DNA from: Actinomycetes bacterium | Lineage (GTDB): Bacteria > Actinomycetota > Acidimicrobiia > Acidimicrobiales > RAAP-2 | NCBI GenBank assembly: GCA_021810205.1 | Contig: JAJZJC010000006.1 | Location: 1-57,223 of the forward strand | DNA: 57,223 bases | Direction: 5' to 3' | In this document: positions 1 to 57,223 of the stretch, piece by piece | Numbering within the stretch: position 1 is the first letter of the stretch | How the letters are laid out: each line of letters opens with the position of its first letter | Position numbers and translations under genes: made by a program | Notes under the pieces: model-generated | Told to the model about the DNA's origin: nothing | What the model saw: only the letters and a program-made list of their open reading frames with translations | The model's database searches: none

Positions 1-1356
<1,356 letters not shown>

Positions 1357-1686
1357 CTGCACCTCGCAGGATTCGACGCCAGCCCTACGGAAACCCTACT
1401 CCACGGCGGTCCTGAGCGTGCACCAGAGGATCGTGCGCACCAAGAATCACCAAGAATCACCAGGAATGCAGCCTCGCCCGCGCGCCGCGCCGACGCCGAG
1501 GCGAGCGCTCGGCAGCGCCCCCGGCATGCATCAGCCTCCAAGACCCAGCACAAACATCCTGGCAATGGCCATGTTTCGCTGCACGCGCGCCGGGGCATGA
1601 TGCGGCGAGACCATTGTCCGGATCGCCAGCCCTGAGGTCGAGACGGCGCGTGGGGGAGCCTTGGTCGTGCGCGCCCCAGCGCTCCT

Positions 1687-1782
1687 GGTGCCCGGTGGCT
1701 CTGGTGCCCGGTGGCTCTGGTGTCCGGTGACCCTGGTGTCCGATGGCTCTGGTGTCCGATGACCCTGGTGTCCGATGACCGA
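1687..1782. repeat. Tandem repeat, 16-bp unit (GGTGYCCGRTGRCYCT) x6
   Basis: ggtgcccggtggctct / ggtgcccggtggctct / ggtgtccggtgaccct / ggtgtccgatggctct / ggtgtccgatgaccct / ggtgtccgatgaccga read directly. Confidence 0.9.
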
Positions 1783-1787
1783 TCTGC

Positions 1788-4049
1788 TCAGCTCTGGCCA
1801 GGCGCCTCGAGCGCCTCGAGCGCCCCGAGCGCCTCGAGCGCCTCGAGCGCCTCGTTGAAGGTCTTGGAGGGGCGCATCACCTCGGAGACGAGCGCGGGGT
1901 CCGGGTGGTAGTAGCCCCCGAGCTCCACCGGGACGCCCTGGACGGCGATCAGCTCGCCCACGATGGCCTGCTCGTTTGCGGCGAGGCGCTCGGCAAGCGC
2001 CGAGAACGCCGCCGCCAGTGCCGGATCTGTCTTCTGCTGGGCGAGCTCCTGTGCCCAGTACCAGGCGAGGTAGAAGTGGCTCCCGCGATTGTCGATGCTG
2101 CCGAGGCGGCGGGCAGGCGACTTGTTCTCCATCAAGAGAGTCCCCGTCGCCCGGTCGAGCGTGTCGGCGAGCACCTGCGCACGCGTGTTGCCCGTCCGCT
2201 GGGCAAGGGCCTCGAAGCTCACCGCCATTGCAAGGAACTCCCCGAGGCTGTCCCAGCGCAGGTAGTTCTCGCGCACGAGCTGCTGGACGTGCTTGGGCGC
2301 CGACCCACCGGCCCCGGTCTCGAACAGGCGGCCTCCACCGAGGAGCGGCACGATGGAGAGCATCTTGGCGCTCGTGCCGAGCTCGAGGATCGGGAAGAGG
2401 TCCGTCAGGTAGTCGCGCAGCACGTTGCCGGTCACCGAAATGGTGTTCTCACCGCGCCGGATTCGCTCGAGCGAGAGCGCCGTCGCCGCGGCCGGCGCCA
2501 TGATCTCGATCCGTAGACCGGTGGTGTCGAGCTCGCCGAGGTAGCGACGCACCCGCTCGATCAGCACGGCGTCGTGCGCACGCTGCTCGTCGAGCCAGAA
2601 CACCGCCGGGTCACCGGTCGCGCGTGCCCGCTCGACGGCGAGGCGGACCCAGTCGCGGATCGGAAGGTCCTTCGTCTGGCACATCCGGAAGATGTCGCCC
2701 GCCTCGACCTGCTGCTCGAGGACCACGGTGCCCGATCCGTCGACCACCTCTACGGTGCCGTCGGCAGGGATCTCGAAGGTCTTGTCGTGGCTCCCGTACT
2801 CTTCGGCAGCCTGGGCCATCAGGCCGACATTGGGGACCGAGCCCATCGTCGCAGGGTCGAACGCCCCGTGTGCACGGCAGTCCTCGATCACCGTCTGGTA
2901 GACGTCGGCGTAGCTGCCGTCGGGAATGACCGCGAGGGCGTCGGCTTCCTTGCCATCGGGACCCCACATGTGCCCGGACTGGCGGATCATCGCGGGCATC
3001 GACGCGTCGACGATGACGTCGCTCGGCACGTGGAGGTTGGTGATGCCGCGCTCGGAGTCGACCATCGCGAGCGCCGGACCCGCGGCAAGCTCCGCCTCGA
3101 AGCTGGCGCGGATCTCTTGCCCGTTCGCCAGCGATGTCAGGCCAGCGAGGATCGCGCCGAGGCCGTTGTTCGGGCTGAGCCCGCCGGCCGCCAGCTCGCG
3201 ACCGTATCGGGCAAAGGTCTCCGGAAAGAACGCCTGGACGGTGTGACCGAAGATGATGGGGTCCGAGACCTTCATCATCGTCGCCTTCAGGTGCACGGAG
3301 AAGAGCACGCCGTCGGCCTTCGCCCGTTCGATCTGCGTGTCGAGGAACGAGCGCAGCGGTGCCACTCGCATCACCGCGGCGTCGACGACCTCGTCGGCGA
3401 GCACCGCCAGCGCGTCGCGCAGCACGGTGACGGTGCCGTCCTCGGCGCGCAGCTCGATGCGCAGTGTCCCCGGCCTGGCGATCACCGCCGAACGTTCGGT
3501 CGAGTAGAAGTCGTCGGCGTCCATGTGCGCGACGTTGGTCTTCGAGTCGGGCGACCATGCCCCCATCGAATGAGGGTGGGTGCGGGCATAGTTCTTCACC
3601 GAGGCAGGCGCGCGGCGGTCGGAATTGCCCTGGCGGATCACCGGGTTCACCGCGCTCCCGAGCACTCGCCCGTAGCGGCTCTTGACCTCCCGCTCCTCGT
3701 CGGTCCGTGGATCGTCGCGGTACTCGGGGACGTCGAACCCCTGGTCGCGGAGCTCGGCGATGGCCGCCTTCAGCTGAGGGATCGAGGCGGAGATGTTGGG
3801 CAGCTTGATGATGTTCGCGTCGGGCCGATGGGTCATCTCCCCGAGCTCGGCGAGCGCGTCATCGACCCGCTGGTCCTCTCTGAGCCGTTCGGGGAACGTG
3901 GAGAGGATGCGCCCGGCGAACGAGATATCGCGAGTCTCCACCTGCACCCCGGCCACCGACGCATAGGCGCGTATGACCGGCAGCAGTGAGTACGTGGCGA
4001 GCATCGGCGCCTCGTCGGTGTGGGTGTAGATGATCGTCGCGTCACTCAT
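1788..4049 (-). CDS. icd: Monomeric NADP-dependent isocitrate dehydrogenase
   Basis: [56 protein letters not shown]...; characteristic of the ~740-aa monomeric IDH family. ORF open to 4115; ATG at 4049 preferred. Confidence 0.95.
1802..1855. repeat. 9-bp tandem repeat (GCGCCTCGA) x6 inside the icd 3' end, encoding [17 protein letters not shown]
   Basis: Direct reading. Confidence 0.9.
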
Positions 4050-4139
4050 GCAGGCTCGCTCTCCTTGTGATCCGTCTCCCTTCAAGATAGGTCGCCGCCC
4101 GCTACACCTCCCCAAGGGGGTCTCGGAGGCGCAGATGCG

Positions 4140-5597
4140 CTATTGGAAGAGGGGCGTGGCATCGGGGAGCGGCTCGCCGATCTCCATGCCACGACCGGTG
4201 ATGGTGAACTCCCGGACCGACTTGTCGTGGTCGGAGCCACGCATCTTGAGCACCTGGACGGCACGGTGCATCTCACCCCCCTCGGGAACGTAGTGCAGCA
4301 GCGTGATCGCGTCGCTGATGGTCGAGACGTGGAGCTCGCTCGCCGATTCGTTGGCGAGGAGGTTGCCACCGGCGCTCGTCACCATGCCGAGCATCGAGCG
4401 AAGCTTCATGTGGAAGGTGAGCCCCAGGACGTACTCTCGAAAGCTCTTCACCGTCGCGATGCGCTGGAGCGCCGTGAGGCTGTCGATCGCGACCCTGTCG
4501 GGCTCGAATGTGTCGATCGTGGCCTTCAGCCGCTGCAAGTGGTCCTCGAGTGACGCCGCTTCGGGCGCGGCTGCCACGATGCGCAGACCGCCGTCACGCT
4601 CCATGGTGGTGAAGTCCATGCCCCAGGCGCGCGCGTTGCGCACGAGCTGGTCGTGGCTCTCCTCGAAGGAGTGCAGCAGGCAGCGCTGGCCCGCCCGGAC
4701 GCCGCCTGCGACGAAGTGCGCGGCGAGCAACGACTTGCCAGTCCCCGTCGGTCCAGCCACCAACCACAGCGACTTCTCGAACAACCCCCCGTGCACCATG
4801 GTGTCGAGCGCGGGAACGCCCGTGGTGAGCCGATCTGTCGAGCTCGCGTAGTCGATGGAGCTCACCGCGATCGGCACGACGACGATCCCCTCGCCGCTGA
4901 GCAGGGTGAAGAGGTGCTCGCCCTTCAGGTGCGACCCACCGCGCATCTTCAGCACCTCGACGGTGCGGCGACGCTTCTCGCCCTCGAGCGCGTTGCGCAA
5001 GATGATGACGTTGTCGGCGACGAACTCCTCGAATCCGAGCGCCGTGATCGGGCCGTAGTCCTCTGACCGCTCGGCGGTCACCACCGAGCTGACCTCGGCC
5101 TCCTCGAGGGTCTGGGCCAGCTGGAAGAGGGCTCGACGGGCCGGGTTGCCGCTCTCGAACTGGGCCATCAGCGAGCCGGCGGAGTCCAAGGCGACCCTGC
5201 GCGCGCCCGTCCGGTCCACCGCGGCGAGGATCCGGGCGAGCAGCGGACCGAGGTCGTAGTCGTTGCCGGTGAACACCGTCTCGGACTGGTACTGGGGCGA
5301 CGCGTCGATGAAGGTCCAAAGGCCGGCCTCCTCCCATCCGGGAATGTCCCAGCCGAACGAGCGCATGTTCCGGCGGATGCCGTCCGGGCGTTCCTCGAAG
5401 GTGACGAAGACACCGGGCTCGCTCGAGTGCTTGATCCCCGATGCGATGAACTGCGCTGCGAAGACGGTCTTGCCGCTGCCCGCCGTACCTGCCACGAGGC
5501 TCAGTCGATTGCGCGGGAGGCCCCCGAAGGTGACGAGGTCCAGACCGGGGATCCCGGCTGCCAGGCGTTCGATCGCCCCCTGTCGGACTGTCGTCAC
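4140..5597 (-). CDS. KaiC-like protein, two RecA/KaiC ATPase domains
   Basis: Two Walker A motifs (GTAGSGKT, GPTGTGKS); C-terminal ...ELHVSTISDAITLLHYVPEGGEMHRAVQVLKMRGSDHDKSVREFTI matches the KaiC CII signature around the S431/T432 phosphosites. GTG start overlaps the upstream stop (GTGA). Confidence 0.95.
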   Translation of the reverse strand: MTTVRQGAIERLAAGIPGLDLVTFGGLPRNRLSLVAGTAGSGKTVFAAQFIASGIKHSSEPGVFVTFEERPDGIRRNMRSFGWDIPGWEEAGLWTFIDASPQYQSETVFTGNDYDLGPLLARILAAVDRTGARRVALDSAGSLMAQFESGNPARRALFQLAQTLEEAEVSSVVTAERSEDYGPITALGFEEFVADNVIILRNALEGEKRRRTVEVLKMRGGSHLKGEHLFTLLSGEGIVVVPIAVSSIDYASSTDRLTTGVPALDTMVHGGLFEKSLWLVAGPTGTGKSLLAAHFVAGGVRAGQRCLLHSFEESHDQLVRNARAWGMDFTTMERDGGLRIVAAAPEAASLEDHLQRLKATIDTFEPDRVAIDSLTALQRIATVKSFREYVLGLTFHMKLRSMLGMVTSAGGNLLANESASELHVSTISDAITLLHYVPEGGEMHRAVQVLKMRGSDHDKSVREFTITGRGMEIGEPLPDATPLFQ

Positions 5598-6697
5598 GAC
5601 GCGTCCTGTTGACCGAGCGGCAGTTGCAGGGCGCGCGCCAGCTCCTCCACCGAGCGAAGCGAGCCCACGACACGGATCACGGGCGCGGGCTGGAGCCGCA
5701 CGATGGTGGGGGCGGCAAGGACGCCGTCGCGCTCGGTGTCCACCCCCGGCTGACTGACGTCGACCAGCTCGATGGAGAAGTCGAATGTCTCGCGCGTCCG
5801 CAGGGCGAGCTCCTTCACCGCCGCCTCGGTGCGGGTGGAGCGAAGGTCACGGGAGTTCAGATAGGTGCGCAGCACCACTCGGGGCCGTCCACCGAGCTGG
5901 GAGACGTCCTCGATACGGCGGGTGCCGTGCGGGAACATGCGCACCGAGACGACGGTCGCGTCGTCCATCGGTTGCCCGAGACGAGCCGTCGTCCGGCGGG
6001 CGAGCTCGGCGGCCGACGCGATGGGCCCGTGGAGCCCGCGCCCCGCGCGCACGAGGTGCTCGAGCGTTGTACCCAACGAGGAGGTGCGGCGCTCGACGAG
6101 GCCGTCGGTATAGAGGAACAGCGCGGCGTCGCCCGGCAGTGGGTGCGTCGTCGCATGCCGCTCCCCCACGATGCCGAGTGGCGGCCCGCTGACTGCATCG
6201 AGGAGCCTGGTCTCCACCCCGTTGGCGAACAAGATGGGAGGGTGACCCGCGCTCGCCACGTCGACGCACCTCGAGGCGGGGTCCACCACGGCGCACGCCA
6301 AGGTGGCGAAGAGCTCGTCGTTCGTGCGGACCAGGCGGTCGTCGATGAGCGACAGCACAGACGACGGCGAATCCGTGCGGCGGAAAAGCCGATGGAGCTC
6401 CGCTTGGAGCTCGTCCGCCTTCTCGGCGGCGTCCGGGCCGACGCCCGCCACGTCACCGATCACGATCGCCACCCGACCGTCCTTCAGGTCGATCACGTCG
6501 TGGAAGTCACCAGCGACGTCGCCGACCATCGGACGCCAGCAGGCTTCGACCATCAGCGACTGCACGCTCATGGTCTCGGTTCGCCAGCGTGCCGGCATCA
6601 GCTCGTTCGGCCGGCCGTGTCGAAGGGGCGGGCATGATCGGGCACCGGCAGCCGATCGGACCTCATGCGCCGCCGCGCTCTCTGTGACTGTCGCCAA
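5594..6697 (-). CDS. PP2C/SpoIIE-type protein phosphatase with C-terminal KaiB-like domain
   Basis: N-terminal GDVAGDFHDVIDLKDGRVAIVIGDVAGVGPDAAEKA...LFLYTDGLVERR...MDDATVVSVRM (SpoIIE phosphatase motifs); last ~97 aa VVLRTYLNSRDLRSTRTEAAVKELAL...IELVDVSQPGVDTERDGVLAAPTIVRLQPAPVIRVVGSLRS aligns by eye with KaiB. Start could be TTG 6697 or ATG 6599. Confidence 0.9.
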   Translation of the reverse strand: MATVTESAAAHEVRSAAGARSCPPLRHGRPNELMPARWRTETMSVQSLMVEACWRPMVGDVAGDFHDVIDLKDGRVAIVIGDVAGVGPDAAEKADELQAELHRLFRRTDSPSSVLSLIDDRLVRTNDELFATLACAVVDPASRCVDVASAGHPPILFANGVETRLLDAVSGPPLGIVGERHATTHPLPGDAALFLYTDGLVERRTSSLGTTLEHLVRAGRGLHGPIASAAELARRTTARLGQPMDDATVVSVRMFPHGTRRIEDVSQLGGRPRVVLRTYLNSRDLRSTRTEAAVKELALRTRETFDFSIELVDVSQPGVDTERDGVLAAPTIVRLQPAPVIRVVGSLRSVEELARALQLPLGQQDAS

Positions 6698-6873
6698 GCT
6701 CGCACCTGTGTCGATCTCCCCGGGCGTCGGGCTGCGGTCACCTAGCGCCCGAGCTCCCAGGTGCCTTCAGTCTCAATCCGACGGTGTACTCCCGTTGTTC
6801 GACTCGAACAAGTCGAGCGCGAGAGGGCGCTGCACGCTCCCAGGCGTCGTCGGCGATGCAACGCGCGTCGCAA

Positions 6874-6929
6874 CGTGCTCGGTCGCGACGTGCTCGGTCG
6901 CGGCGTGCTCGGTCGCGGCGTGCTCGGTC
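6874..6929. repeat. 15-bp tandem repeat (CGTGCTCGGTCGCGR), nearly 4 copies
   Basis: Direct reading, just downstream of the dioxygenase stop. Confidence 0.85.
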
Positions 6930-6953
6930 AACTCGCTCGCGTCGCGCGACCCG

Positions 6954-8222
6954 CTACTTCTCACCAGTGTCACCGGCGACCGAGTAGACGACCTTGGTGT
7001 TTCGCGTCTCGAGGAACGCTTCCAGGGTCTCTCCGCGCATCGCCGCGTAGACGTCGAGGTTCGAGAGGCCGAGCACCGCGGCGAGCTTCTCGAGGACGAA
7101 GAAGATGGCACCGTAATGGATCAACCCCCGCCAGTCGCGTCGACGCAGCAGATCTCTCTCCTCCTCACTGAGCCCCGCCTCGTCGAAGCTGGCCTCGGGA
7201 TCGGAGAGGAACCGGGCTCGGTGCGCCGGGTCGACCATCGCGTGCAGGTACGTGTTCAGGCGAAAGCCCTTCACGCTGCGCGCCAGGTCGAATGGGTAGG
7301 TGCCCGAGAGGGCATCCGCGCCGGATAGCTGCTCGGCCATGCGCTCGCGGTGGCGGAGTGCCGCGGCCGAGGGCATCTCCACGGTCTGGCTCTCCAAGAC
7401 GAGCGTCCCGATCGCGGTCATCGACGGAAGGTAGTACGAGCTATGCACTCGCTCGACCGTCTCGGACAACGCCCCGCGCATGATCAGCCACATGATGACC
7501 TCGGCGCCCTCCATGCCGCCGAGCGCCGCGTACTCCGCGTGGGTCATCTCCGCGAGCGACGCGGGATCGTTCGTGATGGCGTCGACGAACTGGCGGTCCC
7601 ACTCGGGATTGTTGAACCCGGCGCGCTCGCCATGCACCTGGTGCGACAGTCCGCCGGTCGAGACGACCGCGACACGGATGTCCTCGGGGTAGCTCTCGAT
7701 GGCCCGTCGGAGCGCCTTGCCGAGCTTGAAGCAGCGCGCCGCGCTCGGAATGGGGTACTGCAGCACGCCGACTTGGAGCGGCACGAGGGTCGTCGGCCAA
7801 CCGGCGTCGTCGTGGTCGAGCAGGACCGACATCGGCGAGAAGAACCCGTGGTCGAGCGGCTTGCCTTGGAAGAAGGACATGTCGAACTCGTCGGTGACGA
7901 GGCTCTGGCCGATGTGCTGGGCCAGTGGGGGGTTCCCCTGGATGGGCGGCAGGGCCCTCGGGCCACCGCCTTCGTCGGCCGGACGGTACTCCTCGCCGAT
8001 CCCGAGGGCGAAGGCCGAGTAGTGGTCGAAGAAGAACGACGTCACGTGGTCGTTGAAGACGTAGACGATCGCGTCGGGCTGCTCACGGCGGAACCAGTCG
8101 CGCACCGGCGCAAAGGAGCGGAAGATCGGTGCCCACGCCTCGTCGTCCTGTTTGTGCGCGTCGTAGGCGAAGCCGATGGTCGGCGTGTGCGACGCCGCGA
8201 CTCCTCCGATGATCCGGGCCAT
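6954..8222 (-). CDS. Gallate dioxygenase-like extradiol dioxygenase (LigB catalytic domain fused to LigA-like domain)
   Basis: MARIIGGVAASHTPTIGFAYDAHKQ...VYVFNDHVTSFFFDHYSAFALGIGEEY...VVSTGGLSHQVHGERAGFNNPEWD, then YPFDLARSVKGFRLNTYLHAMVDPAHRARFLSDPEASFDEAGLSEEERDLLRRRDWRGLIHYGAIFFVLEKLAAVLG (LigA-like). Confidence 0.85.
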   Translation of the reverse strand: MARIIGGVAASHTPTIGFAYDAHKQDDEAWAPIFRSFAPVRDWFRREQPDAIVYVFNDHVTSFFFDHYSAFALGIGEEYRPADEGGGPRALPPIQGNPPLAQHIGQSLVTDEFDMSFFQGKPLDHGFFSPMSVLLDHDDAGWPTTLVPLQVGVLQYPIPSAARCFKLGKALRRAIESYPEDIRVAVVSTGGLSHQVHGERAGFNNPEWDRQFVDAITNDPASLAEMTHAEYAALGGMEGAEVIMWLIMRGALSETVERVHSSYYLPSMTAIGTLVLESQTVEMPSAAALRHRERMAEQLSGADALSGTYPFDLARSVKGFRLNTYLHAMVDPAHRARFLSDPEASFDEAGLSEEERDLLRRRDWRGLIHYGAIFFVLEKLAAVLGLSNLDVYAAMRGETLEAFLETRNTKVVYSVAGDTGEK

Positions 8223-8231
8223 GGTCGCTCC

Positions 8232-8792
8232 TTAGGGTTCCTGCGCTCGCGGATCCGCCTGCGCCGGCTCGGTCGGCGGCTGGGCCGACGACGAGCGGAG
8301 CTCGCTCTCGAGCTCTTCCATGCGCTTGGCGTTGCGCTGGAGGTTCTCTTCGAGCTCGGCCCGAAGCGACTGCAATTGCTCCATCTTCGCGTCGATCCGT
8401 TTGACGAGGTCGGTTCGGATCCCCATGACCTCTTCGAGCAGGCGGCGGCGCAGTGCCGGTTCCGCCGTGCCATGGAACTCGCTCTTCAGCGCACCGAGCC
8501 TGCGTTCGGACTCGATGAAGGCGCGGACCTCTTCGAGCGCGAGGCCGAGCCCGTCGCGCAGCTCGAGAATGCGACGGAGCTGGTCCGCCGCGCTCGGGTC
8601 GTAGCGACGCTCGCCTCCCGCCGTGTAGACGGTCGGCTGGAAGATCCCACGCTCTTCGTAGTAACGGAGGGTGCGGGTCGACACGCCGGCTCGCGCCGCG
8701 ACCTCGCCGATGCGCAGTCCCGAGGTCGCCGCATCGTCGGACGGATCCGCATCGGCACTGCGTGCAGCCTTGGAACGTGCGCTCGTGGTCAA
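8232..8792 (-). CDS. MerR-family transcriptional regulator
   Basis: LRIGEVAARAGVSTRTLRYYEERGIFQPTVYTAGGERRYDPSAADQLRRILELRDGLGLALEEVRAF; TTG start at 8792 with a GGAGGG upstream preferred over the 9101 ORF start. Confidence 0.85.
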   Translation of the reverse strand: MTTSARSKAARSADADPSDDAATSGLRIGEVAARAGVSTRTLRYYEERGIFQPTVYTAGGERRYDPSAADQLRRILELRDGLGLALEEVRAFIESERRLGALKSEFHGTAEPALRRRLLEEVMGIRTDLVKRIDAKMEQLQSLRAELEENLQRNAKRMEELESELRSSSAQPPTEPAQADPRAQEP

Positions 8793-8835
8793 TTTTCCCT
8801 CCCCCTCTCGGCGGCCACAGCCAGCATGCCAGCTG

Positions 8836-10815
8836 TCACTGGGTGCGGGGCCCTTGTTGGACCGCGGCACGGGCCGGTCGCCGGCGGCGGCGTCCCGAAG
8901 CGCCGTTGCGCCGGTCGACATGGCGGTCACCGTCACCTGCGCGTGCGGACGTCCGCCCGTTTCCCTCTCCAGCCGACCCCTCGCCCGCAGCGCGCACCGA
9001 GAGCCCGTCGTGTGCGACGGCCGCGTACTGGGGCCCGGCCGCGCCAGGGCCGGCGACCGCCGCCGATTCGCTGGCAGGCTCGATGTGCACGTACTTGCCA
9101 CCGCGCAGCCAGGACGCCACCGCGGCGATCAGGCAGGCGGCCGCCGCGAAGTCGAAGGCCTCTCGCAGGCCCGCCATGAACGGCGAGGCGATGAGGCGCG
9201 GGAAGAAGCTGCGTCCGGTGAGGAAGGCGGCCTTTGCGTGCGGCAGGTGCGCGAGCGACGGGCCGAGCAAGGTCTTGATCGGGTTGTATCCCAAGAAGGC
9301 CGCGAACAGCGCAGACGTCGGCGGCAGGTGAGAGACGCTCGCCGCAGCCGCCTTCGGCACGCCGTGCGCGGTGAGCCCGCCATAGAGCGCGCCCGGGAGG
9401 TGCGAGGAGAGCCCCACGATGATCAAGGTGAAGAAGATCCCGATCGAAAGGACCATGGCCGAATTCTGGAACGTCGCCGCCATGCCGGCACCCGCACCAC
9501 GCTGGTCCGGGGGGAGGCTGTTCATGATGCCCGCCCGGTTCGGCGACGAGAAGAGGCCCATCGCGAGACCGTTCAGGAGCAAGAGCAGGGCGAACCAGAT
9601 GTACGAGAAGTTCGCGGGCAGCACTTCGAGCAGCGCGAAGCTCGCAGCGGCGATCACCATCCCGCCCGTGGCGAACGGCCGGGCGCCGAAGTGGTCGGAC
9701 AGGATCCCCGAGATCGGACCGGCGATCAGGAAACCTGCGGTGAGCGGCAGCATGTAGATGCCTGCCCACAGCGGGGTCGAGACGAAGTTGTAACCGTGCT
9801 GGGGGAGCCACATCCCCTGGAGCCAGATGATCAGGATGAACATGAGTCCGCCACGGCCGATGGCCGCGAGCAGCGCGGCACCGTTGCCGGCGACGAAGGC
9901 CCGGATGCGGAAGAGCGGCAGGCGGAACATCGGGTTCTTCACCTTGGTCTCGATCCACCCGAACAAGACGAGCATCGCCAGGCCGCCGCCGATCAGCCCG
10001 AGCACCTTCGGGCTCGTCCAACCCATCGTGCTCGTGCCGTAGGGCAGGATGCCGTAGGTGATGCCCGCGAGAAGGGCGACGAGCCCCACCGCGAAGGTGA
10101 GGTTGCCCCACCAGTCGATGGACGACGGAGTGCGCACGCCCTTCTCGTGGAGGTTGAAGTAGGCCCACACGGTGCCGACGACCCCGATGGGCACCGAGAT
10201 CAGGAACACGAGCCGCCAGTCGATCGGCCCGAGGATGCCGCCGAGCACGAGGCCGACGAAGCTGCCGGCGATCGCCGCCACCTGGTTCACCCCGAGCGCC
10301 AGCCCGCGTTGGTTCGGCGGAAAGGCGTCGGTGAGGATGGCCGAGGAGTTCGCGAACAGGAGCGCACCGCCGACGCCCTGAAGGATCCGCATCGCGACCA
10401 GCCACCAGGTGCCCGCCGTGCCGGTCATCCAGTCGATCGACAGGAGGATCGAAAAGATGGTGAAGACGGCAAATCCCAGGTTGTACATCTTGACGCGGCC
10501 GAACATGTCGCCGAGGCGGCCGAAGCTGACCACGAGCACCGCCGTCATCACCATGTAGCCCATGAGCAGCCAGAGAAACAGCTGGGTGTTGGAGGGTGCG
10601 AGAGGGTTCAGGTGCACGCCCCGGAAGATGTCCGGGAGCGAGATCAAGATGATGGAGGAGTTCACCATCACCAGCAGTGCGCCGAGCGTCGTGTTCGAGA
10701 GGGTCAGCCACTTGCCCTTGTATCGGTCGCCGTCTGCTGCGTGGGCTCCCGCCTGCCCTGCGTGGTCCATCACGCCGCCCGGCGAAAGGGCCCGTCCCGA
10801 TACTTCGCTCGTCAT
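8836..10815 (-). CDS. MFS transporter, DHA2/EmrB-QacA-like (14-TM type)
   Basis: GALLVMVNSSIILISLPDIFRG...MVMTAVLVVSFGRLGDMFGRVKMYNLGFAVFTIFSILL...RILQGVGGALLFANSSAILTDAFPPNQRGLALG. Confidence 0.92.
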   Translation of the reverse strand: MTSEVSGRALSPGGVMDHAGQAGAHAADGDRYKGKWLTLSNTTLGALLVMVNSSIILISLPDIFRGVHLNPLAPSNTQLFLWLLMGYMVMTAVLVVSFGRLGDMFGRVKMYNLGFAVFTIFSILLSIDWMTGTAGTWWLVAMRILQGVGGALLFANSSAILTDAFPPNQRGLALGVNQVAAIAGSFVGLVLGGILGPIDWRLVFLISVPIGVVGTVWAYFNLHEKGVRTPSSIDWWGNLTFAVGLVALLAGITYGILPYGTSTMGWTSPKVLGLIGGGLAMLVLFGWIETKVKNPMFRLPLFRIRAFVAGNGAALLAAIGRGGLMFILIIWLQGMWLPQHGYNFVSTPLWAGIYMLPLTAGFLIAGPISGILSDHFGARPFATGGMVIAAASFALLEVLPANFSYIWFALLLLLNGLAMGLFSSPNRAGIMNSLPPDQRGAGAGMAATFQNSAMVLSIGIFFTLIIVGLSSHLPGALYGGLTAHGVPKAAAASVSHLPPTSALFAAFLGYNPIKTLLGPSLAHLPHAKAAFLTGRSFFPRLIASPFMAGLREAFDFAAAACLIAAVASWLRGGKYVHIEPASESAAVAGPGAAGPQYAAVAHDGLSVRAAGEGSAGEGNGRTSARAGDGDRHVDRRNGASGRRRRRPARAAVQQGPRTQ

Positions 10816-10985
10816 CGCCTTCCTCTTCTGCTTCTACCGCTCGTCTCGTCTTGGCGCTCTTCTGCCGCCCGTCTCGTCTTGGCGAGCGGCTTGGTGAGCG
10901 CCGTCGTGCGGGTCCGCCGTGGACACCGGCGCAGATTTTTCTTGACGTTGACGTTAGCGGCAGTGCCAAGTATCCGCGCGCTCGG

Positions 10986-12500
10986 TCACCCGCCGAAGCG
11001 AGGGCGCCCGCCAGACGGGCGAGCGCCAGCTCGGTGGTCGGGCCCCAGCCCGGGACGCACAGGGAAGCTGGCGCGCACCGCGGTCCCCTGCCCGGGTGCG
11101 CTCTGGACGTCCAGCTGTCCGCCGAGCAGGTTGGCCCGCTCGGTCATGCCGACGATGCCCAGGTGCGCCCTCGAGTCGTCCTCGTCCGCGACGACGAACC
11201 CCACGCCGTCGTCGGCAACGCTCAGGCGCAGCAGGTCGGCCTCGAAGCAGAGCCGCACCTCCACGTGGCGCGCGGCGGCGTGGCGGACGGCATTTCGTAC
11301 TGCCTCTTGAGCGATGCGGAAGGCCCCGAGCTCTGCCTCGGGCCACAGCCGGCGTGCCTCCCCCTCGACGAGAAGCTCGACGACGAGCCCGCTGTCGTCT
11401 TCCACGTCTGCAAGGAAGCTGGCGAGCGTGGGCACGAGGCCGAACTGATCGAGTGCCGGCGGTCGCAGGTCTCTTGCGACGGAGCGAAGCCGGGTGGCAG
11501 CCTGGAGGGAGCGGACACGGGCGTCCTCGAGGCCCGCCGCAACGGCGGTGGGCACCCCCGCGGACGCACTGAGCGCCTCGAGCCTCCTCGCCAGATGCAA
11601 AAGCAACTGGAGCGGCTCGTCGTGGAGCTCGCGCGCGAGGCGGCGACGCTGCTCCTCTTCGGCAGCGACCATGAGCGACCGTCGCCACGCCGCGCGCCGC
11701 GCCTCGCTGCGCTCCTCGGTGACGTCGCCGAAGACGAGCTGTGCCGCCGCGCCGTCGGCGTCCGGCAGCTCTACGAGGTCGACCCGGTAGTCACGCCCGT
11801 CTCGCAGGGTGACGACCCGATCGTGCAGCATCTCGATCGTGTCGCCTTCTCCGACGAGTGCGCCGGCCGTCGCGCCGATCGCGCCGTCGCCGAACAGCGC
11901 CCTCGCGGCGGGGTTGGTAGCTCGCACCGACCCTCCGGCGTCGAGCACGAGGATCGGCGCTCGGTTCGCCTCGAAGAGCTGGCGATAGCCGGCTTCGGCG
12001 CGCAAGCGACCGAGCGTGGCGCGCTCGACACGCGCGTGCGACCGGCGCTCCGCCTCTATCCGCTGCCCGAAGAAGATGGCAACGGCGTCGACGAGCACCA
12101 GGTTCACGACATCGGAGGGGGCGTGCCCCTGGTCGTGAGGGAGCACGAGGTCGGGGAGCCACAGCACGGTCCCGAAGAAGGCGGTCGCCGCCGACCCGCT
12201 CAGCCCGAAGCGGACGGCGGCATACCCGACCGGCACGATCAGCAAGGCGACCGGGATGCCACCGGGAAAGGCGCCGGTCTCGATCGAGGAGTGAAGATCG
12301 GTGAGCAGGTGCGCCCCGGCGAGGAGGAGGACGACTGCTTGGATCGCCCAGAAGCGTCGGTCGACCAGCAGTGGGCGCAGCGAGCGACTCACGAGATCGG
12401 CGGGTCCGCCGGCGCGCTCGTCTGGGCTCTCGCCTGGGCTCTCGCCTGGACGTTCGCCGGGACCGACCCGAGCCGCGTCAGACGCCCGGCGTCTTGCCAT
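10986..12500 (-). CDS. Sensor histidine kinase, NarL-partner type (membrane + PAS + HisKA_3/HATPase)
   Basis: AAEEEQRRRLARELHDEPLQLLLHLARRLEAL (HisKA_3), RIAQEAVRNAVRHAAARHVEVRL...LRLSVADDGVGF...HLGIVGMTERANLLGGQLDVQSAPGQGTAVRASFP. ATG at 12500 overlaps the response-regulator 3' end. Confidence 0.9.
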   Translation of the reverse strand: MARRRASDAARVGPGERPGESPGESPDERAGGPADLVSRSLRPLLVDRRFWAIQAVVLLLAGAHLLTDLHSSIETGAFPGGIPVALLIVPVGYAAVRFGLSGSAATAFFGTVLWLPDLVLPHDQGHAPSDVVNLVLVDAVAIFFGQRIEAERRSHARVERATLGRLRAEAGYRQLFEANRAPILVLDAGGSVRATNPAARALFGDGAIGATAGALVGEGDTIEMLHDRVVTLRDGRDYRVDLVELPDADGAAAQLVFGDVTEERSEARRAAWRRSLMVAAEEEQRRRLARELHDEPLQLLLHLARRLEALSASAGVPTAVAAGLEDARVRSLQAATRLRSVARDLRPPALDQFGLVPTLASFLADVEDDSGLVVELLVEGEARRLWPEAELGAFRIAQEAVRNAVRHAAARHVEVRLCFEADLLRLSVADDGVGFVVADEDDSRAHLGIVGMTERANLLGGQLDVQSAPGQGTAVRASFPVRPGLGPDHRAGARPSGGRPRFGG

Positions 12501-13221
12501 CGTCACGGCGCAGCGAGCCAGATCGCAGCGCGTACGCGATCGCCTCGGCGCGCGACGCGGCGCCGAGCTTCGCGAGGACGTTGGAGACATGCGACTCCAC
12601 GGTGCGCACCCCGAGACAGAGCTGCTTGGCGATCTCCTTGTTGGACCGACCCTCGGACAGCAAGGCGAGCACCTCTCCTTCCCTCGGCGTGAGGGCATCG
12701 GGGTCTCGGCGATCGGACAGCGGCGCTCGCCGCCTGCGGCTGAGCCTCGACGACACCGTCCCGTCGAGGACGAACATGCCGCCAGCCACGAGGCGGACGG
12801 CGTCGAGCAGCTCCTTGCCCGAGGCCGTCTTCAGCAGATAGCCCCCGACGCCGATCTGGAGTGCCTCCGCGACGTAGGCCTGGTCGTCGTAGGCGCTCAC
12901 CACGAGCACACGGGTGGGCAGCCGACGGCGCGCGAGGTCCCTCGCGAGCTCGAGCCCGCTCGCGCCCGGCAGGTTGATGTCGACGAGGGCCACGTCGGGG
13001 GCGAGCCGGTCGACGAGCGCGACGCCTTCTTCGGCGGTGCCGCACTCGCCCACCACGTGCAAGTCGGGCGCGGACTCGAGCAGCTGCGCCGTGCCTTCGC
13101 GCACGAGCGCATGGTCCTCGACGATGACGACGTCAACCGCGTCAGCTGCGCGGGCGTCGCGGCGCGCTTCACGGACGCGAGATCCCTCCGTGCCACCACT
13201 GAGCGGTTCGCCGCGTGGCAC
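12478..13221 (-). CDS. NarL/LuxR-family response regulator
   Basis: VDVVIVEDHALVREGTAQLLE...DVALVDINLPGASGLELA...LTPREGEVLALLSEGRSNKEIAKQLCLGVRTVESHVSNVLAKLGA. Start uncertain (GTG 13221 proposed). Confidence 0.9.
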   Translation of the reverse strand: MPRGEPLSGGTEGSRVREARRDARAADAVDVVIVEDHALVREGTAQLLESAPDLHVVGECGTAEEGVALVDRLAPDVALVDINLPGASGLELARDLARRRLPTRVLVVSAYDDQAYVAEALQIGVGGYLLKTASGKELLDAVRLVAGGMFVLDGTVSSRLSRRRRAPLSDRRDPDALTPREGEVLALLSEGRSNKEIAKQLCLGVRTVESHVSNVLAKLGAASRAEAIAYALRSGSLRRDDGKTPGV

Positions 13222-13377
13222 CGTGGGAGCACGGAGGGGGACTCCGGGTACCCGGTCTCGCTCGACAAGCCCACGCGTCTGCCCTGGGATCGTTTCTCGG
13301 GGTGTGCGTGACGCTCGCGGGGACGGGCTCACCGTTCGCCGTCCTCGTCCACGGCGCCATCTTCGACCTCGCCGGCA

Positions 13378-13461
13378 TGCGGGGCTACCAGGGCATACGG
13401 GGCTACCAGGGCAGGGGCTACCAGGGCATACGGGGCTACCAGGGCATACGGGGCTACCAGG
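13378..13461. repeat. 18-bp tandem repeat (GGGGCTACCAGGGCATAC), about 5 copies
   Basis: Direct reading in the divergent intergenic region. Confidence 0.9.
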
Positions 13462-13584
13462 TGACGAGGGCCGCACCCGGCGTCGGCACGCCCTGGTGCC
13501 AGGAGAACCTTCTCGGCTCCTCCAGTTCTTCCAGCTCTTCCAGCCGTGGAGCGGACGTCCATGCGACGAAGTCTACTTACTGAC

Positions 13585-13612
13585 TTGACGTAGTGTTCAA
13601 ACGTGGTTAAAT
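13585..13612 (+). promoter_or_regulatory. Candidate promoter: TTGACG - 16 bp - TTAAAT
   Basis: AT-rich island upstream of the polyferredoxin gene; hexamers read directly. Confidence 0.45.
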
Positions 13613-13648
13613 AAAAGTCAACTGTTGTGCTATAGGTAGGAGGGGCCG

Positions 13649-15274
13649 ATGGCCATCGACCTGCAAGACCGCAATGGCGCTGACGGCGCTGACGGCGCTG
13701 ACGGCGCTCCTGGCACCGTACGTGCCGCCGGCGCTCCTGGCACCGCCGGCGTCCCCGCCGACCCGGTGTCGGCGGCAGTGCGGCTCGGCCCGCCCAGACG
13801 AGCCGGGATCGAGGAGCGGTTCGCAGCCACGGACCCCGAGCCAGGGCTCGAGATCACGCGCAACCCGCGTGTCGCACGGCTCGTGCGGAACCGCTTGTTC
13901 CAATTCCTCCTCATCCTGCCCAACCAGATCGTCTTTTGGACCGTGATCTTCGTCGGCGTCTTGGGCACCGCGATCCCCGGTCTGAACTTCGGCGCCGCGA
14001 TCACCTGGTACGTCTGGTTCTGCCTCGTGTTCGTCATGATGGTGGTGGTCGGCCGGGCGTGGTGCGCCATGTGCCCCTTCGGCGGGTTTGCCGAGTGGAT
14101 CCAGCGACGCAGCTTCTGGCGCCGGACGCAGAAGACCCTCGGCCTCGGCCGCAAGTTCCCCGAACCCCTCGCGCGCCTCGGGTTCTTGATCCCGGTCGTG
14201 AGCTTCCTCGTGCTCACCTGGATCGAGGAGTTCTTCAACATCGCCGGTCCGGGCAACCCGGCCGACACCTCGTGGATGGTCGTGGGGATCGTCTCGTCCG
14301 CGCTCATCTTCTTCTTGGTCTTCGAACGGCGGACGTTCTGCCGCTACGTCTGCCCGCTCTCCACCTTGATCGGCACCGTCGGGTCCATGGGCTCGGTGGC
14401 GGGGTTCCGCACCAAGGACCGCGAGGTGTGCCTGTCGTGCCAGACGAAGGACTGCATGCGCGGCGGCGAGCACGGCTACGGCTGCCCGTGGTACACGTGG
14501 CCGGGGAGCGCGGACTCGAACCTTTCGTGTGGGCTGTGCTCGGAGTGCTTCAAGGCCTGCCCCGAGGGCAACGTGGGACTGTTCCTCCAGCGCCCGCTCA
14601 CGTCGGTGGTCGCCCCGCGCCGCCGCCGGGCAGACGTCGCGTGGGGCATCGCCCTTTTGTGGGGGCTCGTCCTCTTCCAGCAGATCAATGCCACCAGCGG
14701 CTACTTCGTCGTGGACAGCTGGTTGAACCGCTTCACGCTGGTGCCCCACTACCCGAACCCGATCGACTACCTCGGCATCATCGCCATCCTCGGTCTGATG
14801 ACCGCGGGGGTCGCCTGGCTGATCTCCCGTGGCCTCGGCCGCCGGGACGTCGCCGAGACCTATCGAGACAGCTTCGTCGACCGGACGTCCAGGTTCCGGG
14901 CGTTCTTCGTGCCCATGGCATACGGGCTCATCCCGGTCGTGGGTGCCGACTACTTCGCCCGCCAGCTGCCGAAGTTCTTCAAGCACTCTGCTCGAGTGGT
15001 GCCCGCCGTCGCGCACATCGCCGGGTACATGTCGGCGAGGTCGTCGATCTACGGCTTCCACATCCTGTCCGACGGGGGGATCGTCTTCGTCCAGGTCGCG
15101 ATCATCATCGCCGGCACCGCGGCATCGGTGTGGACCATGTGGCGGATCACCGGTCGGGAGCTGCTGCCGATCAGCCGGAACGCCATCGGCATCCGGATCG
15201 CGACGCTCGGCGTCGTCCTGTCATGCGGGGCTGCGGCGAGCGTGCTCTACGTCCTCATGCACGCGGCGAGCTGA
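13649..15274 (+). CDS. NapH/NosR-like membrane polyferredoxin (4Fe-4S)
   Basis: Several TM segments; CAMCPFGGF, CRYVCPLSTL, CLSCQTKDCMRGGEHGYGCPWYTWPG, CGLCSECFKACPEGNVG cysteine motifs; collagen-like N-terminus GADGADGADGAPG from 9-bp repeats. Confidence 0.88.
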   Translation: MAIDLQDRNGADGADGADGAPGTVRAAGAPGTAGVPADPVSAAVRLGPPRRAGIEERFAATDPEPGLEITRNPRVARLVRNRLFQFLLILPNQIVFWTVIFVGVLGTAIPGLNFGAAITWYVWFCLVFVMMVVVGRAWCAMCPFGGFAEWIQRRSFWRRTQKTLGLGRKFPEPLARLGFLIPVVSFLVLTWIEEFFNIAGPGNPADTSWMVVGIVSSALIFFLVFERRTFCRYVCPLSTLIGTVGSMGSVAGFRTKDREVCLSCQTKDCMRGGEHGYGCPWYTWPGSADSNLSCGLCSECFKACPEGNVGLFLQRPLTSVVAPRRRRADVAWGIALLWGLVLFQQINATSGYFVVDSWLNRFTLVPHYPNPIDYLGIIAILGLMTAGVAWLISRGLGRRDVAETYRDSFVDRTSRFRAFFVPMAYGLIPVVGADYFARQLPKFFKHSARVVPAVAHIAGYMSARSSIYGFHILSDGGIVFVQVAIIIAGTAASVWTMWRITGRELLPISRNAIGIRIATLGVVLSCGAAASVLYVLMHAAS

Positions 15275-15303
15275 CGAGCCGCCGGACCAACGGGAGGAAC
15301 CTC

Positions 15304-17616
15304 ATGGCCATCACGATGCCCGACAAGGACGCAATCGACATCGACGCGCACGAGGCCGACCGACCTCACGTCCACGTCGTCGTAGACCGCTGCGCGGGCT
15401 GCCAGGAGTGCGTCATCCGCTGCCCGGTCGACGCGCTCGACATGGACCCCCGGCGCTGGGTGGCGGTTGCCGACGACGAGCGCTGCGTCGGGTGCCGCCA
15501 GTGCGTGCGCACGTGCCCGTTCAGCGCGATCGTCGTGACGGGCCCGGCGCTCGCAGGGACCCGGGCGACCACCGAGGTCGTGCATCCCGAGCCGCTGTTC
15601 GCCGACGTCGGCGAGGTCCGCCGTGGCCTCCACAGCTGGGAGCAGGCGCTGGCCGAGGCGCAGCGCTGCCTCTCGTGCCCCGACCCGACGTGCGTGCGGG
15701 GATGCCCGGCACACAACGACATTCCCGGGTTCATCGCGGCCATCGCGCAGCAGGATCTCACAACGGCCCACGGCATCCTTCGCCGGACCTCGGTGCTGCC
15801 CGACATCTGCTCTCGCGTGTGCAACCAGTCCGCCCAGTGCGAAGGTGCGTGCACGTGGTCCCTCGCAGGTGAGGCGCCCGTCGCCATCGGACAGCTCGAG
15901 CGCTTCGTGACCGAGATGCGCGCGGTGCCCCCGCCCGAGCGGAGCGAGCCCATCGACCTCTCGGTGGCCGTCGTGGGCGCTGGTCCCGGAGGCATCGGTG
16001 CCGCGTGGGCTCTCGCCGAGGCGGGCGCGTCGGTCACCGTCTACGAGAAGGACCCGGTGCCGGCGGGGCTGCTCGGCTGGGGCATCCCCGACTTCACGCT
16101 CCCCGAGGCCGTGGCGAACCGGCCATGGCGTCAGCTCCAAGAGGCCGGCGTGGACCTGCGCTGCGGCGTCGAGGTCGACGCGGCGGGACTCGACCGCCTG
16201 CTCGCGGCGCACGACGCCGTCATCGTGGCAACCGGCGCGAGCGTCCCGGTGCGCCTGCCGATCCCCGGTGCCGATCTCGATGGCGTCACGGACGCCACGA
16301 CCTTCCTCAAGACGGCACGTCGCGCGTTCGAGCACGAGGACGGCATCCCGGCGTGGCTGTCGGAAATGGGTCTCGACGCATCCGGTGCGGACGAGACCGG
16401 TGCGGACGAGACCGGTGCGGACGCGTCCGGTGCGAACGCGTCCGGCCGCAGGCCGCACGTCCTCGTGCTCGGCGCGGGCAACACCGCCATGGACGTCGCC
16501 CGGACCGCACGTCGGCTGGGGCTCGACGCCACGTGCGTCGACTGGTTGGACGAGCGCTTCTCGTTGGCTCGGCCCGACGAGCTGACGGAAGCCCGAGAGG
16601 AGGGCGTCTCCGTCCGCTTCGCCAGGACGGTGTCGCGTCTAGAAGGCGACGGTGGACGCGTCCGGCGCGCGTGGTTGACGCCGACCCGCCAAGAGCGTCG
16701 CGACCGCCCCCCGACGGTTCTCCACGACGTGGCAGCCGAGGGCGCCACCGTCGACCTCGTCGTCATGGCAATGGGGTACCGGGCCGACCCCGCAGTCGCC
16801 GCGGCGCTGCCTGGCACGCCCGTGCGCCGCGAGGCACACGGGCTTGCGGACCGGCACTGGACCGCGTCGGGCGTCCTTCACAATCCGGCCTCGGCGTTCG
16901 CCTACCACAACCCGGTCGGCACGCTCGCGCTCGGCCGGGAGGTGGGGCTGGAGGCGGCATCGCTCCCCGTTCGCGAGCGCCTCTGGGTGATCGGCGACGC
17001 GCTGGTGGGGCCGGCCACGGTCGTCGAAGCCATGGCGCAGGGCCGCAGGGCTGCCGCGACCGTGCTCGCAGCGCGCCCCGCGCGACCAGGCCATCAGGTC
17101 CCCGGACGCTCCCGCAGGGCACTCGTGTGCTACGCGAGCGAAGGCGGTCGAACCGCCGCAGTCGCGCGCAGGATCGCAGAAGAGCTGACCGACAAGGGAC
17201 TGCGCGTCCGGGTCCTTCCGATCGAGCGCGTCGGGGCGCCGGAGATCGCATCCGCCGATCTCCTCGTCATCGGCACCTGGGTGAAGGGGTTCGTGGTCGC
17301 CAAGGTGGGGCCGCCGCCCGAAGTGCGCGCGTGGCTGGACGGGCTCCCACGGCTCGGTGGCATGCCCGTGGCACTGTTCTGCACCTATGGAGTGGATCCA
17401 CGCTCGACGCTCGGAGACATGGCCGGCGCTTTGGAGCGCCGCGGTGCCCGGGTGGTCGCCACCTCCGCCCTGCGGCGGGGGGGGAACCCGGTGGCATCGG
17501 TCGCCCTCGCGCGGCGCACCCTCGCCGGCGTCAGGGAGCTCGAGGCGGCGGCGGCTGGCGCCACAGTGCCAGCGTCGCCACCGCCAGGGCACGGTAGCCT
17601 TAAGGTCTTGCCATGA
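15304..17616 (+). CDS. Triple-fusion oxidoreductase: 2x[4Fe-4S] ferredoxin + GltD/NfnB-like FAD/NAD(P) domain + C-terminal flavodoxin-like domain
   Basis: CAGCQECVIRCP and CVGCRQCVRTCP; CLSCPDPTCVRGCPAHNDIPGF, CSRVCNQSAQCEGACTW; VVGAGPGGIGAAWALAEAGASVTVYEKDPVPAGLLGWGIP; VLGAGNTAMDVARTARRLG; then RRALVCYASEGGRTAAVARRIAEEL...FCTYGVDPRSTLGDMAGAL. Internal ATG of the 13936 ORF. Confidence 0.88.
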   Translation: MAITMPDKDAIDIDAHEADRPHVHVVVDRCAGCQECVIRCPVDALDMDPRRWVAVADDERCVGCRQCVRTCPFSAIVVTGPALAGTRATTEVVHPEPLFADVGEVRRGLHSWEQALAEAQRCLSCPDPTCVRGCPAHNDIPGFIAAIAQQDLTTAHGILRRTSVLPDICSRVCNQSAQCEGACTWSLAGEAPVAIGQLERFVTEMRAVPPPERSEPIDLSVAVVGAGPGGIGAAWALAEAGASVTVYEKDPVPAGLLGWGIPDFTLPEAVANRPWRQLQEAGVDLRCGVEVDAAGLDRLLAAHDAVIVATGASVPVRLPIPGADLDGVTDATTFLKTARRAFEHEDGIPAWLSEMGLDASGADETGADETGADASGANASGRRPHVLVLGAGNTAMDVARTARRLGLDATCVDWLDERFSLARPDELTEAREEGVSVRFARTVSRLEGDGGRVRRAWLTPTRQERRDRPPTVLHDVAAEGATVDLVVMAMGYRADPAVAAALPGTPVRREAHGLADRHWTASGVLHNPASAFAYHNPVGTLALGREVGLEAASLPVRERLWVIGDALVGPATVVEAMAQGRRAAATVLAARPARPGHQVPGRSRRALVCYASEGGRTAAVARRIAEELTDKGLRVRVLPIERVGAPEIASADLLVIGTWVKGFVVAKVGPPPEVRAWLDGLPRLGGMPVALFCTYGVDPRSTLGDMAGALERRGARVVATSALRRGGNPVASVALARRTLAGVRELEAAAAGATVPASPPPGHGSLKVLP
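16380..16442. repeat. 15-bp in-frame tandem repeat encoding GADET GADET GADAS GANAS
   Basis: Direct reading inside the FAD/NAD domain linker. Confidence 0.9.
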
Positions 17617-18572
17617 ACATGACGCTGTCCAAGCGCGGTGACTACGTCATGCGGTCCGCGATTGCCCTCGCCCGCGCGTACGACGGTGGCAAACAGCGCA
17701 AGATCCGAGAGGTGGTCGCGGACACCGAGGTGCCACGCACCTTCGCGTCGCAGATCCTCGCGGACCTCGTGCGCGCCGGCCTCGCGACGTCCCGAGCGGG
17801 ACGTGACGGCGGGTACCGCCTGTCGAGACCGCCCGAGAACATCAACGTCTTGGAGGTCGTCGAGGCTGCCGAGGGCCCCCTGCGCGCCGAGCGATGCGCG
17901 CTCGGTGACGGGCCGTGTCGATGGGAAGCCGTCTGCCCGCTCCACGAGACCTGGACTCAGGCGACGACTCGGCTGGCCGAGCTCTTGGCGGGGACCACCC
18001 TCGCCGAAGTGGCAGCGCGCGACGCGGCGATCGAGGCAGGCGGCTACGCCGTGCCGCCCGACGCCCACCGGTCCCACTCGCGCACGGTCGAGCTGTCCGA
18101 CCTCGTCCATGTCGAGCTACCGGCCACCGCCGTCCACGACGCCCTCGGTGTCCATCGCAACTGGAGCGCCGCGCTCGGCGCCACGGTGCACGACGTGGGC
18201 ATGCTCGATGCCGCGACATCCCCGCCCGCACCGCTCGTCGCGGACTGCTCCATCGATCAGGTCACGCCAGACGGCACGTCGACCCCGAGGGCATACCTGC
18301 TCGCCTGGCGCCTCTCGGAGCCCGGTGGCCGAAGCCACTTCGAAGGCGAGCTGCACGTGGAAGCGGTCGACGCAGAACGCTGCGAGCTGTCGGTCTCCGG
18401 TGCGTGGCACCAAGTGGCCGACGACGCCACGTCCCCAGGGGCGGGCTCGTTCGACACCCGAGCACGCCGGGTGCTACGCGGCGTGCTCCGCCGCGTCGCC
18501 CGGGAGGTCGAAGAAGGTGCCTCTCGGCCTGCCGCCCGCCCACCCCGCGGGCGCTCTGCAGTCGCCGGCTGA
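17613..18572 (+). CDS. Rrf2/IscR-like transcriptional regulator with C-terminal extension
   Basis: MTLSKRGDYVMRSAIALARA...VPRTFASQILADLVRAGLATSRAGRDGGYRLSRPPENINVLEVVEAAEGPL; candidate cluster ligands CALGDGPCRWEAVCPLH (CX6CX5CX2H). ATGA overlap with the upstream gene. Confidence 0.88.
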   Translation: MNMTLSKRGDYVMRSAIALARAYDGGKQRKIREVVADTEVPRTFASQILADLVRAGLATSRAGRDGGYRLSRPPENINVLEVVEAAEGPLRAERCALGDGPCRWEAVCPLHETWTQATTRLAELLAGTTLAEVAARDAAIEAGGYAVPPDAHRSHSRTVELSDLVHVELPATAVHDALGVHRNWSAALGATVHDVGMLDAATSPPAPLVADCSIDQVTPDGTSTPRAYLLAWRLSEPGGRSHFEGELHVEAVDAERCELSVSGAWHQVADDATSPGAGSFDTRARRVLRGVLRRVAREVEEGASRPAARPPRGRSAVAG

Positions 18573-18721
18573 GAGAACCGAGGCGGTGCATGGGCGATCA
18601 CCAGATCGCGTCCAGCAGTGCGGTGAACGCATCTCACGTGCGCACGAGGCGGCTACAGCGCTCAGCGAACAGGCTGAAGAACGTCGACACGAACCAGTCA
18701 AGAACCAGGTAGGGGGGCACA

Positions 18722-19420
18722 GTGGTAGCGATCGCCCGGATAGCACACGACACAGCACCGCGGCCTCGCCGGTCGCCTCGCCAGCGCCGCGCGGTGGCAA
18801 CCAGGCAGCGGGTGTACGAGGCGGCGATGAGCGAGTACGCGCGGGTCGGCATCGACGCGGCGCGCGTGGAGGACATCGTCGAGGCGGCAGGCGTCAGCTG
18901 GGGCACCTTCTTCCACTACTTCTCGACGAAGGAGGACGTACTGCTCGAAGCAGCCGCCGCGGTGTGCAAGGCATTCGCGGGCACGGCGACGGCCGGCATC
19001 GATGCCGGAGAGGACACGGCGAGCGTCCTGCGCGCAGCGTTCACGTCGCTCTTCGAGTCCGCGCGTGAGCACGCGGAGCCCATACCGCTGCGCACTGCGC
19101 TCCTGCGACAGGTCGTCGACCATCCCGGGCGGCTCAGCGCCTACCTCGGCGACGAGATCCCGCCGCCGGTGCAGGTCGTCGCAGACGTGATCTCCGTCGG
19201 GCAAGAGCGTGGGGAGCTCCGATCCGACGAATCGGCAGTGTCGCTTGCCGTCGTGCTACTTCACGCCGTGCTGTTCTCGACGCGTCGTGGTACCACCCTT
19301 GGACGGCCCGCCGGGATATCACCCCTCGGGAACCTCGCCTTGGAGGTGGTCCTGCGCGGCATGCGGTTCGACGGCGAAGCGCCGCCGGCCCGGGCGGTCG
19401 CCGACGTCATCGGCGGATGA
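18722..19420 (+). CDS. TetR/AcrR-family transcriptional regulator
   Basis: TRQRVYEAAMSEYARVGIDAARVEDIVEAAGVSWGTFFHYFSTKEDVLLEAAAA. Confidence 0.9.
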   Translation: MVAIARIAHDTAPRPRRSPRQRRAVATRQRVYEAAMSEYARVGIDAARVEDIVEAAGVSWGTFFHYFSTKEDVLLEAAAAVCKAFAGTATAGIDAGEDTASVLRAAFTSLFESAREHAEPIPLRTALLRQVVDHPGRLSAYLGDEIPPPVQVVADVISVGQERGELRSDESAVSLAVVLLHAVLFSTRRGTTLGRPAGISPLGNLALEVVLRGMRFDGEAPPARAVADVIGG

Positions 19421-19628
19421 CCGTGTAGCCGTCGATCTCGCCACCTCGGTCCGACGCTGGCCGAGGCGGCGCCCCGCGTCCGAGCTGGTCCTGTCTCGCC
19501 TCCGAGATCCACTGGTCGTGCTGGTACTTGTGGTTGATGAGCACGACGAGCAGGTGACCGGCGACGATGCGGAGCTGGTTCGGCGCCCCCACGCGGCCGT
19601 GGTCGATGTCGTGGATGCGGACCTGCAC
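19407..19628 (-). CDS. Possible small protein of unknown function
   Basis: VQVRIHDIDHGRVGAPNQLRIVAGHLLVVLINHKYQHDQWISEARQDQLGRGAPPRPASDRGGEIDGYTVIRR; protein-like composition, GTG start, frame open to 20966. Weak. Confidence 0.35.
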   Translation of the reverse strand: MQVRIHDIDHGRVGAPNQLRIVAGHLLVVLINHKYQHDQWISEARQDQLGRGAPPRPASDRGGEIDGYTVIRR

Positions 19629-19657
19629 CCGTTCGGCGACTGCGCCACGGCATCGGA

Positions 19658-20878
19658 CTATGCCTTCCGGTGCGCCAGATGCTTGGGAAAGGCCAGCACG
19701 AGCGGCGCGGTCGCGGCAACGAGCGCGGCGATCATCCACAAGGGAGCGGTCAGGTCTCTCGTGCCCACCGTCTGGCCGATCGCGAGGACCAACAGCGCAC
19801 CGATACCATTCGCGAGGCCGAGCGCGATGCCCGCCCCCATCGAGCGGTTCTCCGGAAAGATGTCCTGGCCGATCAGGATCGATGGCGACATCGTCAAGAA
19901 GAGCGCGATCCCGAGCGGTGCTGCCGTGACCCAGATCCATGCGCCGTGCACGTAGATGATCGGCACGATGAGCGCAGCGGTGGCCACCGACGAGACGGCC
20001 AGCACGTGGAGCCGTCCGATCTTGTCGGCCAGGTGCCCACCGTAGAGGTTGCCCACGACGCCGACCACGAGCATGACCGTGATGATCGATGCCCCCGACA
20101 CGAGCGAGCCGCCGTGAAGGTGCCACAGGATCGGGATGAAGGTCAACAGTGCGTAGATGGCCAGCGAACGAATGGACTGATACGTCACGAGGACGACCAT
20201 CGGACGGGTGTGGCGGCGCCATTGGATGCGCTGGGGGGATCCGGACTTGGCAGGGAGCCGGGGCGCGAGGTGGGCGAGCAGCGGCACGGTCACGAGCCCG
20301 GGCAGTCCGACCAGCCACAAGTAGCCGAGCCCGAGGTGCACCACCACAAGGCTGGCGACCGTGGGCCAGATGCCCCGGCCGAGCTCGCCTCCGACGAGGA
20401 ACGCGGAGGTGAACAGGCCGTGGCGTCCGTGCACCACGCTGCGGACGGCGGCCAGCGCCTGCGGATGGAAGAGGGCGTTGCCGACACCGACTGCGAGCAG
20501 CAGCACCAAGAGGAGCCACGTGCTGTGCGCTTCGCCGAAGAGACCGCCACCGAGTGAGCTGATGGCCAGTCCGCCGACCACGAGCACCCGGCCCCCGAGG
20601 CGGTCGGCGAGCCAGCCGGTCACCGGCTGGAGTGCCTGGCCGATGGTGAGAGCGGCGATCAGGACACCGGCCATCCGTACCGGATCGTGCAGGGAGACGA
20701 GCATGGCGGGGAGCACCCCAGGCAGGTAGTTCGCTGCCCCGTCGTTCAGCAGGTGGGACCACGTCAGCCCGAGCAACCGTCGGCGGTCCACCCAAGGCAC
20801 GCCGGCAGCCGCAGGCAATCCTGCAGCCGTCGGCAATCGTGCAGCCCGAAGCGCTGCATCCGACGTGTTCGCCGCCAC
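19658..20878 (-). CDS. MFS transporter (fosmidomycin-resistance Fsr-like)
   Basis: GLTWSHLLNDGAANYLPGVLPAMLVSLHDPVRMAGVLIAALTIGQALQPVTGWLADRLGGR... multi-TM. GTG start at 20878 inferred. Confidence 0.85.
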   Translation of the reverse strand: MAANTSDAALRAARLPTAAGLPAAAGVPWVDRRRLLGLTWSHLLNDGAANYLPGVLPAMLVSLHDPVRMAGVLIAALTIGQALQPVTGWLADRLGGRVLVVGGLAISSLGGGLFGEAHSTWLLLVLLLAVGVGNALFHPQALAAVRSVVHGRHGLFTSAFLVGGELGRGIWPTVASLVVVHLGLGYLWLVGLPGLVTVPLLAHLAPRLPAKSGSPQRIQWRRHTRPMVVLVTYQSIRSLAIYALLTFIPILWHLHGGSLVSGASIITVMLVVGVVGNLYGGHLADKIGRLHVLAVSSVATAALIVPIIYVHGAWIWVTAAPLGIALFLTMSPSILIGQDIFPENRSMGAGIALGLANGIGALLVLAIGQTVGTRDLTAPLWMIAALVAATAPLVLAFPKHLAHRKA

Positions 20879-21046
20879 AGCCGCACCGTACCGCCCCCGG
20901 CTCGCCCACCCGATCCGCACGCGCGCCCGTACCCTCGGAGCACTCGAGACGCTGGCAGGAGCACACCTCGGATCGGATCTGTAGCGGCGCACATTGGCCC
21001 GAACTGTGCCTTCCGATGCCGCCCGGATCGGCTTACCGTCGACGCC

Positions 21047-21151
21047 ATGGAGCAGACGAGCGAGCCGACGAACGAGCAGATGAAGAGACGCGCCGTCAAC
21101 TGCGAGACCGGCAGGCGCAATTGCATCACGTGCACCAACGAGCGCCGGTAA
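21047..21151 (+). CDS. Candidate mini-ORF / leader peptide upstream of metF
   Basis: MEQTSEPTNEQMKRRAVNCETGRRNCITCTNERR*, stop 15 nt before the metF ATG; possible leaderless start (TACCGT 7 nt upstream). Confidence 0.4.
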   Translation: MEQTSEPTNEQMKRRAVNCETGRRNCITCTNERR

Positions 21152-21166
21152 GCCCTTTTCGAACCG

Positions 21167-22045
21167 ATGGCACGCATTTCGGACATGTTGGCAGCAGGGA
21201 CGACGTACTCGTTCGAGTTCTTCCCGCCCAAGAACCACGCTGAGCAGGCGACGCTGACGCGCGCGCTGCACGAGCTGGAGCCGTTGCGTCCATCCTTCGT
21301 CTCGGTCACCCACCGGGGGGGCGCGTCCTCGCGCCGGCGGACCTTCGACCTCGTCACGGCGTTGCGAAACGTCACGACGCTCGAGGCGATGCCGCACCTC
21401 ACCTGTGTCGGTCACACGCGTCTCGGGCTCGCCGACGTCCTCATCGCGTACCGCAAGGCCGGCATCGAGAACCTGATGGCACTCGGGGGTGACCACATCG
21501 ACACCGGCGACGAGGCCGTCGAAGAACTGCGGTACGCGGCAGAGCTCGTGGAGCTCGCCCGTGCCATCGGCGGCTTCTGCATAGGTGTCGCAGCCCATCC
21601 CGCGGGCCATCCAGCCTCCCCCGACATCGAGTCCGACAGAGGCTTCCTGGCGGAAAAGCTGGCTCGAGCCGACTTCGCTGTCACGCAGTTCTTCTTCGAT
21701 GCAGCGCTGTACGCAGGGCTGCTCGACGATCTGGCGCGCCGCGGAGTCCACAAGCCGGTGCTGCCCGGCATCATGCCCGTCACCTCGCTCGCCTCGATCC
21801 CCCGCATGGCCCAAATGGGCTCTGCGGTCCCGGAATGGGCTTGTGCACGCCTGGCTGCGGCCTACGAGCGCGGGGGAGACGATGCGGTGCGAGCCCAAGG
21901 CATCTCGATGGCAACCGAGCTTTGCCGCGCGCTCTTGGACATGGGCGCGCCGGGCCTGCACTTCTACACCTTGAACCGTTCGACGACGACTCGTGAGATC
22001 TGCGGCGCGCTCGGGCGAGCCCCAGCGCTCAGCGTCGCCAGCTGA
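21167..22045 (+). CDS. metF: Methylenetetrahydrofolate reductase
   Basis: YSFEFFPPKNHAEQATLTRALHELEPLRPSFVSVTHRGGASSRRRT...HLTCVGHTRLGL...LMALGGDH...GVAAHPAGHPAS...FAVTQFFFDA...PVLPGIMPVTSL. Confidence 0.95.
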   Translation: MARISDMLAAGTTYSFEFFPPKNHAEQATLTRALHELEPLRPSFVSVTHRGGASSRRRTFDLVTALRNVTTLEAMPHLTCVGHTRLGLADVLIAYRKAGIENLMALGGDHIDTGDEAVEELRYAAELVELARAIGGFCIGVAAHPAGHPASPDIESDRGFLAEKLARADFAVTQFFFDAALYAGLLDDLARRGVHKPVLPGIMPVTSLASIPRMAQMGSAVPEWACARLAAAYERGGDDAVRAQGISMATELCRALLDMGAPGLHFYTLNRSTTTREICGALGRAPALSVAS

Positions 22046-22114
22046 GCGCGCTCGCGCGACACCCGTCACCGTTGCAGATGCCAGTTTTCGCCCTCCGCTG
22101 ACCGCCATACGACC

Positions 22115-25100
22115 ATGCCATCACCTCTTCTGCGCCGGCTCGATCCAGAAGGCTCGGAGTACTTGAGCGCATTGCGCGAGCGACGCGTGATCTTCGACGG
22201 GGCTACCGGCACGAATATTCAGCGGCAAGAGCTCGACGCGTCGGATTTCGGGGGTGCACACCTCGAAGGGTGCAACGAGGTCCTGGCGGTCAGCTGCCCG
22301 TCTGCCATCGAGCGACTGCACCGTTCGTTCCTCGAGGTCGGCGTCGACGTGATCGAGACCGATACCTTCGGCGCCTTCTCCGTGGTCCTCGCCGAGTACG
22401 GGCTCGCCACACGCACCCGGGAGATCAACCTGGCAGCGGCCGCGATCGCCAAACGTGTGGCGGCCGAGTTCAGCGCGCCGGACGCACCGAGGTGGGTGGC
22501 CGGCAGCATCGGCCCGGGGACGAAGTTCCCCACCCTCGGTCAGATTCGCTACCCCGAGCTGCGAGCGGCCTACGAGGAGCAGGCATCGGCTCTCCTCGAG
22601 GGGGGCGTCGACTTGCTGCTGATCGAAACCGTCTTCGATCTCTTGTCTGCAAAGGCGGCGATCAACGGTGCCCGGCGCGCCATGACGGCGCTCGGATGCC
22701 AGGTGCCGATCCAGGTGCAAGTGACGATCGAGTTGACGGGACGGATGCTCCCGGGAACCGAGATCGGCGCTGCCCTCAGCGCGTTGGACGCCATGCAGGT
22801 CGACGTCATCGGGTTGAACTGTGCAACGGGCCCGGCCGAGATGGACGAGGCGGTCCGGCACCTGTGCGCGCACTCGCGGGTGCCGGTCTCGGTGATGCCG
22901 AACGCAGGGCTTCCGACGGTCGTGGAAGGCAAGATGCACTACGACCTGAGTCCCGAGCAGCTCGCGGACTATCTGTTCCGCTTCGTCGCCGACTACGGCG
23001 TGGCGGCAGTAGGCGGGTGCTGCGGCACGACGCCGGCTCATCTCGCAGCCGTCGTGGATCGCCTGCAGGGGACGTTCCCGGCCGCACGCCACCCAGTACA
23101 CGAGCCCAGCGCGTCCTCCGTCTACAGCGCAGTCCCGTTCAGGCAGGACACGTCGTTTCTCGTCGTCGGTGAGCGGACGAACGCGAACGGCTCGAGGCGA
23201 TTCCGTGAGGCCATGCTCGAAGGTGATTGGGACGCCTGTGTCGCCATGGCGCGGGACCAAGTCGCCGAAGGTGCGCACATGATCGACGTCTGCGTCGACT
23301 ACACGGGCGCCGATGGCGTGGCGGACATGACGGAGCTGGTGAGAAGGCTCTCGACCCAATCGAGCGTGCCACTCATGATCGACTCCACCGAGGCGCCGGT
23401 GGCCGAGTCGGCACTCCAGTGGCTCGGCGGGCGTCCGGTGCTGAACTCGGTCAACCTCGAAGAAGGTGACGGTGAAGGCACCAGGCTCGATCGCTTCCTG
23501 CGCTTGGCTCGCGAGTACGGAGCGGCGGTGGTCTGCACCTGTATCGACGAAGACGGCCAGGCCCGCACCGCAGAGTGGAAACTGCGCGCCGCGCGCACGA
23601 TCCACGACATCGCCGTCGAGCGGTATGGCCTGGAGCCCTGCGATCTCCTGTTCGATCCACTCGCCTTGCCGCTCTCGACGGGCATGGTAGAGAGCCGGCG
23701 AGACGGCGTCGAGACCATCGAAGCAATCGCCAGGATCAAAGAGGCGCTCCCAGGAGCACACACCATCCTGGGGATCTCGAACGTCTCCTTCGGCTTGAAC
23801 CCTGCCGCACGGCAGGCACTGAACTCGGTGTTCCTCCACGAATGCGTGAAGGCCGGCCTCGACGCGGCGATCGTCCACGCCTCGAACATCCTGCCCCTCT
23901 CGCGCATCGACGAGCGCGCTCGTCAGGTGTGCCTGGACCTCGTCCACGACCGGCGGCGTGATGGCTACGACCCACTACAGGAGCTGCTGACACTCTTCGA
24001 GGGCGTCACCGCGTCGTCCGCGAGCAGCGAGACCCATGCGGATTGGCCGGTCGAACGGCGACTCGAACAGCGAATAGTCGACGGAGACCGCCCCGGGCTG
24101 GAAGACGATCTCACCGAAGCGCTCGAAAAGGGCCATGAGGCACTGGCCATCGTGAACGACATCCTCTTGGCGGGGATGAAGACGGTCGGGGACCTCTTCG
24201 CTTCCGGCGAGATGCAGCTGCCGTTCGTGCTCCAGTCGGCAGAGACGATGAAGGCTGCCGTCGCGTTCCTCGAGCCGCACATGGAGCACGCCACACAAGG
24301 CGGGAAGGGCACCGTCGTGCTCGCGACCGTGAAAGGCGACGTCCACGACATCGGCAAGAACCTGGTCGACATCATCCTCACCAACAACGGCTACGAGGTC
24401 GTCAACCTCGGCATCAAGGTCAGCATCGCGGACATGCTCGCAGCGGTGGAAGAGCACCACGCCGACGCACTCGGGATGAGCGGGCTCCTCGTGAAGTCAA
24501 CCCTCGTCATGCGAGAGAACCTCGAGGAACTGAACCGACGCGGGCTTGCCCACTTGCCAGTGCTTCTCGGTGGCGCGGCACTCACCCGAACCTACGTCGA
24601 GCGGGACCTCCGCCAGATCTACCAGGGGCGAGTCTTCTACGGTCGGGACGCGTTCGAAGGTCTCCGTGTCGTCGAGCGCCTCGTCGAATTGCGGCGCAAC
24701 GGGGAAGACGACCCCGCCTTCGGCAGGGAGATCTCGGAGCGACGAGTCCCTTCGCGACACCGAGAACAACTCGGCAGCGGGGACTCGCCTGACCCGGGCA
24801 CGTCCAGGGTGCAAGGACTCCGTCGCTCGCCGGAGGTCCTCTCCGACAATCCCTTGTGCCGGCCACCTTTCACCGGGAGCCGCGTCGCCAAGGGCATCGC
24901 GCTCGACGAGATCGCGGCATACCTGAACCAGACGGCCCTCTTCAGGAACCAGTGGGGGTTCCGGCCCCAAGGGGACGAGGACGACGCCATGTTCAAATCT
25001 CGCGTGCAGGCGGTCCTCCGCCAGGAACTGGCGAAGGCAAAAGAGGCAAACGTTCTCGCCCCCCAAGTCGTCTACGGGCATTTCGCCGCTGCCTCCGACG

Positions 25101-25639
25101 GGAACGACCTCGTGGTGTTCAAAGACGAGTCGCGGAGCACGGAGTGGATGCGCTTCAGCTTCCCGCGCCAGACGAAGCCGCCCTGGCTCTGCATCGCCGA
25201 CTTCTTCCGGCCGGTCGACGCTCCCGAAGAGGACTTCGCGTCCTTCATGCTCGTGACGATGGGACCCAAGGCGTCCGAGGCCACCGCGCGCCTGTTCGCC
25301 GAGGATCGCTACCAGGACTACCTCTTCCTCCATGGTCTCGCCGTCGAGATGACCGAGGCGCTCGCGGAGCTCTGGCACCGCCGCATCCGAGAGGAGCTGG
25401 GCATCGCGGACGAGGACGGACCGACCGTGAAGGGGCTCTTCCGCCAGCAGTACCGCGGGGGTCGCTACAGCTGGGGCTACCCGGCATGCCCGAACCTCGA
25501 GGACAACGCCAAGGTCGTCGAGCTGCTCGGCGCCGACCGCATCGGGGTGACCGTCAGCGAGGGATTCCAACTCGTGCCCGAGCAGACCACCGATGCCATC
25601 GTCTGCCACCACCCTCAAGCCAAGTACTTCGTCGCCTGA
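22115..25639 (+). CDS. metH: Cobalamin-dependent methionine synthase
   Basis: VIFDGATGTNIQ..., VGGCCGTTPAHL, VGERTNANGSRRFREAM, VKGDVHDIGKNLVDIILTNNGYEVVNLG, activation domain YSWGYPACPNLEDN. Confidence 0.97.
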   Translation: MPSPLLRRLDPEGSEYLSALRERRVIFDGATGTNIQRQELDASDFGGAHLEGCNEVLAVSCPSAIERLHRSFLEVGVDVIETDTFGAFSVVLAEYGLATRTREINLAAAAIAKRVAAEFSAPDAPRWVAGSIGPGTKFPTLGQIRYPELRAAYEEQASALLEGGVDLLLIETVFDLLSAKAAINGARRAMTALGCQVPIQVQVTIELTGRMLPGTEIGAALSALDAMQVDVIGLNCATGPAEMDEAVRHLCAHSRVPVSVMPNAGLPTVVEGKMHYDLSPEQLADYLFRFVADYGVAAVGGCCGTTPAHLAAVVDRLQGTFPAARHPVHEPSASSVYSAVPFRQDTSFLVVGERTNANGSRRFREAMLEGDWDACVAMARDQVAEGAHMIDVCVDYTGADGVADMTELVRRLSTQSSVPLMIDSTEAPVAESALQWLGGRPVLNSVNLEEGDGEGTRLDRFLRLAREYGAAVVCTCIDEDGQARTAEWKLRAARTIHDIAVERYGLEPCDLLFDPLALPLSTGMVESRRDGVETIEAIARIKEALPGAHTILGISNVSFGLNPAARQALNSVFLHECVKAGLDAAIVHASNILPLSRIDERARQVCLDLVHDRRRDGYDPLQELLTLFEGVTASSASSETHADWPVERRLEQRIVDGDRPGLEDDLTEALEKGHEALAIVNDILLAGMKTVGDLFASGEMQLPFVLQSAETMKAAVAFLEPHMEHATQGGKGTVVLATVKGDVHDIGKNLVDIILTNNGYEVVNLGIKVSIADMLAAVEEHHADALGMSGLLVKSTLVMRENLEELNRRGLAHLPVLLGGAALTRTYVERDLRQIYQGRVFYGRDAFEGLRVVERLVELRRNGEDDPAFGREISERRVPSRHREQLGSGDSPDPGTSRVQGLRRSPEVLSDNPLCRPPFTGSRVAKGIALDEIAAYLNQTALFRNQWGFRPQGDEDDAMFKSRVQAVLRQELAKAKEANVLAPQVVYGHFAAASDGNDLVVFKDESRSTEWMRFSFPRQTKPPWLCIADFFRPVDAPEEDFASFMLVTMGPKASEATARLFAEDRYQDYLFLHGLAVEMTEALAELWHRRIREELGIADEDGPTVKGLFRQQYRGGRYSWGYPACPNLEDNAKVVELLGADRIGVTVSEGFQLVPEQTTDAIVCHHPQAKYFVA

Positions 25640-25657
25640 TCGGCGTGCCTCATGGCC

Positions 25658-25675
25658 GGTGGGACCGTCCCCACC
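25658..25675. terminator. Hairpin between convergent metH and the hypothetical gene
   Basis: GGTGGGAC-C-GTCCCCACC inverted repeat; no T-tract. Confidence 0.4.
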
Positions 25676-25691
25676 GAGATGCTCGCTCAGG

Positions 25692-26507
25692 TCACGACGT
25701 AGCGAGCATGCGCTCGAGGGGGGCGGTCCAGTCGATCGGCGCCACCGGCACTTGGACGGCCGCATGCACGGCTGCTGCCCATGCCGCGACCGCGGCCCAC
25801 ACCACAGTGGGAGCCGCGACCTGCGTACTTGCGGACTCCGACCACGTCGCTTCCACTGACGCCGCTGCCTGGGCTGCTTCCGCCACCGACATGCGAACGG
25901 CCTCCAGCACGATCGATGCCCCCTGCGCCTTCTCGGCCTCCCTCGAGCGATCTGGCGTTCTCGACAACCACGTCGCTCTCACCGCTGCCCTCGACACCTT
26001 CGCCGCCGCCTCGGCAGCACGAAGGACGCTCTCGTGCACTGTCGCAGCCGCGCGGGCCGCTCCCCGAGCGGAGCCCACGTCGGTCACATGAGGGAGCCGG
26101 CTCAAGCGCTCGGCCTCCGCTCGCAGACCCGCGGCCGAAAGCGCCGCCACGGCAACGGTGCGCACCGCCCAGTCGGCGACGATCGTGGTCCTGCGAAGCT
26201 CGACGTCGCGGGAAGCGTTCGTCCCGACCAAGCGGGGCACGTATGCCACGAGCCTCTGGCGCTCTTGGTCGCCCACCCGGTCGTTGATGAGACGGCAGAA
26301 CATCGCGATGACGGGCGATGCCGATTCAGGGTGGTTGGTACGGGGCTCGTTCGCCAGCGACGCGACCGCCTCCATCACGCCGATGCCTGCATCGTGCGCC
26401 GCGTGCGCGCTGCGGGCGAGACGAACCGTGGCGAGATCGACGATCACCGGCCTCGCCTGCCGGCGCCCCCCTTGACCTGGCGCTCGAGACGAGGTTTCGC
26501 TTGTCAT
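25692..26507 (-). CDS. Hypothetical protein, Ala-rich
   Basis: ATG at 26507: MTSETSSRAPGQGGRRQARPVIVDLATVRLARSAHAAHDAGIGVMEAVASLANEP...; no family recognised. Confidence 0.65.
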   Translation of the reverse strand: MTSETSSRAPGQGGRRQARPVIVDLATVRLARSAHAAHDAGIGVMEAVASLANEPRTNHPESASPVIAMFCRLINDRVGDQERQRLVAYVPRLVGTNASRDVELRRTTIVADWAVRTVAVAALSAAGLRAEAERLSRLPHVTDVGSARGAARAAATVHESVLRAAEAAAKVSRAAVRATWLSRTPDRSREAEKAQGASIVLEAVRMSVAEAAQAAASVEATWSESASTQVAAPTVVWAAVAAWAAAVHAAVQVPVAPIDWTAPLERMLATS

Positions 26508-26508
26508 G

Positions 26509-26784
26509 TCACGCCACCATGCGGCCAGGGTGTCCGGGGTACAGCCGGTAGGAAGCGCAGAGCCGGCAGTTCCCTGGGCACGGATCGTGGGTCGCGAACG
26601 GACAGTGGGCCGGCCCGACACGCGGGACGAGGACCTCCCGACGCTCGAACGGGTTCACCGGCTCCGCCCCGCTCGATCCAGTGCCGGCACCGTCCTCCGC
26701 CCTCCGGCTGCCGACGACCCCGGCAAACGGGGTCACGGCGAGGACCATGAGGGTCAAGAGCCAACGGACGCCGTTGACACGCAT
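26509..26784 (-). CDS. Small membrane-anchored Cys-containing hypothetical protein
   Basis: MRVNGVRWLLTLMVLAVTPFAGVVGSRR...CPFATHDPCPGNCRLCASYRLYPGHPGRMVA; stop immediately precedes the next ATG. Confidence 0.6.
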   Translation of the reverse strand: MRVNGVRWLLTLMVLAVTPFAGVVGSRRAEDGAGTGSSGAEPVNPFERREVLVPRVGPAHCPFATHDPCPGNCRLCASYRLYPGHPGRMVA

Positions 26785-26886
26785 ATATGGATCGTAGGAC
26801 GCACCCGCGCGCTGGCTAGAGTCGAAAGTCCCTACTCGGTACGGGGCTTCACCGACTGGGATGCCATGCGTCCGTTCGAGGACCCC

Positions 26887-27945
26887 TCAGAAGCAGCTGG
26901 GGTCGTCAGGCGCCCATGGTGCCCACCCGTCGGCTTCGTACGCACGGACACCGACGTTCATCTGCTGCTGCGCGGTGGCCTGGAGCGGCGTCGACGCGTA
27001 CATCGCGCCGCCGTACTGGAGCCAGGTTGCCTCGAGGAACTGCAGCAGTCCCATCGTGCCGCTCGTCGGGTTGTAGGCCTGCGGATTGCCGCTGGACTCT
27101 GCTTGCACGATGCATGAGAACGTCGTTCGCACCGATGCCGGCATCGTCGAGAGAAGTGTCCCCGATGTCGCCGCAGCGCTCGACGCCGGCGCGGGCGACA
27201 CTACGGCCGATGCAGCCGGTGTCGACGCTGGAGCGGGTGTCGATGCCGGTGCCGGAATGGTGTCGCTCGTGAGCGCCGGTGATGTCACGTCGCCCAACAC
27301 CACGGTGAGCACCTGCCCCGCGTAGATGAGGTTCGGATCGGCGATGCCGTTTGCAGCGGCCAGAGCGGAGACCGTGGTCCGAAAGCGCGCGGCGATGGCG
27401 GACAAGGTGTCCCCCCATTGCACCGTGTAGCTGGTCGTGCTGGTCGTGCTGGTCGTGCTGTTCGCGGCGATCGGGGTGTCGGATTCCGCGGGTGTCGTCG
27501 CAGGAGCGCTCGATGCCGCCGCCGCGACCGGCGTCGCGGGCTGCGCACCGGGCTGGGCGACGACGAGCACTTGCCCGGCGTAGATGAGGTTCGGATCAGC
27601 AATGGCATTCAGCTCGACAAGTGCGGGCACGGACGTACCGAACCGTGCGGCGATGGCAGTGAGGGTGTCACCCCGCTGGACCGTGTACGTGGAAGGCGCC
27701 GAGGTGAGGTCTGCCAGTACCGCATGGGCATCGCCTTGGCCGCGTGGGCTCGCCTTGTGGGCCGCGACGCCGACTGCGCCGGCGGCAGTGGTTGCCAAGC
27801 CCGCGGTGATCGCGGTCGCCAGAAGGGACGCCCCAAGTCCTGCGGCGGTGAACGAACGGCGGCGATGTCGGACGCTCGACCTCCGAGCCGACCGGTTCCA
27901 ACCTTCAGCAACTTCGCCGTGTTCGCCGAACGTGCTCGCAGTCAC
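26887..27945 (-). CDS. Secreted double-LysM protein with C-terminal transglycosylase/Rpf-like domain
   Basis: Two LysM repeats (YTVQRGDTLTAIAARFGTSVPALVELNAIADPNLIYAGQVL; YTVQWGDTLSAIAARFRTTVSALAAANGIADPNLIYAGQVL), then IVQAESSGNPQAYNPTSGTMGLLQFLEATWLQYGG. Confidence 0.9.
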   Translation of the reverse strand: MTASTFGEHGEVAEGWNRSARRSSVRHRRRSFTAAGLGASLLATAITAGLATTAAGAVGVAAHKASPRGQGDAHAVLADLTSAPSTYTVQRGDTLTAIAARFGTSVPALVELNAIADPNLIYAGQVLVVAQPGAQPATPVAAAASSAPATTPAESDTPIAANSTTSTTSTTSYTVQWGDTLSAIAARFRTTVSALAAANGIADPNLIYAGQVLTVVLGDVTSPALTSDTIPAPASTPAPASTPAASAVVSPAPASSAAATSGTLLSTMPASVRTTFSCIVQAESSGNPQAYNPTSGTMGLLQFLEATWLQYGGAMYASTPLQATAQQQMNVGVRAYEADGWAPWAPDDPSCF

Positions 27946-28191
27946 GATATGTCCTCCGCATCCTGTGTCGGATTCGTCTTGGCTCTCTCGTCCAAGGAGA
28001 GCGCCAGGACTCTAAGCACGTGCGCACAAGCCCCTCAAGCATCGCCGCCTGTCAGTCGTCGACGATCCCGTTGCGTCGACGTGACGATCTTCGCCTCACG
28101 AGGACGAACAGAACCAAGGAAGTGAAATATAAGAATCGACGTTCGTGCGTGCCCGGCAATGCGCCGCGCCGACCAGGCTCCTGCTCGAACG

Positions 28192-28236
28192 GCGCGAACG
28201 TCGCGAACAGCGCGAACGACGCGAACAGCGCGAACG
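28192..28236. repeat. 9-bp tandem repeat (GCGCGAACR-like) x5
   Basis: gcgcgaacg tcgcgaaca gcgcgaacg acgcgaaca gcgcgaacg. Confidence 0.85.
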
Positions 28237-28253
28237 ATCAGACGACGCGGCTG

Positions 28254-29564
28254 TCAGCGACGGCTCGCCCCACGCGTCCGGCGACGAGGAGATCGGTTCT
28301 TGCGCGTGGGCGGGCCGCTGGACACGCGCCGCGAGTGAGGGGCGTCGGTGGCATCTCTGGCTCGCCGCAGCGGCGCTGCAGCGGGTCTTGCAGTAGCAAG
28401 ATCTGCGAGAGTCGAGACGTCGGGCACGCAGACGCCACCTCCGAGCCCGAGCCTTCGTTGCATGAGCTTGGTCGCTGCGACATGCTCGCTGCCAATGAGC
28501 GAAACGACCGTACCGTCGGCACCCGCCCGGCCGGTGCGCCCTGAGCGGTGGACGTAATCCGTGGCGTCGGCCGCAGGATCGAAGTGGACGACGAGCGGCA
28601 CCGCGTCGACGTGGATCCCGCGCGCGGCGATGTCGGTGGCGACGAGGACGTCGAGCTGCCCGGCACGGAACGCAGCCAGGGCCCGTTCGCGCTGACCCTG
28701 GCTGCGATCCCCGTGGATGGCCGCAGACGACAGGCCCGAGCGCGCGAGGCGGTCGGAGAGCCGGTCCGCGCCGCGCTTGGTACGGCAGAAGACGACTGCT
28801 GGCCCGCTCGCGCTGACCATCTCTGCCGTGACAGCGACGCGTTGATCGCGTTCGACACGCCAGAAGTGATGCGACACCTCGCCGCAGTCATCATGGGTCG
28901 GCGCGACGTCGTGGCGCACCGGATCGTGCTGGTAGTCGCGGATCAGCTTGTCGACGGGGCCTTCCAACGTCGCGGAGAACAAGAGGGTCTGACGCGCATC
29001 GCTGGTGCGATCGATCAGACGGCGCACCACGGGAAGAAAGCCCATGTCGGCCGTCCGGTCCGCTTCGTCGACGACCACCATGTCGACGCGCGACAGGTCA
29101 ACTGCACCTCGCTCGGCGAGATCGGTGAGGCGTCCGGGACATGCGACGAGCACATCGATGCCACGACGCAGTGCCGCAAACTGCTTCTCATAGCCGACGC
29201 CGCCGTAGACCGAGAGCACCTTGGCACCAATGATCGCCGCCAGGGGCGCGATCACGTCTTCGATCTGTGATGCCAGCTCACGGGTGGGCACGAGGACGAG
29301 CGCAGTCGGCTGTCGGCGATCCTGCTTCGCCCGAGGGCGGGCAGCGAGCCGGGAGAGCACTGCCAGCCCGAACGCCAGGGTCTTGCCGGCGCCGGTCGGT
29401 GCCTTGCCGCACACGTCGCGCCCGGCAAGCGAGTCGGGCAGGGTCGCGGCCTGCACAGGGAACGGGGACATGATGCCTCGCTGCTCGAGCGCCGCCGTCA
29501 GCTCGCGGGGCACCCCGAGGTCCGAGAAGCGGACGGGCGGCACGGAAGAAAGGGATGCGGTCAT
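28254..29564 (-). CDS. DEAD-box RNA helicase (paralog A)
   Basis: VRFSDLGVP, PVQAATLP, APTGAGKT, PTRELASQ, VDEADRTADMGF (DEAD), SATLEGP, HRSGRTGRAG. ATG at 29564. Confidence 0.95.
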   Translation of the reverse strand: MTASLSSVPPVRFSDLGVPRELTAALEQRGIMSPFPVQAATLPDSLAGRDVCGKAPTGAGKTLAFGLAVLSRLAARPRAKQDRRQPTALVLVPTRELASQIEDVIAPLAAIIGAKVLSVYGGVGYEKQFAALRRGIDVLVACPGRLTDLAERGAVDLSRVDMVVVDEADRTADMGFLPVVRRLIDRTSDARQTLLFSATLEGPVDKLIRDYQHDPVRHDVAPTHDDCGEVSHHFWRVERDQRVAVTAEMVSASGPAVVFCRTKRGADRLSDRLARSGLSSAAIHGDRSQGQRERALAAFRAGQLDVLVATDIAARGIHVDAVPLVVHFDPAADATDYVHRSGRTGRAGADGTVVSLIGSEHVAATKLMQRRLGLGGGVCVPDVSTLADLATARPAAAPLRRARDATDAPHSRRVSSGPPTRKNRSPRRRTRGASRR

Positions 29565-29612
29565 GAGACTCCAGTCGGTCCGAAAGAAGATGGCCGACTC
29601 GATGTACGTCTC
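29565..29612 (-). promoter_or_regulatory. 5' leader hairpin of DEAD-box gene A, RBS inside the structure
   Basis: RNA: GAGAC-N8-AGUCGG-...-CCGACU-GGA-GUCUC-AUG; both stems also present in paralog B leader. Confidence 0.6.
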
Positions 29613-29857
29613 GTGGGCCCGGCCGGCTCCGTTTTCGCCAGCCACCGCCAGGCCGCGCCCGGAGGTATCGATGCAAGCATACCCCACGCGAACAAACAGC
29701 CCATCCGAGCTCGGTTGCACGATCGCTTCGTAGCGCCGGAACGGGATCGACATCTCCTCCCCGCGTCGCACAGCCAGCCAAGAGGCAGCGACTCGACCCC
29801 TCGGATCGCGCGTCGCAACAGGAGCGCACCCCTTCGCTCTCATTAGCATGCGCCCTC

Positions 29858-30661
29858 GTGGACTCACGCATTGACGCTCCTCACGTTCGGTCGGAGGACG
29901 CGCCAAGGGTGGCGGTCATCACCGGCGCCGGATCTGGCATCGGGCGGGAGATCTCTCGCCGACTCCTCGGGGCTGGTTGGCTCGTCGCCCTTGCCGGCCG
30001 ACATCGCGACACCCTGGAGGAGACGGCGAGCGGAATGCCCTACGACCGCGCTGCCACCAGTGGCTCCCATCTTGTGGTTCCCGCGGACATCACCGTGCCG
30101 GAGTCGGTCAGCCAGCTTTTCGATGCAGTGGCCACGCGGTGGGGCCGGGTGGACCTCCTCGTCAACAATGCCGGCACTTTCGGTCCCCAAGGTTCGGTCG
30201 ACGAGCTCTCGCTGGACGACTGGCGCACGGCGATCGACACCAACCTGACTGGCACGTTTCTCTGCTCGCACCACGCGATGCGGATCATGAAGACCCAGAC
30301 ACCGCGAGGTGGAAGGATCATCAACAACGGCTCGATCTCTGCGCACGTGCCACGACCGAAGAGCGCCGCCTACACCGCCACGAAGCACGCGATCACGGGG
30401 CTCACGAAGTCGATCGCGCTCGACGGGCGAGCACACGACATCGCGTGCGGACAGATAGACATCGGCAATGCGGCGACCGACATGACGGCCGCCGTCCAGC
30501 ATGGCGCGCTGCAGGCGGACGGATCGGTCGCAGCAGAAGCGACCTTCGACGCTGCACACGTCGCCGATGCGGTGCTCTTCATGGCGGCACTCCCACTCGA
30601 CGCGAACGTGCTGACCCTGACCATTGCCGCGACGAAAATGCCGTACGTCGGGCGCGGCTGA
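29858..30661 (+). CDS. SDR-family oxidoreductase
   Basis: [65 protein letters not shown]. Confidence 0.93.
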
Positions 30662-30783
30662 TGCCAGCAGGCAAGTACGTCGCTGGTCCAGTGCTCTCGG
30701 TCAGGGTCTGAAGATCCGCTCGTGCCAGGACGGTCGGACCGTGCTCGGGCATCGGGCCAGGAGATCGGACCGTGCTCGGGTGC

Positions 30784-32109
30784 TCAGCCTCGGCTTGCCT
30801 GACGGCGCCGGTGTTGGGACGAGCGGACGGGCCTCGCGCCCCGGTCACCGGTGGGGGCCCGTGCTCCCTTCACGCTGACGCCACCAGCAGCGGTGCTCTT
30901 CACTCGGACCGCACCCGAGCGGGCGCGGCCGGCGGCGCCGAGGAGCCCAAGAGAGGGGGCGTCGGGCGAGGAGACTCCGCTCGGCAGACCCAGCCGTCGC
31001 TGTATCAGCTTGGTCGCGCCGAGGTGCTCGCTGCCGACGAGGGACACGACGGTCCCGTCGGCTCCGGCTCGCCCCGTCCGCCCCGACCGGTGGACGTAGT
31101 CGGTGGCGTCAGCTGGCGGGTCGAAGTGGACCACGAGGGGCACCGCATCGACGTGGATGCCGCGCGCCGCGACATCGGTGGCAACGAGCACGTCGAGCCG
31201 CCCGGCGCGAAATGCACCCAGGGCGCGTTCCCGCTGGCTCTGGCTGCGGTTGCCATGGATGGCGGCCGACGCAAGGCCGGATCGGGCAAGGCGGTCCGAG
31301 AGGCGGTCCGCGCCACGCTTGGTCCTGCAGAAGACCACTGCCGGGCCGCCGGCGGTGACCGCATCGGTGGTCACCGCGACCCGGTCGTTGGCTTCCACGC
31401 GCCAGAAATGATGGAGGACGTTCCCGCAGTCGGCGCCCGTGGGCTCCACGGCGTGGCGTGCTGGGTCACGCTGGTAGTCGCGAATCAACTTGTCCACCGG
31501 CCCGTCCAAGGTGGCCGAGAAGAGGAGGGTCTGCCTGGACGAGCAGGTCCTGTCGACAAGGCGACGCACCGCGGGCAGGAAACCCATGTCGGCCATCCGG
31601 TCAGCCTCGTCCACGACGACCACGTCGACGTGGGACAGGTCGACCGAGCCGCGTTCGACAAGATCGGTGAGCCGCCCAGGGCATGCGACGAGCACGTCGA
31701 TGCCACCTCGAAGGGCAGCTTGTTGCTTGGCATACCCGACGCCGCCGTAGATCGACGTCACCCGAGCACCGATGGCCGCCGCCAGCGGAACGAGCACCTC
31801 TTCGATCTGGGCTGCGAGCTCGCGCGTGGGTACCAGGACGAGCGCCGCCGGATGCCGGCGACCCCGCCGCCCTCCGCGAGGGCTGGCCGCAATTCGAGAC
31901 AGGATCGCCAGGCCGAACGCGAGCGTCTTTCCAGCGCCGGTGGGGGCCCTGCCGCACACGTCGCGCCCGGCAAGGCAGTCTGGCAACGCAACCGCCTGGA
32001 TCGGAAAGGCGGTCGTGATCCCTGCATGTTCCAGCGCGGCGCACAGCACACGGGGAACACCGAGATCCGAGAATCGGACAGGCGCGAGGGAAGGGGACGG
32101 CGTGCTCAT
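30784..32109 (-). CDS. DEAD-box RNA helicase (paralog B)
   Basis: Same motif set as A, very high similarity through the core; ATG at 32109. Confidence 0.95.
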   Translation of the reverse strand: MSTPSPSLAPVRFSDLGVPRVLCAALEHAGITTAFPIQAVALPDCLAGRDVCGRAPTGAGKTLAFGLAILSRIAASPRGGRRGRRHPAALVLVPTRELAAQIEEVLVPLAAAIGARVTSIYGGVGYAKQQAALRGGIDVLVACPGRLTDLVERGSVDLSHVDVVVVDEADRMADMGFLPAVRRLVDRTCSSRQTLLFSATLDGPVDKLIRDYQRDPARHAVEPTGADCGNVLHHFWRVEANDRVAVTTDAVTAGGPAVVFCRTKRGADRLSDRLARSGLASAAIHGNRSQSQRERALGAFRAGRLDVLVATDVAARGIHVDAVPLVVHFDPPADATDYVHRSGRTGRAGADGTVVSLVGSEHLGATKLIQRRLGLPSGVSSPDAPSLGLLGAAGRARSGAVRVKSTAAGGVSVKGARAPTGDRGARPVRSSQHRRRQASRG

Positions 32110-32159
32110 GAGACTCCAGTCGGTCCAAGGAAAGGATGGCCGACTCGATGCAACGTCTC
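32110..32159 (-). promoter_or_regulatory. 5' leader hairpin of DEAD-box gene B, RBS inside the structure
   Basis: RNA: GAGAC-N9-AGUCGG-...-CCGACU-GGA-GUCUC-AUG. Confidence 0.6.
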
Positions 32160-32322
32160 GTGGGCCCGGCGAGCACCGTTTCACCCGCCGCCGCCGGCGG
32201 GCGCCAGCGGCATCATGAGCAGCATAGCGGAAGAGCGGCTGACAGGGCCGCCGAGACAATGCGAGTAACCTGGCGCGACGCCCACCGTCGGCGACACGTC
32301 CGGGTCCGTCGGCGAGAACAGT

Positions 32323-33324
32323 GTGCAACGAATCTGCGGAGAGATTTCCCGCCGCTCCGACCCGCCGGACATGCAGAGATGGGGGCCAGTGCCCAACAAG
32401 CTTGCGCAGGTGCCCGAAGAGGACCTCGTTCACCTGTACCTGCGCGACATCGGTCGCCACCGGCTGCTGACCAAGGAGGACGAGTGCCGACTGGCCCAGG
32501 CGGTGGAGGCGGGACGCGAGGCTCGTGACGAGCTGGCAGCAGGCGCGAAGGCCAGCCCGGCCCGCGTCCGCGAGCTCCGCCGGACCGCTCGGGCGGGTGA
32601 CGCCGCCGCGGAGACCTTCGTCACGGCCAACCTGCGCCTGGTCGTGTCGATCGCCAAGCGGTACCAGGCATCCGACCTGCCACTGCTCGATCTCGTTCAA
32701 GAGGGCAACCTCGGGCTCATGCACGCGGTCGAGAAATTCGACTGGCGAAAGGGCTTCAAATTCTCCACCTATGCCACCTGGTGGATCCGTCAGGCGATCA
32801 CCCGCGGGATCGCCAACGGCGGCCGCACAATCCGCCTGCCCGTGAACGCCGGCGAGCTCCTCAGCCAGGTGACCAGAGCCCGTGCCCGTCTCGAGGCCCA
32901 GCTCGGTCGACGGCCCAGCGTGACCGAGCTGGCTGGCGATCTCGACGTCAGCGCGGACAGGGTTCTCGACATTCTTCGTCACGTGGCCACGCCGGTCTCG
33001 CTCTCTGAGCCCTTGCGCCACGACAGCGACGCCGAGCTCGGCGACCTGGTGGAGGATCCAGGAGCGGTGTCGCCATTCGAGGCCGCCGCGGCCAGCATGC
33101 TGCCAGACCACGTGGCCACGATGCTTGCCAGCCTCGACGATCGGGAGCAGGAGATCATCCGGCTGCGGTTCGGCCTGGACCGGGGCGAGCCCCGCACCCT
33201 CGAAGAGGTCGGCACCCGCTTCGATCTCACCCGCGAGCGAATCCGCCAGATCGAAGCTCGGGCCATGTCGAAACTGCGCCACCCGACCGCCAACAAGGAC
33301 CTCCACGAGCTGCTGAGCAGCTGA
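32323..33324 (+). CDS. RNA polymerase sigma-70 family factor (group 2-like)
   Basis: DLVHLYLRDIGRHRLLTKEDECRLAQAVE, FVTANLRLVVSIAKRYQ, LLDLVQEGNLGLMHAVEKFDWRKGFKFSTYATWWIRQAITRGIA, TLEEVGTRFDLTRERIRQIEARAMSKLR. Confidence 0.96.
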   Translation: MQRICGEISRRSDPPDMQRWGPVPNKLAQVPEEDLVHLYLRDIGRHRLLTKEDECRLAQAVEAGREARDELAAGAKASPARVRELRRTARAGDAAAETFVTANLRLVVSIAKRYQASDLPLLDLVQEGNLGLMHAVEKFDWRKGFKFSTYATWWIRQAITRGIANGGRTIRLPVNAGELLSQVTRARARLEAQLGRRPSVTELAGDLDVSADRVLDILRHVATPVSLSEPLRHDSDAELGDLVEDPGAVSPFEAAAASMLPDHVATMLASLDDREQEIIRLRFGLDRGEPRTLEEVGTRFDLTRERIRQIEARAMSKLRHPTANKDLHELLSS

Positions 33325-33654
33325 CTGCGAGTCGGCCACAGGTCTCCGCCCTCCCCGACCGACGCCACGGCGCCGCGACGCCGCGACGCGTGAGGCGGCG
33401 AACGGCAGCACGCCCCTCGCGGCGCGCAGGCTGGCGGACCCAGGGCTGGTATATTCGCGGTGTCGCCTGCTTTCGGCTGGCGTGGCCCCTTCGAGAACTC
33501 CCCGAGTCGGCCCGATTCGAACGGAGCTCGACATCTTCCAGCGTCAGGCCGAGCCCTTCGAGGGCCTGCCCTTCCTTACGCGGCCCGAGCACGTCGGCAT
33601 CGCGGTCATCGCAGACGAGTGGCGCCATGCTGGCGCCACCGTCCGGACGATGTC

Positions 33655-33906
33655 ATGACGAGCTCGGTCGGCAAGCGGCAACGGGAGCGACAGAAGCTGG
33701 AGCAGGCCCAGGCCAAGGCGGAGAGAAAAGCTGCGCGGCGCTCCGCCGGGGCGGAGCCGACCGTCGTCCAGCCGCACCGAAGCGAAGCGGAGCTCATCGA
33801 GGACTTGGCGGCACTCCATCGGGCACTCGAGGCTGCCAAGGTGTCGCCGGAGGAGTTCGAAGAACGCCGGGACCTCGTCCAGGCGCAACTCGAACAGCTC
33901 TCGTGA
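33655..33906 (+). CDS. Small charged hypothetical protein
   Basis: MTSSVGKRQRERQKLEQAQAKAERKAARRSAGAEPTVVQPHRSEAELIEDLAALHRALEAAKVSPEEFEERRDLVQAQLEQLS. Confidence 0.7.
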   Translation: MTSSVGKRQRERQKLEQAQAKAERKAARRSAGAEPTVVQPHRSEAELIEDLAALHRALEAAKVSPEEFEERRDLVQAQLEQLS

Positions 33907-34038
33907 CCACTCACCCGACCACCATCCGAGCTGCGGCACCAACCGGGCGTCACCATGCCTAGGCGGACGCACACCACAGTGCCTCGCCGACGTGCGACAG
34001 CAGCACCCGAGCGAGGCAGGGCTCCGAGGCGACAGCGG

Positions 34039-34329
34039 ATGGCGACCCAAGAGGTGGATTCCCAAGTCTTGGCGCTGCGCGAGGGCGGCAGCTCGTACTC
34101 GGCAATTGCCCGTCAGCTCGAGCTTGGACGCGCGGTCGACGCTCACAAGAGCTTCGTTCGTGCCCTCGGTGCTCGCGATGGCCCTGAGCGCCAGCGACTC
34201 GTCGACAACGAAGAAGCGCGCCTCGATCGGCTCGAGCGACGCATCCGGGACAGAGATGCCGCGGAGCCCGAGAAGGTCACGCGCCGCGTGGCCGGCGTGG
34301 ACAAGCTCCGAGCAGCCATCCGGCCATGA
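34039..34329 (+). CDS. Small HTH-like hypothetical protein
   Basis: MATQEVDSQVLALREGGSSYSAIARQLELGRAVDAHKSFVRALGA...; ATGA overlap with the next gene; frame open from 33955. Confidence 0.7.
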   Translation: MATQEVDSQVLALREGGSSYSAIARQLELGRAVDAHKSFVRALGARDGPERQRLVDNEEARLDRLERRIRDRDAAEPEKVTRRVAGVDKLRAAIRP

Positions 34330-34622
34330 CGCCCACAGGGTCGGAACCGTCCTGCGTCCTCTGTGCCGAGCCGGCGACGGAGACGATCGAGCCGCCGCGG
34401 CGGACGCTCGCTCGCGGGCTCGACCCGAGCGATCCGTCGTACTCGGTCACTGTCATACTGCCCGACATCGCGCTCTGCTCCGAGCACGCCTTCGACGTGC
34501 GCCAGGGAGAACAGCTCCTCGGATGGTGCGACGATCCGCGATGTCGAAGCTATGGGGCGCTGGGCGAGGCCTCGCACTGCGGCGACCCCTACGACAAGTT
34601 GGGCCCGGGCAAGCGGGCCTGA
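34326..34622 (+). CDS. Small putative zinc-binding hypothetical protein
   Basis: [17 protein letters not shown]...[29 protein letters not shown] (CxxC...CxxH). Confidence 0.7.
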
Positions 34623-34689
34623 CCCACGGGCGCCCGACGTCCGACATGAAGCAACAAGAAGCAATAGAGAAAAGAAAGAGAACAAGAAC

Positions 34690-34893
34690 ATGGCAACCGG
34701 AACGGTGAAGTTCTTCAACAGTGACAAGGGATTCGGGTTCATCACCCCGAGCAGCGGGGACAAAGACGTCTTCGTGCACTACTCCAACCTGGTCGGCGAC
34801 GGCTACAAGAGCCTCGAGGAAGGCCAGCAGGTCGAGTTCGACGTGGCTCAGGGCCGCAAAGGGCCCGAGGCGCAGAACGTACGGGCTATCTAG
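34690..34893 (+). CDS. Cold-shock protein (CspA family)
   Basis: [67 protein letters not shown]. Confidence 0.97.
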
Positions 34894-34937
34894 CAGCAGT
34901 CATCCAGCAAGTCGGCGCTGAGAACAGCGCCACGACC

Positions 34938-35008
34938 CGGAAACGCCCTTCTGGCAAGGGAGCACGTGGAAGTTCAAGCTCCACGACCCCCGACAGGAGG
35001 GCGTTTCC
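34938..35008 (+). other. Structured element: long stem closing an inner hairpin, downstream of csp
   Basis: GGAAACGCCCT ... AGGGCGTTTCC (11-bp stem) enclosing CGTGGA...TCCACG. Terminator or ncRNA. Confidence 0.6.
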
Positions 35009-35065
35009 GTGTCGCTTGGGAGTCGCGCCACGAGTCGCGATGCCGCGTACCCGGACAGCAGTGGT

Positions 35066-35440
35066 TCAGCGGCGGGCGAGGCGCCGCCCGCTCTCGATGG
35101 CGGGCGGCGTGTAGTTGAGCTCGAAGTGGTGGTAGAGCGCGGACTCGTCAGCCTGCGAGAGCTCCTCCCCGTGCATCGCGAGATCCGGCGCCGTACGAAC
35201 CTGCTCCTTGGTCACCTGCACCTGCAGGGCATCGGGGCCGATCTGAATGCCTCCCAGGGGCACGAACGTGAGGTGGCGGCCAATGAAGCCCTCCTTGACC
35301 GTGCCGAACTGGGGCTCGTCCGTCTCAACGTCGACGTACACGTCCTGCAGCTTGCCGATCTTTTCTCCGTTGCGGTCGACAAGCATCTTGCCGTGCCATT
35401 CGGTCACATTCCAGTTCGCCTGGGCCGGATCGTCGGTCAT
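35066..35440 (-). CDS. PRC-barrel domain protein
   Basis: WHGKMLVDRNGEKIGKLQDVYVDVETDEPQFGTVKEGFIGRHLTFVPLGGI. Confidence 0.9.
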   Translation of the reverse strand: MTDDPAQANWNVTEWHGKMLVDRNGEKIGKLQDVYVDVETDEPQFGTVKEGFIGRHLTFVPLGGIQIGPDALQVQVTKEQVRTAPDLAMHGEELSQADESALYHHFELNYTPPAIESGRRLARR

Positions 35441-35625
35441 CGCAACCTCCTCGCTCCTGGCTCCCAGCGTACCGAGAAGCGACCCATGGACGAGACGACT
35501 GAGCGATTCCTGATCCGTCGCCCTCGCTCGCTCGGACGCTCCGACGGGGCCACGACGGTCCTCGACGGCCGCGGACCCACGGGAACTGCTCGCCCGAACT
35601 GCCCACACGAACCGCAGGAGCGCCG

Positions 35626-36372
35626 CTATTCGCGTGGTCTCCGACCAGCGTCAGGCAAGGACCATGCGTCGGGGTCGAGCGTGCCGTCGACGGCGGCGCG
35701 TGCGACCTCGGTGAGCCGAAGATTGTGGTTGCGAGCGTAGCCACGGAGCCGGTCGAAGGCTCCGGAGAGGTCGACGCCTGCACGTTCTGCGATGATGCCC
35801 TTGGCTTGCTCGATGACGATGCGGCTGTTGAGCGCGTACGTGAGCTGCTCGTTGGTGCGCTGGTGCTCGTCGGCGCTGCGGTGCTGGATGATGCTGATCG
35901 CAGCCAGATCGGCGAAGGCACGGGCGACCACGGTGTCGGCCTCGCTCATCGGGACGACTCCGACACTGAACAGGTTCAGTGCCCCGATGGTGGTGTCCCG
36001 GAGTCGTAGGGGCAGGGCGGAGACCGACTGAAAACCGGCTTCGATCGCGGCCACCGAAAAGCGCGGCCACGGGTCGCTTCCGGCCCGCAGGATCACATGG
36101 TCGACGGACTCTCCGCTGCAGTAGGCATCCAAGCAGGGCCCCTCGTCGGCTTGGAGCTCGAAGAGCTCCAGGATCCTCATCGCCTCACTGGAGGACGCGA
36201 CGAGACGGATGTCGCCCTGCACCGTGGCAACCATGACCCCCGCGGCGGAGATCCCCAGCAGTTCGACGCAGCGCGCCGCCAGCCCAGTGAGCAGCTCGAC
36301 CACGTCGAAATCGCCGACGAGGGTGTCGGCCATCTCGACCAGCGCTCTTACGACCAGGTTTTCTCGTGCCAT
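35626..36372 (-). CDS. GAF-ANTAR domain protein
   Basis: GAF: GVMVATVQGDIRLVASSSEAMRILELFELQADEGPCLDAYCSGE...; ANTAR: ALNSRIVIEQAKGIIAERAGVDLSGAFDRLRGYARNHNLRLTEVARAAVDG. Confidence 0.9.
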   Translation of the reverse strand: MARENLVVRALVEMADTLVGDFDVVELLTGLAARCVELLGISAAGVMVATVQGDIRLVASSSEAMRILELFELQADEGPCLDAYCSGESVDHVILRAGSDPWPRFSVAAIEAGFQSVSALPLRLRDTTIGALNLFSVGVVPMSEADTVVARAFADLAAISIIQHRSADEHQRTNEQLTYALNSRIVIEQAKGIIAERAGVDLSGAFDRLRGYARNHNLRLTEVARAAVDGTLDPDAWSLPDAGRRPRE

Positions 36373-36481
36373 CTAGGTCCTCTCGATTACCAGGATATTC
36401 GACGGCGGTGCGGAGAGCCGGGCTCCACTCGCCACTTGCGGCGGCACGTACCGTCTGGCACCGCAATGACCGCGTCGTCGG

Positions 36482-37369
36482 TCATGCAAGGCGGAGCCTC
36501 CGCGCGACGACGTCCTCGGCGACGCTCTCGAGCGGACGCTCGTGGCCGAAAGCGTAGGCCCGCAGCCGGAGCATCGCCTCGGTGACGCTCACGCCGAGCT
36601 GGACCGACACCATGCCCGCGGCGTTGTGCACGACGAAGTGGAAGTCGGCGTCCGCTTCGAGCGCTGCGGCCAAGCTCCCGAGCGGAGCACGGGCTTGGGT
36701 GTCGAGGACCCATGAAGCCACCAGGTTGGCGATCACCAGCGCGTCGGCGTGCTGGTCGTCGCCGAGATGCCCGGGCCGGTCCGTGTACAAGTCGAGCGCG
36801 CCGAGGCGAATGGCGCCGACCCGGAGCGGGAAGGCGAACACCGCCCGCACGCCGACCTGCAGGACCGGCGGCGCGAAGGCGGACCAGCGCACTTGCGCCG
36901 GAGCGGCGAGGTCCGGCTCGAGGACGACTCGGTCGTAGTTGTAGGCGTCCACGCACGGCCCTTCGCCGACGCTGTACTGCAACTCTTCGATCAGCTCGCT
37001 CACCTCGTTGGTCGCGCACAGTGACCCGTATGCCACATCTGCCGACATGAGCATCACGCCGGTGCCGTTCACCCCGAGGATGGCGGCCGCGGTCTGACAC
37101 AGCCCACGAGTGGACAACTCCGCTTCGCCGCCGGCGGACAACGCGGCCAGGATCCTCTCCAGGCGTTCACCGGCCACGAGGACACCGGGCACGAGGACGC
37201 CGGCCACGGGGCCACCGGCCACGAGGACACCGGGCACGGGGACGCCGGGCAGCTCCACTGCCACAGGTCGGAGGCATGTCCGGTCCACCCGCCCCTTCGT
37301 CGCCAGCGAGCGGAGCCCGGCCCGGATCCGACGCACCCACCAAGAGGGGGCCCGCGACGAGGCTGGCAC
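36482..37369 (-). CDS. GAF-ANTAR domain protein (second copy, divergent ANTAR)
   Basis: GVMLMSADVAYGSLCATNEVSELIEELQYSVGEGPCVDAYNYDR...MVSVQLGVSVTEAMLRLRAYAFGHERPLESVAEDVVARRLRLA. Confidence 0.85.
   Translation of the reverse strand: MPASSRAPSWWVRRIRAGLRSLATKGRVDRTCLRPVAVELPGVPVPGVLVAGGPVAGVLVPGVLVAGERLERILAALSAGGEAELSTRGLCQTAAAILGVNGTGVMLMSADVAYGSLCATNEVSELIEELQYSVGEGPCVDAYNYDRVVLEPDLAAPAQVRWSAFAPPVLQVGVRAVFAFPLRVGAIRLGALDLYTDRPGHLGDDQHADALVIANLVASWVLDTQARAPLGSLAAALEADADFHFVVHNAAGMVSVQLGVSVTEAMLRLRAYAFGHERPLESVAEDVVARRLRLA
37170..37244. repeat. 15-bp tandem repeat (CCGGSCACGRGGMCR) x5 in the 5' part of the GAF-ANTAR gene
   Basis: Encodes GVPVPGVLVAGGPVAGVLVPGVLVAG. Confidence 0.88.
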
Positions 37370-37837
37370 GTGAGCTCACGGCGCGCCGGGGGGACGGCGG
37401 CTGTCCGGTTGCATGGCCCAGCTGTTCAGCGGCATCTTGGGGTTCCAGCTCGCTGCGCTCGCATGCGATCGCCTGTCCTGCGCGCCGCTACGACGGCGCG
37501 ACGAGTGGTCCATGCACGTACGAGCGTACCTCCAGTCACGGCCAACGATGCCAAATCGGACCACGGCACTGCAGCGAGCACGATTGTCCCTTGCGGCCGG
37601 GCACTGCGACACTGCGACACTGCGACAACGCAGCGCGTACGCCGTCGTCATTGACACCACGTGCTGGACGCCACCAACTCGATGGCGCGGCTCGACGGTC
37701 TCCTTCGCCGTGCCTGGACCCCACCACGACTCCAACAAAGCCCGGAGTCGGTCTAGAATCCTCTGCAGGAAAGAGCTTCAGCTCAGCGTTGCTCCAGACC
37801 TCGGTGGCGCTCTCCGACGACTTCGGAAAGAGAGCTC

Positions 37838-38878
37838 GTGCAGACCACCACTGTCGACGCGTCGAACGCCGGCTTCCAGGATCTTGCCCTCCAAGTACGC
37901 GCGGCTGGCCTCCTGGAGCGGCGACCGGGTTACTACAGCGTACGGATCGGTCTGACGATCGCCACCTTCGCCGCCGGCTGGGCGGCGTTCGTCGTCGTCG
38001 GAAACTCGTGGGCGACGCTCGGGCTCGCCGCGTTCTTGGGGGCAACGTGCACTCAGTTGGGCTTCATCGGCCACGACGCCGGGCACCAGCAGGTGTTCCG
38101 CTCACGAAAGGCCAACCGGTACCTCGGGCTCACGGTCGGCAACGTGCTCATTGGGCTGTGCTACGGGTGGTGGGTTCCCAAGCACAGTGCGCATCATGCC
38201 AACCCGAACGAGGTCGGGCGCGATCCTGACATCGGTGACGGCATCGCCGCGTTCGCTCCCACGGAGGGACCAGGCACCGCGCGCCGGAATTTCGCCTGGC
38301 TGCTCGCGCGATGGCAGGCACCGCTCTTCTTTCCCCTCATGGCGTTGCGAAGCGTCGGCATGCACGTATTGGGCATCCAGCATCTCCTCCACCGACACGA
38401 TCGGGTCGCGGCCGTGGAGGCACTTCTGATCGCTCTCCACATGGTGCTCTTCTTGACGGTGATCCTGCTGGTGCTCAGCCCGGCGAAGGCCATCGCATTC
38501 ATTGCAGTGGAACAAGCGGTGTTCTCTTTCTGGCTGGGCTGCAGCTTCGCACCCAACCACAAGGCGATGCCGATCATCCCATCCGGCGCGGCGATGAGCT
38601 TTGCCCGGCGCCAGGTCGTGACCGCCCGCAACATCGCCGGCGGACGGCTGACCACGTTCATGCTCGGTGGCCTCAACTACCAGATCGAGCACCACCTCTT
38701 CCCCTCCATGCCGAGGCCCAATCTGAGACATGCCCAGCGCCTCGTGAAGGAGTTCTGCGAGGCGAGCGAGCTCGGCTACTGCGAGACCAGCTTGTTCGAG
38801 TCGTTCCGGCGGATCATCCGCCACCTCGAGGCAGGCGGTCATGCAGCCGCTCTGGCTGTCGCGACGCCACAGCCCTGA
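37838..38878 (+). CDS. Membrane fatty acid desaturase
   Basis: HDAGH, HSAHH and QIEHH histidine boxes (GHDAGHQQVF, KHSAHHANPN, NYQIEHHLFPSMPR). Confidence 0.95.
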   Translation: MQTTTVDASNAGFQDLALQVRAAGLLERRPGYYSVRIGLTIATFAAGWAAFVVVGNSWATLGLAAFLGATCTQLGFIGHDAGHQQVFRSRKANRYLGLTVGNVLIGLCYGWWVPKHSAHHANPNEVGRDPDIGDGIAAFAPTEGPGTARRNFAWLLARWQAPLFFPLMALRSVGMHVLGIQHLLHRHDRVAAVEALLIALHMVLFLTVILLVLSPAKAIAFIAVEQAVFSFWLGCSFAPNHKAMPIIPSGAAMSFARRQVVTARNIAGGRLTTFMLGGLNYQIEHHLFPSMPRPNLRHAQRLVKEFCEASELGYCETSLFESFRRIIRHLEAGGHAAALAVATPQP

Positions 38879-38970
38879 GGATGCAACGAGCGACGTCGCA
38901 CCGGCTGCCCGCGTCCGATCTCGGTCCCGACCCACGCCGGGTGGGCCACCTCGATGCGCGAAGAGCCAAG

Positions 38971-39408
38971 TCATCTGGCTCCCATTGCGCCGGGCAAGCC
39001 CGGACGGCGCTCGCGCCGTGCTTGGGCAGTTGCAGCTTCGGCCACATCGTCGTGGAGACTGAACACTGCGCTCAGGCCGACGAGCGCGATGACCCTGCGC
39101 GGCAGTGGCTGCGGGCTCGCGAGATCGAACCAGGTGTGGCAGGCGATGGCGCGTTGTCGGGCGACCAGCAACGCTGTCAGACCGGCCGCCCCCAAGAACC
39201 CCACGCCGCTCAGGTCGCAGATGAGTCCTTTGGGGCGGCGGCGCAGGGCAGCGCCAAGGGCCTCTGAAAGTTGGTCGGCGGTGGCGATGTCGACTTCGCC
39301 GGTGACCGACACGACGACCGACGAGCCCATCGTCCACTTGGTGAGACCCAGGCTCGCTCGCGCGGTCCCGACGTGCCCGGGAGATCGGATGGCGGTGAGC
39401 CCACTCAT
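38971..39408 (-). CDS. STAS-domain anti-sigma factor antagonist
   Basis: VVSVTGEVDIATADQLSEALGAALRRRPKGLICDLSGVGFLGAAGLTALLVARQRA. ATG 39408 preferred. Confidence 0.88.
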   Translation of the reverse strand: MSGLTAIRSPGHVGTARASLGLTKWTMGSSVVVSVTGEVDIATADQLSEALGAALRRRPKGLICDLSGVGFLGAAGLTALLVARQRAIACHTWFDLASPQPLPRRVIALVGLSAVFSLHDDVAEAATAQARRERRPGLPGAMGAR

Positions 39409-39456
39409 GACGGCCCGCCCGTGCAGCCCCGGCCCTGCGCCGGGATGGGGGGCAGG

Positions 39457-39501
39457 GGCCCGAGAGGCGCGGGCCCGAGAGGCGCGGGCCCGGGGGAATG
39501 A
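39457..39501. repeat. 15-bp tandem repeat (GGCCCGAGAGGCGCG) x3
   Basis: Direct reading. Confidence 0.8.
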
Positions 39502-39867
39502 TGTGCCGAGGAGCTGCCGTTCCGCACCCGAGCGAGGCACGGTATCGGAGAGCGCAGAGCTGACCATCGTCGCCTGCGAGCTGCGCGCTGGCTCCAGCGG
39601 CGCCGCAAGATCACCGACAAGATCACTTGGTTCTGCCATCTTCGTTGCTCCCTTCCTCCTGGGCGCCGCCGAGCACACCGCTCGGATCTGCGTCGCCAGG
39701 GTCTGGAGCAACGTTGTCGCCTGTCAGGGCCCATCCGGCCCGACCGCGCCTGCTATGTGCATTGCTAGCACCATTCCTGCGGTGATACAAGGCGGACACA
39801 ACATCGGTTCGGTCACTTCATGCGCGCGGCACGAGGTGGGAGCCACAGTGCTCAGAGCCACGTGTCG

Positions 39868-41715
39868 TCAGTCCTTGGCCAAGTGATATGGGATTCGCCC
39901 GACCGCCACGGTGCTCCGGCGGCGCAGCACATCGGCGAGGATCGCGCCGCGCTGGTTCTGCAAGAGCCGGTGCCGCCACTTGCGGGGCTCCACCTCGGGG
40001 ATGAGGACCATCACCTTGCGGTCTCGGACCTCGGCCGAGGCGAGGTACTCGAGCACTGGCACGGCGATGGAGCGGGTGTGCGGGCGCAGGACGACGAGGG
40101 GAACCCCGGGCTGCCATCGGTCCCACGCGGCCTGCAGGGTCGCGGCGCGCTCGTCGTCGAACTGGACGCTGAGCGCCACCACCTCATGTCCGAGCGAGAG
40201 CGCCGTGGCGATCGCGGACTCGGCCATCCGCGACACCGTCGCGACCATCACCACGATCAGACGATCCTCCGGCTGTGGTACCCCCGGCGTCTCACCGAGC
40301 CCGAGCTCGGTACCGACGTCGTCGTAGTAGCGCGCGATGCGAGAGAACAGCACGATCAGCGCGGGGATGGCGATCACGACGACCCAGGCGCCGCCGGTGA
40401 ACTTGGTCACCAAGAAGATGACCGTGGCCACGGCGGTCATCGCCGCGCCGGTGCCATTGAGCGCCGCCCGCGCCCACCAGTAGGGAGGGCGCTCCCGGTG
40501 CCAGTGCCGCACCAGGCCGGTCTGGGAAAGGGTGAAGCCGGTGAACACCCCGATGGCGAAGAGCGGGATGAGCGAGTTCGTGTTGGCGTTCACTGCGATC
40601 AGCAGCACACCCGCCAGCACGGCCAGGACGACCACGCCATAGCGGTAGACCGGACGGTCGGCTCGGAGCCCGAACACGTGGGGCACAAGGTTGTCTCGCG
40701 CCAGAAGGCTTGCCAGCACGGGCAGTCCGCCGAAGGAGGTGTTCGCGGCGAGAGCCAGGATGACCGTGGTCGACAGGTCGACGATGTAGTAGATCGCCCC
40801 CCTGCCAACCGACGCGCCGGTGATCTCGCTCAGGACGGTCTGGCTGGCCTCTGGGGAGATGTGGAAACGCACCGTGAGCAACGCAAGGCCGAGCAGCATC
40901 GTGCCGAGGATGCCCCCAAGCAGCACCTCGGTGCGCATCGCCCGCCTTGCCTGGGGGGCACGGAACGCCGGGACGTCGTTCGCGATGGCCTCTACGCCGG
41001 TGAGCGCGCTGCATCCCGCGGCGAATGCCTTGAGGAGGAGCAGCACCCCGACCGCCGCAGCCACCTTGGGGACGACGGCCGGGTGGATGCCGGCGTTGGC
41101 GGCTGGGTGGGAGCGGAACAGACCGGCCACGATGACGACGTAGATCCCGGCGATGAACACCGCCGTCGGCAAGAGAAAGGTCCGGGCGCTCGTGGCAATG
41201 CCGCGCAGGTTGAGGGCGGTCAAGAGCGCCAGGAACCCGAGGGAGATGGTGAGGCTGTCCGGGCCGAGGGTCGGGAACGCCGACACGAGGGCAGCGACCC
41301 CTGCAGAGATCGACACGGCAACGGTCAAGACGTAGTCGACCACGAGCGATGCGGCGCCAAGACGGCTCGCCCGGGCACCGAGGTTGGCCTTGGAGACCGC
41401 ATAGCAGCCGCCGCCTTCGGGAAAGGCGGCGATGACCTGGCGGTACGAGAAGACGAGGATGACGAGGAGCACGACGATGGCGATCGTGATCGGCTCGATC
41501 TTGGCCAGCGCACCCGCGCCGGCCGTCGCCAGCACCACGAGCATCGCCTCGGGGCCGTAGGCAACCGAGCTGATCGCGTCCAGCGACAGCGCCGGGATGC
41601 CCTCGATGCTCGTGATCTGCCCCCGACCGTCACCCACCTCGCCCGCGACCACCCCGTCACCCACCTCGCCCGCAGCCGCACCGGCACGTTCTCGCCGGTT
41701 CGGCCTGATCGTCAT
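39868..41715 (-). CDS. APC-superfamily permease (KimA-like) with cytosolic C-terminal domain
   Basis: ITSIEGIPALSLDAISSVAYGPEAMLVVLATAGAGA...YRQVIAAFPEGGGCYAVSKANLG...AAGCSALTGVEAIANDVPAFRAPQARRA...; soluble tail LIVVMVATVSRMAESAIATALSLGHEVVALSV. Confidence 0.9.
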   Translation of the reverse strand: MTIRPNRRERAGAAAGEVGDGVVAGEVGDGRGQITSIEGIPALSLDAISSVAYGPEAMLVVLATAGAGALAKIEPITIAIVVLLVILVFSYRQVIAAFPEGGGCYAVSKANLGARASRLGAASLVVDYVLTVAVSISAGVAALVSAFPTLGPDSLTISLGFLALLTALNLRGIATSARTFLLPTAVFIAGIYVVIVAGLFRSHPAANAGIHPAVVPKVAAAVGVLLLLKAFAAGCSALTGVEAIANDVPAFRAPQARRAMRTEVLLGGILGTMLLGLALLTVRFHISPEASQTVLSEITGASVGRGAIYYIVDLSTTVILALAANTSFGGLPVLASLLARDNLVPHVFGLRADRPVYRYGVVVLAVLAGVLLIAVNANTNSLIPLFAIGVFTGFTLSQTGLVRHWHRERPPYWWARAALNGTGAAMTAVATVIFLVTKFTGGAWVVVIAIPALIVLFSRIARYYDDVGTELGLGETPGVPQPEDRLIVVMVATVSRMAESAIATALSLGHEVVALSVQFDDERAATLQAAWDRWQPGVPLVVLRPHTRSIAVPVLEYLASAEVRDRKVMVLIPEVEPRKWRHRLLQNQRGAILADVLRRRSTVAVGRIPYHLAKD

Positions 41716-41857
41716 CGCTGAGCCCGCGGCGCATCCCGCGTCACGGCAGCGAGCATGACGAGATGAGACCGCACCGGGTGATCCTGGCATGACCCGCGGG
41801 CCAAGTCGTGGTCAGCCGCGGCCCGACGCTTTGCGCAGTCGACTCAGGCGCAGCTGG

Positions 41858-42136
41858 TCACGAGAGCTGGCCGGTCAGCTCGTGGAGGTAACACCAGCTC
41901 CAGGTGTCACCCGGCATGACCGAGCGCATGACCGGGTGGCGCGTCTGGTGGTAGTGCTTGGTGGCATGCGTTCCCGGTGAGGAGTCACAGCAGCCGACAT
42001 GGCCGCAGTCGAGGCATTCTCGCAGCGCCACCCAGCTGGTCCCTTCGGCCAGGCACTCCTCGCAGGCGTCCGGGGTCCGCGGTGGGGGGAAGTCCACCAC
42101 TCGCAGCGCCTCGAGATGTTCGCAGGGTTCAGCCAC
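41858..42136 (-). CDS. UBP-type zinc finger domain protein
   Basis: CEHLEAL...CEECLAEGTSWVALRECLDCGHVGCCDSSPGTHATKHYHQTRHPVMRSVMPGDTWSWCYLHEL. Confidence 0.9.
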   Translation of the reverse strand: MAEPCEHLEALRVVDFPPPRTPDACEECLAEGTSWVALRECLDCGHVGCCDSSPGTHATKHYHQTRHPVMRSVMPGDTWSWCYLHELTGQLS

Positions 42137-42256
42137 GTTCAGCTCCGCGGTCGATCATGTGGCCGTCGAGCACCCGGGTCGGCGCAGGGCTCCGACATCG
42201 ATCACGTCCATTCCCCGTGCCTCGACGAGCAACACATGGTCTGCTCGGGCTGCTCG

Positions 42257-42877
42257 TCATCTGAGGAGATGAGCACCTGGAGCCTCTGGTCGTCCACCTC
42301 CCCGTCCAAGCAGACCACCACCGGCGGGGCGAAGGAGGTCGTGACCGAGCCGTCTCGGATCGCTGGGCGTCGCCGGTTCGGTGGTGGCGTGCCCGGCGGT
42401 CGCCACCCCGTGCCAGCGTTCCATCTCCCCGGCCAGGTCGAGATGGTCGGTGGGAGCGGAGCTCTCGTAGACACCCCAGTGGTCTCGCGGCAGCATCCAC
42501 ATCAGCTCGAACTCGTTGCCGTCGGGATCGGCGCCATAGACGCTCTTGGTGGCACCGTGGCTGGACTCACCGGTGTAGGCACCGGCGTCGAGGAGCGTCC
42601 GGCGGGCGGCGGCGAGCTCGTCGACGGTGTCGAGCTGCCAGGCCAGGTGGTACAGGCCGATGGCGCCGCGCCGCTTGGGGCCGCCCGCGGTTCCGACACC
42701 GAACAGCCCGAGATCGTGGTGGTTCCCCGATCGGGGGAGCCGCAGGAACGCGGCGTTGGCACGGGGTTCGCGGGCAATGGCCTCCATCCCGAACACCTCG
42801 GTATAGAAGCGGACCGAGCGCTCGAGGTCGGAGACGAAGAGCACCGCGTGGTTGAGGCGTACAGGCGATACAGCCAT
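42257..42877 (-). CDS. VOC-family (glyoxalase/extradiol-dioxygenase fold) protein
   Basis: LNHAVLFVSDLERSVRFYTEVFGMEAIA...LYHLAWQLDTVDELAAARRTLLDAGAYTGESSHGATKSVYGADPDGNEFELMW. Confidence 0.9.
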   Translation of the reverse strand: MAVSPVRLNHAVLFVSDLERSVRFYTEVFGMEAIAREPRANAAFLRLPRSGNHHDLGLFGVGTAGGPKRRGAIGLYHLAWQLDTVDELAAARRTLLDAGAYTGESSHGATKSVYGADPDGNEFELMWMLPRDHWGVYESSAPTDHLDLAGEMERWHGVATAGHATTEPATPSDPRRLGHDLLRPAGGGLLGRGGGRPEAPGAHLLR

Positions 42878-42974
42878 TGGGGTTCCTTCGGACAGGCCCG
42901 GGGCGGGATCGGATCCCGCCCCGGGCTCAGGTGAACGGTCTTGACGTGGCGAGCGGTACCCGCTCGGCGCTCGC

Positions 42975-43541
42975 TCAGGCGGCCTCGGCGCTGCGGATGG
43001 CGGACACCTCGAACTCCAAGGTGACGTTCTCGCTCACGAGCACGCCGCCGGCTTCGAGCGCTGCATTCCAGTTGACGCCCCAGTCCTTGCGGTTGACCGT
43101 CGTCGTTCCTTCGAAGCCGATCCGCTGGTTGCCGTAGGGGTCCACCGCGCTGCCGGTGTACTCGAAGTCGACGGTGACGGGGCGGGTGACCCCCTTGATG
43201 GTCAGGTCACCGGTGACCCGGAAGCGAACGTCACCGGTCTGCTCGACGCTGGTCGAGGAGAAGGAGATCTCCGGGTAGGTGTCCATGTCGAAGAAGTCGT
43301 TCGAGCGCAGATGGGCATCGCGATCCGCGTTGCGGGTGTCGATGCTCGCCGCCTTGATCGAAAGAGCCAGCTTCGAGTCCGCCGGGTTGGCGGCATCGAA
43401 GTAGCCGGAGCCGTCGAACTCGTTGAACGAGCCGCGCACCTTGGTGACCATGGCATGGCGGGCGACGAAGCCGATCCGGCTGTGGGCGGGGTCGATGGTG
43501 TAGGTGCCAGTCAGGGTGGCGGGGATGGTCGGGGTGCTCAT
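42975..43541 (-). CDS. YceI-family protein
   Basis: GTYTIDPAHSRIGFVARHAMVTKVRGSFNEFDGSGYFD...VTGDLTIKGVTRPVTVDFEYTG. Confidence 0.95.
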   Translation of the reverse strand: MSTPTIPATLTGTYTIDPAHSRIGFVARHAMVTKVRGSFNEFDGSGYFDAANPADSKLALSIKAASIDTRNADRDAHLRSNDFFDMDTYPEISFSSTSVEQTGDVRFRVTGDLTIKGVTRPVTVDFEYTGSAVDPYGNQRIGFEGTTTVNRKDWGVNWNAALEAGGVLVSENVTLEFEVSAIRSAEAA

Positions 43542-43567
43542 GGGGCTGCTCCTTCATGTAGTGGACG

Positions 43568-43579
43568 TGTCGTACAACA
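43568..43579. promoter_or_regulatory. Candidate MarR operator palindrome TGTCGTACAACA
   Basis: 12-bp palindrome with one mismatched pair in the yceI/marR divergent gap. Confidence 0.4.
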
Positions 43580-43619
43580 TGGATGACAGATCAACTATTC
43601 CGGCCCATAGACTCGAGCC

Positions 43620-44129
43620 ATGAGCGAGGTCCGATGGCTCGACGAGCACGAGCAACGAGCATGGAGGGCGCTGCAGTTCATGCATCTGCGTCTCAGCGGC
43701 CGCCTGGCCGCCGACCTGGCTGCCACCTCCGAACTGTCCTACCCCGACTACCTGGTGCTCGTCGCCCTCTCCGACCAGCCCGACGGCCGCGCCCGGCTGT
43801 TCGAACTGGCCGAGGTCCTCGGCTGGGAGAAGAGCCGGCTCTCCCACCAGGTCACCCGCATGACCGGGCGGGGCCTGGTGAAAAAGGAGCGCTGCGACGG
43901 CGACCGCCGCGGCGCCTTCGTCGTGGTCACCGCACCGGGCCACAAGGCGATCGAGGCGGCCGCACCCCACCATGTGGCGCTGGTGCGCCGCTTGTTCATC
44001 GAGCCGCTCACCCCCGGCGAGCTCGACGCCATCACCACCGCCGCCGAAAAGGTCCTCGCCGTGCTCGCCGCAGAGAGACTCGGCGGCGGTCATGATGGTG
44101 CTCGTCGGGAGGAACGTCCCGCTGGATGA
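43620..44129 (+). CDS. MarR-family transcriptional regulator
   Basis: LSYPDYLVLVALSDQPDGRARLFELAEVLGWEKSRLSHQVTRMTGRGLVKKERCDGDRRGAFVVVTAPG. Confidence 0.93.
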   Translation: MSEVRWLDEHEQRAWRALQFMHLRLSGRLAADLAATSELSYPDYLVLVALSDQPDGRARLFELAEVLGWEKSRLSHQVTRMTGRGLVKKERCDGDRRGAFVVVTAPGHKAIEAAAPHHVALVRRLFIEPLTPGELDAITTAAEKVLAVLAAERLGGGHDGARREERPAG

Positions 44130-44136
44130 CGTGCAG

Positions 44137-44201
44137 TCGGCGATGCCAGAGTCGGTGATGCCAGAGTCGGTGATGCCAGAGACGGTGATGCCAGAGACGG
44201 T
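44137..44201. repeat. 15-bp tandem repeat (WCGGTGATGCCAGAG) x4
   Basis: Direct reading between marR and pirin genes. Confidence 0.88.
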
Positions 44202-44258
44202 GGCGAGAGGCGGCCGGGCCGTGATCCATCGGGTCCTTGCCTCCCCGACCGAGCGCCG

Positions 44259-45191
44259 ATGAGCGGCCCGGTGACCAGCGCGGACGCAACGGCCGAGCCG
44301 CGGCGCGCCGCTCCCGAGGCCTGGGCGCTCGAGATCACCCACAGCCGGGAGAGCCGGGTCGGCGCCATCGGGGTACGCCGTGCGCTGCCCCGGCGGGGGC
44401 GGCGCACGGTCGGCCCGTGGTGCTTCGTCGACCACATGGGGCCGGCGCTCGTCAGCCCGGGGCGCGGCATGGACGTCGCCCCACACCCCCACGTCGGCTT
44501 GCAGACCGTCACCTGGCTCGTCGAGGGCGAGGCGCTGCACCGTGACTCGCTCGGCAGCGAGCAGGTCATCGCGCCCGGCCAGCTCAACTTGATGACCGCC
44601 GGGTGGGGCGTCGCCCACTCCGAGGAGGGCACCGGCACCTACGGCGGCAACCTGCACGGCGTGCAGCTGTGGATCGCCCAGCCCTCAGCCACCAGAGACG
44701 GGCCGGCTGCCTTCGAGCACCACCGCGAGCTTCCCCGCCGCGACCTCGACGCCGCGGTGGCGACCGTGCTCGTCGGCGACCTCGACGGCACCACCTCGCC
44801 GGCACGGCGCGACACCGACCACCTCGGGGTCGATCTCGCCCTTCGGGGAGGAACGACGACGGTGCCACTGCGGACCGACTTCGAGCACGCCCTCGTCACC
44901 CTCCTCGGCGCAGCCCACCTCGACGGCCAGATCATCGAGCCGGGACATCTGGCCTACCTCGGCACCGCCCGGGCCGAGATCTCCCTGGCGGCCAAAGAGC
45001 AGACGCGGGTACTGCTGCTCGGTGGCGTGCCCTTCGACGACGAGGTGCTCATGTGGTGGAACTTCGTCGCCCGGACCCGCGCCGAGATCGTCGAGGCACA
45101 CCGCGCCTGGATGGCCGCCGACGAGCGGTTCGGGCGAGTCGACTCGCCCCTCCCCCGCATCGAGGTGGGGCCGCCGCCGTGGAGCCTCTGA
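44259..45191 (+). CDS. Pirin-family protein
   Basis: VGPWCFVDHMGPALVSPGRGMDVAPHPHVGLQTVTWLVEGEALHRDSLGSEQVIAPGQLNLMTAGWGVAHSEE. Confidence 0.93.
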   Translation: MSGPVTSADATAEPRRAAPEAWALEITHSRESRVGAIGVRRALPRRGRRTVGPWCFVDHMGPALVSPGRGMDVAPHPHVGLQTVTWLVEGEALHRDSLGSEQVIAPGQLNLMTAGWGVAHSEEGTGTYGGNLHGVQLWIAQPSATRDGPAAFEHHRELPRRDLDAAVATVLVGDLDGTTSPARRDTDHLGVDLALRGGTTTVPLRTDFEHALVTLLGAAHLDGQIIEPGHLAYLGTARAEISLAAKEQTRVLLLGGVPFDDEVLMWWNFVARTRAEIVEAHRAWMAADERFGRVDSPLPRIEVGPPPWSL

Positions 45192-45335
45192 CACCGCCGA
45201 GTGCGGGTCTGCCGCCTCGAGGCGGCCACCGTTCGCGCGACGTCGTCGCCAGCTCGCTGCCGGCGAGGCCATGACGCCGAGGCGGTCCGACGCACCGGCT
45301 CCCCGGTGGCGAGGCTGGACCGGCGCCGGCACCGC

Positions 45336-47597
45336 ATGGGACTGGCGGACCCGGTGAGCGAGTGGTCTGCCAGCTGGACGCGCCCGATCCACGACGCGAT
45401 CCACGTGGACCGCTCCAAGCTGGCCTTGGTGCCCGCGGCGCGCTGTGCGCTGGGCATCGCCGTCCCGCTGGTCGTCGGCGACCTCTCCGGCCACCTTCTG
45501 GTCGGGGTGGGAGGTGCGATCGGCGCGCTGACCACGGGGATGGCGTCGCTACAGGGCACCTATCGCAGCCGGGTGAAGATCATGGCGTTCGCGGCGGCAG
45601 CCTTCGCCGTGTCGGCCTTCGTCGGAGCGACCGTCGGCCACCTGGAGGGCCCCGACATCGCGGTCACCGCCGTGTGGGGGATCGCCGCCGGGCTGCTGGT
45701 GATGTTCGGAGAGGCACCGGGCGTGGTCGGCCTCCAGGCCGTCGTCGGCCTGGTCGTCTTCTCCCAATTCTCCTTCACCCCCGAGCAGGCCGCGCTCAAT
45801 GCGCTGTGGGCGCTGTGCGGCGGCGCGCTCCAGATCGTCCTCGTGGCCGTGACCTGGCCCCTCCAGCGCTTCCCGGTAGAGCGTGCTGCGTCGAGCGACG
45901 CCTACCGGCAGCTGGCCGCCCACCTCCGCTCGCTTGCCAGTGACCCGTCGGCCCTCCTCGATCCCGGCGTCCTCGACACGCTGCGGTCCGCACTCGTCGA
46001 GACCCAGCCCTGGGGCGACCGGGCCGCCGCCGCCGCCTACCGGGCGCTGGCCGACGAGGCGGAGCGGATCCGCCTCGAGGTGGCCGGCATCGCCCGGGCT
46101 CGGGCCCGGCTCTCCCACGCCTCAACGATCGCGACGCCCACGGGCCGGGCCGGCGCGCTCGACGCTGCCAGCTACCTGGAGCGCGCCATCATCGCCTCAG
46201 CCGACGTGCTGGCCGGCGTCGCCGCCGCCCTTCACGACGGGCGCAGCGTCGTCGCCGACCCTGAGGACCGCGAGCAATTTCGAGCCGCCATCGAGCACCT
46301 CCGCTCGCTGGCCGAGTCGGGCGACCCTTCGGTGCGCGCCAACCTCACCCATGCCGTCGGAGCCCTGACGGCACTGGCGGGCCAGCTTCGGTCAGTGACC
46401 CAGCTGACGGCGGTGGCCGCCGGCAACCAGCCGGTCGCACAGGGAACCACCGCCTCGGCTACGGGCCACCCTGTGCGACGCCGGTCGCGGCCGTCTCCGC
46501 TCGCCGGCACGAAACTGAGCCGGCTCGAGTCGGTGCGCGCCAACCTCACCCTCACCTCCGAGGTCTTCCGTCACGCCCTCCGGGTCGGTGTCACCCTGGC
46601 GGTGGCCGTCGCCATCTCCCACCTGTTCCCACTGGGTCATGGCTACTGGCTCCCGATGACCGCCATGATCGTCCTCAAGCCCGACTTCGCCGCCACCTTG
46701 AGCCGAGGGCTGGCTCGCAGCGTCGGCACCCTGCTCGGTGCCGGGCTCGTCACGCTGTTGCTGGCCGCACTGGCGCCGTCGCCGGCCGGCCTGATCGTGC
46801 TCACCGTGGCGCTGTATGCCATCAGCATCGCCGTGCTTCGCGCCAATTACGTCATCTACAGCGTCGGCATCGCGTCGCTCGTCGTCGTCCTGCTCGCCTT
46901 CACCGGTTCCCCGGCACCCTCCCTCGCCGCCGACCGGGCCTTCTACACCCTGCTCGGTGCCGCCCTGGCCTTGGCGGCCTACGCCGCCTGGCCGACCTGG
47001 GAGCGCACCCGCGTCGTCGATCGCCTGGCCGACCTCGTCGAGATCGATGGTCGCTACGGCGCCGCGCTTCTCCAGGCGTGGGCCGACCCGGCCAGTGCCG
47101 ATCGGACGGCACTCCAGCGGCTGCGGCTGACGGCGCGCCTCGCACGCTCCAACGCCGAAGCATCCGTCGACCGCTGGATGAGCGAGCCGGCCGGTCGCCC
47201 AACGACGTCGCCGAACGCGCTCGACCCCCAGACGGCGCAAGGCATCCTCGCCGCAGTGCGCCGCTACATCTGGGGCGCGCTCGTCCTGCACGGACAGCTT
47301 CCGAGCACCGGTCCGACCCGACCCGACCTCCACCGTCTCGGCGTCGAGGCCGAAGAAGCCATGGCCGCAGTGGTCGGTATGCTGCGGACCGGGTCTGCCC
47401 CGACGGACTACCCCCCGTTGCGAGCCACCCAGGTCGCGCTCGCCGCCAATCTGATGCGCGCCTCCAACCACGCCGCCGATCCGACGCCGACGGCCGTGGA
47501 CATGGTGGTCCTGAGCGAGACCGACCTCATGGTCAACGCGGTCGACACCCTCGCCCACCTCGTCGGTGTCGGTCCCCGATCGCCCGCAGACTCCTGA
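45336..47597 (+). CDS. FUSC-family membrane protein
   Basis: Two multi-TM blocks (ARCALGIAVPLVVGDLSGHLLVGVGGAIGALTTGMASLQGTYRSR; FRHALRVGVTLAVAVAISHLFPLGHGYWLPMTAMIVLKPDFAATLSRGLARSVGTLLGA). Confidence 0.9.
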   Translation: MGLADPVSEWSASWTRPIHDAIHVDRSKLALVPAARCALGIAVPLVVGDLSGHLLVGVGGAIGALTTGMASLQGTYRSRVKIMAFAAAAFAVSAFVGATVGHLEGPDIAVTAVWGIAAGLLVMFGEAPGVVGLQAVVGLVVFSQFSFTPEQAALNALWALCGGALQIVLVAVTWPLQRFPVERAASSDAYRQLAAHLRSLASDPSALLDPGVLDTLRSALVETQPWGDRAAAAAYRALADEAERIRLEVAGIARARARLSHASTIATPTGRAGALDAASYLERAIIASADVLAGVAAALHDGRSVVADPEDREQFRAAIEHLRSLAESGDPSVRANLTHAVGALTALAGQLRSVTQLTAVAAGNQPVAQGTTASATGHPVRRRSRPSPLAGTKLSRLESVRANLTLTSEVFRHALRVGVTLAVAVAISHLFPLGHGYWLPMTAMIVLKPDFAATLSRGLARSVGTLLGAGLVTLLLAALAPSPAGLIVLTVALYAISIAVLRANYVIYSVGIASLVVVLLAFTGSPAPSLAADRAFYTLLGAALALAAYAAWPTWERTRVVDRLADLVEIDGRYGAALLQAWADPASADRTALQRLRLTARLARSNAEASVDRWMSEPAGRPTTSPNALDPQTAQGILAAVRRYIWGALVLHGQLPSTGPTRPDLHRLGVEAEEAMAAVVGMLRTGSAPTDYPPLRATQVALAANLMRASNHAADPTPTAVDMVVLSETDLMVNAVDTLAHLVGVGPRSPADS

Positions 47598-47861
47598 CGC
47601 CGGGAGTCCGAGGCGAGTCGGACCGGGACCTTCTCGCACGCGACAGTGATGGCCACCGTCGGGGATCGGGAGTCGGCGATCAGGAAACGAGATGGGACGC
47701 GAGATGCACCATCACCGCGTGCTCGTAGAGAGGGTGCACGCCCTCGAGATCGAACGGACCGACAGTCGCGAGCTCCGAGATCTACGCCAGCCCGTCGTCA
47801 GCGGGACAGCCGGGTGCGCCGAAGAGCTCCTCCGATCGATTGCTCTGCGGGGTGGCGCAGC

Positions 47862-49319
47862 TCACTGCAGCAGGTACGACCAGCGATCGAGGGCAGCGCG
47901 GCGCTGGTTCATCGGCGGCACGTTCACCGGTGGGAACTGGTCCCGCCATTCCCAAGGACGGGTGGCGTCGATGAGCGCGCGCGAGTTGGTGAAGTCCCCG
48001 GCGGCCCGCTGCTCGGGCGTAAGGCGCGGGTCGAGAGGCGTGCTCCACGCCCGGCGGACGAAGTCGATGGAGGTCGCCGGGTCCGAGCGCGTGCACACTG
48101 CCCAGATGACCTCTTCGAGGTTCGACGGATCGATGTCCTCGTCGACCACCACCACGTACTTGCCGGCGTACGCACCAGTGTGGCACTGGGAGGCGACGTG
48201 GAGCACCTGGTGGGCGTGGCCGGGGTAGCGCTGGCGGATGGAGACCACCGTGAACATGCGGCTGCCGCCGGCCTCGTGCTGCCAACAGGCCACGACGTCG
48301 GGAACTCCTGCCTTGGCGATCTCCTCGTACAAGAGGGCGGAACGCAGCGGAGCACGATAACGCCCGAGCTCGTCGGGTGGACGCCCCGGAGGGCATCCCA
48401 AGATGATGGGGTCGCTGCGGTGGTACACGGCTTCGACGTGGAGTACCGGCTCTTCGCGCTCGCCCGAGGCGTAGTACCCGGTCCACTCGCCGAAGGGTCC
48501 CTCCGGCAGGACTTCTTCGGTGCTGGCATACCCCTCCACCACGATCTCGGCGTTGGCGGGGAAGGGAAGTCCGGTGATCGGCCCCTCGATGGTCGGCACT
48601 GGCTCACCAAGGATGCCGCCCACCCAGTCGTACTCGGTGAGGCCGTAGGGGATCTCGTTGCTCGCCGCCAGGAAGAGCAGGGGGTGCGAGCCGAACACCA
48701 TCACCACCGGGCATCTCTCAGCGCGCTCGAAGTACTTCTGGCGGTGGATCCGCCCGTGCTTGCCGGGCGAGATGTAGTAGCCCAGCCGTCGTGCGTCGTG
48801 GACCATGACGCGGTAGGTGCCGACATTGACCCAGCCGTCGTCGGGATCCCGCGTGACGTCGTAGGAACCGGTGCCAAGGTATCGGCCTCCGTCACCGGGG
48901 TGCCACAGCGGTGCAGGGAAGACCGTGACGTCGACGTCGTCGCCGCGTCGCACGTTCTCCATCACCGGACCGTCCGTGACCCGGGTGGCGGCCAAAGGAT
49001 CGCTGCCGAGGATGCGTTCTCGCCACACGTCGGACAGCTGGAGCTTGGTGAGACCCAGCGGCGCGTTGATGGCGAGCGCCATGCGGTCCACCGTGCCCAG
49101 GCCATTGACGAGCACCCGGTAACCCTTTTGGTAGCCGGGGATGTCGTCGAACAGGACGGCCGGCGCCCCTTCGGTGTGCTGGAGAAGGTCGGCGGCATCG
49201 CCGATCTCCTGCTCGGCCGAAGCTCCCGTGACGTGGCGCAGCTGGCCCGTCCCGTCGACCCGTTCCAGCCACGACCGCAGGTCGTAGGTCGCAGAGCGCT
49301 TCTCTTCCTTGTCGCCCAT
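47862..49319 (-). CDS. UbiD-family decarboxylase (copy 1)
   Basis: APAVLFDDIPGYQKGYRVLVN..., VFPAPLWHPGDGGRYLGTG, NVGTYRVMVHDARRLGYYISPGKHGRIH, EGPFGEWTGYY catalytic segment, DPIILG. Confidence 0.95.
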   Translation of the reverse strand: MGDKEEKRSATYDLRSWLERVDGTGQLRHVTGASAEQEIGDAADLLQHTEGAPAVLFDDIPGYQKGYRVLVNGLGTVDRMALAINAPLGLTKLQLSDVWRERILGSDPLAATRVTDGPVMENVRRGDDVDVTVFPAPLWHPGDGGRYLGTGSYDVTRDPDDGWVNVGTYRVMVHDARRLGYYISPGKHGRIHRQKYFERAERCPVVMVFGSHPLLFLAASNEIPYGLTEYDWVGGILGEPVPTIEGPITGLPFPANAEIVVEGYASTEEVLPEGPFGEWTGYYASGEREEPVLHVEAVYHRSDPIILGCPPGRPPDELGRYRAPLRSALLYEEIAKAGVPDVVACWQHEAGGSRMFTVVSIRQRYPGHAHQVLHVASQCHTGAYAGKYVVVVDEDIDPSNLEEVIWAVCTRSDPATSIDFVRRAWSTPLDPRLTPEQRAAGDFTNSRALIDATRPWEWRDQFPPVNVPPMNQRRAALDRWSYLLQ

Positions 49320-49413
49320 GTGCGGCGGCTCCTCTCCTTCGTGTGTCCGTCGTGCCCTCATGGGCGCGACGGTCGGCGGTTCTCCAGCGCCGCGGCGCGA
49401 CGCGTCCCCCAGC

Positions 49414-50961
49414 TCAGAGGAGCCAGGACCAACGCTCCCTGGTGATGGCCTTCTCCTCGGGATCGGGACCGATGGGGTCGGGGAAGCGTTCTCGCCACTC
49501 CCACGGGCGGGTGGCGTCGATCACCACCCGGGAGTTGAAGCCCTTCTTGCCCGGCTCGATCGCGGGGTCGAGCGGGCCGCTCCACGCCCGGTGGATCATC
49601 TCGAAGTCGCGCTCCGGATCGGCCCGGGTGCAGATGGCCCAGATCACCTCGTTGAGGTCGGCCACGTCCACGTCCTCGTCGACTACTACGACGATCCGTC
49701 CGAGGTACGCCCCGGCGCGGCAGGAGGCGGCGACGTGCCCGGCTTGGACCGCGTGCCCGGGATAGCGCTGGCGGATGGCCACCACGTTGAAGAGACGACA
49801 ACCGCCGACGCCGTGGCACCAGGCGGCCGTGACGTCGGGCACGCCGGCCCGGCGCAACTCTCGGCGGAGGTTGGCGCTGCGTAGGTACTGGCGAAAGCGG
49901 TGCGCCTCGAAGGGCGGTTTCTCAGGTGGCACCCCGAGGATGATGGGGTCCCGGCGCCGGTAGACGTGCTGAACCTCGAAGACCGGTACGTCCTGCGCAC
50001 CGGTGGCGTAGTAGCCGGTCCACTCGCCGAAAGGACCCTCGAGCCGCAGCTGATCAGGGTGGAGCACACCCTCGAGGGCGATCTCGGCCCGAGCCGGGAT
50101 CGGGAGCCCGGTGGCGCGCCCAGGGATGCAGTCGATCGGCCGCCCGCGCATGCCGCCCGCCCACTCGAGCTCGTTCACCCCCGGGGCCATCTCGAGACAG
50201 CTCCCCACGAAGAGGAGCGGGTCCATACCGCACACGACGACCGCCGGAAGCGGCTCGCCGCGCTCGAACGCCTTGTCGCGGTGTATGCGACCGTGCTTGC
50301 CCGGCGAGATGTAGAGCCCGGTGTGGTTGCGGTCGTGCACCATCACCCGGTACGTGCCGACGTTGACCCAGTCCGAGTCGGGATCCCGAGTGATCACGCA
50401 GTCGCCGGTGCCGAGATAGCGGCCACCGTCTTGGGGATGCCACAACGGCACGGGGAACCGAAGGAGGTCCACCTCGTCGCCCGACGCAACCACCTCGGTC
50501 ACGGGGGCGGTGTCCGGGCTGTCCTCGACCATCACCACCGGGAGCGGCTCGACGGTGTCCATCTTGTGCTCCCACACGTCCATGAGGTCTCGGACGGAGA
50601 TGTCCGCGGGCAGCCCGAGCGTCACCGCCAGGCGGCGCCGTTCGCCCTGGGCGTTGACCAGGATGCGCCAGCCACGACCGAAGCCCTCGAAGTCGTCGAA
50701 CAGGACGGCCGGTGCCCCGTCAGTGTGCTGGAGCATCTCGGTGATCCGCCCCACGTCCCCGTCGAGATCCACGCCCTCGAGCACCCTCAGCTCACCAAGG
50801 GCGTCGACCATCGCCAGCCAGTCCCGCAGGTCCTCGTGCGACGTGCCCTCACGCACCGCCTCGATGTCGACCGGCACCGCCAGCCCGAGGTCGCCGAGCG
50901 AGCCGACCCGGACGCCGGACAGCCCCAGGTGCTCGGGCACTGCGGCGGGATCGGTGATCAC
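49414..50961 (-). CDS. UbiD-family decarboxylase (copy 2)
   Basis: APAVLFDDFEGFGRGWRILVNAQG..., WHPQDGGRYLGTGDCVITRDPDSDWVNVGTYRVMVHDRNHTGLYISPGKHGRIH, EGPFGEWTGYY. GTG start overlaps upstream stop (GTGA). Confidence 0.95.
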   Translation of the reverse strand: MITDPAAVPEHLGLSGVRVGSLGDLGLAVPVDIEAVREGTSHEDLRDWLAMVDALGELRVLEGVDLDGDVGRITEMLQHTDGAPAVLFDDFEGFGRGWRILVNAQGERRRLAVTLGLPADISVRDLMDVWEHKMDTVEPLPVVMVEDSPDTAPVTEVVASGDEVDLLRFPVPLWHPQDGGRYLGTGDCVITRDPDSDWVNVGTYRVMVHDRNHTGLYISPGKHGRIHRDKAFERGEPLPAVVVCGMDPLLFVGSCLEMAPGVNELEWAGGMRGRPIDCIPGRATGLPIPARAEIALEGVLHPDQLRLEGPFGEWTGYYATGAQDVPVFEVQHVYRRRDPIILGVPPEKPPFEAHRFRQYLRSANLRRELRRAGVPDVTAAWCHGVGGCRLFNVVAIRQRYPGHAVQAGHVAASCRAGAYLGRIVVVVDEDVDVADLNEVIWAICTRADPERDFEMIHRAWSGPLDPAIEPGKKGFNSRVVIDATRPWEWRERFPDPIGPDPEEKAITRERWSWLL

Positions 50962-51764
50962 GCCCGGCTCCCGTTGTTCCCGTCGGCACCGGGACTTCCG
51001 ACCGCCCCGACCCCGCCGGCGGCAGTGGCGGTAGCCGCCGCGGGGCGCGGTGCCTCGAGCCACGCGGTGGAGACCGAACCGGTTGCCACGGCGACCGAGG
51101 TTGCATACCGCCACACCTTGCGTGCATGGCGTCGGCGGTCGAAGGTGGCGAGGAACCGCTCGCACTCGTAGCGGCGAAGCGGGACGACCGTCCCGAGGGT
51201 CATTGCGCGAGCGAGCGTGTCGGCGTTCTCGACGAAGTGGACCACGTCGGTGAAGAGGGCGGGCACGTCCTCTGCCACCACCACCTCACCGTGGGAGCGC
51301 AGGAGTGCCGCATGCGCCGAGCCCAAGGTGACGGCCAGCTCAGCCCCCTGCTCGTACGTAGAGATGTGCGAAGGGTCGGGATGCACGGGCACTCCCGCCG
51401 CCCACCTGCTGGCGTGGTTCTTGACCGGCACGATGGCGGCACCCTCGACCATGCTGAAGACCGTCGTGGGGTCGTGGTGGAAGTGCGCAACCGCAGCGAC
51501 ATCGGGCCGGGCCAAGTACACGCCGGTATGGATCGCGAGCTCGGACGGTGGTCGGCCCTCGCCCTCGATCACGGTGCCGTCGAAACGCACACGCAAGACG
51601 GTCTCTGGGCGGAGCCCAGCTCGGGGCTCGTCGACCGGCTGGACGAGCAACTCGTCCGAGACGCCCGGGACACGGGTGCTCAGATGGCCGCTGTAGTTCA
51701 GGATCGACGCATCGACCAACATGCGCGTGGCGACTGCCAGCTCTCGTCGCAGCTCCTCCAGCAC
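50958..51764 (-). CDS. Class II aldolase/adducin-family protein
   Basis: LEELRRELAVATRMLVDASILNYSGHLSTRVPG...PSELAIHTGVYLARPDVAAVAHFHHDPTTVFSM...LLRSHGEVVVAED. GTG 51764 with AGGAGG upstream. Confidence 0.88.
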   Translation of the reverse strand: MLEELRRELAVATRMLVDASILNYSGHLSTRVPGVSDELLVQPVDEPRAGLRPETVLRVRFDGTVIEGEGRPPSELAIHTGVYLARPDVAAVAHFHHDPTTVFSMVEGAAIVPVKNHASRWAAGVPVHPDPSHISTYEQGAELAVTLGSAHAALLRSHGEVVVAEDVPALFTDVVHFVENADTLARAMTLGTVVPLRRYECERFLATFDRRRHARKVWRYATSVAVATGSVSTAWLEAPRPAAATATAAGGVGAVGSPGADGNNGSRA

Positions 51765-51814
51765 ATGACCTCCTCGGAACGGCCGGCGGGTCATCCCCGC
51801 CGGGGTCGGCTCGA

Positions 51815-52807
51815 TCAGACCTTGTAATGGTCCAGGACCTGGGGGGCGAAGAGCTCCTCGGGCTCGAGGCGCCGGGCCGCGACCCCTTGCTCGTGCGCCC
51901 ATCGGGTGAACGCCTCGAGCGTGGTCCGGTTGGGCTCGACACCGTAGGGCCAGGGGTCGGGGCTGATGAGCCGGCGCATGTCCGCCACCATCTCGGGGAT
52001 CCACGGCAGGGGTACCCGGCTGGCCGTCATCTCCGACAGGCGCGCAACGCTCCGGCGTTTGGCCTCTTCGAACGCCGTGAGGAGGTTGGCCGCCACCCAG
52101 GGCGCCGATTCGAGCACGTCAGCTCGAATGACCGTGATGTGCATGATCGGGAAGACGCCGGTGCGCTCGACGTACTCGCGCTCGATCGGTCGGTAGTCGG
52201 GAAACAGCCGGACGATGCCTGCCTCGCCCCGCTCGAAGCTCTCGGGTGGATGGGCGGACAGCACGGCGTCGAGATCTCCCGCATGCAGCATGTCGTCGAG
52301 GCACCGGTCCGGTACCGGGGTGAGCGAGATGCCCTCGGGCAGGCTGAGGGTCACCTTCTCGGCCCGCCCAGGAGTGTTGACGCCCGCTTGGAACCACTGC
52401 ACGTCCCGCAGATCGATCCCCCACTCGTACTGGAGAAGCGCCCGGGAGTAGACCGACGCCGTCTGCGCCCACTCGGGCACGCCGATGCGCGCACCAGCGA
52501 GCTCCTTCGGGGTCGTCGGTCCGTCGGTCCGCACGTAGATCGACGAGTGTCGGCACACCCGCGACGGGAAAACCGGGATGGCGACGAGGCTGGTGTCACC
52601 ACCCGCCCGCAGCGCCACGTACTTGGCAAAGGAAAGCTCGGACACGTGCCACTCGCGGTAACGGAGGAAACGGAAGAAGATCTCCTCCACCGGGAGCCGG
52701 AGGACGGTGAGGTCGACGCCTTCGACCGGCACCTCCCCCGTCTCGATGTCGAGCACGTGGTCGTAGCCGCTCATGGCCAGCGTCAGCGGGATCTTCGATG
52801 CCGTCAT
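51815..52807 (-). CDS. 4,5-dihydroxyphthalate decarboxylase (Pht5)-like protein
   Basis: LTLAMSGYDHVLDIETGEVPVEGVDLTVLRLPVEEIFFRFLRYREWHVSELSFAKYVAL...AIPVFPSRVCRHSSIYVR...GVPEWAQTASVYSRALLQYEWGI. ATGA overlap with upstream gene. Confidence 0.88.
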   Translation of the reverse strand: MTASKIPLTLAMSGYDHVLDIETGEVPVEGVDLTVLRLPVEEIFFRFLRYREWHVSELSFAKYVALRAGGDTSLVAIPVFPSRVCRHSSIYVRTDGPTTPKELAGARIGVPEWAQTASVYSRALLQYEWGIDLRDVQWFQAGVNTPGRAEKVTLSLPEGISLTPVPDRCLDDMLHAGDLDAVLSAHPPESFERGEAGIVRLFPDYRPIEREYVERTGVFPIMHITVIRADVLESAPWVAANLLTAFEEAKRRSVARLSEMTASRVPLPWIPEMVADMRRLISPDPWPYGVEPNRTTLEAFTRWAHEQGVAARRLEPEELFAPQVLDHYKV

Positions 52808-53706
52808 GTCAGCAGTCCAGCGCGAACGAGCACGCCGTCGAGGCGAGACTCGAGCTCCGGCGTGGCGGGGGCCATCGGCAATCGGTGCTCGTTGCTCTTC
52901 AGCACGCCCATCCGCCGCAGCATGTACTTGACCGGGATGGGGTTGGTGTCGAAGAAGACGGCCTTGTTGAGCTCCCACAGCTCGACGTGGATCTTTCTTG
53001 CCTCGGCCAGGTCGCCAACGTCGACAGCACGCCACAGGGCGGCCACTCGGTCCGGGACGAGGTTGCCGACGGCATTCATGAGTCCGCACGCTCCCACCGC
53101 CAGCATCGGCAAGCTCAGCTCCTCCAGGCCGACGAAGACCCGGAAGTCCGGCCCGACGCGTTGGAGCACTTCGGTGACCAAGCCGAGGTCGGTCGCGGCG
53201 TGCTTCATCCCCACCAGGTTGTCCGCCCGCCGGGCAATCGCCTCGATGGTCCCTACCTCGAGCGTCACGGCTGCCCGTCCAGGGATGTGGTAGATGAGAA
53301 CCGGCACGTCGACAGCGCCGGCCACCTGGGAGAAGTACTCTTCGAGCCCCCGTTGCGGCGGCCGGGCGTAGTACGGGGTCACCACCAGGACCGCGTCGGC
53401 GCCGGCGTCGACGGCCCGTCGCGACAGCTCGAGGGTGGCGCCCAGCGACTCGGTGCCCGTGGCGGCCACGACCGGGACTCGACCTGCAGCAGCCGTCACC
53501 GCGGCGCGCACCAGCTCCGCCCGCTCGTCGACCGTGAGCATGCTCGGCTCGCCGCTCGTGCCCGTGACCACCACGCCCTGCGAGCCGTTTGCTGCCTGAC
53601 GGTCAACGATCGCCTCGTAGGTGGCCAGGTCGACCGCACCGTCTGTGAAGGGCGTGACCACCGGCGTGTAGGAGCCGACCAGCGCGCCCGGCGCGAGGTG
53701 CTGCAC
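52804..53706 (-). CDS. DapA/NAL-superfamily class I lyase (DHDPS-like)
   Basis: GALVGSYTPVVTPFTDGAVDLATYEAIVDRQAANGSQGVVVTGTSGEPSMLTVDERAELV...VVTPYYARPP...VLIYHIPGRAAV...GMKHAATDLG (Schiff-base Lys). GTG start overlaps upstream stop. Confidence 0.93.
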   Translation of the reverse strand: MQHLAPGALVGSYTPVVTPFTDGAVDLATYEAIVDRQAANGSQGVVVTGTSGEPSMLTVDERAELVRAAVTAAAGRVPVVAATGTESLGATLELSRRAVDAGADAVLVVTPYYARPPQRGLEEYFSQVAGAVDVPVLIYHIPGRAAVTLEVGTIEAIARRADNLVGMKHAATDLGLVTEVLQRVGPDFRVFVGLEELSLPMLAVGACGLMNAVGNLVPDRVAALWRAVDVGDLAEARKIHVELWELNKAVFFDTNPIPVKYMLRRMGVLKSNEHRLPMAPATPELESRLDGVLVRAGLLT

Positions 53707-54869
53707 TACTCGCCATCCCTGTTCGTCTCGAAACCGCGCTGGGACCCAAGGAGACGCGGCGGGTTCTTCAGGTCCTCCTGCCACATGAGCGAGTCGTTGG
53801 AGATGTGGAACGGGCTGTCCTGGATGGTCAGCTCGTACACCGGCTCGTCGTTGGAGGCGTGATTGTGGATCGACCAGCCGGGTGCCGTGAGCATGAGGTC
53901 GCCCGCACCCCACTCGTAGCGCCGACCCGCCACCCGGCTCCAGCCGCTACCGGCAAAGAAGTAGTTGATCGCCGCCGACGCGTGCCGGTGCGGGCGGTCG
54001 ACGATGCCCGGCGGCCGGATGGTGATGGTGGCGAAGAAGCTGTTGGTCGTCCCATTGGCCCGCCCGGTCGCCGGGTTGTAGAGGAGGTACAGACGCCGGC
54101 CGCGGTACTTGGGGCCGAGGGCGGTCAGCTTGTCCAGCTCGCGCTTCACCTCGGCCCACGGCCAGTGGATCGGGTGCTGTTCGATCACCTCGGGGTTTAT
54201 GAGCCGCTCGTAGGACATGAGCAGCGGTCCACCCTCGCGCATGGCAAAGACGTGGGCGATGGGGTGCTCGCCAATGTCATCGGAGCCCTGGTTCCATCCA
54301 GCCGGCTCCTCGGGCGGGTGCTCATCGACGAAATGCACCCGGATCTTTTCGAGCACTGGGGCGTTCGAGTACACGAGCCGCACGTGGCGTTCGGAGGTGT
54401 CGTTCTCGTGGAAGTACGTGGTGAGCGAGGGCATGCACCAGACGTCGTACTGCTGGAAAGAGATCTTCTCGCCCCCGACGGCAGTGAAGCCAGCTCCCTC
54501 GATGCAAAAACCAACCTGTGACGAGTTGTGCCGAACCGGTGACGTCCGCTCCCCCGGAAGGAGCACCTCGAGGCTCACCCGGATCCCGGGTGCCAGCCCG
54601 AGCCCGGGCTCGTCAGAGAGCGGGTGAACGATCCATGATGCCCGCCGTCCGTCAGCCGGACGCGGGAGCGACGACAGCCGCTCGACCTCCTGGGCGATCT
54701 CCGCCTTTCGGATGATGACCGGTGGCCACGCCCCCTCCTCGACCGCCGGGTAGCTGACGTTCGAGCGGTCGACGAACCGGGCGCGCAGTGGCACCGGGTT
54801 GCCGTCGCCCTCCTGCCCACCGGCGGCGGCCGCATCGTCGGCTACCTGATGCCGCAGCTGATCCGTCAT
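53706..54869 (-). CDS. Bicupin dioxygenase (gentisate/salicylate 1,2-dioxygenase-like)
   Basis: PVRHNSSQVGFCIEGAGFTAVGGEKISFQQYDVWCMPSLTTYFHEN...; DRPHRHASAAINYFFAGSGWSRVAGRRYEWGAGDLMLTAPGWSIHNHAS. Confidence 0.82.
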   Translation of the reverse strand: MTDQLRHQVADDAAAAGGQEGDGNPVPLRARFVDRSNVSYPAVEEGAWPPVIIRKAEIAQEVERLSSLPRPADGRRASWIVHPLSDEPGLGLAPGIRVSLEVLLPGERTSPVRHNSSQVGFCIEGAGFTAVGGEKISFQQYDVWCMPSLTTYFHENDTSERHVRLVYSNAPVLEKIRVHFVDEHPPEEPAGWNQGSDDIGEHPIAHVFAMREGGPLLMSYERLINPEVIEQHPIHWPWAEVKRELDKLTALGPKYRGRRLYLLYNPATGRANGTTNSFFATITIRPPGIVDRPHRHASAAINYFFAGSGWSRVAGRRYEWGAGDLMLTAPGWSIHNHASNDEPVYELTIQDSPFHISNDSLMWQEDLKNPPRLLGSQRGFETNRDGE

Positions 54870-54917
54870 GCTCTCATCGGCCCTTCTCCTTGTTCGTTCC
54901 TGGGTTCGTTCCTGGTT

Positions 54918-54965
54918 CTTGCGCACCGTGGCGGTCTTGCGCACCGTGGCGGTCTTGCGCACGCC
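54918..54965. repeat. 18-bp tandem repeat (CTTGCGCACCGTGGCGGT), about 2.7 copies
   Basis: Direct reading between OCD-like and bicupin genes. Confidence 0.85.
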
Positions 54966-54992
54966 AACGCCGGGGGTCCCGCTGCTTCACGT

Positions 54993-55997
54993 TCACGGCG
55001 TCGGCTGCACCGGTCGCAACGCGACCGGTGCGCGGCCTCGGCGGGGCACGCTGGCCGACGGCGATCTGCCTTCCAAGCGCTCGAGGACGGCGAGCGCGAG
55101 CGCGACGTCCTCGATCCCCGAACCCATCCCTTTGAACAGGGTCACGTCGCCGGGTCGTCGACCTCCGAGACCCTCGCTCACCACCTGACCCAGGGTGCGC
55201 ACGGAAGCCCACGATGCGTCGTCGTCGCCGTAGTGCTCGCGCAGCTCGCTCGACAAGGCGCGGACCTGGGGAAGGCTGTCGGTGACCACGGCGGCACATC
55301 GGCCGAGGATCGCCGACTCGAGCTCTCGGCGCCGAAGGTCGATGGCGCCGACGGCGTTGACGTGCATTCCAGGCTCGACCATCGCCTCCGTCAGGACCGG
55401 CTCGGTCGCCCGGGTGACGAGGGTGACCACGTCGGCACCGCCGACGGCTTCCTCAGCGGACCCCGTCGGATGGCAGGCGAGGCCGAGCTCGTTCTCCACC
55501 CGCCGTGCGAGATCTTCGCGGTGCGCGGGCGTGGGGCTGTAGGCGCGCACCTCTCGCAGCGCCCGCACCTGCGCGACGGCCGCCACCTGGGGCAGCGCCT
55601 GCCTTCCGGTGCCGACCACGGCCATCACGGAGGCGTCAGCGCGAGCCAGCAGGTCGGTGGCGAGGGCGGCAGTTCCCGAGGTGCGCAGCTGTCCGAGCGC
55701 GAACGCCTCGATGACCGCGGTCACCGCTCCATTGCGCACGTCGAAGAGGACGAGGACCGGGTCGGCACCGCCCGGGGTATGGGTCCACACTTTGGTCCCG
55801 GCGTAGCCGGCAGCCGGAAATGCAGCCCCAAGAGCGTGCAGGGTGGCGTGGTTGCCATAGCCGAGGAGGGTCTTGTCCAGTGCGGTGGCGGTGCCGGCGC
55901 CTTCCTGGGCGAAGCCGGCGCGCAGGGCCTCGAGGGCGACGCCGGGATCGAGGACCGAGACGACGTCATGCTCCGAGATCCACTGCGTCACGTCCAT
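54993..55997 (-). CDS. Ornithine cyclodeaminase/mu-crystallin family protein
   Basis: GYGNHATLHALGAAFPAAGYAGTKVWTHTPGGADPVLVLFDVRNGAVTAVIEAFALGQLRTSGTAALATDLLARADASVMAVVGTGRQA. Confidence 0.92.
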   Translation of the reverse strand: MDVTQWISEHDVVSVLDPGVALEALRAGFAQEGAGTATALDKTLLGYGNHATLHALGAAFPAAGYAGTKVWTHTPGGADPVLVLFDVRNGAVTAVIEAFALGQLRTSGTAALATDLLARADASVMAVVGTGRQALPQVAAVAQVRALREVRAYSPTPAHREDLARRVENELGLACHPTGSAEEAVGGADVVTLVTRATEPVLTEAMVEPGMHVNAVGAIDLRRRELESAILGRCAAVVTDSLPQVRALSSELREHYGDDDASWASVRTLGQVVSEGLGGRRPGDVTLFKGMGSGIEDVALALAVLERLEGRSPSASVPRRGRAPVALRPVQPTP

Positions 55998-56052
55998 GGG
56001 CGGTCCTCCCTGTCCGTCGGTCCATGCTGCTCAGCACGGGAGGGCGACGAAC

Positions 56053-56065
56053 AGAAACAGTTTCT
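56053..56065. promoter_or_regulatory. Perfect palindrome AGAAACAGTTTCT, candidate IclR operator
   Basis: Read directly; lies just downstream of the candidate -10 on the minus strand. Confidence 0.55.
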
Positions 56066-56073
56066 TCGCAATC

Positions 56074-56102
56074 AGGCTACGAGTTGTCCCTTCGCGTGTC
56101 AA
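56074..56102 (-). promoter_or_regulatory. Candidate promoter TTGACA - 17 bp - TAGCCT for the catabolic cluster
   Basis: Minus strand: TTGACA CGCGAAGGGACAACTCG TAGCCT. Confidence 0.5.
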
Positions 56103-56161
56103 GCTTGCATTCGGAGCAACGGGCGGTGATCAGCGACGCAAAGGGGAACGCGACCAGACCA

Positions 56162-56956
56162 TCAGGGAACCAGCGCCTCGACCGAAGCCCGGACGTCGAG
56201 AAGGTGGGCCACCAGGTCGTCCCATGGCTCCTTTGGTGCGCGCACCAGCGGCATGGAGACGCTGATGGACACCACTGGCCGCCCGTCCCGCTGACGCACC
56301 GCGGCGCTGACCGACCCCACTCCCGGCTCGCTCTCCCCCAAGTTGCGGGCGTAACCGGTGCGCCGCACTTCTTGGAGCTCGCTCATGAGCGCAGCGCGCG
56401 AGGTGATGGACTGGTCGGTCAGGGCCGGGAGCTTCGGCGACGGGTAGAGGCCGCGCAGGAAGTCGTCGCTCTCGCAAGCCAGCCAGGCCTTCCCGATCGA
56501 CGTGCAGTGCGCCCACATCCGAGTGCCCACGCGCGAGGCGACACGTAGGGCGTTCGGGCTCTCGGCACAGGCGATGAAGAGCATCTCATTGCCCTGGAGA
56601 ATGGCTGCGTGGGCCGTCTCCCCCGTCTCGTCCCGCAACCGCTCGAGGAACAGGAGAACGAGATTGCGCACCTCCATTCCCCGGACGGCCAACAGCCCGA
56701 CCCGCAGCAGCGCCGGACCGGCCCGGTACACCTTGCTCTCGGGGTCCTGCACCACGAAGTCGTGGTGGACGAGCATGGCGAGCAGTCGGTGGGCCGTGGA
56801 GACCGCCGTCCCCAGGCTCGACGCCGCCTCCGAGACGCGGATCTGCTTTCGCTCGGTGACCATGAGCAGGAGGCGAAGTACGTTATCGACGGACTCGATG
56901 GGGTAGCCCGGCGATCGTGGCGCCACCGCACCGTCCGCCCGTCCACTGCTCGCCAT
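56162..56956 (-). CDS. IclR-family transcriptional regulator
   Basis: SVDNVLRLLLMVTERKQIRVSEAASSLGTAVSTAHRLLAMLVHHDFVVQDPESKVYRAGPALLRVG...HAAILQGNEMLFIACAESPNALRVASRVGTRMWAHCTSIGKAWLA. Confidence 0.95.
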   Translation of the reverse strand: MASSGRADGAVAPRSPGYPIESVDNVLRLLLMVTERKQIRVSEAASSLGTAVSTAHRLLAMLVHHDFVVQDPESKVYRAGPALLRVGLLAVRGMEVRNLVLLFLERLRDETGETAHAAILQGNEMLFIACAESPNALRVASRVGTRMWAHCTSIGKAWLACESDDFLRGLYPSPKLPALTDQSITSRAALMSELQEVRRTGYARNLGESEPGVGSVSAAVRQRDGRPVVSISVSMPLVRAPKEPWDDLVAHLLDVRASVEALVP

Positions 56957-57115
56957 CGGCTCATCGTAGCCAATACCTGGTGAGACACCGTTCGACGGGT
57001 GACTCGCTCGGGCGGCTGACAGGCGGCCATACCCCGCGAGCAGCCGAGCAGGCACTCCGTGAGCAGCTCCTCATCATGGAAACTTCTTCCGCTGCTCCTG
57101 CGGGAGGCCTCTCAG

Positions 57116-57190
57116 TCGTTCCAGTCGTTGTCCCAGTCGTTGTCGTTGGCCCCGGTCGTTGTCGTTGGCCCCGGTCGTTGTCGTTGGCCC
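57116..57190. repeat. 18-bp tandem repeat (GGTCGTTGTCGTTGGCCCC-like), several imperfect copies
   Basis: Direct reading near the right edge. Confidence 0.8.
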
Positions 57191-57223
57191 TGTCCATCGC
57201 GATGCCGAAGGGGATCCCCCTCT

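Follow-up and report, generated by a model that had tools for sequence, protein, structure and literature searches.

A SpoIIE-type phosphatase with a C-terminal KaiB domain encoded next to kaiC: a candidate KaiA-less two-gene Kai module

Introduction

In cyanobacteria, fold-switched KaiB docks on the CI ring of KaiC via the B-loop, where it competes with the KaiB-like domain of SasA (PMC6378743). Output also runs through CikA, which acts as a phosphatase on RpaA. KaiB together with KaiC stimulates this activity, and fold-switched KaiB increases it threefold (PMC6378743). The G89A/D91R substitutions move KaiB to this KaiC-binding fold (PMC8059507). Within KaiC, the A-loop balances the autokinase and autophosphatase activities of the cyanobacterial protein (PMC6378743). 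A described system without KaiA is that of Rhodobacter, where KaiC autophosphorylates, autodephosphorylates and responds to ATP/ADP, while KaiB acts via CI (PMC10076222).

For KaiBC systems without KaiA, a covalent link between KaiB and a phosphatase is of interest, since it would name an output enzyme. We describe such a link in a stretch of 57,223 nucleotides of actinomycete DNA, referred to as the window, and compare it with the Kai loci of related genomes.

Results

The two genes form a unit on the minus strand of the window, i.e., a SpoIIE-KaiB fusion gene (5594..6598, 334 aa) followed by kaiC (4140..5597, 485 aa, two RecA-like domains). They share a GTGA overlap (5594..5597, minus strand) that holds the TGA stop of the fusion gene and the GTG start of kaiC. 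The gene extents are based on the open reading frame, Pfam, orthologues and the edge of DNA homology for the fusion and on Pfam, NF006799 and PDB KaiC alignments for kaiC. The original prediction had placed the pair at 4140-6697. Its kaiC end stands, whereas the upstream border probably has to be moved. A TTG start at 6697 gives a longer reading of 367 aa (ORF 5594-6697), but DNA homology of the window to the other fusion carriers starts only near 6597-6611, and [MVL]PGRWR forms the N-terminus of the orthologues. We therefore consider the ATG at 6598 the most likely start and the TTG probably too far upstream.

The pair is flanked upstream by a gallate dioxygenase gene (6954-8222) and downstream by a monomeric isocitrate dehydrogenase gene (1788-4115). 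Between the dioxygenase and fusion genes lies a 15-bp tandem repeat (6867-6929, 4.2 copies, 95% match), and the isocitrate dehydrogenase frame ends in an EAL-rich repeat (1788-1860, minus strand).

With regard to the fusion protein, the predicted combination of a phosphatase with a C-terminal KaiB domain was recovered. The SpoIIE/RsbU-type PP2C phosphatase domain (5936..6481, minus strand) is supported by PF07228 (121.1 bits, cut-off 25), fold matches and alignments. Its metal-ligand Asp motifs AGDFHD, GDVAG, YTDG and DDATVV align with solved phosphatases and are retained in 6/6 fusions known to us (see below). The AlphaFold model of the whole fusion is of moderate confidence (pLDDT 70.8, five sequences only); top fold matches are Rv1364c RsbU, SpoIIE, RsbX and RssB. 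A linker of about 25 aa without conserved sequence (5861..5935, minus strand, from alignments) connects the phosphatase to the KaiB domain (5630..5860, minus strand).

The KaiB domain is detected by PF07689 within the 367-aa ORF (residues 281-356, 31.3 bits, cut-off 27, E 1.6e-7) and again, at 5630-5860, with 34.7 bits in a scan of the whole window genome (72% complete), in which no second KaiB was found. The C-terminal 103 aa alone retrieve KaiB chains from the PDB with an E-value of 4e-6 (phmmer). Since phosphatase matches dominated the fold search with the full-length fusion, which was silent on KaiB, we modelled the KaiB domain on its own. AlphaFold (pLDDT 79, five sequences only) gives a beta-alpha-beta-beta-alpha order, for which the best Foldseek match is the Legionella KaiB 4kun. 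Listed among thioredoxins is also 5jwr_B, the fold-switched KaiB of a complex with KaiC-CI (TM-scores normalised by target length, 0.85 for 4kun and 0.82 for 5jwr_B). By prediction, the domain thus has the thioredoxin-like fold that binds KaiC; a C-terminus of any other fold, named in the original prediction as evidence against it, is not what the models show.

The KaiB domain is present in 6/6 fusions. For every carrier pair its dN is below dS (0.065 versus 0.46 for the closest carrier pair and 0.19 versus 0.77 for the window and G775), much as for the phosphatase, i.e., the domain is under purifying selection as judged from substitution patterns. It is divergent in sequence and has lost the GDLS motif. 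Position 89, a Gly in canonical KaiB, is Ala in 6/6 fusions and residue 91 is Gln, His or Asp. We considered whether Ala89/Gln91 might mark a KaiB that is held permanently in the fold that binds KaiC. This idea is weakened, given that Ala89 is also found in unfused KaiBs of the same order and that the fusion of G767 has Asp91.

The second gene is a two-domain KaiC that carries HVSTISD and overlaps the fusion gene, as was claimed. It matches PF06745 in two stretches (348.9 bits) and NF006799, 'circadian clock protein KaiC', with 557.6 bits (cut-off 408); its closest solved relative is chain 8zn5 (537 bits). P-loops and catalytic EE are retained both in the CI domain (4872..5558, minus strand, GTAGSGKT; PF06745 residues 14-242 and alignment) and in the CII domain (4167..4841, minus strand, GPTGTGKS; KaiC-chain alignments). 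The aligned B-loop region (5250..5306, minus strand), DASPQYQSETVFTGNDYDL, is typical of its clade; the KaiB/SasA docking role is that of the cyanobacterial counterpart (PMC6378743). Ser425-Thr426 (4320..4325, minus strand) is by alignment equivalent to the phosphosites S431/T432 of cyanobacterial KaiC, and this pair (STIS motif) is kept in the KaiCs of 6/6 carriers. T426 of cyanobacterial KaiC is replaced by Ser in the window KaiC.

The C-terminus is short. From SVREFTI to the stop, 26 aa are left (4140..4220, minus strand, from alignment; 25-26 residues in 6/6 carriers) and the GIL(S/A)G A-loop segment is absent from all six KaiCs. That is, the window KaiC has neither the A-loop nor the KaiA-binding tail of the KaiC of a KaiABC clock. 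The other KaiCs compared retain a GIL(S/A)G or GVLTG counterpart, with the exception of G540 and G604. In agreement with the original prediction, PF07688 detects no KaiA in the window genome (72% complete) or in the five other carriers, while KaiA of Synechococcus elongatus was detected as a positive control. With regard to kaiA, the gene content of the carriers is thus not that expected of a KaiABC circadian oscillator.

Next, we consider where the fusion occurs. The search for further SpoIIE-KaiB fusions and their linkage to KaiC, which the original prediction had proposed, yielded five further genomes (G775, G744, G728, G571 and G767), and kaiC overlaps or starts within 3 nt of the fusion gene in 6/6 carriers. 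The fusion is found in 5/35 genomes of family f101 (four genera) and in 1/120 of the window's family f1, and in none of 12 congeners of the window genome. In all six genomes, which represent five genera, it is encoded in one continuous frame, and across the phosphatase and KaiB domains the proteins are 49-67% identical to that of the window. Four of the five further carriers are named draft metagenome assemblies ('Actinomycetes bacterium'). An assembly or gene-calling artefact might be suspected, since the named carriers are all such drafts, but the same frame at this level of identity in independent assemblies, with dN below dS, refutes this reading and leaves it a negligible probability.

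No third gene around the pair is common to divergent carriers, with sharing only between the close relatives G728 and G571; neither was a STAS, RsbW or sigma-factor gene found conserved beside the pair in the carrier neighbourhoods. The DNA match of the window to each other full locus is limited to about 4146-6611. The adjoining isocitrate dehydrogenase gene has counterparts in congeners at 72-79% DNA identity. We thus set aside the explanation of a misbinned contig: given these same-genus matches, the contig probably belongs to this genome and the Kai module is its odd part. Distribution and homology edges fit the transfer of a two-gene unit between lineages, with loss of the pair in the congeners as the alternative.

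A further genome, G696, holds a remnant of the module (L067:6166-6860, minus strand), i.e., phosphatase fragments and parts of the C-terminal end of KaiC, with the middle missing. It adjoins the same phosphotransferase gene as in L073.

Putative partner-switching components are encoded in the incomplete window genome (72% complete), where profile scans report eight STAS matches, seven of them above cut-off, and several HATPase_c_2 proteins. One STAS-domain ORF lies within the window (38971..39711, minus strand, PF01740 45.6 bits); as a candidate for the substrate type of the phosphatase it is speculative and has no link to it. A GAF-ANTAR protein (35626-36372, minus strand) on the same contig is, like the STAS ORF, a possible member of a regulatory network.

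We also surveyed KaiC in 397 genomes of the same order (E below 1e-60). KaiC is found in 20/397 genomes with a total of 21 loci, 4 of which are fusion loci. Genes in the relatives' loci were called with a simple script, with Pfam checks for the named genes only. Three loci (G540, G604, G609) show the gene order kaiC, kaiB and a gene for a PAS-PAS-GAF-SpoIIE-HATPase_c_2 protein, the latter two separated by 7-16 nt (L108:2640-6009, L109:3267-6594 and L111:3504-7905, all on the minus strand). In another three (G407, G437, G474), where KaiB was not found, an RsbW-like HATPase_c_2 gene directly precedes kaiC (L102:7344-7787, minus strand; L104:5404-6069 and L105:5344-5961, plus strand). Three more (G275, G445, G656) have kaiC and two kaiB genes followed by a GGDEF-EAL gene. 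In such loci with a tandem kaiB pair (L066, L107, L110) the second KaiB is divergent. A PAS-GGDEF-KaiB fusion gene precedes and overlaps kaiC in G584 (L106:7533-8789, minus strand), a histidine kinase follows kaiB in G350, and a CheB/CheR-kinase follows kaiC in G516. Altogether, 10/21 KaiC loci have a partner-switching enzyme and 4/21 a c-di-GMP enzyme.

In G163, KaiB lies within long open frames, which we rejected as fusions, since their N-terminal parts resemble out-of-frame translation, i.e., high-GC extensions; this KaiB is an ordinary one that lies before kaiC or a PAS-GGDEF gene.

In the KaiC tree, the fusion clade (support 100/100) is far from the clade of the kaiC-kaiB-SpoIIE operons. 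Given these distant branches, the pairing of SpoIIE with Kai, and of KaiB with SpoIIE in particular, probably arose at least twice.

Discussion

We favour the reading that the pair is a KaiA-less two-gene Kai module with a KaiC-gated output phosphatase that feeds partner switching, to which we assign a probability of slightly below one half (about 0.48). Following known Kai biology, KaiC would form a hexamer, the state of its CI ring would follow the ATPase/phosphorylation cycle, and the C-terminal KaiB domain, in its thioredoxin-like form, would bind this ring. In this way KaiC would both recruit and gate the RsbU/SpoIIE-kind phosphatase domain, whose output would be the dephosphorylation of a partner-switching protein, i.e., an anti-anti-sigma STAS protein. 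The KaiC state, or cellular ATP/ADP, would then set a sigma-factor or stress switch. Against this reading speak the divergence of the KaiB domain and the finding that no STAS, RsbW or sigma-factor gene is conserved beside the pair. Moreover, KaiB is the sole candidate sensor of the fusion phosphatase, such that we infer its gating, like the type of substrate, from the phosphatase family and the neighbourhoods of the relatives. By analogy to RsbU and SpoIIE, a STAS protein is the most likely substrate. KaiB itself looks like an adaptor by which KaiC controls an output enzyme, as is the case for SasA and CikA, because in the relatives it joins or adjoins PAS-GGDEF, GGDEF-EAL, histidine kinase and SpoIIE enzymes next to KaiC.

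The original prediction had the phosphatase act on KaiC instead. That is, the fusion, docked by its KaiB domain, would strip the phosphates from Ser425/Thr426 and thereby close a KaiA-less cycle that serves as switch or timer. Cyanobacterial KaiC that is cut before the A-loop is constitutively phosphorylated, such that a separate phosphatase would be useful, and may even be needed, for the six KaiCs that keep the Ser-Thr pair and have no A-loop segment. The only other KaiCs without this segment (G540, G604) are both encoded in operons with a SpoIIE gene, and without a conserved third gene the substrate could be found inside the two-gene unit. On the other hand, the docking site of KaiB is in CI, but CII holds the phosphosites (PMC10076222, PMC6378743), and in Rhodobacter the KaiA-less KaiC needs no phosphatase for its autodephosphorylation (PMC10076222). 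The KaiB partners of the relatives include GGDEF, GGDEF-EAL and histidine kinase proteins, which cannot dephosphorylate KaiC, and it is for this reason that we prefer an output role. Moreover, the known substrates of SpoIIE/RsbU-type PP2C phosphatases are STAS proteins. We thus regard KaiC as a possible but not favoured substrate, rather unlikely on balance, with a KaiC-gated output phosphatase being at least as likely.

A still less probable explanation is that the KaiB domain only serves targeting or oligomerisation, such that the phosphatase rides KaiC constitutively or hits an unrelated target while KaiC serves something else. The divergence of the domain would fit, as would Ala89 in 6/6 fusions, with which the slow fold-switch element may be missing. 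Given that unfused KaiBs of the order have Ala89 too, this residue says little for or against, and SasA, an output protein, has a constitutive thioredoxin-like fold as well. Purifying selection, the clade-typical B-loop and the strict linkage to kaiC argue against mere targeting.

On the level of the whole order, we tentatively propose, with somewhat less confidence than for the two-gene module itself, that KaiC acts as a timer or senses energy and is connected to partner switching by serine/threonine phosphorylation. The KaiB plug would hand the KaiC state to a SpoIIE phosphatase, either fused or encoded in the same operon, and the RsbW-like kinases beside kaiC would be the opposing arm. If true, Kai output would reach sigma factors by a route without two-component signalling. 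The wider pattern suggests KaiB as a general adaptor, fused to or encoded beside SpoIIE, GGDEF and histidine kinase enzymes; together with the RsbW-like genes it also suggests that Kai proteins feed both partner switching and c-di-GMP signalling. For the fusion, our results suggest that neither KaiA nor the usual histidine kinase is required for Kai proteins to drive a phosphatase switch. The activity of the fusion can be assayed with two purified proteins.

In the open-access literature, we found no paper on KaiB with SpoIIE or on KaiC with RsbU and an anti-sigma factor, and no title or abstract matching a KaiB-diguanylate cyclase fusion. The SpoIIE-KaiB architecture next to kaiC is new relative to the open-access papers searched, none of which describes it.

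Comparison with known systems

The KaiBC hourglass of Rhodobacter sphaeroides (PMC10076222) shares with the window KaiC, KaiB, the absence of KaiA and paired phosphoacceptor residues in CII. It differs by a free small KaiB and a long coiled-coil KaiC tail, whereas KaiB of the window is fused to a phosphatase and its KaiC ends before the A-loop. RsbU, SpoIIE and Rv1364c belong to the same PP2C subfamily as the fusion and share its metal-ligand motifs. These partner-switching phosphatases have PAS, GAF, RsbT-binding or membrane domains where the fusion has KaiB, and neither an RsbW nor a STAS partner is encoded beside the latter.

Among the relatives, the operons of G540, G604 and G609 likewise bring together KaiC, KaiB and a SpoIIE phosphatase, but as separate genes and with a KaiC of about 34-36% identity from a distant branch. 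The PAS-GGDEF-KaiB protein of G584 (locus L106) also carries a C-terminal KaiB on a signalling enzyme whose gene overlaps kaiC; here, the enzyme is a diguanylate cyclase.

CikA with KaiB-KaiC (PMC6378743) resembles the fusion in that a phosphatase output is, for the fusion by analogy, tied to KaiB on KaiC. In contrast, CikA, a histidine kinase/phosphatase with RpaA-P as its substrate, is a protein of its own, and its contact with KaiB is non-covalent. In SasA, a KaiB-fold domain sits covalently on a signalling enzyme and reads KaiC, as may be the case for the fusion. However, SasA is a histidine kinase with an N-terminal KaiB-like domain, while in the fusion KaiB is C-terminal and the enzyme a Ser/Thr phosphatase of the PP2C type. 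The fusion is thus not a SasA, but it may work like one.
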